A DNA stretch of 34,541 bases from Candidatus Cloacimonadota bacterium. GTDB lineage: Bacteria > Cloacimonadota > Cloacimonadia > Cloacimonadales > Cloacimonadaceae. Shown here piece by piece: positions 1 to 34,541 of this stretch (the stretch's first letter is position 1; every line of letters starts with the position of its first letter). A program made the translations under genes and the position numbers. Under the pieces are notes generated by a model. It did no database searches and was not told where the DNA came from. It saw only the letters and a program-made list of their open reading frames with translations. Location: contig JAKQWO010000071.1 in NCBI GenBank assembly GCA_029561955.1, forward strand, positions 1 through 34,541, in the 5' to 3' direction.

Positions 1-396
1 AGCGCCATTCGTGTAGCTATCAACTGCCAGTCAGACGATGCCTTCATCTTCTGCATTGATGATGCTACTATCCACTCTGATGGCGGAACCGCTAACGATG
101 ACAATACCGCACCTGCATTGACCACCCGCCTTGAAGGCAACTATCCCAACCCCTTCAATCCCAGCACCACCATCCGCTATAGCTTGCAGGAAGCCAGCCC
201 CGTCAGCATCGAGATTTACAACCTCAGAGGGCAGTTGGTGCACACCTTGGTCGATGGAGTCAATGAAGCCGGCAACCATACAATCGTCTGGAATGGCCTT
301 GATCAAAACAACCGCTCTGTGCCCAGCGGCGTCTTTCTCTACAGGATGAAAGCTGGTAAATATAGCAGCACCAAGAAGATGATCATGCTGAAGTAA
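1..396 (+). CDS. Secreted protein, 3' end only, with C-terminal FlgD/type IX-style sorting domain
   Basis: The reading frame is open from the first base, so the gene begins upstream of the window; 131 residues are visible. The first ~35 residues (RVAINCQSDDAFIFCIDDA) resemble the end of a choice-of-anchor-J or cleaved-adhesin beta-sandwich. The last ~85 residues are a clear FlgD-Ig/sorting domain: YPNPFNPSTTIRYSL, then IYNLRGQLV, WNGLDQNN, PSGVFLYRM and a final KKMIMLK. In Bacteroidetes and Fibrobacteres-group bacteria such domains direct export through the outer membrane by the type IX system. The catalytic or binding part is off the window, so no function is assigned. A hairpin terminator follows 20 bp after the stop. 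Confidence 0.85.
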   Translation, partial: SAIRVAINCQSDDAFIFCIDDATIHSDGGTANDDNTAPALTTRLEGNYPNPFNPSTTIRYSLQEASPVSIEIYNLRGQLVHTLVDGVNEAGNHTIVWNGLDQNNRSVPSGVFLYRMKAGKYSSTKKMIMLK

Positions 397-410
397 GCAG
401 TAGTACATAT

Positions 411-451
411 AAAAAAGCCCCCTGAGTGTAACAGCTAAGGGGGCCTTTTTT
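411..451 (+). terminator. Rho-independent terminator, bidirectional in form
   Basis: The stem GCCCCCT (417-423) pairs with AGGGGGC (438-444) and is followed by C and six T. Six A residues precede the stem, so the structure would also work on the minus strand. It lies just after the stop of the partial sorting-domain gene. Confidence 0.85.
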
Positions 452-505
452 GCGGGTAGATTTGAGCCCAAATTCAGCTTGTTAAATGCTTGCCACCTGC
501 TTGGC

Positions 506-590
506 CCTTACTTACCCGCCCGGTGATACGCCGGAGCCTCCCGGGAAAAACCCGAGTATCACCGTGTAATCACCGGGCGGCTAAGCAAGG
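506..590. repeat. Nested palindrome with 22-nt arms
   Basis: The left arm (506-527) and the reverse complement of the right arm (569-590) match at 20 of 22 positions, around CCGCCCGGTGAT. Inside, CGGTGATAC (521-529) also pairs perfectly with GTATCACCG (556-564), and CGGG-AAAAA-CCCG (542-554) forms the inner hairpin. The left GGTGAT arm therefore has two possible partners, giving mutually exclusive folds. There is no ORF with coding character here. It may be a mobile or structural intergenic element; its function is unknown. Confidence 0.7.
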
Positions 591-596
591 AAGCGG

Positions 597-623
597 TACG
601 GGCGCTCGCCGAAGCACCGGTCT
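597..623 (+). repeat. Short palindromic intergenic repeat, copy A
   Basis: TACGGGCGCTCGCCGAAGC begins this copy, which continues ACCGGTCT. It aligns with copy F (33551-33577) at about 22 of 27 positions and with the reverse complement of copy E (14693-14725). The repeat looks like a REP-type dispersed element. Confidence 0.6.
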
Positions 624-634
624 AACAGAACTCC

Positions 635-657
635 GTGCGGGCGCTCGCCGTAGCGAC
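635..657 (+). repeat. Short palindromic intergenic repeat, copy B
   Basis: GTGCGGGCGCTCGCCG followed by TAGCGACC shares the GCGGGCGCTCGCCG core with copy A, 38 bp upstream in the same orientation. Together with copy A and the 506-590 palindrome it fills most of the 452-740 gap. I see nothing protein-coding there. Confidence 0.5.
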
Positions 658-744
658 CAAGTGAAAGAGGCAGGCAAGCGAGGCTCGCCGACGTCGCAAT
701 AGGACATCCTTCTTCAGGCGAAATGTCTCATGTGAATAAATGGC

Positions 745-773
745 TTGACAAGAGATGTGAACTTTTCAAGAGT
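745..773 (+). promoter_or_regulatory. Promoter region of the 803-4630 gene with a degraded -10
   Basis: A perfect TTGACA lies at 745-750. The region is colinear with the promoter of the paralogous gene (14152-14180): TTGACAAG, 17-nt spacing, then the shared TTGCACCAC leader. The -10 position, which reads GATAAT in the paralogue, is AAGAGT here (768-773). The promoter is therefore predicted to be weak, or dependent on an activator or another sigma factor. Confidence 0.5.
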
Positions 774-802
774 TGCACCACAATAAAAAAGAGGATAAGC
801 GC

Positions 803-3800
803 GTGAGAATAATACCCGTCATTTTGGCCATTATACTCTCTGGTGCCTTGGGTGCCATGAGCGTCGAAGTTGGCTCTGTTCGTGGCTTTATGTATGGCAG
901 CGAGCCAAATTGTAGCTATGACAATTGGGTTTCTCATTTGGTGGAAGGCACACCTGTCGCCAACAATCATTATGCGCCCTGGGATATGCAAAACACCGGC
1001 TTTGGAAGCTATCGCTACCCCAGTGATGATGACCTTTTGCAGTGGGGCGAGCTCATTCAGGCCTGGCTGGCACTTGACTTTCCTCATGCGGATTCGTTGA
1101 TCGTGCAATATCAGTTGCCCTATGAGCTTATCCATTTTCAGGATATAGATCAAGGTCGGGAATACTATATGCTGCGGGAACTGCTAAACGATGATGTAGA
1201 CTACAACGACAGCGATCAAGCATCCATCATCGAAGAGGGCAGCTTTGATTATGGCTGGGGTCTATACATCTTCAATCCTTCCGCTTCCAGGCAAATGATG
1301 ATCTCCGCCGTGCATCCCTGTGACGACTACCCTTCACCCATCATCGCTCTGGAAGCCATGCTCTTGTGGGATGCGAGGTTCCTCTTCGTCGCAGGTGCGG
1401 GACGTGAAGTGTTGATGACCGGCAACAATAACAACACCTCACTCAGCGACCCCTCCAGGCATCAAACTCACGCCTTCAATGTAGCCTATCAGAAGGCATG
1501 CCAACAGATAAGGGATCTGACAGGAAAGATAGAGTTTAGCGTTCAAATGCACAGCTTTGATTGGCAGACTCATCCCACGCTCAAACCGGTAGTGGTATCT
1601 GCAGGAAATGGACGCGACCACCCTTCCCTGCCGATTGTGGACGAAAGTCGCTTCAGAAAAGACCTCTTCCATCACACGCCTTGGGAAGTGCTACCCGAAA
1701 ACGCTTTAGGCACGCATCCCGCCATCACCATCGAGGAATATTACACTGTATATTCAACCAGCCCCATCCAGTGTGAAGCCTCAGGTCAGGCGGCTGTGAT
1801 CTCGACCTCCGATGAGCTGCCCGGCTCCGCCCGCAATCAACAGATGCTTTTTACCGAGCAGCCAAATATCTATGATAGCTATTCGCCCTTCTTTCACATA
1901 GAAATGGCGGAATTGCCCATCTTTTTGCCGCAGGATACGCTCACTTGGCACAAATTTTACGGTTGGAACGAGGTGGATGAAAGGTGGATCATGGCTGATC
2001 GCTGGACGCGGTCTATCCAGTGCTATACGCCATGGTTAAACGCAATGAATGCGGTTTTGGATGATCTGATCAGAATGGATGACTACCAGGTGCCCTCAAA
2101 CCCGGAAAACTTCCGCGTCGGTCTTCTCACCGCAAATGATTTTACCCTCGAGTGGGATAGATCCTTCGATTACGACTTTGATAGCTATGAGATCCTCGTC
2201 AATTATCAAAGCGAGGGTGAAGATACGGAAGTGATTGTCGATCGGGAAATAGAGCCCACACTCGCCAGGCAGAGTCATACAACCACTCAGCTATTATTCG
2301 GCAGTTTTGGCAGCCCTATGACCCTCAGATTGAGAGCCCGTGACAAGCATGATAGACGCAGCTTGGAAACCGAAGAAATCTTCCTCTTTCAGCCCAATCC
2401 TGATCTGGGAAGCTTCCAAAATGTGAGCATCTCGCCTCAAACTGGGAGCATTGGGCTGACTTTTAACGCCTTGTTTCAAAATGCGTCCCATTATCAGATA
2501 ACCAGAAGCGTAAATGGCGGCACCTATGAACTGCTCATCTCGCTTCCCATCGCTCCCTCAGGCAGTTATCAATATCAAGATACAGCCGTAACACCCAGCA
2601 GCTTCTATCGCTACCGCATCGGAGTCGTTTTGGCTGGAAATACTCAATTGTGGTATCACCAAACGCTCGCCGCCCAACCCCTCAGGCCGATCACGATCTC
2701 CCTGATCAGGCCGCAGAATGGCTTGAGCGATCAATTGACCATCGGCCACAACTTCTTTGCCAAAGATGGCTTAGATGCTTTGGATATAGAGAAAGAACCA
2801 CCTGATATCAATCAGCCATATGTGTGGCTGGCTTCCCAGACAGATGATCCAGAACTACACTTGAGTAGAGACCTGAGAGCTACTTATGACCAGCTTGATC
2901 GCTACAAAACATGGTCTCTGAGTGCGTGGATTTCGGCCTCAAACTGTGATCTCGTTATCAGCAGCGATATCCTGCAATACGGCGTGGAGGGCGACTTGCT
3001 GCTCTGGAACGAGGCAGAAAACGAGTGGCATGATCTGCGGTATTCGAGCTATCATTGGAACAACGGCATTTCAAACATCCGTAACTTCAAGCTCTATTGG
3101 GGGTTCCGTGAGCCTGAAATCTGCTTTTACGATCTGCCCAGGCAGGTCGCTGCAGCAGGCTCCGAGATTGAGCTAAGCTGGCAAGTGGTTAATGGAGCCC
3201 ACCTTCAACATCTTGAGCTGTGGATGTTTGCCCGCAGTGATAGCCTTCTCATAGACTCCATGCTCAATCCATTGCAGGAGAGCTACATCTGGCAGTCTCC
3301 CCAGACGGCATTCTGTGGTTATCGCTTGATGATCAAAGCTTTAGATAACGACGGGAAACAGCTCCGCTTTTTGAGCCCCTACGTTTATGATCTTGTTCCA
3401 CAAACCGTCCAAGTCGAGGTGCCGATCGGCTTTAGCACCTTGTGCATCCCCGTTGTAGACTGGAGTTTCAACGTGAGCACAGACTTTCCACCCGGTACAC
3501 GTGCTTGGAAGTTGTCTCCAACTCAAGGTTGGATAATGGCTTATGAACTGAACTCTTCAGAAGCCTACGTGATCGACAGCCCCGTTACCAATTCGCTCAG
3601 CTATTCGGAAGATACACGTATCCAGAGCTTTAGCATGGAGTTGCATCGGGGTTGGAACTTCGCACCCAACGCCCATTTCCATCGTTATGACCTCAGTCAG
3701 ATCCAGTTTATCATGGATGACGAGCACTATAGCTATGCCGAACTTGTGGAGATGCAACTTGTCTCGCATCAGCCCCTTACCCTCACCTCACGAGGATGGG

Positions 3801-4630
3801 AGCTGATAGACGAGCTGCTGCCCAACACAGGCTTGCTTTTTCAATACTTTGGCTCCAAGTCCTGCTCTCTGTTGTTAGACCCGCAAGTTCTTCCTCCTGA
3901 GCAAGTTGCTCCACCCAAACCTTGGGAACTCACGCTCAGCTTTTATAGCGGTGAAAGAGGCAGAGACAGCATCCAGATCGGCTCTCACGAGCTGGGTGCT
4001 GATGTGGCTATCACTCCCATTGACGGCCTAAAACCGCATAGATTCAACAATCAAGGGCTCCAAACCTTTATCTATGGCCCAAATGATGAGAACCTGCACA
4101 GCAAGTATAAGAGCCTCTACCCAGAATCCAAAACCACCTCAAAAAAATGGGACTTTGGCATAGTGAAAACCCAAAACTATCCCGTCACAATCGAGACAGA
4201 TGATAGCAAAATGCCCCAAGACTACGAGGCAACCCTGTATATCTCAGGCCAAAGTTACACGCTTATGTCAGGCCAGAGCATTCAACTCGATCTCCCCTAT
4301 GGCGTTATCTCCGGCTCCATCGAGGTTACCAGAAAGTCTGCCCACAATTTGGATGAATGCTATTTGGGCTTGAAGGTCTATCCCAATCCCTTCCGCGAAA
4401 CCCTTACCATTAGCTGGGATGGTGCTAAAGGCTCATCCAGCCCCAAAGCCACAGTCTACAATATCAGAGGCCAAAAGGTGCGCAACTTGATCATTCAAGA
4501 ATCGTCAGGTAAATTCACTGCCACTTGGGATGGACTTGATCACCACAACCGAAATACGGCTAAAGGATTGTATCTGATCAAGATAGAGCGCTCAGGCAGA
4601 CAGGTCACCAAGAAGGTAATCAGATACTGA
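803..4630 (+). CDS. Large secreted protein of unknown function with fibronectin-III-like and sorting domains (paralogue 1)
   Basis: This 1275-residue protein has an N-terminal signal peptide (MRIIPVILAIILSGALGA). Its well-conserved N-terminal region of about 320 residues carries invariant-looking stretches EPNCSYDNWVSH, VHPCDDYPSP, FVAGAGREVL, SDPSR and HHTPWEVLP. Fibronectin-III-like strands follow around residues 435-640, then a beta-rich middle. The C-terminal sorting domain reads VYPNPFRETLTISWD, YNIRGQKVRNL, WDGLDHHN and ends KKVIRY. I chose the GTG at 803, preceded by AAGAGG 8 nt upstream. The longer TTG start at 773 lies in leader sequence shared with the paralogue, where it is out of frame with the start. 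The HPCD and SDPSR motifs hint at a hydrolase-like head, but I do not recognise the family. The protein is probably surface-exposed or secreted. Confidence 0.85.
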   Translation: MRIIPVILAIILSGALGAMSVEVGSVRGFMYGSEPNCSYDNWVSHLVEGTPVANNHYAPWDMQNTGFGSYRYPSDDDLLQWGELIQAWLALDFPHADSLIVQYQLPYELIHFQDIDQGREYYMLRELLNDDVDYNDSDQASIIEEGSFDYGWGLYIFNPSASRQMMISAVHPCDDYPSPIIALEAMLLWDARFLFVAGAGREVLMTGNNNNTSLSDPSRHQTHAFNVAYQKACQQIRDLTGKIEFSVQMHSFDWQTHPTLKPVVVSAGNGRDHPSLPIVDESRFRKDLFHHTPWEVLPENALGTHPAITIEEYYTVYSTSPIQCEASGQAAVISTSDELPGSARNQQMLFTEQPNIYDSYSPFFHIEMAELPIFLPQDTLTWHKFYGWNEVDERWIMADRWTRSIQCYTPWLNAMNAVLDDLIRMDDYQVPSNPENFRVGLLTANDFTLEWDRSFDYDFDSYEILVNYQSEGEDTEVIVDREIEPTLARQSHTTTQLLFGSFGSPMTLRLRARDKHDRRSLETEEIFLFQPNPDLGSFQNVSISPQTGSIGLTFNALFQNASHYQITRSVNGGTYELLISLPIAPSGSYQYQDTAVTPSSFYRYRIGVVLAGNTQLWYHQTLAAQPLRPITISLIRPQNGLSDQLTIGHNFFAKDGLDALDIEKEPPDINQPYVWLASQTDDPELHLSRDLRATYDQLDRYKTWSLSAWISASNCDLVISSDILQYGVEGDLLLWNEAENEWHDLRYSSYHWNNGISNIRNFKLYWGFREPEICFYDLPRQVAAAGSEIELSWQVVNGAHLQHLELWMFARSDSLLIDSMLNPLQESYIWQSPQTAFCGYRLMIKALDNDGKQLRFLSPYVYDLVPQTVQVEVPIGFSTLCIPVVDWSFNVSTDFPPGTRAWKLSPTQGWIMAYELNSSEAYVIDSPVTNSLSYSEDTRIQSFSMELHRGWNFAPNAHFHRYDLSQIQFIMDDEHYSYAELVEMQLVSHQPLTLTSRGWELIDELLPNTGLLFQYFGSKSCSLLLDPQVLPPEQVAPPKPWELTLSFYSGERGRDSIQIGSHELGADVAITPIDGLKPHRFNNQGLQTFIYGPNDENLHSKYKSLYPESKTTSKKWDFGIVKTQNYPVTIETDDSKMPQDYEATLYISGQSYTLMSGQSIQLDLPYGVISGSIEVTRKSAHNLDECYLGLKVYPNPFRETLTISWDGAKGSSSPKATVYNIRGQKVRNLIIQESSGKFTATWDGLDHHNRNTAKGLYLIKIERSGRQVTKKVIRY

Positions 4631-4675
4631 TACCCTATAAAACCAAGCTCTAACCCCACTTTTGCCAAATTGAGG

Positions 4676-4703
4676 TTGACAAAAAAGAGCAGGGCAATAT
4701 AAT
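4676..4703 (+). promoter_or_regulatory. Consensus sigma-70 promoter of the phosphate operon
   Basis: TTGACA (4676-4681), a 16-nt spacer and TATAAT (4698-4703) match the vegetative consensus at all 12 positions. Transcription should start near 4710, giving a leader of about 36 nt before the ATG at 4746. This suggests strong constitutive expression. Confidence 0.85.
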
Positions 4704-4745
4704 GTGCGCCCACAACAGATTATAGCTAAAAATGGAGATAAGAAC

Positions 4746-5387
4746 ATGGCACTGCTAAAAACCACACGCTTTGTGGGAGCCCAAATAGACAACTTTTTGG
4801 ATCTCGTGAGCGATTCCGCCACGCTCTTTCAACTGGGGATGGAGGATTACCTCTTGGGTCGCATCTCGCAGTTTGAAGAGCGGCTTGACCAGATCAGAGA
4901 AGTAGAAAACAAAGCCGATGACCTGCGCATCACTGCCGAGCGGTATCTCTATGAACACACGCTCATTCCGGAAAACCGCGGCGACGTGCTGGCCATACTG
5001 GAAAACACGGACGAGGTGGTGGATAACATCAAGGATTCACTGATGAACTTCTCCATTGAGATGCCTGTGATCCCTGAAGACCTGCACGATCTCTGGATGC
5101 AGACCACCAAAGCCTCCGTGGCTGCCGTGGAGCATTTGGTGATGGCGGTGCGTTCATTCTTCAGGGATATCGCCGCCGTAAATAACTACATCCACAAGGT
5201 TTACTTCTTTGAACGTGAGGCAGATCAATTGGGCGAAAAGCTGCGCAGACTGATCTTTGCCATGGATGACGACCTTTCTCACAAGATTCAACTGCGCTAT
5301 TGTGCGCTACATATCGAAAGAATCAGCGATTACGCTCAGAACGTCTGCGACCGCCTGGCCATCTACACCATCAAAAGACAGCTCTAA
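4746..5387 (+). CDS. DUF47/PhoU-like phosphate transport regulator
   Basis: The 213-residue all-helical protein matches the DUF47 (TIGR00153-type) family, which is regularly encoded directly upstream of PiT phosphate permeases and is related to PhoU. It shows the typical N-terminal FLDLVSDSATLFQLGMEDYL segment, an acidic helix EVENKADDLR that could bind metal in PhoU fashion, a second acidic repeat FEREADQLGEKLRR, and the ending HIERISDYAQNVCDRL. It is cytosolic and probably gates or regulates the adjacent permease. The ATG at 4746 is chosen because GGAG lies 8 nt upstream; the GTG at 4704 overlaps the -10 and transcription start. The stop abuts the PiT start with no gap, implying translational coupling. 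Confidence 0.92.
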   Translation: MALLKTTRFVGAQIDNFLDLVSDSATLFQLGMEDYLLGRISQFEERLDQIREVENKADDLRITAERYLYEHTLIPENRGDVLAILENTDEVVDNIKDSLMNFSIEMPVIPEDLHDLWMQTTKASVAAVEHLVMAVRSFFRDIAAVNNYIHKVYFFEREADQLGEKLRRLIFAMDDDLSHKIQLRYCALHIERISDYAQNVCDRLAIYTIKRQL

Positions 5388-6902
5388 ATGATCTTTTTCT
5401 ACCTACTTAGCGGTTTATTCTTAGGCTGGAGCCTGGGCGCCAATTCCACCGGCAACGTCTTTGGCGCCGCTGTGGCAACCCGGATGGTGCGCTTCAAGAC
5501 TGCCGCCCTCATCGTGAGCATCTTCATCTTTCTGGGAGCGGTCTTGGAAGGAAGCGGCCCCGTGGGCACCTTGGGACGCTTGGGAAGCGTTGATGCGCTG
5601 GGAGGCGCTTTCACCGTGTCCTTAGCCGCAGCTCTGTCCATCTTTGTGATCGTGAGAATGGGAATCCCCGTCTCCACCTCGCAGACCGTAGTCGGTGCCA
5701 TCATTGGCTGGAACTTCTTTGCCGGCAAGGTGATGGACTTCCATAGCCTGATCACCGTCTTCGGCTCTTGGATCTTTGCCTTCGTCTTGGCTGCACTAAT
5801 CGCTTTTGTGCTCTTCTTCATCTTCAGAGCCATGCTCAACCGCAGCAAAATACACCTGCTTGAGCAAGACATGCTCACACGTTATGCACTCGTTGTGGTG
5901 GGCGCCTTTGCAGCTTTCTCTTTGGGAGCCAATAATATAGCCAACGTGGTGGGTGTCTTCGTGCCCGTCACGCCCTTCAAACCCTTAAATATCGCAGGAC
6001 TCTTTATCCTAGAACCCGTCACCCAGCTCTATATCATCGGCGCAATCTCTGTAGTGGTCGGAGTTTACACCTATGGTCACAAGCTGGTTTACACCGTTGG
6101 TAAGGACATTTTCCAGCTCTCACCCGTCACCGCTTTAGCAGTGCTTTTGGCTCAAGCGATTGTTCTCTTCCTCTTTGCTTCCAGGGGCTTACACAACTTC
6201 CTGGTATCCTTGGGATTGCCTACCTTCCCCTTGGTGAGTATTTCCTTCACGCATCTGACCATCGGTGCCGTGATGGGAATCGCCTTGGCCAAAGGCGGTA
6301 AAAATGTGAACTACCGCATCTTAGCCCGCATCTCCGTCTCTTGGATAGCCGCTCCGGTCATGGCATTTCTGCTGTCCTTCATCCTGCTTTTCGTGATGCA
6401 AAATGTGTTTGAACAAAAGGTGCATGAGGGGCTCAAATACGTCTTCAATCGACACACTCTGGCCGAAATCACCCGCAAGGGATACGATATAAATGCACTC
6501 TCCACAGTCAATGGACGCACCTTTGACCGGGAACAGACCATCTTCAACGAGCTCAACACACAAGGACACTACCAACGTGATGAACTCATCGACATCATCA
6601 GAATCACCGAAATCTACCCCATGGAAGTGAATACTAAACTTCTCACCGCCAAAGGCTTACACAAGGGCTTTACGAGATCACAGTGGGAGAGCCTGCTGGA
6701 ACTTGAAGGCAAGAAATACAGGCACAAGTGGCAGCTCAAAGCCGCACTTGTCTCACACGAGGCATGGCTGCTGCACGAAAGCCCCCAAAACGAGCAACAA
6801 AAGAACCACAACCGTGGCATCCAAAGCAAACTTGAGCTGCTCTATCGCAGTTTTTATACACCCCAGAAAAAGGAAATCAGAAGACTTGCAACCCTTCATT
6901 GA
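5388..6902 (+). CDS. pit: PiT-family inorganic phosphate permease with long C-terminal tail
   Basis: This 504-residue inner-membrane protein carries the duplicated PiT signature: GANSTGNVFGAAVATRMV near residue 18 and SLGANNIANVVGVFVP near residue 180. Each lies in a hydrophobic half of about five membrane segments, linked by GIPVSTSQTVVGAIIGW. The family imports phosphate, often as a metal-phosphate complex, driven by H+ or Na+. The membrane part ends near residue 337. Some 165 hydrophilic residues follow, rich in Lys, Glu and Gln, which ordinary PiT proteins lack. The start codon follows directly on the stop of the DUF47 gene, and the next gene's TTG start overlaps its end. A low-affinity Pi uptake unit is the natural reading. 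Confidence 0.93.
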   Translation: MIFFYLLSGLFLGWSLGANSTGNVFGAAVATRMVRFKTAALIVSIFIFLGAVLEGSGPVGTLGRLGSVDALGGAFTVSLAAALSIFVIVRMGIPVSTSQTVVGAIIGWNFFAGKVMDFHSLITVFGSWIFAFVLAALIAFVLFFIFRAMLNRSKIHLLEQDMLTRYALVVVGAFAAFSLGANNIANVVGVFVPVTPFKPLNIAGLFILEPVTQLYIIGAISVVVGVYTYGHKLVYTVGKDIFQLSPVTALAVLLAQAIVLFLFASRGLHNFLVSLGLPTFPLVSISFTHLTIGAVMGIALAKGGKNVNYRILARISVSWIAAPVMAFLLSFILLFVMQNVFEQKVHEGLKYVFNRHTLAEITRKGYDINALSTVNGRTFDREQTIFNELNTQGHYQRDELIDIIRITEIYPMEVNTKLLTAKGLHKGFTRSQWESLLELEGKKYRHKWQLKAALVSHEAWLLHESPQNEQQKNHNRGIQSKLELLYRSFYTPQKKEIRRLATLH

Positions 6903-7785
6903 AAAGATCATTCCACTGTTCTTGGCCTTCTTTGTGGGCATCATCGCCAAGCAACTGAAGCTGCTCAGCAAGAAAGATGCACCCATCCTGCTAAAGACAG
7001 TGCTCAACGTCTCCATCCCCGCCGTAGCCATCCTGGCCATCAGTCGCATGGCGCTCCAGATGGAGTTTATCTTCATACCTATCAGTGCGGTGCTTATCGT
7101 TTTTGGCGTCTATGCTGTCTCCAAAGGCTTAGGAAAGATCCTCAAGCTCCCCCGCGCCACCTACGGCTCCTTTTTGGTGGGAACTTTGGTGGCAAACTCC
7201 GCCTTCGCCCTCCCCTTCTTAGCCGCTTCCCATCAGGAACAAGGACTGGCTTTGGCTTCACTTTTTGACATCGCCAACAGCATCATGATCTTCACCTTCA
7301 TCTACTATCAGGCTGTCAAATATGGAGATAGCTCAAACAGCGGCAAGATAGAATGGCGCAAATTCCTCAAGATGCCACCGATCTGGGCTCTCACTATTGC
7401 CTTCATCTTCAAGGGGTTCAATATACAATTTCCCCCTCTTGCAGTGAACTTCTTGGAGCTGATGGGCAGCCCCACCGTACCTTTGGTGATGATCGCTCTG
7501 GGACTGTTTTTCGAGCCCAGCTTCAAACAGTTGGAATACGCACTGTTAGCCGTTTTCATCCGCATGGGCGTTGGCTTAGCCCTCGGATTTGGCCTCAGCT
7601 ATCTGTTTGGACTCACCGGATTGGTAAGAACTGTGGTGATAAGTTGCTCCGCGCTACCTATAGGCTTCAACACACTTATCTTTGCCGATCTGGAAAACCT
7701 GGATCGGGAATTTGCCGCCACGGAGGTATCCATCTCCATGATCGTGGCTATGTTCCTGATTCCGTGGCTGATCTGGATGTTCTGA
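6886..7785 (+). CDS. AEC-family (auxin efflux carrier-like) permease
   Basis: This 299-residue membrane protein of about ten hydrophobic segments has the AEC fold pattern: FFVGIIAKQLKLLSKKDAPIL at the N-terminus, then VLNVSIPAVAILAI, VGTLVANSAFALPFLAA and, near the C-terminus, SCSALPIGFNTLIFADL. Bacterial AEC members export or exchange small organic anions such as malate; the substrate here cannot be read. I start at TTG 6886, which overlaps the pit gene by 17 nt and has AAGGAA ten nt upstream. The same frame stays open to 6703, but that part is hydrophilic and is an out-of-frame reading of pit. The gene is co-transcribed with the phosphate genes and ends 6 bp from the convergent nifU-like gene, with no visible terminator. 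Confidence 0.85.
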   Translation: MQPFIEKIIPLFLAFFVGIIAKQLKLLSKKDAPILLKTVLNVSIPAVAILAISRMALQMEFIFIPISAVLIVFGVYAVSKGLGKILKLPRATYGSFLVGTLVANSAFALPFLAASHQEQGLALASLFDIANSIMIFTFIYYQAVKYGDSSNSGKIEWRKFLKMPPIWALTIAFIFKGFNIQFPPLAVNFLELMGSPTVPLVMIALGLFFEPSFKQLEYALLAVFIRMGVGLALGFGLSYLFGLTGLVRTVVISCSALPIGFNTLIFADLENLDREFAATEVSISMIVAMFLIPWLIWMF

Positions 7786-7791
7786 TCTGAC

Positions 7792-8427
7792 TTAGCTGGA
7801 GGGGAAGTTGATCTTGATGTCTTTGACTTCGGGATACTTCTCCAGATGCTCCCTGATTTCCTCCGCTACATTATCCCGATACTGATCAAAGCTCATCAGA
7901 TTGAGATCAATCAGCACCTCGCCAGTCTTTTCGTCAAAGCCCACATATTTCACCATTTTGAGTGTGATAATATCTTCTCCCACTTGGGGATAGATGATCT
8001 TTTTCAGCTCTTCGATGATGGTCTCTTTGCTGAAATTCGGCACTTCCTTCAGTCCGTGGGCGATCTCATAGTTGCTGATGGCAGATTGAAGCGTATCCGC
8101 TGCCAGGACGCTGCAATGCGCCTTCACGGGAGGCAGGCCGTCCAGCGCATCCATAGCATCTCTCCACGTGATCTTTTTCGCCTCTTCCAAGCTCTTTCCC
8201 TTCGCCATTTCGGTCACTATGGAAGCGGTGGCAATGTTGGAAGCACAACCGTAGGAAAGGAAGCTAACATCCTCTATGATAAGCTTTTCCTCATCCACTT
8301 TCAGGTAAATGGTCACCTGGTCTCCGCAGGCGGGACTACCCTCGGTGGCCGTTGCATCTGGATTCTCCATCACACCCACATTTTGAGGGTGCATAAAGTG
8401 TTGGAGCACTTTTTCTGAGTATTGCAT
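7792..8427 (-). CDS. nifU: IscU/NifU-type Fe-S cluster scaffold with an extra C-terminal domain
   Basis: The protein has 211 residues. Residues 1-125 are an IscU domain with the three ligand cysteines C34 (PACGD), C61 (YGCAS) and C105 (AHCS), and Asp36 next to the first. The domain holds nascent clusters built from desulfurase sulfur and passes them to apoproteins. Residues ~135-211 (IIYPQVGEDIITLKMVKYVG...VKDIKINF) resemble the MIP18/DUF59 Fe-S assembly fold rather than the CXXC domain of true NifU; they contain no cysteine. The length exceeds plain IscU (about 130). It is the last gene of the Rrf2-NifS-NifU unit, 12 bp after nifS. Confidence 0.9.
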   Translation of the reverse strand: MQYSEKVLQHFMHPQNVGVMENPDATATEGSPACGDQVTIYLKVDEEKLIIEDVSFLSYGCASNIATASIVTEMAKGKSLEEAKKITWRDAMDALDGLPPVKAHCSVLAADTLQSAISNYEIAHGLKEVPNFSKETIIEELKKIIYPQVGEDIITLKMVKYVGFDEKTGEVLIDLNLMSFDQYRDNVAEEIREHLEKYPEVKDIKINFPSS

Positions 8428-8439
8428 TTATTTCTCCTG

Positions 8440-9621
8440 CTATTTCTTTATTGCTTTGTATAAGGGGCTGCGCTCACGTAAGACAACTGCGATCTCCTTG
8501 AGCTTGGCCACGGTAAAATCTATCTGTTCTTTGGTGTTATAACGAGAAAGCGTAAACTTCATCGATCCATGCGATTGCACATGATTCTTGCCCATTGCCA
8601 TCAAGACGTAACTGGGCTTCAAACCTCGAGACGCACAGGCACTACCCGTCGCAACGGTAATCTTGTGCATATCCAGCATCACGGTGATGGCTTCGCCCTC
8701 GATAAAGTCCAAGGATACGTTGATGTTATGACACACCCGTCCCTCACCTCTGGGGCCGTTCAGTTCCACATAGTCGATCTGGCTTTCCAACTGCTCCAAA
8801 AGGTAGTCTGACAGCTCTCTCAACTGTTTGATATGCCCGTCCAGGTCTTGATAAACCATCTCGACCGCCTTGGCAAAACCGGCCATCGCAGCCAAACTCA
8901 GGCCTCCGGGTTGAACTCCTTCAAAGCGTCTCACTCCATGGATATAGGGGCCAAGCCTGCTGCCTTTCTTCACATAAAGTGCCCCAATCCCTTGCGGCCC
9001 ATGAATCTTGTGCGCACTGATGGCCAGCGTATCCACACCCAAAGCCGCCACATCCAGATGCAGCTTGCCAAAGGCCTGCCCTGCATCCACATGAAACCAG
9101 ATCTTGTGATTGGCCGCTGCTAAGACCTTTGCGTATTCTTGGATGGGCTGAATCGTGCCCACCACGTGATTTACCATGGTGCTCATGAAGAGGATGGTAT
9201 CCTGACGGATGGCAGCTTTGAGCTTGTCAGCAGAAACAAATCCCAGCTCATCCGGCTCCAGATAGCTCACTTCAAAGCCCATCTTTTCAAAATAGCCAGC
9301 GTGCGTGAGCAGATCGGGATAATCCACCGTGCTGCAGATAATGTGCCGCCCTTCACCTGAATTGGCTAAAGCTAAGCCTTTGAGGGCGATGTTGTTGGCA
9401 ATGGTTCCACCTGAGGTGAACGTGATCTCTTTTGGCTTAGCATTGAGAGCAGCGGCGATCACCTTTCTGAAGCCCTCAAAAGCGGCACTGCTGGCCTCTC
9501 CCGTGCTCACAAATGAGCTGGGATACCAGTATTCCTCGCTAAAGTAGGGCTTCATCGCTTCCAGCACCTCTGGAGCCATAGCGCTGGTCACACAGTTATC
9601 CATGTAGATTCGCTCGTTCAT
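8440..9621 (-). CDS. nifS: Cysteine desulfurase, NifS/IscS-like and divergent
   Basis: This 393-residue fold-type I PLP enzyme takes sulfur from cysteine for Fe-S assembly. Visible signatures are TFTSGGTIANN (cofactor phosphate loop), FHVDAGQAFGK (Asp179 to the pyridine nitrogen), SAHKIHGPQG (Schiff-base Lys205), and TGSACASRGLKPSYVL (catalytic Cys329 in the mobile loop). Several usual motifs differ. The N-terminal DNAATT is DNCVTS, the active-site EH pair of the ...EHxAV... motif reads DYPDL, and the G-T-x-N segment reads GVQPGG. It may be a lineage-specific subclass with altered partner choice. Its ATG overlaps the stop of the Rrf2 gene (ATGA), showing coupling, and the scaffold gene follows. 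Confidence 0.92.
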   Translation of the reverse strand: MNERIYMDNCVTSAMAPEVLEAMKPYFSEEYWYPSSFVSTGEASSAAFEGFRKVIAAALNAKPKEITFTSGGTIANNIALKGLALANSGEGRHIICSTVDYPDLLTHAGYFEKMGFEVSYLEPDELGFVSADKLKAAIRQDTILFMSTMVNHVVGTIQPIQEYAKVLAAANHKIWFHVDAGQAFGKLHLDVAALGVDTLAISAHKIHGPQGIGALYVKKGSRLGPYIHGVRRFEGVQPGGLSLAAMAGFAKAVEMVYQDLDGHIKQLRELSDYLLEQLESQIDYVELNGPRGEGRVCHNINVSLDFIEGEAITVMLDMHKITVATGSACASRGLKPSYVLMAMGKNHVQSHGSMKFTLSRYNTKEQIDFTVAKLKEIAVVLRERSPLYKAIKK

Positions 9622-10040
9622 TCCGCCCTCCTTCTGGGTTTGCGCGTCGTGGCGATCTTCTTGAGCGTATAGGAGTCAAAAAGCTTGCGTTGCTTGGCGG
9701 AAAGCTCTTCCAGGAAATAAGTTAAGCGACAATCCTCCCCCAGACAAAACTCCCCTTTATCCTCGACACAAGCGGGGTCAAGGCTTTTATCTTCAACGGC
9801 CATCATCACATCCAAAAAGGTGATCTCCTCCGCCGGACGAGCCAAGCTGTAGCCACCTTTGACGCCCGGTGTGCTCTGCACCAGAGCAGCAGCCCTGAGT
9901 GAGCCCAAAAGCTGCTCGATAAACTTCTTAGGAAGCTTTTGCTGACGGCAAAGCTGCTGAGAGGAAATGAGCCCATCATCTGATGAATAAATCTCAATTA
10001 GGGCTCTTAATGCGTACTCTGTACTTGCGTTAACTGCCAT
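9618..10040 (-). CDS. Rrf2-family Fe-S-type transcriptional regulator (IscR-like)
   Basis: The 140-residue protein has an N-terminal winged helix: STEYALRALIEIY, LPKKFIEQLL as recognition helix, and GVKGGYSLARP as wing. A C-terminal cysteine cluster C91, C99, C104 (spacing 7 and 4) could hold an Fe-S cluster; E. coli IscR uses spacing 5 and 5. The family represses Fe-S assembly operons when its cluster is loaded. This gene leads the operon and overlaps nifS by 4 bp, so autoregulation is likely. The candidate operator lies over its -10 box (10070-10086). GAGGT lies just upstream of the ATG. It could also sense NO or redox state, as other Rrf2 proteins do. Confidence 0.9.
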   Translation of the reverse strand: MAVNASTEYALRALIEIYSSDDGLISSQQLCRQQKLPKKFIEQLLGSLRAAALVQSTPGVKGGYSLARPAEEITFLDVMMAVEDKSLDPACVEDKGEFCLGEDCRLTYFLEELSAKQRKLFDSYTLKKIATTRKPRRRAE

Positions 10041-10069
10041 GTTATACCTCAGTTCTGTTACTTTAAATA

Positions 10070-10098
10070 CATAGTAATTTAGTATGAGTTCTTGGCAA
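10070..10098 (-). promoter_or_regulatory. Promoter and palindromic operator candidate of the Fe-S operon
   Basis: Read on the minus strand, TTGCCA (10093-10098), a 16-nt spacer and TACTAT (10071-10076) make a plausible sigma-70 promoter. The 17-nt near-palindrome CATACTAAATTACTATG (10070-10086) has seven of eight arm positions paired and covers the -10 and half the spacer. This is the placement expected for a repressor such as the adjacent Rrf2 protein. The link to that protein is inference. Confidence 0.6.
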
Positions 10099-10277
10099 GT
10101 CCTATTTCAAAAAACTGAGGCATACAAGCGGCAATGGAAACGCACACAACCGCAAAATCAGAGGGATACAAGCCACGTCATCAAAGCCAAAATCCAGCAC
10201 ACAGCAAGGCCCCAGCACTCGCTAAAGCGGTGCACCAGAGGCCAAAACACACCCCTAATCTATTCTCAGCAGGCAGC

Positions 10278-13200
10278 TTAGTATTTGATCACCTTCTTGG
10301 TCATCATTCTGCCTGCACTCTCTATCCTGATCAGATACAGGCCGCTGGCGGTTGTCCGTTGCTTCTGATCACGTCCATCCCAGGTAGCGGTGAGCTGACT
10401 TGAGCTCTCTTGGATGTCCAAACTGCGCACCTTTTGGCCTTTGATATTGTAGACAGTCGCTTTGGGCCTCTTAGCGCTCTTAACGTTATCCCAACTCACG
10501 GTGATGGTCTCACGGAAAGGATTGGGATAGAGCTTGATGCCCAACTGCCGGCATTCGTCAAGGTTATGCACCAAATTTCTGGTAACCACGATGTGCCCAG
10601 AGAATGTGCCATCGGGAAGCTTGATCTGTAACGGCTGCTCGGGATTCAGGGTATAGACTTGTCCCAAGAGAACCAGTTGCACCCGGTAATCTCCTGGAAG
10701 CCTGCTAAAGTCTGCCTCAATGGTCAGAGGCAAGCTTTGGGTCTTAACTACCTCGAAATCCCATATCTTGGAGGATTCCACCTCCTCCTCATAAAGGCTC
10801 TTGTATTTGCTCTGCAAGTGCTGATCATCTGAGCCCAAGATGTAGGCTCGCAGCTCTTGAGTAGCGATGCTCTCGGGTTTTGGGCCATCTATTGCTGTGA
10901 CTTCGTTATCGCTTCCCCGCGCATCTGAGCCAATCTCGATGCTGTCTCTACCCTTTTCACCGCTGTAAAAGCTGAGCGAGAGCTCCCAAGGTTTAGATGG
11001 AGGCAAGAGCTCTGCCGGGATGATGCCCGGATCTAGAGTCATAACGATGGGCGTGCTACCGTAATAGTAGATGAGAAAGGCGGTATTTGGCTGGATTTCA
11101 TCCACATGCTCCCAGCCACGTGCGGTGAGTGTATATGGCTTTTGTGACACCAATTGCATCTCTGCCAGCTCAGCATAGCTATAGCTTTTCCCATTCATGC
11201 CAAAGCGTATCTGGCTGAGATCATAACGGTGGAAGTGGGGATTGTGGATAAAGTTCCATCCCTGCAACATTCTTCTGCCTTGGGATTGCGTCAGGGTGCT
11301 GCCTACATGGCTTAGAGTTAAGGCAGCCGGGCTATCCACTATATAGGCTTCAAATGACCGCAGGTTATTGGTCAATGCCCAGCCCTGATCTGGCAACATC
11401 TTCCACACCTGTGTGCCGGGCGCCATAACAGAGCTCACACTGCCACTCCAACCTATCACATAAAAACATAACGCACTAAGACCAACAGGGATATCGACCT
11501 CCAATGTCTCGGGAACAATATCATAGAGATTGTTGCTCAAAAAACGTAGTGGTCTACCATCGTTATCAACACCTTTGAGCATCAGGAGGTATCCACAAAG
11601 TGCCGTTTCAGGAGTCTGCCAGATGTAGCTTTCTTCCCAAGGCGACACGGAGTCATCGAAGAGTAGACTGTCACTGCGGCTATACATCCACAGCTCAAGC
11701 TGTTGAATGTGGGCGGGATTGATCACCTGCCAGTTTAGCTCAAGCTCCGAGCCTGCCTCAACCAACTGCCTGGGCAGATCGTTAAAATGGATCTCAGGCT
11801 CAAGAAAACCCCAATAAAGCCTAAGATTACGGATGATGGCATCGCCCATATTGAAGTGGTAGGCAGACTGACGCAGATCGTGCCACCTGCCTGCTATTGG
11901 GTCTTTGAGCAACAGATAGCCCTCCAGCCCGGTCTGTCCTATATCACTGCTAATGACGAGTTCGCTAACCCCATCCGAAGCCCGCACTTCCAGATCCCAC
12001 TGCTTGCATTGCTCAAGCTGATCATAAGGAGCTCTAAAGTCTCTATGCAGCCTTCGGACAACCCCATAGAACTGATTCTCATATTTGGACGCCAGCCACA
12101 CATACGGTCTTCCCTGCGCAACTTCTGCTTTAATTATATCCAATCGATCCACCTCATCTTTGGCAAAATAGTTTTGCCCTATCTGCAGAGAATCCACCAA
12201 GGTGTTTTGCTCATTGTTCAGGTAGATACCGATCGGCTTAAGTGGCTGTGCCGAACCCCGTTGGTGATGCCAGTATTCTGTACTGTCAGCCATAATCACA
12301 CCGGCACGATAGCGATAAACATTGGGATAGCTCACATCTGTATCATTGTAACTGTAATAACCATAGGTGTCGATGGGAAGCGTGACCAGCGGCTCATATT
12401 CACTACCATTGACACTTCTTTTCAACTGGTAGTTGACCTCATTTTGACATTGGGCTCGAAATCTCAGCTCTATGCTATCCACCCCAGAAATGCAACTCAT
12501 GGCTTGAAAGCTACCCTGCGAAGAATTCGGCTGATAGAGGAGAATCTCTCCGTCATCAGAGCTGTATCTACCATTTTTATCACGTGCCCGCACCCGGACG
12601 GTCATTGGACTGGAATAATCGGAAAACCTCAAACTCGATACACTTCTCTCAAGCTGCCAGGCGAGTCTAGGTATAGTTTCCCTGTCTATAATTACCTCTA
12701 TCTCCTCGCCCTCACTTTCATAATTGATAACGACTTCATAGCTATCAAAATCATAATCGTAAGATCGATCCCAGGCGAGCGAGAAATAGTTCGATGTGAC
12801 ATCGGGGGCATGGAAGTCACCCGGAGTGGAAGGGGCGGTGAAGTCATCCATCCGCAGCAGATCGTCCAATACCTCATCCAAAGCATCCAGCCAGGGCGTG
12901 TAACACTGGAGAAACTTAGACCATCGCTGGGCTAAATTCCAACGCTGCAATGCTTCATCCCAGCCATAAAACTTGCGCCATTGCCCCTCATTCTGATAAA
13001 GAAATCTGGGCAATTCACCCAATGATACATGCAAAAAGGGAGAATAGCCGTCAAAGGCATTGGGCTGCTCGGTAAACAACATCTGCTGATTGTTGACGTA
13101 GCCGGGGAGAGCGTCGGAATAAGGGATAGAACCGCTATGACCGAACGCGTCATACGCTAAGTTGTATTCCGCATACACCGCATAATAGTATATAACCGTG

Positions 13201-14123
13201 ACGGCTGAATGCTGACCAACTGCGTTTGCGGGCAACACTTCCCAAGGCGTGTGGTGGATAAAGTCTTTTTTGAGGTGGCTCAAATCACGGATGGGCAGGG
13301 TTGGAATTACGCGACCATTTCCCGCTGATACCATGACAGGACAAAACTCGGTATGCCTTTGCCAATCAAAAGTATCCAGTTGAACACTGAACTCCGTCCT
13401 GCCGGTCAGACCCCTTATCTGTAGACAGGCAAGCTGATAGGCTATGTTAAACACGTGATTGGGATTTCTGGATGGATCGCTGAGCGAGCTGTTGTTGTCA
13501 GAACCCGGATTTAGCACTTCACGTCCCGCTCCCGCAACAAAGAGAAACCGCGCATCCCACTTCAACATCGCCTCCAAAGCAATAACGGGCGCAGGATAAC
13601 CGTCACAGGGATGCACAACGGTGATCATCATCGGACGCGATGCTGCCGGATTGTAAATGTATAAACCCCAACCATAATCAAAGCTGCCTTCCTCCACAAT
13701 GGCAGACGGGCCAGCTCCATTGTAGTCTATATCGTCATTCAGCAGCTCCCGCAACATATAATACTCCCTACCCGCATCGGTGTCCTGAAAATGCACAAGC
13801 TCATAAGGGAGCCCATATTGCACGATCAGTGAATCCGCCAGGTTGACATCTTGGGCCAGCCATGCCTGGATCAGCTCGCTCCATTGCAGACGCACCGTCT
13901 CTGTAGGCTCACGATAGCTGCCAAAACCGGTAGTCTGGACATCCCAAGGGGCATAGTGGTTGGTAAAGGCAGGCGCAGCTTCCACCACATGAGACACCCA
14001 GTTGTCATAGCTACAATTCGGCTCTACGCCATGCACAAAGCCACGTATGGAACCCACTTCCGTGGTCATGGCACACAGGGTGCCGACAAATACTAAGGCC
14101 AAAATAACGAGTGTCTTTTTCAT
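10278..14123 (-). CDS. Large secreted protein of unknown function with fibronectin-III-like and sorting domains (paralogue 2)
   Basis: This 1281-residue protein is colinear with the 803-4630 product and clearly homologous along its whole length, closest in the first ~320 residues. It shares EPNCSYDNWVSH, VHPCDGYPAP, FVAGAGREVL, SDPSR and HHTPWEVLP. It starts with signal peptide MKKTLVILALVFVGTLCA and ends with YPNPFRETITVSWD, YNIKGQKVRSL, WDGRDQKQ and a terminal KKVIKY. The start ATG has GAGGAG 9 nt upstream. Unlike paralogue 1 it has an intact promoter (14152-14180). No catalytic family is recognised; export to the cell surface or medium is inferred from the signal peptide and sorting domain. 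Confidence 0.88.
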   Translation of the reverse strand: MKKTLVILALVFVGTLCAMTTEVGSIRGFVHGVEPNCSYDNWVSHVVEAAPAFTNHYAPWDVQTTGFGSYREPTETVRLQWSELIQAWLAQDVNLADSLIVQYGLPYELVHFQDTDAGREYYMLRELLNDDIDYNGAGPSAIVEEGSFDYGWGLYIYNPAASRPMMITVVHPCDGYPAPVIALEAMLKWDARFLFVAGAGREVLNPGSDNNSSLSDPSRNPNHVFNIAYQLACLQIRGLTGRTEFSVQLDTFDWQRHTEFCPVMVSAGNGRVIPTLPIRDLSHLKKDFIHHTPWEVLPANAVGQHSAVTVIYYYAVYAEYNLAYDAFGHSGSIPYSDALPGYVNNQQMLFTEQPNAFDGYSPFLHVSLGELPRFLYQNEGQWRKFYGWDEALQRWNLAQRWSKFLQCYTPWLDALDEVLDDLLRMDDFTAPSTPGDFHAPDVTSNYFSLAWDRSYDYDFDSYEVVINYESEGEEIEVIIDRETIPRLAWQLERSVSSLRFSDYSSPMTVRVRARDKNGRYSSDDGEILLYQPNSSQGSFQAMSCISGVDSIELRFRAQCQNEVNYQLKRSVNGSEYEPLVTLPIDTYGYYSYNDTDVSYPNVYRYRAGVIMADSTEYWHHQRGSAQPLKPIGIYLNNEQNTLVDSLQIGQNYFAKDEVDRLDIIKAEVAQGRPYVWLASKYENQFYGVVRRLHRDFRAPYDQLEQCKQWDLEVRASDGVSELVISSDIGQTGLEGYLLLKDPIAGRWHDLRQSAYHFNMGDAIIRNLRLYWGFLEPEIHFNDLPRQLVEAGSELELNWQVINPAHIQQLELWMYSRSDSLLFDDSVSPWEESYIWQTPETALCGYLLMLKGVDNDGRPLRFLSNNLYDIVPETLEVDIPVGLSALCFYVIGWSGSVSSVMAPGTQVWKMLPDQGWALTNNLRSFEAYIVDSPAALTLSHVGSTLTQSQGRRMLQGWNFIHNPHFHRYDLSQIRFGMNGKSYSYAELAEMQLVSQKPYTLTARGWEHVDEIQPNTAFLIYYYGSTPIVMTLDPGIIPAELLPPSKPWELSLSFYSGEKGRDSIEIGSDARGSDNEVTAIDGPKPESIATQELRAYILGSDDQHLQSKYKSLYEEEVESSKIWDFEVVKTQSLPLTIEADFSRLPGDYRVQLVLLGQVYTLNPEQPLQIKLPDGTFSGHIVVTRNLVHNLDECRQLGIKLYPNPFRETITVSWDNVKSAKRPKATVYNIKGQKVRSLDIQESSSQLTATWDGRDQKQRTTASGLYLIRIESAGRMMTKKVIKY

Positions 14124-14151
14124 CTCGAACTCCTCTCTCTATCGTGGTGCA

Positions 14152-14180
14152 ATTATCCGAAAATGCAGTTTACTTGTCAA
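14152..14180 (-). promoter_or_regulatory. Sigma-70 promoter of paralogue 2
   Basis: On the minus strand, TTGACA (14175-14180), 17 nt and GATAAT (14152-14157) form a strong promoter 28 nt before the start codon. The leader TTGCACCAC is shared with the 803-4630 gene, showing that the duplication included the regulatory region. Confidence 0.8.
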
Positions 14181-14240
14181 GCAAAATATCAGCCAAAGGT
14201 CATTTTATTTTCCTGCAGCGGCGTTTGAAGGGACGGACTG

Positions 14241-14296
14241 TGGCCGGCGGTCGCTAAAGCGCCGCATGTACGGGCACCCGTACAAGGTGCCTTTTT
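14241..14296. repeat. Short palindromic repeat copy C with adjoining hairpins
   Basis: GGCGGTCGCTAAAGCGCCGC (14247-14266) belongs to the short palindromic family. It is followed by the palindrome GTACGGG-CA-CCCGTAC (14268-14283). Overlapping it, GGCACC (14273-14278) pairs with GGTGCC (14286-14291) before TTTTT, a terminator-like structure on the plus strand. No plus-strand gene ends nearby, so a terminator role is doubtful. Confidence 0.5.
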
Positions 14297-14397
14297 CGCC
14301 CTTAATTACCCCTGAAAAACCGAGAATATATCGAAACATTTGACTTTTTGAAAAGGTTCACCTCCTTTCTCGGCCCTTCCCCGCCCAAACGTGTAAC

Positions 14398-14601
14398 CTA
14401 TTGCAATCCTATGCCATTCCTGCTCGATGGAGGAGGAGCCGAGCAGGGGCGGGGCGGGGAAGCCGCATAAACAGCGGCTTTAAGGTAGGTCAAAAACGGC
14501 TGTTTCCTGTTACTTTTTCCCGTCCGGAAGTCAAAATTTTCGGAAAGACCTGCTTTTTCCGACACCCGGGCGCGTAAATGAACTCCTACTAAAATAGTAG
14601 G
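14398..14601 (+). repeat. 204-bp structured intergenic element, copy 1
   Basis: It begins CTATTGCAATCCTA and ends with CCTACTA-AAA-TAGTAGG. The first ~87 bases match the reverse complement of copy 2 (34338-34541) with about seven mismatches. The rest is more diverged, yet both copies are 204 bp with the same landmarks in order. Three hairpins are kept: CCTGCTCG/CGAGCAGG with a 13-nt loop; (AA)GCCGC-ATAAACA-GCGGC(TT); and the terminal CCTACTA/TAGTAGG stem. A GGGGCGGGGCGGGG run between the first two could form a quadruplex. There is no credible ORF. It may be a non-autonomous mobile element or a structured RNA. Confidence 0.75.
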
Positions 14602-14617
14602 TGTTTGATTTGTGTAG

Positions 14618-14640
14618 GGTCGGTCGCTGGACCGCCGATT
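14618..14640 (+). repeat. Short palindromic intergenic repeat, copy D
   Basis: GTCGGTCGCTGGACCGCCGAT matches copy F (GGGCGGTCGCTGAACCGCCGAT) with few differences; the GGCGGT/ACCGCC-type stem is partly retained. Downstream, GTACAC (14658-14663) pairs with GTGTAC (14677-14682), another small hairpin in this repeat-rich gap. Confidence 0.5.
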
Positions 14641-14692
14641 TGTCCGGGCACATGTACGTACACTTGTGGAGGTATAGTGTACGAACGATTAC

Positions 14693-14725
14693 TGTACACC
14701 GGCGCTTCGGCGAGCGCCCGTACAC
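14693..14725 (-). repeat. Short palindromic intergenic repeat, copy E
   Basis: Read on the minus strand, TACGGGCGCTCGCCGAAGC followed by GCCGGTGTA is nearly identical to copy A at 597-623. It starts 7 bp after the TonB-receptor stop codon on that strand. It could fold as a hairpin, but it lacks the T-run of a terminator. Confidence 0.6.
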
Positions 14726-14731
14726 GCTTTC

Positions 14732-16864
14732 TTAGAAAACCACCTGCGCACCAAAGTAGACTGCCCGTCCCGGTTGCGGTATATAGGGATACACCTCATA
14801 GCGTTTATTGATCAGGTTTTGCAGCTTTAGGTGCAGGTTCAATCTCGCTTGCCAGATTTTGACGCTCGTCTCCCAGCCCAGGTCTAACAGATCATATCCC
14901 TCCAAGGGAGTGGCGAGGTTGTCCGGAGTGAGATACTGCTTTCCCCTGTAGCTATACTTAGCCCAGATGCTTTGATTCCAATGGGATACGCTTGCTTTGA
15001 GTCCATACTTGAGCTTGGGAGTATACATCAGTTGGGGAGCTTTATCAAAAGGGAGGCTACTGATGTCACGGGCGTCGGTGAAGAGGGCATCCGCATTGAG
15101 GTTCAGCCAGGTGCTCACATCCCAGGAGCCTTCCACTTCCAGGTTTCGCAGTTGCGCTTTGCCGATGTTGAAGGGCTTCCAGGCGTTGCCAAACATCTGC
15201 ACCTGACGCCAATGGATCATATCTTTAACCGTATTGATATGCGCTCCGCAGCGCAAATGGTAGCTCAAGCCGGACACATCCAGCCAGATTTGCCCGCCTT
15301 GCGAGGTTTCGCTCTTTAAATTTGGATTGCCGATGGCCTGGGAATCGCCCTTCCAGTGCAGATCAAAGTAGGATGGGAAGGCAAAGGAGCTGCCCCAAGT
15401 GCCTCCCAAGGAGGTCTGCAAGAAGCCAAAGTGTTTGATCTCCAACTCCACCCTACCACTGCTGAGGTCTTCTTTTTGTGTAAAGTCTTTTCTGCCAGCC
15501 AGATAGGCTGCCATGTTCCAATCTCCCAACTCCTTGTCTACACCGCCTTTGAGGCTGATGCTGCCTTGATTTTCTGTGACGTGGATGCTATCACGGGGAC
15601 GAAGATGATTGTGGTTGTCATACTCACTACAGGTATAAGCTGTTGTGGTATTGAATCTTAGCAGACCTTGTGACTTGTCCAGGCTCAGTTGCACTCCGGC
15701 CTTATCCAGTTGCTGCTCATACTTGCTTTTATAGACGGCCATGGGAGCTGCGGTGTTGTCATACAAGGATTTAGTCCTGTTTGCCCACACCTGCCCGCGG
15801 ATATTTAGCCAGCTTAAATTGCTCTCGATGTTGAGGCGATTACGGCTATCAAAACCCTGCAGGTAGGCATTGCGATAGACTTCTATAAAGTTAATGGTGC
15901 CAGGCAATTGCCGGTGATAATACTCCAGCTCATTCTGCAGCGTGAGCAGGATGTTTTTAAAAGATGCGCCCAAGCCCAGAGAAAAGGAGTTTTGCTGCTT
16001 GGCATTATTGCTGCGGATGCCGTCCTTCTGCTCAGTCCACCAAGGTCTGGGTTTGAAGGAGAAGTCGTTGTCTGCATTGAACATACCCAACGACAAACGA
16101 TAGAAAAACCAATCCCAGCCGCCCTTCAGGGACAGACGCAGGTCGGCATAACCAAAGCTACCCAGTTCCAGGCTGGTTTTATACTCGTCCGCCTCTTTGG
16201 AAGGCTGTTTGGAGCTGATCATCACCACGCCACCGATGGCAGCCGCTCCACCATAAACGGAGGCGTTGTTTTTAATGATTTGAATGCTTTGGATGTTTTG
16301 GGGATCGAGCAGCGAAAAGTCAAAGCTCTCGCCATCGGCGTTTAAGGGAACGCCGTCCAAAAGCACTAAAGTATGACGGGGCAGATTCCCGAGCAGACCA
16401 AGGTTTTGGTGTTCGCCTTTGAGCGGAGTATCCTGACTGAGAGTTCCCGAAGCCTCACCCAAGATGTCCATGGCGCTGTAGTAGTGCCGATCGGGGTCTA
16501 TGGGCACGCTGAGCATATCCGCCGCCTGGAAATAAGGCTCATAGCTTTGGCTCACGCGCACGGTGGGAAGCAAGATGGGCTGCGACTTCAGCACCAGGTC
16601 CAGCCTGCCTGCCACCGCCTTGACGCTCTTCTTTTCATAGCCCAAACGGCTCACCTGCAGCGAGTCTCCCCTGGCTTCGATCTTGTAAGAACCATCCCGC
16701 AAGCTACGTGTAGCACGTGATCCCAGCTTGATAAAGGCTCCCTCGATGCCTTCGCCATTTTCATCAAACACATAGCCATTCACTCTGATACCTGCCAGAA
16801 AGATGGCGCAAGAGAGCAATAACAGCATCAGCACGCATCTGTTAGGGATGAATAGGCTCTTCAT
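14732..16864 (-). CDS. TonB-dependent outer-membrane receptor
   Basis: This 710-residue protein has signal peptide MKSLFIPNRCVLMLLLLSCA. A carboxypeptidase-regulatory-like beta domain follows (residues ~25-95, VNGYVFDENGEGIEGAFIKLG), then a plug domain (~100-215, with LVLLDGVPLNADGES, IQSIQIIKNNASVYGG and AAIGGVVMISS). A beta barrel ends in the aromatic VYFGAQVVF. Such receptors import iron chelates, cobalamin or sugars with TonB energy. The layout (N-terminal regulatory domain, about 700 residues) fits Bacteroidetes-like receptors. It lies 3 bp after an ABC ATPase of the FhuC/BtuD type, which favours an iron-chelate or corrinoid ligand. The ligand cannot be read from sequence. Confidence 0.92.
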   Translation of the reverse strand: MKSLFIPNRCVLMLLLLSCAIFLAGIRVNGYVFDENGEGIEGAFIKLGSRATRSLRDGSYKIEARGDSLQVSRLGYEKKSVKAVAGRLDLVLKSQPILLPTVRVSQSYEPYFQAADMLSVPIDPDRHYYSAMDILGEASGTLSQDTPLKGEHQNLGLLGNLPRHTLVLLDGVPLNADGESFDFSLLDPQNIQSIQIIKNNASVYGGAAAIGGVVMISSKQPSKEADEYKTSLELGSFGYADLRLSLKGGWDWFFYRLSLGMFNADNDFSFKPRPWWTEQKDGIRSNNAKQQNSFSLGLGASFKNILLTLQNELEYYHRQLPGTINFIEVYRNAYLQGFDSRNRLNIESNLSWLNIRGQVWANRTKSLYDNTAAPMAVYKSKYEQQLDKAGVQLSLDKSQGLLRFNTTTAYTCSEYDNHNHLRPRDSIHVTENQGSISLKGGVDKELGDWNMAAYLAGRKDFTQKEDLSSGRVELEIKHFGFLQTSLGGTWGSSFAFPSYFDLHWKGDSQAIGNPNLKSETSQGGQIWLDVSGLSYHLRCGAHINTVKDMIHWRQVQMFGNAWKPFNIGKAQLRNLEVEGSWDVSTWLNLNADALFTDARDISSLPFDKAPQLMYTPKLKYGLKASVSHWNQSIWAKYSYRGKQYLTPDNLATPLEGYDLLDLGWETSVKIWQARLNLHLKLQNLINKRYEVYPYIPQPGRAVYFGAQVVF

Positions 16865-16867
16865 TGT

Positions 16868-17647
16868 TCACCCTCTGGGTGCGGGATAGATGAGGTTGGG
16901 TGTGCCGCTCTGGGGATGGGGATGGGTATTTAGTTCCAGGCCAAAGAGTTCCTTGAGCATGGCTGGATTCATCATCTCTTCAGGTTTGCCGCTTCCCAGC
17001 AGCTTTCCGTCTTTCATAAAGACCAGCTCATCCGCATAGTTGGCTGCAAGGTTGAGGTTGTGCGAGACCAAGAGAATGCCTATCCCCTGATTTCTATTGA
17101 TGTTACGCAAGAGCTGAATGATCTCCACCTGGTGGTTGATGTCCAGCTCGGAAAGGCTTTCGTCTAGGAAGATATAGCGCGTCTGCTGCGCCAAGGCTCG
17201 GGCGATCAGCACCCGCTGTTTTTCGCCGCCGCTCAGGGAGGAATAGAGCCTCTCGCTCATGTCCCGTAAATAGAGGTTTTCCAATAGCTTAGTTACTATT
17301 TCCTTGTCTTTTATACTCCAGGATTGCATGAAGCCAAGGTAAGGGTAGCGCCCCATCATCACGATGTCAAAGACGGTGTAGTCAAACTGGAAAAAGCTCT
17401 CTTGAGGCACGAAAGCGATGAGTTTGGCCAGCTCGGGACGGGTGTATCTGGTCAGCGGTTTGCCAAAGAGATCGATCTCCCCCTTTTGAGGACGCAAAAA
17501 GCCCAGCAGGGTGAAAAGCAAGGTTGATTTACCCGCACCGTTTGGCCCTGCTAAGACGCTTAAATTATCGGTCATGAGCTGCAAATCCAAGCCCTTGAGG
17601 ATGAGCTTGTTCTCATAGCCTGCGTGGAGGTCTTTGATCGTGATCAT
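16868..17647 (-). CDS. ABC transporter ATP-binding protein, FecE/FhuC/BtuD type
   Basis: This 259-residue ATPase has Walker A GPNGAGKS (34-41), Q-loop Gln82, signature LSGGEKQR (138-145), Walker B YIFLDES (158-164) with catalytic Glu163, and H-loop His196. The FVPQE and TVFDIVMMGRYPYLG segments are typical of iron-siderophore and vitamin B12 importers. The usual membrane permease and periplasmic binding protein genes are absent on both sides: upstream is an alcohol dehydrogenase, downstream the TonB receptor. They must be encoded elsewhere, or the protein serves another permease. No clear Shine-Dalgarno is visible. A small inverted repeat, GTGATC-ATGA-GATCAC, covers the start codon (17640-17655). 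Confidence 0.92.
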   Translation of the reverse strand: MITIKDLHAGYENKLILKGLDLQLMTDNLSVLAGPNGAGKSTLLFTLLGFLRPQKGEIDLFGKPLTRYTRPELAKLIAFVPQESFFQFDYTVFDIVMMGRYPYLGFMQSWSIKDKEIVTKLLENLYLRDMSERLYSSLSGGEKQRVLIARALAQQTRYIFLDESLSELDINHQVEIIQLLRNINRNQGIGILLVSHNLNLAANYADELVFMKDGKLLGSGKPEEMMNPAMLKELFGLELNTHPHPQSGTPNLIYPAPRG

Positions 17648-17726
17648 GAGATCACAAAAAAGATGAGGCGGATTTTGTCAATACTGATGTAGCGTTTCTT
17701 GATGGCGGTTGAAGCGGTCGATCTGC

Positions 17727-18803
17727 TTACGTCAAACTCAGGAAGATGTCCGCAATCTGCTCTGCGGTGACCTCCAAAGGATTGTTGAGCATATTGCGGC
17801 TGCTCATCACTTCAGGAACTCTTTGGGTGATAAACTCTTCCGTGATCTGCACGTCTGCGTTTAGGTTCAGATCATCCAGCCAAGCGAAGAAGTCTTCAAT
17901 GCTGAAATGAAAAGAGCCGAAAGCTTCCTCCAAAAGCCCATGCACCGCGGGTTTATAGAGCTTCATGATCTGCTTCATCACGATGCCGTTTGCCAGTCCA
18001 TGCGGCACCTTGAATACGGTGGTGAGCGGATAGCCGATGGAGTGTTGCAGGCTGGTGCTGCCTTGGCTGATGGTCATGCCTCCGTAGATGGAAGCCTGTG
18101 AGAGGGCACATCTGGCTTCAAGGTTGCTGGGATCTTTGAGGGTGCGGGGCAGGTTTTTGATGATCAGGCTCATCCCTTTGTGGATCATGGGAAAGCAGAG
18201 TGGCTCACGGTTTGCGCTGTAAAGCCCTTCCAAAAGATGGCTGAGCGCATCGATGGCGGTGTTTTTGGTTACTTCAGCACTCAAGCTCAAGGTGTAGCGG
18301 GGATCGACTATTGCCAGCCTCGGAAAAGCCAGAGGATGTCCCCAGCCTGCTTTTTTGCCGCTGCGATTGTCGTTTAAAACGCTAAACTGCGTCACTTCCG
18401 AGCCCGTGCCAGAGGTGGTGGGAATCGCCACGATGGGATAGGCTTTCTGGAAGAGCTCGGTGGAATAAAGCTGGTCAAGATTGAGCTGATTTGCCGCAGC
18501 GACGGAGATGGCTTTAGCCGCATCCAGAGGGCTTCCACCGCCGATACCGATGATGAAGTCACAGCCGCTTTGCGTAAATACTTCTGCTCCGCGCATAATG
18601 GAATCAAGCTCTGGATTCTCCTTTATCTCTGCATAAATCTGGTAATCTGCAAAAAGAGCCTTCACATCCTGCTGAGCACCGGAAGCGATGGCGCTGCTGG
18701 CTCCGGTCACGATAAGTGGCTTCTTGCCAAAGCTTTGTATCTGAAGAGCAGCTAACTTTACCGCTTCTATCTTAAACACGATTTTGGTGGGTAGATAAAA
18801 CAT
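17727..18803 (-). CDS. Iron-containing (group III) alcohol dehydrogenase
   Basis: This 358-residue NAD(P)-dependent enzyme has GIGGGSPLDAAKAI (86-99) for the dinucleotide and AIPTTSGTGSEVTQFSV (127-142). The full metal-ligand set is Asp185, His189, His254 and His268, with spacing 65 and 14 between the histidines as in the family. The HGLANGIVM segment is typical. Members reduce aldehydes such as butanal or 3-hydroxypropanal, or oxidise alcohols, in fermentation; the substrate here is unknown. It starts directly after the stop of the epimerase gene and lies 79 bp before the ABC ATPase, in a long operon. Confidence 0.92.
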   Translation of the reverse strand: MFYLPTKIVFKIEAVKLAALQIQSFGKKPLIVTGASSAIASGAQQDVKALFADYQIYAEIKENPELDSIMRGAEVFTQSGCDFIIGIGGGSPLDAAKAISVAAANQLNLDQLYSTELFQKAYPIVAIPTTSGTGSEVTQFSVLNDNRSGKKAGWGHPLAFPRLAIVDPRYTLSLSAEVTKNTAIDALSHLLEGLYSANREPLCFPMIHKGMSLIIKNLPRTLKDPSNLEARCALSQASIYGGMTISQGSTSLQHSIGYPLTTVFKVPHGLANGIVMKQIMKLYKPAVHGLLEEAFGSFHFSIEDFFAWLDDLNLNADVQITEEFITQRVPEVMSSRNMLNNPLEVTAEQIADIFLSLT

Positions 18804-19787
18804 TTATTCTCCTTTGGTAAACCACTGCCAGAAAAGCTGTAGTCCTTGTCTAAAATCAAAAGAGGGCTTGTAATTCAATAACTGACTGGCCTTTGTGACG
18901 CAAGCCCTGGTGTGACTCACATCGCCCGCCTGGTCTTCCTGATGCTTGATCTTTGCCTTGATGCCGGTCACCTCCTCCAAAGCCTCAACCAGCTCGGAGA
19001 GCGTGACGCTGCGGTCATTACCCAAGTTGATCACTTCGTAGACGCAGCCGGTTTTCACGTATTCCAGCGCACTCAAAACGCCTTGAATAGTGTCTTGGAT
19101 ATAGGTGTAATCTCTGCTGGTATAGCCACTTCCGAAGACAGGAATCGCCTTGCCATCCTGCATTAAGGCGGCAAACTTGTGGATGGCCAAATCCGGCCTC
19201 TGTCTGGGGCCGTAGACGGTGAAGAATCGCAGTGCCACCATCGAGATCTGGTAGAGGTGATGGTAGCTGTAGCAAAGCAGTTCTCCCGCCTTTTTGGTGG
19301 CGGCATAAACGCTGATTGGCTCGTTCACGGGATCATCTTCGGCAAAAGGCAGCTTGGAGTTGTTTCCATAGACGCTGGAAGACGAGGCAAAGACGAAGTG
19401 CTTGATGTGGTGCAGGTTACAGAGCTCTAACAGGTTCAGGCTGCCCATCACATTCACTTGGTAATAGAGCTCAGGATCCAGCAGCGACGGACGCACTCCC
19501 GCCATGGCTGCCAAATGTATGACAGCGGAGATGTTGTAACGCTCAAAGATCGCTTTTAGAGCCTTAATATCCCGGATGTCCGCCCTTTCTAAGATGAAGT
19601 TCGGATGTCGCAGACAAGCTGCAATGTTCCGCTCTTTGGTGGCTGGTGAATAGAAATCGCAGAAGTTATCCACACAAAGGACGCACTGCCCTTGCTGCAA
19701 GAGCGCTTCGCAGAGGTGCGAGCCGATGAAGCCGGCTCCACCGGTTACCAAGACAAGATCAGGCGTTTTCTCTGATGATTTTGGCAC
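18804..19787 (-). CDS. NAD-dependent sugar-nucleotide epimerase/dehydratase
   Basis: This 327-residue extended short-chain dehydrogenase has GGAGFIGSH (16-24) for NAD, FASSSSVYG, the catalytic pair Tyr161 and Lys165 (YAATK), and FFTVYGPRQRPDLAIHKF, which is typical of UDP-glucuronate/UDP-galacturonate 4-epimerases. It likely makes an activated sugar for surface polysaccharide or lipopolysaccharide. Its ATG lies 29 nt inside the 3' end of murA in another frame. A later start would cut close to the Rossmann strand, so I keep this one. GalE or a UDP-glucose dehydratase are less likely alternatives. Confidence 0.9.
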   Translation of the reverse strand: MPKSSEKTPDLVLVTGGAGFIGSHLCEALLQQGQCVLCVDNFCDFYSPATKERNIAACLRHPNFILERADIRDIKALKAIFERYNISAVIHLAAMAGVRPSLLDPELYYQVNVMGSLNLLELCNLHHIKHFVFASSSSVYGNNSKLPFAEDDPVNEPISVYAATKKAGELLCYSYHHLYQISMVALRFFTVYGPRQRPDLAIHKFAALMQDGKAIPVFGSGYTSRDYTYIQDTIQGVLSALEYVKTGCVYEVINLGNDRSVTLSELVEALEEVTGIKAKIKHQEDQAGDVSHTRACVTKASQLLNYKPSFDFRQGLQLFWQWFTKGE

Positions 19788-21012
19788 CCAAACCGCCCAG
19801 CTTTTCTTCTATCCTGTCATAGCCCCTGTCGATGTGATAGATGCGGGAAACTGTGGTCTTTCCTTTGGCCACCAATCCCGCCAAAACCAGGGCTGCACTG
19901 GCACGCAGGTCTGTGGCCATCACTTCGGCGCCACCGAGCTGTTTCACGCCATTCACTATCGCCACATTGCCTTCCATGCGGATATCTGCTTGCAGGCGAT
20001 TGAGTTCCGCCACGTGCATGAAGCGCTCGGGAAAGATGGTGTCTTCTATGCGGCTGGTTCCATCTGCAAGGCTCATCAGCACGGTAAATTGAGCCTGTAA
20101 GTCTGTTGGGAAGCCGGGATGCGGCTCAGCGACGACATCCACGGACTTGATCTTTTTGGGCGGCACCACGGTCACGGAACTGCCTTCCACGATCAGCTCG
20201 CATCCTGCCTGGCGCAGCTTTTCCATCAGAGCTTCCAGATGAGCAGGCTCACAGTTTGTCACGGTGATGGGTGAAGTGCTCAAAGCTCCTGCGATCATGA
20301 AGGTTCCCGCTTCGATGCGGTCTGGAATCATCTCCATCTTCACAGGATAGAGGCCGTCCACACCCTCGATAGTTAGCGTCTTGGTGCTTCTTCCGCTGAT
20401 CTTGGCACCCATTTTATTGAGCATATCCACGGTAAAATCCACTTCCGGCTCTTTGGCAGCGTTGAACATCCTGGTGGTTCCCTTGGCCAAAACGGCAGCC
20501 ATGAGCGCATTGATGGTAGCTCCCACGCTGGATTTGTCAAAATGGATGTCAGCGCCCTTGAGCTCGTCCGCCTTGGCGTGGATGTAACCCTGATCGATGC
20601 TTATCGTGGCGCCTAAAGCTTCCATCGCTTTCAGGTGCAGGTCTACCGGTCTGGTTCCGATGGCGCAGCCGCCCGGAAAGGACACTCTCGCCTCTTTGAG
20701 CCTGGCCAAAAGAGGCCCCAGCACGTAAACACTGGCTCTCATCTTGCTTACCAGTTCGTAGGGAGCTTCGTTAAAACATAGGTCACGGCTGTCGATGCTC
20801 ATGCTATCGACGTCATAATCCACTCTGGCACCCAACACTCTCAAAAGATGAGCCATGCTCTTGAGGTCTATGAGGTTAGGCACGTTTGTCAGCAGCGATT
20901 TTCCCGGAGCAAGCAGCGCTACCGCCATGGCTGGAAGGATGGCATTCTTCGCTCCGCTTACTTCGATATTGCCGCTTAGATTGCGGTTTTCTTCGATGAT
21001 AAATCTGTCCAT
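19759..21012 (-). CDS. murA: UDP-N-acetylglucosamine 1-carboxyvinyltransferase MurA
   Basis: This 417-residue cytosolic enzyme transfers enolpyruvate from PEP to UDP-GlcNAc, the first committed step of peptidoglycan synthesis. Lys22 lies in SGAKNAILP. The catalytic Cys116 is in FPGGCAIGTRPVDLH, so it is the fosfomycin-sensitive cysteine type. The late segments PGFPTDLQAQF and RIYHIDRGYDRIEEKL are standard. Length and start match the family. It lies 2 bp downstream of prmC. Confidence 0.97.
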   Translation of the reverse strand: MDRFIIEENRNLSGNIEVSGAKNAILPAMAVALLAPGKSLLTNVPNLIDLKSMAHLLRVLGARVDYDVDSMSIDSRDLCFNEAPYELVSKMRASVYVLGPLLARLKEARVSFPGGCAIGTRPVDLHLKAMEALGATISIDQGYIHAKADELKGADIHFDKSSVGATINALMAAVLAKGTTRMFNAAKEPEVDFTVDMLNKMGAKISGRSTKTLTIEGVDGLYPVKMEMIPDRIEAGTFMIAGALSTSPITVTNCEPAHLEALMEKLRQAGCELIVEGSSVTVVPPKKIKSVDVVAEPHPGFPTDLQAQFTVLMSLADGTSRIEDTIFPERFMHVAELNRLQADIRMEGNVAIVNGVKQLGGAEVMATDLRASAALVLAGLVAKGKTTVSRIYHIDRGYDRIEEKLGGLGAKIIRENA

Positions 21013-21014
21013 TT

Positions 21015-21869
21015 TTATCTCCTCTGGTTATGATGATTGTATTTTAGCACCAAGAAGCGATCCTTATCAGCCAAATCCTGGCCTGCAAACTCCACTTCCC
21101 ATCCCTCTGATACGGCTTCTTGGATGATTTTTTGCTGTTGTTTCTCCCCGTGTTCCAGACACAAAACACCTTCCTCTGCAAGGTGTGAGGGCGCCAGCTC
21201 CAGAATACGCAGGATGTGATCCAAACCCTCATTTCCTGATAGCAAAGCCATTTGGGGCTCGTTATCCTTGATCACAGCCTCCAATTCCTCATACTCAGCC
21301 TGGCTCACGTAAGGCGGATTGCTGACGATGAGGTCAAATTTGATCCCGTTTTCGGGGAAGAGGTCGCATTGATAGAACTCCAGCTCCAACTGCAGATCGG
21401 ATGCGTTTCCCTTTGCAACTTCCAAGGCAGCAGCGCTGAGGTCAGATGCGTGAATGCTGGCATCAGGGCGCTGGATTTTAAGCGCTAATGCGATAGCTCC
21501 ACTGCCGGTGCAGCAATCCAAGACCTTGGCATCTTCTGCACAATAGCGCAAAGCCAGCTCCAGAAGCTGCTCCGTCTCAGGTCTGGGAATCAAGACATCC
21601 GGATTCACCTTCAGCGTCAAGCCCCAAAACCAGGCTCTTCCGAGGATATATTGCACCGGTTCGCCCTGAATCAGACGCATAAACAGCTCTTCAAATGCCC
21701 TCACCCAATCACGGCTAAGCTGCTTATCTCTCATCAAGATAGACAGTTCCGCCAAACCGCAATCCAGCTTCTCACAAAAAAGCCACCCCAAGGCAGATTC
21801 CGGAATGCCGGCCTCCCTGCAGCGCACTCTACAGCTTCTATAGTAGCTTTTCAGCGAATACTCTTTCAT
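21015..21869 (-). CDS. prmC: Peptide chain release factor N5-glutamine methyltransferase PrmC
   Basis: This 284-residue SAM enzyme methylates the GGQ glutamine of RF1 and RF2, aiding termination. It has the helical N-terminal domain with GEPVQYILGRAWFWGL (69-84) and LIPRPETEQLLE, SAM motif DCCTGSGA (118-125), and the catalytic NPPY (184-187) in LIVSNPPYVSQ. Length is usual. Its start overlaps the end of the response-regulator gene by 4 bp, and murA follows after 2 bp. Confidence 0.96.
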   Translation of the reverse strand: MKEYSLKSYYRSCRVRCREAGIPESALGWLFCEKLDCGLAELSILMRDKQLSRDWVRAFEELFMRLIQGEPVQYILGRAWFWGLTLKVNPDVLIPRPETEQLLELALRYCAEDAKVLDCCTGSGAIALALKIQRPDASIHASDLSAAALEVAKGNASDLQLELEFYQCDLFPENGIKFDLIVSNPPYVSQAEYEELEAVIKDNEPQMALLSGNEGLDHILRILELAPSHLAEEGVLCLEHGEKQQQKIIQEAVSEGWEVEFAGQDLADKDRFLVLKYNHHNQRR

Positions 21870-22783
21870 TGCAAGGCCTTGCTAATACTCACTTTGCTGC
21901 CGTTTTTCTCAAAGCTGAGGCTATCGCTGAAGTGTTTGATCATGTTGATCCCACGTCCGTGGTGCTCAAGGTTCACTTCCTGAGCGTTTTCCAAGTGATC
22001 CAGCCAAGCCTTGAAGTCGAAGCCTTTACCCTTATCTTCCACGCTGACCACGACCTGCTTTTGCTCATGGTCTACCTCCATGGTGAGTAGAACACAGTTG
22101 CGACAGACATCTCGGTTTTCACTTATCTTTTCCAGTACCAAGGCTCGTATTTGATCGCTATCCAACTGACGTTCAGCAGCGGAAAGCTGCAATACTCCGT
22201 GAATGATGGCGTTGAAGACCATCTCTTCCATGCAGATGAGCAACTCGTTTGCGATGGTGTGGGTAAAACCCAGATTATTTTCAAAAAAGAAGGAAAAAGC
22301 CTTGTCCAGACTGGATTTGATGAAGCGAGCTGGATCGATGTAAAACTCCATGGTAAAGCCATGCAAATTCTTGAAGAAATGGCTTTGGCTAATCACTCTA
22401 TCACGCCTCTCCCTGATCCTCTCCAATGTAGACTGCAACTCCTGACACTCTATGGGCTTACTGATAAAATCTACCGCACCCAAACGAATAGCCTGAATGT
22501 AATAATCCTGCTCAAGATAGCCCGTCATCAAGACCACATCCATAGAATAATCCAGCTTCCGCTTGATCTTATGCAAAAACTCCAAGCCGCACATCCCCGG
22601 CATCTCAATATCACAGATGGCCAGATCAAAGTTGCTGTTTTCGACCAATCGCAGCGCATCAATGGCACTATTAGCCGTAACTACATGATGCCCGTGGTAT
22701 TCCAATATCTTAGACAGGCTTTTGACGATGCTGATGCTATCATCAATCACCAGAATATTGAAAGGTTTTACCGATCCATTCAT
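21866..22783 (-). CDS. Response regulator fused to RsbW/SpoIIAB-like HATPase
   Basis: The protein has 305 residues. Residues 8-125 are a receiver domain: acidic pair Asp14-Asp15, phospho-acceptor Asp58 (CDIEMPG), Thr87 and Lys109 (ISKP). Residues ~145-303 are a GHKL ATPase of the anti-sigma-kinase kind: N-box ELLICMEEMVFNAIIHG (Asn191), G1-box VEDKGKGFDF (250-258), and HGRGINMIKHF. Such ATPases bind a sigma factor or an STAS protein and phosphorylate the latter. The receiver would bring this switch under histidine-kinase control. The STAS gene directly upstream overlaps by 4 bp. No His-phosphotransfer domain is seen, so self-phosphorylation of the receiver is unlikely. Confidence 0.92.
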   Translation of the reverse strand: MNGSVKPFNILVIDDSISIVKSLSKILEYHGHHVVTANSAIDALRLVENSNFDLAICDIEMPGMCGLEFLHKIKRKLDYSMDVVLMTGYLEQDYYIQAIRLGAVDFISKPIECQELQSTLERIRERRDRVISQSHFFKNLHGFTMEFYIDPARFIKSSLDKAFSFFFENNLGFTHTIANELLICMEEMVFNAIIHGVLQLSAAERQLDSDQIRALVLEKISENRDVCRNCVLLTMEVDHEQKQVVVSVEDKGKGFDFKAWLDHLENAQEVNLEHHGRGINMIKHFSDSLSFEKNGSKVSISKALQ

Positions 22784-23121
22784 CCCAAATTGACTGTAAA
22801 CAACTGGTTGATCTTGAGCATGGAAAACAGCTCATAGACGGTGTTAGAGCTTCGAACGACCTCGATCTCGCCCCCTCGTCCGATAAAATCCTTATAAAAT
22901 AACAAAATCTTACCGATACCGGTGCTGCTAATTCCTCGACAATCAAAGAAATCCAGCTCCAGTATGTTGGCATCAGAAGCCAAGACCTCGTTGAGCTTGT
23001 CCTGTAGGAGAGAAGCATTTTCGCTGTTGATGATACCGTCAACTTTAACGGTAGCAACAGCTTCATTGACCTTCAAATCAACCGTCATCTTGTACTTCTT
23101 TGCGTCGCTTATTTCGCTCAT
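22780..23121 (-). CDS. STAS-domain anti-sigma factor antagonist
   Basis: This 113-residue single-domain protein is of the SpoIIAA/RsbV fold. GIINSENASLLQDKL and LDFFDCRGISSTGIGKIL carry the phosphorylatable serine, most likely Ser66 by alignment with the DS(S/T)GLG motif. It should bind or be phosphorylated by the HATPase encoded downstream, with which it overlaps by 4 bp. It lies 18 bp after fusA. The acidic residue before the serine pair in SpoIIAA/RsbV is replaced by Ile/Ser here, a modest deviation. Confidence 0.92.
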   Translation of the reverse strand: MSEISDAKKYKMTVDLKVNEAVATVKVDGIINSENASLLQDKLNEVLASDANILELDFFDCRGISSTGIGKILLFYKDFIGRGGEIEVVRSSNTVYELFSMLKINQLFTVNLG

Positions 23122-23139
23122 AGTTTGTACTCCACTTTT

Positions 23140-25251
23140 TTATTCTACATAACCCCGAATGCGTCTGAGAATCTCCTTTTGAATGCTGTTTGGAGTCACC
23201 TCATAGGAATTGAACTCCAGTGTATAGACAGCACGACCTTGACTCAGGGAACGCACCCTCGTCGCATAGCCGAAGAGCTCGCTCAGCGGCACCTGCGCAA
23301 TGATTTCTTGCTGATACTCGTTGTGATGCCTCAAAACCTCGATGCGTCCACGCTTGGCATTGATGTCCGCAATTATATCTCCCACAAAGTCTTCAGGACT
23401 CAACACCGTGAGCAACATCACCGGTTCCATGATCAACGGATTCGCTTCCCTTAGCGCCGCCCCAACCGCCAAACTGGTGGCAATCCTGAAGGCCAGCTCG
23501 TTTGAATCCACTGGGTTAAATGCCCCATCAATCAGCTCCACATGCACCCGCTCCATATGCCCACTGATCAGAGGCCCATCGTTGAGTGCATTCAGAGCGG
23601 CTTCCTGGATACCAGCATGGAATTCGGCTGGAATCTTTTCCACCGAAACACTATTGGTAAAGCGGTTCTTTTCGTCCTTGTCCAAGTCTTCATCGCTAAT
23701 GGGACTCACCCTGAAGACCACGTGCGCAAAACTGCCTTTCCCGTTCATCTCACGCTGGAACACCTCCTCCTTGATCACCGCTTTGGAGATGGTCTCTTTG
23801 TAGGAAACCTGTGGCGTTCCGACGTTTGCCGACACGCCGAACTCCCGTCTCAACCTGTCCACGATGATGTCCAGATGCAGCTCTCCCATGCCGGAAATGA
23901 GCGTCTGACCGCTATCTTTATCCACATGCGCCTTGAAGGTGGGGTCTTCTTCTTCCAGCCTCGCCAAGGCATTGCCCAAGTTTTCCTGATCCGCCTTGGT
24001 TTTGGGTTCGATAGCGATGGAAATCACGGAATCTGGGAAGTTCATCTTACTGAGGCTGATATCTATCTCCCCATCTGTGATCGTGTCTCCGGTGCTGAGA
24101 TAGCGGGTTCCCACCAAGGCAGCGATGTCACCACAGTGTAGCTCGTCAAGATCATGTTTGCGGTTGCTCATCATCTGCAGGACACGTGCAACGCGTTCCC
24201 GCTGGCCATTGGTCTGATTCACAATCCGTGAACCCTTTTTCAGCGTGCCGGAATACACCCGGATGTAGACCAATTTGCCCACATATTTATCTATCTGAAC
24301 CTTGAAGGCCATAGCCACGAAGGCAGCCTTGGGATCGGGTAGAATCTGGATTTCCTGCCTGTCTTTGGGTGAATAACCGATACAGGCTCCCACATCCAAA
24401 GGCGAGGGCAGATAGTCCAAAATAGCGTCCATCAGCAATTGCACGCCCTTATTCTTCAGCGAAGAACCGCAGAGGACTGGTATAAAGCCATGATGGATGG
24501 TAGCGATGCGAATCGCCTTGCGGATCAAATCTTCAGGGATAGGCTTACCTTCCAGATAGAGCATCATTAGCTCATCGTCATATTCCGCTACCGCTTCCAG
24601 CAGCACCTCACGTGCCATCTTGGCTTGAGGCAGGAAATCCTCTGGAATCGGCTCCAGATGAGTCACATCTCCCATTGTAAGCGGGTCAAAAGTCCAGAGC
24701 TTCATGCTGATCAAATCTACGACACCCTCAAAGTTGTCCTCTTTACCCAGAGGGATATTCACGGGATAGGCTTTGGCTGTGAGACGCTCATGGATCATGT
24801 AGATCACACGCTGATAATCCGCTCCAACTCTATCTATTTTATTGATATAGGCGATGCGGGGTACTTTATAGCGAGTCGCCTGATGCCAAACAGTCTCACT
24901 TTGAGGTTCAACGCCACCAACCGCACAAAACACACCCACCGCTCCATCCAAAATCCGCAAACTGCGCTCCACTTCTGCGGTGAAATCGACATGACCGGGA
25001 GTGTCTATGATATTGATGTGCTTATCTTTCCACAAACAGGTTACCGTAGAAGATGTGATCGTGATCCCACGCTCACGCTCCTGCTCCATCCAGTCTGTGA
25101 AAGTGCTGCCATCATGCACCTCTCCCATCTTGTGCAAAAACCCAGAATAAAAGAGCATCCGCTCCGTAGTCGTGGTCTTGCCCGCATCGATGTGAGCCAT
25201 GATGCCAATATTGCGTATATTACCAAGTTGACTGCCTGTATCGCTACTCAT
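23140..25251 (-). CDS. fusA: Translation elongation factor G
   Basis: This 703-residue GTPase moves tRNA and mRNA through the ribosome. It has G1 AHIDAGKT (19-26), RGITI switch I (61-65), DTPGH with catalytic His87 (83-87), and NKID (137-140). Domains II to V follow, including [16 protein letters not shown] and, in domain [28 protein letters not shown]. Length is normal. It is not next to rpsL, rpsG or tuf, so it may be the second EF-G that many bacteria carry, or a relocated fusA. It leads a nine-gene minus-strand operon. Confidence 0.94.
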
Positions 25252-25295
25252 TTTCCTTATCCATCGTTTTTTACCGGTTTTACCCGGTTAGTGTC

Positions 25296-25323
25296 ATTTT
25301 ATAAAAGGCGCATTTGCTGTCCA
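25296..25323 (-). promoter_or_regulatory. Promoter candidate for fusA and its operon
   Basis: On the minus strand, TGGACA (25318-25323), 16 nt and TAAAAT (25296-25301) form a fair sigma-70 match 45 nt before the start codon. The leader holds two near-copies of ACCGG(G)TAAAA in tandem (25270-25290). The rest of the 25252-25514 gap shows nothing I recognise. Confidence 0.5.
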
Positions 25324-25514
25324 CTAAAATCTTAACAAATTTGGCATAGAACGGGTAAACACCTCTTGAAAGGACAGATAACATGCTGGGAGATAAGAGA
25401 AAGAACTGCTCTAATGGGAAAAGAGATGGCGGGACACTATCTGTAACAACACTGGTAAACCAAGGTTGCTACGCAGCTCGAGGAACTCACATTGGCTGCA
25501 TAACCCCACAGATA

Positions 25515-25850
25515 TCATTCAAGAAACCCTTCCACAACTTTCTTTAATGTGGGAATGTGAATACTGATTATTGACCAGATTTCCCGATGGTCTACACCGA
25601 AATAATCATGGGCTAAGATGTTGCGTAACCCCCGTATCTTTCGCCATTCTATGGCACTTTCATCACTTGTGATTTCTTCAGATAGCCTGCCAACCGTTTC
25701 GCCTATGTTTATCAACTGCATTAAACAGGCATAAATTGACTTGTCATCCTTAATAAATTGCCTGTAACTCTTGATGCCGACCGTATATTGGACAATCTTG
25801 TCGATTGAATCCTTAATTGTCTGCAAGCACAATTCGTCATTACTCTGCAT
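25515..25850 (-). CDS. hepT: HepT-like HEPN ribonuclease toxin
   Basis: The protein has 111 residues and is all-helical. It carries the HEPN catalytic motif R-x4-H-x-Y as RNILAHDY (Arg76, His81, Tyr83), plus INIGETVGRLSEE typical of the DUF86 family. Family members cleave RNA, including tRNA, and are silenced when the partner nucleotidyltransferase attaches AMP to the tyrosine of this motif. The start overlaps the upstream mntA by 11 bp, the usual antitoxin-first order. Confidence 0.93.
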   Translation of the reverse strand: MQSNDELCLQTIKDSIDKIVQYTVGIKSYRQFIKDDKSIYACLMQLINIGETVGRLSEEITSDESAIEWRKIRGLRNILAHDYFGVDHREIWSIISIHIPTLKKVVEGFLE

Positions 25851-26142
25851 ATTTGAAATCTTTCGAAATCACTTTAAGGATATACGGCTTAATTGCCTCA
25901 AGATTGGCAAGGTCTACCTGTCTATCGAAAGTATCGTCAAGAAACTGCCTGAGCCGATATTTAGTCTCAAAGAGATCAGGAATATCCTCGTCAAATTCCA
26001 CCACAAAATCTATGTCACTATCCTGCGTTTGAGTGCCGCGGGCATAAGAACCAAACACACCGATCCTTTGCACGCCATACTCCTTACGCAGATACTCCTT
26101 CTTTTGCTTCAGGGTCTGAAGAATGTCTTCATATCCAAGCAT
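25840..26142 (-). CDS. mntA: MntA-like minimal nucleotidyltransferase antitoxin
   Basis: This 100-residue protein has the pol-beta nucleotidyltransferase signature G-S-x10-D-x-D: Gly31-Ser32 in VFGSYARGT and Asp43/Asp45 in DSDID. It should AMPylate the HepT toxin on its Tyr83. I start at the ATG at 26142, preceded by GGGAGG at ideal spacing, rather than at 26178, which adds 12 residues upstream of that ribosome site. The pair stands alone between two housekeeping operons, consistent with a laterally acquired island. Confidence 0.93.
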   Translation of the reverse strand: MLGYEDILQTLKQKKEYLRKEYGVQRIGVFGSYARGTQTQDSDIDFVVEFDEDIPDLFETKYRLRQFLDDTFDRQVDLANLEAIKPYILKVISKDFKYAE

Positions 26143-26178
26143 GTTATCCTCCCACTTTTTTCGGTAGTAAGCCAACAA

Positions 26179-26686
26179 TTCAGGGCAAGCGTTGTTTTGC
26201 TAAATCAATAAACCCAAAACCTGCTGTGTAGGCACGGCTAAAATTCGAAGCATAACCTGTCAACACATTTCTTTCTAACCCGATCTTAAGCAGTCTGTTG
26301 ACTTTTGCCTTCTTTACCCCCTCATTATTCGCAAACTCATCACTCCCTCATCCTTACTCACTCGTTAGAAAGTGGAGCGAAACCATTACCTCTTTTTGAC
26401 CGCTCTCACTTTTTCACTTTCCAAAAACGTCTCCTCATAATATACTCTGACGATCTAGGTCCCATGAAGAAAATCCGAAATTCCCATCTTCGTAACCGCC
26501 TGACAACATTAAGCATACGAAATCGGTCAAATATCGTCTCTTTCTTTGCTGAAGTGTAATACTTGGGATCCCCCTCCTCTTCCTTCTTGGCCTCGATCCA
26601 CCCACAACAACACTAAGACACCACAAACCATTGTCTATAACACACTACCATTCAATGATTTATCTCCAGCTTACAACTGGCCCACC
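26179..26686. other. 508-bp gap without recognisable gene
   Basis: The sequence is AT-richer than its neighbours and contains only short open frames without ribosome sites or coding character on either strand. One minus-strand frame (26435-26626) is notably Arg-rich at its start but has no other support. I see no terminator with a T-run for the gene ending at 26687, and no tRNA. It could be the decayed remainder of the island that brought the toxin-antitoxin pair. Confidence 0.4.
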
Positions 26687-29203
26687 TCAGTTGGCCTTTA
26701 GCTCATCCCACAAACCCTCAAACATCTGCCACTTGCCCTCTTTTTTGACGAGGGTAAAGACACGCACCGCATTGCGTTGGTCTTGATTCACAGCATCCTG
26801 CCAGGCTTGACTAAATTGATAGTGCTCAGGCGGATCGCTCACATCCTGATAGCCCAGCCAGATGTATTCTCTATCCAGGGCTTTGATCTTATCCAGAGTG
26901 CGCAGCGAGTTTTCGTGATCCAGACTTCCCAAGATGATGATCTTGTCTGTCTCCAAGAGCTCCTCACCGATGATGGCAGCCACAAAGTCGCTGATGTCCT
27001 GCCAGGCGCGGGGATACTGTTGAGGCTTGAGCACAACCCAGAGGCTATCCGCCTCCTCAAAATCTATCTTTTGCATCAGGAAGCCGGTCTGGCTGTCCGA
27101 GATGCGGTAGCCAAACTGGAGGTAGTATTTATTTTGGGGCAATTCCAGCGTGTAACTGCCATCCTCAGCCTGCTCGAAGCTATGATTGAGACTATAGAAA
27201 TTGGCATCTTCCCACTTGGTGATCACCAGTTTGGAGGCGTCGATGGAAAGCGGCACGCCTTCTTCATCTTGGACGCTCACTTTCAGGGCTCCCATTGCGG
27301 GTTCTTCCTGTTCTCCCCCGCTCCAGATTTCTCCCTTTTCGATATCATAATACTGCCATTCTCCCTCGATTATAGCCACAATCAGGTTGGGGATGCGGGC
27401 AAAAGAAGCAGGAATGCCATTAGCACGGGCAACATTCACCGCTAAAATGCGCTTCTGCACGGCAGTGAGATATTTACGATTCCAGGCAGTGCTGGCGGGA
27501 AGCAGCCCGGCAAGCGCCTTATCTGGTCTCACCTTGTATCTTTTGGCCATGAAACGGCTGATATTGGCCAGCTTTTCCAGCTCCGTCTCTCCTTTTTGAT
27601 AAAACATCTTCGGATACAACCGGCAGCCCATCTTTTTATCGTAAATTGGCTGAGGCAACTCCTCATAATACACTGCAGGACTGAGGATCATCCGCAGGTC
27701 TTCGCCCGCATAGTCAGAGAATTTATGCTCTAAATAAAAGTTGTAGAGAGCCTCAAATTGATTTGCCTTCATCTGCCACAATAGCTTGGGATCATCGGAA
27801 AGTAGATAGCTCAAAAAGCCTGGCTCAATGTGCCCCACCCTATCCGTAAAAAGCTTAAACTCCAGTGCATTGCCCCTACAAGAGGAATAAACCTTCCAGT
27901 AGAGAGAATCCGCTATCACACCCTGAGGCAAAATTTCATATCTGGCAAAACCCTTATCTCTCAAGGCGATGCGTTCCTTGATCCGCTTCACGTTATCTTG
28001 ATAGCTTTGAGGCGCTTGCTGCCACTCAAATTCGTTCGAAGGATAATGGAGGATTTGATTTTGTTCAGGCAGATCCAAATCCGAGATCACCAGATCCACA
28101 TTGATGGAGCTCTCTTCAGAGGAAGGCACCAAGGTGAGAGCGTGCTTATCGTCTTTCTGGGCAGCAAGATAGAAGGCTCCGCGCCCCACGCTGATGGTGA
28201 ACTGCCCCTGCTCATCAGCCCTGAAATAACTGATCGGCCTCAGCGTGCCCCAATTGTAAACAAAGATGCCCAAAGCGGCTTCGGATACGGCTTGACCGGC
28301 TTCATCCAGAACTGTTATCTGAACCTGGCGCGTGCGCTCCCCGGCATAATTGGGCGTAGAATTGATGCTTTTGTGGTATCTGCCGGAGGCGATCACTTCG
28401 TCATTGCTGGAAGCCAAAGAGCCATAAGCGAGAATGAGCACCGTCTTGTCTATAAGACCGCTAAACCATGTCTGATCAGGGAAGTAGGCAGCATCCATGT
28501 CACCGGTATAGTGCCAAGCTCCATCCAGCCAAACTTCCGCCCAAGCGTGGTTGTTATCCTGATGCGCCCACCAAGGTGCGCTGGCCGGACGAGCGGGCAA
28601 ACCTACGGTTCTGGCCGCAGCAACAAAGAGAATTTGCATCTCTTCGCAACGCCCTAAATAGGAGGAAGTTGTAATATCCAAAGGACTTAAATCTCTGCCG
28701 CTGGTAGGTTGGAAGACAAGTCGCTCCAAGCCCCAATCACAGACCTTGCGATAGAGATCCAGTTCGTCGGTGGCAGAATCCAAGATTTCGGCCAAGCCAT
28801 CATCCATAAAAGCTTTACGGTATGCCTGGATTCGCTCATCGGCCACGGTTTGTTTGGCCACGTAGGAGAGAAAAAACTCCGGCTCCAGATCAAACTCTCG
28901 GGTATCCAAAAGCTGTGCGATCTGCATATAATTGCTATAGACATCATGAGGATCGGCAATCTGCAGAATACTATCCAATTCATATGCAATGAGATAGTTC
29001 ATCAAGATGTCGTCATTTTCTTTGAGCAAGCGCCTGTAGGCTTTGCGGGCAGAAGCATCAAGATTCTTGAGGTTTTGCCTTGCTTGGAGGCGGATTTCTC
29101 GGTAAAGCTCAGGATTGCCTCGCTTGGTAAAAGCGGAAGGCAGCGCAGCCAAGCAGCTAATACTAAATAGGATAGCGATGATAAGGATGATCTTGTTTTT
29201 CAT
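26687..29203 (-). CDS. Secreted transglutaminase-like protein, two-part
   Basis: The protein has 838 residues with signal peptide MKNKIILIIAILFSISCLAA. A helical region is followed by a transglutaminase-like core: Cys186 (YLGRCEEMQILFVAAARTVG), His219 (NNHAWAEVWLDGAWHY) and Asp235 (TGDMDA) make the papain-like triad. A carboxypeptidase-regulatory-like beta domain follows at about 300-370. Residues ~560-640 (LANISRFMAKRYKV, AVQKRILAVNVARANGIPASFARIP, EGEWQYYDIEKG) look like a second transglutaminase-type segment without the catalytic residues. The C-terminal ~100 residues are unassigned. Bacterial members act as proteases or cross-linkers at the surface. There is no sorting domain, so a periplasmic location is likely. 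It is the last gene of the operon, 14 bp after dprA. Confidence 0.85.
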   Translation of the reverse strand: MKNKIILIIAILFSISCLAALPSAFTKRGNPELYREIRLQARQNLKNLDASARKAYRRLLKENDDILMNYLIAYELDSILQIADPHDVYSNYMQIAQLLDTREFDLEPEFFLSYVAKQTVADERIQAYRKAFMDDGLAEILDSATDELDLYRKVCDWGLERLVFQPTSGRDLSPLDITTSSYLGRCEEMQILFVAAARTVGLPARPASAPWWAHQDNNHAWAEVWLDGAWHYTGDMDAAYFPDQTWFSGLIDKTVLILAYGSLASSNDEVIASGRYHKSINSTPNYAGERTRQVQITVLDEAGQAVSEAALGIFVYNWGTLRPISYFRADEQGQFTISVGRGAFYLAAQKDDKHALTLVPSSEESSINVDLVISDLDLPEQNQILHYPSNEFEWQQAPQSYQDNVKRIKERIALRDKGFARYEILPQGVIADSLYWKVYSSCRGNALEFKLFTDRVGHIEPGFLSYLLSDDPKLLWQMKANQFEALYNFYLEHKFSDYAGEDLRMILSPAVYYEELPQPIYDKKMGCRLYPKMFYQKGETELEKLANISRFMAKRYKVRPDKALAGLLPASTAWNRKYLTAVQKRILAVNVARANGIPASFARIPNLIVAIIEGEWQYYDIEKGEIWSGGEQEEPAMGALKVSVQDEEGVPLSIDASKLVITKWEDANFYSLNHSFEQAEDGSYTLELPQNKYYLQFGYRISDSQTGFLMQKIDFEEADSLWVVLKPQQYPRAWQDISDFVAAIIGEELLETDKIIILGSLDHENSLRTLDKIKALDREYIWLGYQDVSDPPEHYQFSQAWQDAVNQDQRNAVRVFTLVKKEGKWQMFEGLWDELKAN

Positions 29204-29217
29204 GAGTATAGCCTTTT

Positions 29218-31316
<2,099 letters not shown>

Positions 31317-31339
31317 CTATTCTTGTTTTAAAAACTCCT

Positions 31340-32821
31340 TCATCTGATGATGCTGAACTTTTTAACCAGCTCCGTGGATGCGTTTTCCACCCTCAAGAGA
31401 TAGACGCCCACAGGCGCAGGTTTGCCCTTTATCAGCGCATCCCAAGAGAGCGTAACCTCATTGGCTGCAGCGGGATAACCAATGAACGACCAGATTTTCT
31501 GCCCTCTGATATTATAGATCTGCACTTTCAACTCGTTAGCCTGTAGATTGCTGAGCTTGATTTTAAGCTCGGAGCCGCTCTGGATGGGGTTTGTGACGCA
31601 ACAAGCGAGGGTTGCAGAAGGCAAGAGCTGGTCGTCATTTGATACAATCTCATAATCAAAGCTCTGAAAATCAATGTTGTTGTCGCTCACGCTAAGCTCG
31701 CCGGAACGAGTCTCCGCCGAGCAGGTTCCAGCGAAAAGCACTCCGTTGACATAATCGTGCGTAATAGTCCGCAGCTCAGTCACTTCACCCAACTGATTGA
31801 CAAATTCGCAGACCAGCGGATAGTCTCCTTCCGCATCTTGGTAAAAACAGCTCACAATGTTGTTTTCCACCTTTAGCTCCGTGATCACGGGGAGCGTATT
31901 TCCGGATGCCACATGGACGAGCTTGTCAAAGACCACCACGCCTGGCATACTGTAGTCACCAAGCCCCATTTGCGGCTCAAGATTGGCAAGATCAATGTCC
32001 AGCTTCATGCTCAACCCCGTAAAAGCCAAGGTATTGCTGTAGTTTGGCCAAGCACCAAAAGAGGGATCATTGGTGAGGTCTGACAGGTTGCAGGCCATAA
32101 AAAGCTTGCCACCACTCACGGTCGATTGGATGTTGCCGATGCGGTTGAAAGTGGGAGTGAGGTTTTCCGTGACGCCGATCTTGTACAATCCAGGCGAAAC
32201 TATGCCAATGATATTGCCATAGATCATGGCATAGACGGTGCTATCGGCAAGGGCAGATTCCGGATTGGCGATGCCACAACCGTATGCGTTGTAGGAAGTA
32301 AAGCTGTTCATGGTGGGAAAGCTATTGGTGGAGTTTTGCATGACAAAGTAAACTTTATCGTCCGAACAGCCGATCCAGGTATCGCCCAGATCAAGATGAG
32401 GAGCATAAACCATGACAGAATCACCAAATGCGTCACTTCCGATGAAAGCAAGATCGATAATTGAGGGCGGGAAAGTATCTTCTGAAAGCCAGGCAGGATG
32501 CAGCATTGCCCCACCCACGCCTTGATAGCTCTGCTCGCTTCTGAGCCGCCAGGTTAAGGGCTCATTCCACTCAAAAGGCGGCTGTGCAACAGAGCTGACC
32601 TCGGAAATATGATTGATAGGGTAGCTCTGCCAAGTTCCTGATCCACTTTTGGCGAAAAACTCCAGATTGAGATACTCCGCACCGATATTGTCCCAACGGA
32701 TGTGGATATTGCCCTCCGCATCTCTGGAGCTGTGTCGGAAGTTTTGCCAAATGTTTACCTGCTGGGCACTTAGCAAACAAAATCCCGAGAGCAGAACCAA
32801 TAAAATCAGGTAGCGTTTCAT
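31340..32821 (-). CDS. Secreted protein of unknown function with C-terminal sorting domain
   Basis: The protein has 493 residues with signal peptide MKRYLILLVLLSGFCLLSAQ. The middle (~25-400) appears beta-rich, with Ser, Thr and Asn abundance and segments such as HIRWDNIGAEYLNLEF and YPLVCEFVNQLG, suggesting Ig-like or beta-propeller folds. The last ~75 residues form the sorting domain: VQIYNIRGQKIWSF, LSWDALIKGKPAPVGVYLLRV and terminal KKFSIIR. The usual YPNPF motif is replaced by LSNLQANE. No function is assigned. It lies 26 bp after the 179-residue gene and just before obg. Confidence 0.85.
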   Translation of the reverse strand: MKRYLILLVLLSGFCLLSAQQVNIWQNFRHSSRDAEGNIHIRWDNIGAEYLNLEFFAKSGSGTWQSYPINHISEVSSVAQPPFEWNEPLTWRLRSEQSYQGVGGAMLHPAWLSEDTFPPSIIDLAFIGSDAFGDSVMVYAPHLDLGDTWIGCSDDKVYFVMQNSTNSFPTMNSFTSYNAYGCGIANPESALADSTVYAMIYGNIIGIVSPGLYKIGVTENLTPTFNRIGNIQSTVSGGKLFMACNLSDLTNDPSFGAWPNYSNTLAFTGLSMKLDIDLANLEPQMGLGDYSMPGVVVFDKLVHVASGNTLPVITELKVENNIVSCFYQDAEGDYPLVCEFVNQLGEVTELRTITHDYVNGVLFAGTCSAETRSGELSVSDNNIDFQSFDYEIVSNDDQLLPSATLACCVTNPIQSGSELKIKLSNLQANELKVQIYNIRGQKIWSFIGYPAAANEVTLSWDALIKGKPAPVGVYLLRVENASTELVKKFSIIR

Positions 32822-32847
32822 ATCAAAACCTTACATTTTGAGTAGGT

Positions 32848-33387
32848 TTAGTCTGTTTTGGTCAGCCTGAAGGACTTGAAGATTTCGGAGATAGCCTCTG
32901 CATTTTCTTCCAAATCCTCTTTTGCTCCCACAACGGACATAACGATCAGCTTTTGCCCCGATTGAAAGAGGTAGTTCTCGGTGTGGGTGGTGAGGCCCAT
33001 GATGCCCACACTCATGGTGTAATGATATGTGGGGATACCATTTAGCCGTGTCTCTTCGGAAATCTCAATATCGATCTCAGGCTCAAGACCCATTTCCTCA
33101 AATTCTTCTCCACTCTCTTCCAGCATCTCTTCCGCCAATGCAGTGAGACCCTTCTCGGCATCTTCCTCATCAATATCCGTAACAACGATGGCTAAGGTGA
33201 GGGGAATCATGGGATTACCCTTGGCAAAGGCAGTGAAAACATTCTCATCGATTTCCTGCACTTCCCATGCTTCGGGATAGCTCACTTTGTAGTATTTTGT
33301 GGATTTGCTGGCTACATTTTGTCCATGGAGCACCAGCGCCAGAGACAAGATAAAGAGCAGCAATAGAGCGGTTTTTAGATGTTTCAT
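32848..33387 (-). CDS. Small secreted protein of unknown function
   Basis: The protein has 179 residues with signal peptide MKHLKTALLLLFILSLALVLHG. The mature part starts YYKVSYPEAWEVQEID and ends SEIFKSFRLTK. This is the pattern of PsbP/DUF1795-like lipoprotein-type domains, in which a PxxW near the start and a final SF strand are typical. An acidic segment lies mid-protein (LAEEMLEESGEEFEEMG). I start at the ATG at 33387 with GGAGGA 6 nt upstream; the frame open to 33399 has no proper start codon. It is the first gene of the operon that holds obg and dprA. Confidence 0.8.
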   Translation of the reverse strand: MKHLKTALLLLFILSLALVLHGQNVASKSTKYYKVSYPEAWEVQEIDENVFTAFAKGNPMIPLTLAIVVTDIDEEDAEKGLTALAEEMLEESGEEFEEMGLEPEIDIEISEETRLNGIPTYHYTMSVGIMGLTTHTENYLFQSGQKLIVMSVVGAKEDLEENAEAISEIFKSFRLTKTD

Positions 33388-33423
33388 TGGTTCCTCCAAT
33401 ATAGAAATTAGGGTTATGGACGC

Positions 33424-33451
33424 ATTAAAAGTTTGGGGCAGAATGTGTCAA
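33424..33451 (-). promoter_or_regulatory. Sigma-70 promoter of the obg-dprA operon
   Basis: On the minus strand, TTGACA (33446-33451), 16 nt and TTTAAT (33424-33429) give a good vegetative promoter about 37 bp before the start codon at 33387. Confidence 0.75.
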
Positions 33452-33521
33452 GCAAAACAGACGGCTTGCCTCTCTTCAGAGTAAAAAAGTCAAAAAGGCA
33501 CATCCTTCTGAAGCTTGGCAA

Positions 33522-33616
33522 AAATGGACGCTTGACAGACTTGGCACTGGTACGGGCGGTCGCTGAACCGCCGATCTCACTTACAAAATCAAATGGACAC
33601 TTGACAAACTTGGCAC
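33522..33616 (+). repeat. 26-bp direct repeats bracketing short palindromic copy F
   Basis: AAATGGACGCTTGACAGACT (start of 33522-33547) recurs at 33591-33616 with 24 of 26 positions identical. The unit spacing is 69 bp. Between the two lies palindromic copy F (33551-33577, TACGGGCGGTCGCTGAACC then GCCGATCT), whose GGCGGT/ACCGCC arms make a clean hairpin. The arrangement resembles a target duplication or partial tandem duplication around the small repeat. Confidence 0.65.
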
Positions 33617-33636
33617 CCCATTTCTTCTGGCATACA

Positions 33637-34113
33637 ATGAGAAAGAAACGTATCTACACCTGCGAAATCAAGCGCCACCGTCTGGTGGCCCCAGCTCTGT
33701 GTGCCGTCTGCCCACGCATACACAGATGCCGCTCCTTTAGAGCATGGTATCAGGGGCACAAGCGCGAATACGTGGATTTTGTAGTAGATATCGTAAAGAA
33801 ATTCCCCGAAAAATACGAGATGGAGGTAATATTCATGGCCGAAAAACAACAATATATCCAGATCGTGGATACGGCTACCGGCGCCATCGAGCGCATCACA
33901 ACAATGACGGAAATCAACGCTATGAGTGTCGAGGATAAACTGGCACTCAGCAAAGACAAAACCCTGTTTATGGTCACACATCGCATCGAACCCATCGTGA
34001 CAGTTACGCTGAAACGTCATGCGATCACCAGCAAAATGGAATTTAACACACCAACCGAGGCAGAGCCAGAAGAAACCAAACCCGCAGCAAAAACAACGAA
34101 AAAGAAAAAGTAA
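33637..34113 (+). CDS. Small basic protein of unknown function with N-terminal cysteine cluster
   Basis: The 158-residue frame starts at ATG 33637. Cysteines 9, 22, 25 and 31 (TCE, LCAVCPRIHRC) could bind zinc or a cluster. A basic segment follows, then a regular middle (YIQIVDTATGAIERITTMTE, DKTLFMVTHRIEPIVTVTLKR), and a low-complexity Thr/Lys tail ending KKKK. There is no Shine-Dalgarno before 33637. An alternative ATG at 33835, in the same frame, has GGAGG 8 nt upstream and would give only the last 92 residues (MAEKQQYIQIVD...). Both starts are possible and the frame could be used twice. No family is recognised. Confidence 0.6.
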   Translation: MRKKRIYTCEIKRHRLVAPALCAVCPRIHRCRSFRAWYQGHKREYVDFVVDIVKKFPEKYEMEVIFMAEKQQYIQIVDTATGAIERITTMTEINAMSVEDKLALSKDKTLFMVTHRIEPIVTVTLKRHAITSKMEFNTPTEAEPEETKPAAKTTKKKK

Positions 34114-34337
34114 ACCTGTAGCCTATATCTACCACATGGATGCTGCTTTTTCAGGTAGCATTCAAGGCTGAAGGTAACACTATATGTCACTTGAATACCG
34201 TATGCTTCAAACGGAGTGTTGGTGCCCTTAAGTACTAACTTTTGGGATGGAACCAAGGTTTTCACCGTGTCCAAATCCGATACCGGAATTTAGGATCACG
34301 AAAACTGCAAATGGGTGACAGCAGCGATGGCTTATAT

Positions 34338-34541
34338 CCTACTAAATTAGTAGGTGTTCATTCCAGTGACTTGGAGCCGGAAAAGGTCGGTGTTTTTGAA
34401 ATATTTGCCCTCCGATCAGGAAATGGTTACAGGAAATGGCCATTTTGGACCCCTCTCAAAGCCGCTGTTTATGCGGCGTCCCTGCCCCGCCCCTGCTCGG
34501 CTCCTCCTCCATCGAGCAGGAACCACGTAGGATTGCAATAG
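34338..34541 (-). repeat. 204-bp structured intergenic element, copy 2 (may run past the window edge)
   Basis: This is the inverted copy of 14398-14601. Read on the minus strand it starts CTATTGCAATCCTA at the last base of the window and ends with hairpin CCTACTAATTTAGTAGG (34338-34354). The CCTGCTCG/CGAGCAGG hairpin and GCCGC-ATAAACA-GCGGC hairpin are both intact, while sequence after them is diverged. The 34114-34337 stretch before it holds no gene I can support. Confidence 0.75.

Follow-up and report, generated by a model that had tools for sequence, protein, structure and literature searches.

What is the 204-bp sequence that occurs twice, in opposite orientations and between genes, in this 34,541-nucleotide stretch of a Candidatus Cloacimonadota genome (the whole stretch is called the window in what follows)? 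The original prediction offered two answers, a conserved noncoding RNA or a MITE-like nonautonomous element. The homology on which it rested is genuine: positions 14398–14601 of the plus strand align without a gap to 34338–34541 of the minus strand over 204 bp (79% identity, E 5.7e-46), the near-perfect agreement noted for the first ~87 bases is interrupted by about eight differences, and the terminal CCTACTA/TAGTAGG hairpin does close both copies. The 204 bp are, however, not the natural length of the element. Among 43–45 copies from the same genome, column conservation climbs near 14290 (CCTTTTTCGCCCTTAATT) and drops directly past the 3′ palindrome, which gives copy 1 a full extent of about 14290–14607 on the plus strand, or ~318 bp. 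The second copy (34334–34541, minus strand) lacks its 5′ part because contig C63, whose end is that of the window, stops at 34541; this is an assembly effect, and the equal lengths of the two stretches are explained by this truncation together with the near absence of indels among copies. Runs of N interrupt the core of several copies in a sister genome, and the repeat is probably also the reason why assemblies of these genomes are broken there, as happens where contig C63 stops.

Copy 1 begins with a 5′ arm (CCTTTTTCGCCCTTAATTACC..., 14290–14332, plus strand as are the next four features) that is variable in sequence and nearly fixed in length. It is followed by inverted repeat 1, GAAACATTTGAC (14333–14344), whose TTG..CTT columns are invariant across three species and which is complementary to inverted repeat 2, GTCAAAATTTTC (14530–14541; consensus GTCAAATATTTC). 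Between these repeats lies a GCCGCAT block (14462–14468), whose CGCAT columns are invariant in 24 aligned sequences from the three species, and the 3′ end is formed by the palindrome AACTCCTACTAAAATAGTAGGTGTT (14581–14605), which in copy 2 reads AACACCTACTAATTTAGTAGGATAT (34334–34358, minus strand). The inverted repeat (ATTTGAC/GTCAAAT) brackets the core and not the ends of the element. The 25-bp palindrome usually closes the 3′ end, though a few copies carry it at the 5′ end; three copies (L021, L073 and L109) are closed at their 3′ end by two tandem palindromes and another (L032) is framed by one on either side, a pattern suggesting that the palindrome is able to duplicate or to act as an insertion site. 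The scarcity of indels had raised the suspicion of a coding sequence, a reading dismissed by stop codons in all frames of the element; it has no coding capacity. Nor does a transposase lie inside the element.

The two copies first noticed are far from being the only ones. The search of the whole genome and its relatives that the original prediction had proposed disclosed, in the source genome (G000; 2.13 Mb in 81 contigs), 40 places that match the whole or most of the query, and four further copies were traced from stray palindromes, bringing the number to at least 44. The element was also found in two of the five same-genus genomes searched, G002 and G003, at a copy number similar to or above that of G000 (about 40 or more scored copies each); a 360-kb sample of G003 holds 15 copies, approximately one per 20–25 kb, which extrapolates to ~96 per genome. 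Fifty-eight of the 60 relatives searched gave no match to the element, and the viruses, plasmids and phages searched gave none either, on which ground an origin from any of these was rejected. A 25-base degenerate pattern run over 84,980 species genomes returned only the Cloacimonadota MAGs UBA3900 and JPNG_metabat.107 together with four scattered matches, by our estimate about as many as chance gives; the presence of the family in the two MAGs supports the Cloacimonadota affiliation assumed in the original prediction. Exact sites of the palindrome CCTACYAWWWTRGTAGG, a 17-mer motif, number 37 in G000, 21 in G002 and 16 in G003; outside these three carriers the relatives searched have a single site, which lies in G043. 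The best reading of this distribution is that the repeat is new and lineage-specific, being found so far in only three species of one Cloacimonadota genus.

The copies are intergenic and, with genes called by longest open frames only, their flanking genes are more often divergent (30) than convergent (12). On the same gene calls the orientation of the element relative to same-strand neighbours is 24 against 15, a bias that is not significant. On one side of copy 1 a 1281-aa protein is encoded that carries a Por-type secretion sorting domain, on the other a TonB-receptor-like protein; the promoter-like site of the downstream gene (14152–14180) falls outside the element, which lies upstream of it. 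The nonsignificant bias and the position of this site led us to discard a promoter or 5′ UTR element. At one locus, L010, a CRISPR-like array adjoins a copy of the element.

Could the element act as an RNA, that is, as a structured small RNA or an RNA family encoded in many copies? Its blocks are conserved with their length kept, each species allows inverted repeats and hairpins to be drawn, the stems CCTGCT/AGCAGG of G000 and CTTGTG/CACAGG of G002 occupy the same columns, and across species RNAalifold finds four pairs with changes on both sides. All four of these pairs, however, lie within repeat units and owe their double changes to the symmetry of those units, and the stems themselves are a by-product of inverted 11-bp units; the predicted stem CCTGCTCG/CGAGCAGG, for example, consists of two units of the array described below. 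Phased inverted repeats, it should be cautioned, yield drawable hairpins and can mimic a structured RNA. Rfam gave no match to the element in the window at the gathering threshold, and its relaxed application (E up to 1) to nine loci returned only tRNAs and one chance tRNA-like match. Mean folding z-scores are similar on both strands (plus, −1.6 to −2.3; minus, −1.7 to −1.9), and in four G000 stems, counted over the copies of that genome, A-C combinations outnumber G-U overall (50 vs 37), a count that points neither to RNA pairing nor to one strand being favoured. The covariation test that had been suggested, performed as mutual information within G000 and within G003, picked out no base pairs, subfamily differences dominating the signal, and consensus folding reached only −3.2 kcal/mol (102 sequences) and −3.7 kcal/mol (24 sequences). 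These results rule out a structured RNA as the main reading and leave it improbable; the first of the two answers originally proposed is not borne out. Two further features noted in the original prediction, the GCCGC/GCGGC stem and a G-rich run, have no counterpart in the homologous columns of either sister species and so are not conserved, and a G-quadruplex was discarded because the G-run is absent from G002.

The hairpins arise from the architecture of the core, which is a dyad-symmetric array of six 11-bp units. In copy 1 the units L1 (GTAACCTATTG, 14393–14403), L2 (CAATCCTATGC, 14404–14414) and L3 (CATTCCTGCTC, 14415–14425) stand on the plus strand and are followed by three inverted units on the minus strand, which read on the plus strand as GATGGAGGAGG (R1, 14426–14436), AGCCGAGCAGG (R2, 14437–14447) and GGCGGGGCGGG (R3, 14448–14458). 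With GGCGGGGCAGG at R3, as in most copies, this is also the commonest series of units in G000. Copy 2 retains units L2 to R3 (34481–34535, minus strand), L1 being cut by the contig end. The corresponding series are GTAACTCTTGG GTTTTCTTTGG GTTACTTGTGG and, inverted, ATCCCAAAGGA GACCCACAGGA GCCCCTAAGGG in G002, and CTAACTGCCTG CTTTCTTACTC CTTACTTACTC and, inverted, GAGGAGCAGGA GAGCAGCAGGG GCGGAGTTGGC in G003; the unit is of the CCTGCTC type in G000 and G003 and of the CTNTGGG type in G002.

When the consensus of each species is matched against itself at lags of 4 to 33, a lag of 11 comes top in all three (z 4.1, 4.4 and 3.5 for G000, G002 and G003), z-scores to be read with the qualification that the shuffles behind them preserve composition only and that the three species, being homologous, do not provide fully independent tests. 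The consensus of G002 and that of G003 also display the 22-bp harmonic. In the individual copies, a lag of 11 gives the best self-match for 117 of 121 cores (43/43 in G000, 24/26 in G002 and 50/52 in G003); outside the core it comes top in only 15/121 of the 5′ parts and 10/121 of the 3′ parts of the element. Compared with its own reverse complement, the core gives peaks at shifts of 0 and ±11 in all three species, which places the centre of symmetry at 14425/14426, with three units on one side of it and three inverted ones on the other. Counted from the GCCGCAT block, AGG triplets stand at −28 and −17 in almost every copy, whichever of the three species it comes from, and a third is found at −6 in two of the species.

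The spacing within the element is as regular as the array. From inverted repeat 1 to CCGCAT the distance is 123 in 43/43 G000 copies, 122 in 22 of the 26 G002 copies (121 in three others) and 133 in 47/49 G003 copies, and the same stretch includes a 21-nt spacer that is merely 54–70% identical inside each species. The modal distance from CCGCAT to inverted repeat 2 is 68 in G000 and G003 and 57 in G002, where four copies retain the long form. The inner distances differ between species by 10–11 bp, or about one 11-bp unit. Near-fixed spacing of this kind would be required of sites that share a single helical face, and we infer from it a link to a DNA-bound protein. The original prediction took uneven conservation combined with an unchanged length as an argument against a recent neutral duplication; this spacing and the identities of the successive blocks lend that argument good support. 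Within species the core is 85–89% identical, the 5′ arm 55–62% and the 3′ arm 37–49%; between species the figures fall to 51–59%, 43–48% and 35–45%, respectively.

A periodicity close to one helical turn on both sides of a centre recalls the sites of DNA gyrase, which favours the intergenic BIME-2 repeats of Escherichia coli and whose motif there has a central cleavage region between two flanks of 10.75-bp periodicity and spans ~130 bp (PMC6379681). In favour of an analogous gyrase wrapping site, the symmetry of the element, its length scale and its frequent placement between divergent genes are similar, as are the many intergenic copies. The gyrase motif, however, is a degenerate variation in G/C, whereas the units found here are discrete, species-specific in sequence and conserved at 85–89%; moreover, gyrase is universal, and a restriction to three species would be left unexplained. 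We regard a gyrase site as very unlikely.

The history of individual loci can be followed as well. In the orthologous pair L110/L232 an alignment between species extends over the flanks, the 5′ arm and a 5′-placed palindrome, and the core is each species' own sequence; at least some copies have therefore been inherited by descent while their core was replaced in concert. Over the orthologous pairs as a set, core likeness is not above chance and the arms show a weak tendency only. Several positions are common to species in the same orientation (L110/L232, L109/L235 and L029/L221). The pairs compared for position form a biased set, since their loci had been retrieved as carriers of the element; the 360-kb G003 sample is less biased. 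Other positions are inverted, among them copy 1 of the window relative to its G003 ortholog L173; inverted orthologs may result from independent insertion or from flipping in place, the spacers being too diverged for a choice. In at least one position, L014/L227, both flanks are conserved and the element is absent from G003, in a spacer too divergent to define a junction or a target-site duplication.

Conserved positions and concerted change would also be expected of a resident chromosome-organising site, resembling a centromere or the site of a nucleoid protein, selected by the host and occasionally gained or lost. The dense dispersed placement (one copy per 20–25 kb or so in G003), the many positions conserved across species, the rigid phasing, and arms inherited vertically around a core changing in concert all fit such a role. 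There is a precedent in parC/ParR: ParR of plasmid R1 needs at least two 11-bp repeats (PMC9426499), and those systems likewise have tandem short repeats about one helical turn apart, the sequence of which varies between related systems; the array does consist of tandem short repeats phased on the helix. It differs from parC in having three units facing three inverted ones and in tens of chromosomal copies, known par sites being one or a few per replicon. The element is also missing from other species of the same genus and family, and no orientation polarity is apparent along the G003 contigs; neighbouring copies along contigs, as read by eye, are 16 times in the same and 11 times in the opposite orientation, which is not significant. 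An organising site strikes us as a doubtful, though not negligible, alternative. The same small chance attaches to a bolder conjecture: that up to ~100 dispersed dyad-symmetric phased arrays per chromosome anchor a dedicated DNA-binding protein with a role in shaping or segregating the chromosome, and that array and protein co-evolve so fast that all arrays of a species switch specificity together (CCTGCTC in two species, CTNTGGG in the third). This would be an undescribed system.

We favor another explanation and consider it probable: the element is a high-copy, noncoding, nonautonomous intergenic repeat of double-stranded DNA, whose core is a helically phased, predicted protein-binding site. 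Double-stranded DNA would be its working form, with six 11-bp sites disposed in two-fold symmetry along the same helical face. A sequence-specific protein, its preference differing between species, would bind this array as an oligomer, and the fixed spacing would hold the sites in register. The family may have spread by rare copying mobilised in trans, and gene conversion or repeated re-copying could homogenise the core. The primary role of the bound complex is more likely the spread of the element than a function in the host chromosome. Several observations weigh against this explanation: neither a transposase nor a DNA-binding partner was identified, the genome searches returned only copies of the element and no autonomous relative sharing its ends, a clean empty site bearing a target-site duplication did not come to light either, and rigid spacing could in principle reflect a fold of RNA or single-stranded DNA. 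Dispersed intergenic repeats are common in bacteria, and an internal architecture that predicts function is rarely seen; this element unites a phased array of two-fold symmetry with spacing that is nearly absolute, concerted evolution of the core only and a partly conserved genomic position. If a protein that reads the array were found, the family would provide a natural experiment on the genome-wide co-evolution of binding specificity and target sites, with six sites per locus, dozens of loci, three species and one species-wide switch of motif.

How does such a repeat compare with known mobile families? The second of the original answers, a MITE-like element, holds as far as the many dispersed noncoding intergenic copies, the differences in presence and absence and the lack of an internal transposase are concerned, but no target-site duplication or autonomous partner was found. 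With its ~318 bp the element falls below the roughly 600 bp of MITEs; membership among them is unproven because its ends and target duplications could not be fixed. Like the Correia/NEMIS, ERIC/RU-1 and RUP sequences (reviewed in PMC2229807), it is short, noncoding, multi-copy, intergenic and lineage-restricted, and some bacterial MITE-like sequences bear sites for proteins such as IHF (PMC2229807). It differs from them in having no demonstrated terminal inverted repeats or target-site duplication, and in a core that is a dyad-symmetric phased 11-bp array, homogenised unlike the arms.

A REPIN-type repeat moved by RAYT (Y1) transposases deserves separate mention, since RAYT-like genes are present in two of the three species, G002 and G003, and REPINs also keep their length while the spacer varies (PMC3116915); REP/REPIN-RAYT systems share with the element a dispersed intergenic placement, lineage-specific sequence and palindromic parts (PMC3116915). 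No RAYT was detected, however, in the 99.5% complete G000, the RAYT genes of G002 and G003 have a different repeat family on their flanks, and the element comes within ~0.7 kb of only one of them, its closest copy lying outside the flanks retrieved for the rest. In place of two inverted REP ends around a spacer of fixed length, the element has a conserved core and least-conserved arms, and it is much longer than a REP doublet. With its RAYT genes beside a different repeat and none in G000, this mechanism was rejected as the least probable of those weighed here.

For the trans-mobilised copying in our preferred reading, other candidate enzymes were also set aside. Tyrosine recombinases are not carrier-specific, every genome of the genus having 1–3 PF00589 matches, and a mobiliser based on reverse transcriptase (RT; group II intron, retron or diversity-generating retroelement) was dismissed because RT genes are not specific to the three carriers and have no element nearby. 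The sole RT match in G000, L239 (G000:C34:15515-16093), lies in an 848-aa open frame that resembles a Cas6-RT-Cas1 fusion. Four loci (L236, L237, L238 and L240) encode RTs of 344–370 aa with a GNLTSQ.FAN motif, similar to those of diversity-generating retroelements; they occur in four of the six genus genomes and not in G000.

The RAYT-like Y1 transposases of the two sister species (221 aa, with an MPNHVHVLI motif) are encoded at L194:1204-1869(+), L193:1156-1821(+) and L195:850-1515(-), each with short palindromes of the repeat type GGTCGCTTGCCATAGCGACC / GGCGCTTTGGCAAGCTCC on either side. GTAC-tagged repeats similar to these are seen in the window near 14240–14300 and 14620–14730. A second dispersed intergenic repeat, a long hairpin of ~110 bp (CTTCCTTACTTAGCCGCCCGGTGATTACTCGG...CCGAGTATCACC...GGCATCGCCCTGCGGGTAAGNAAGG), is common to G000 and G003; it stands upstream of the element at L024, L031, L033 and L111, and further sites are L226:8221-8332 and L230:4562-4670.
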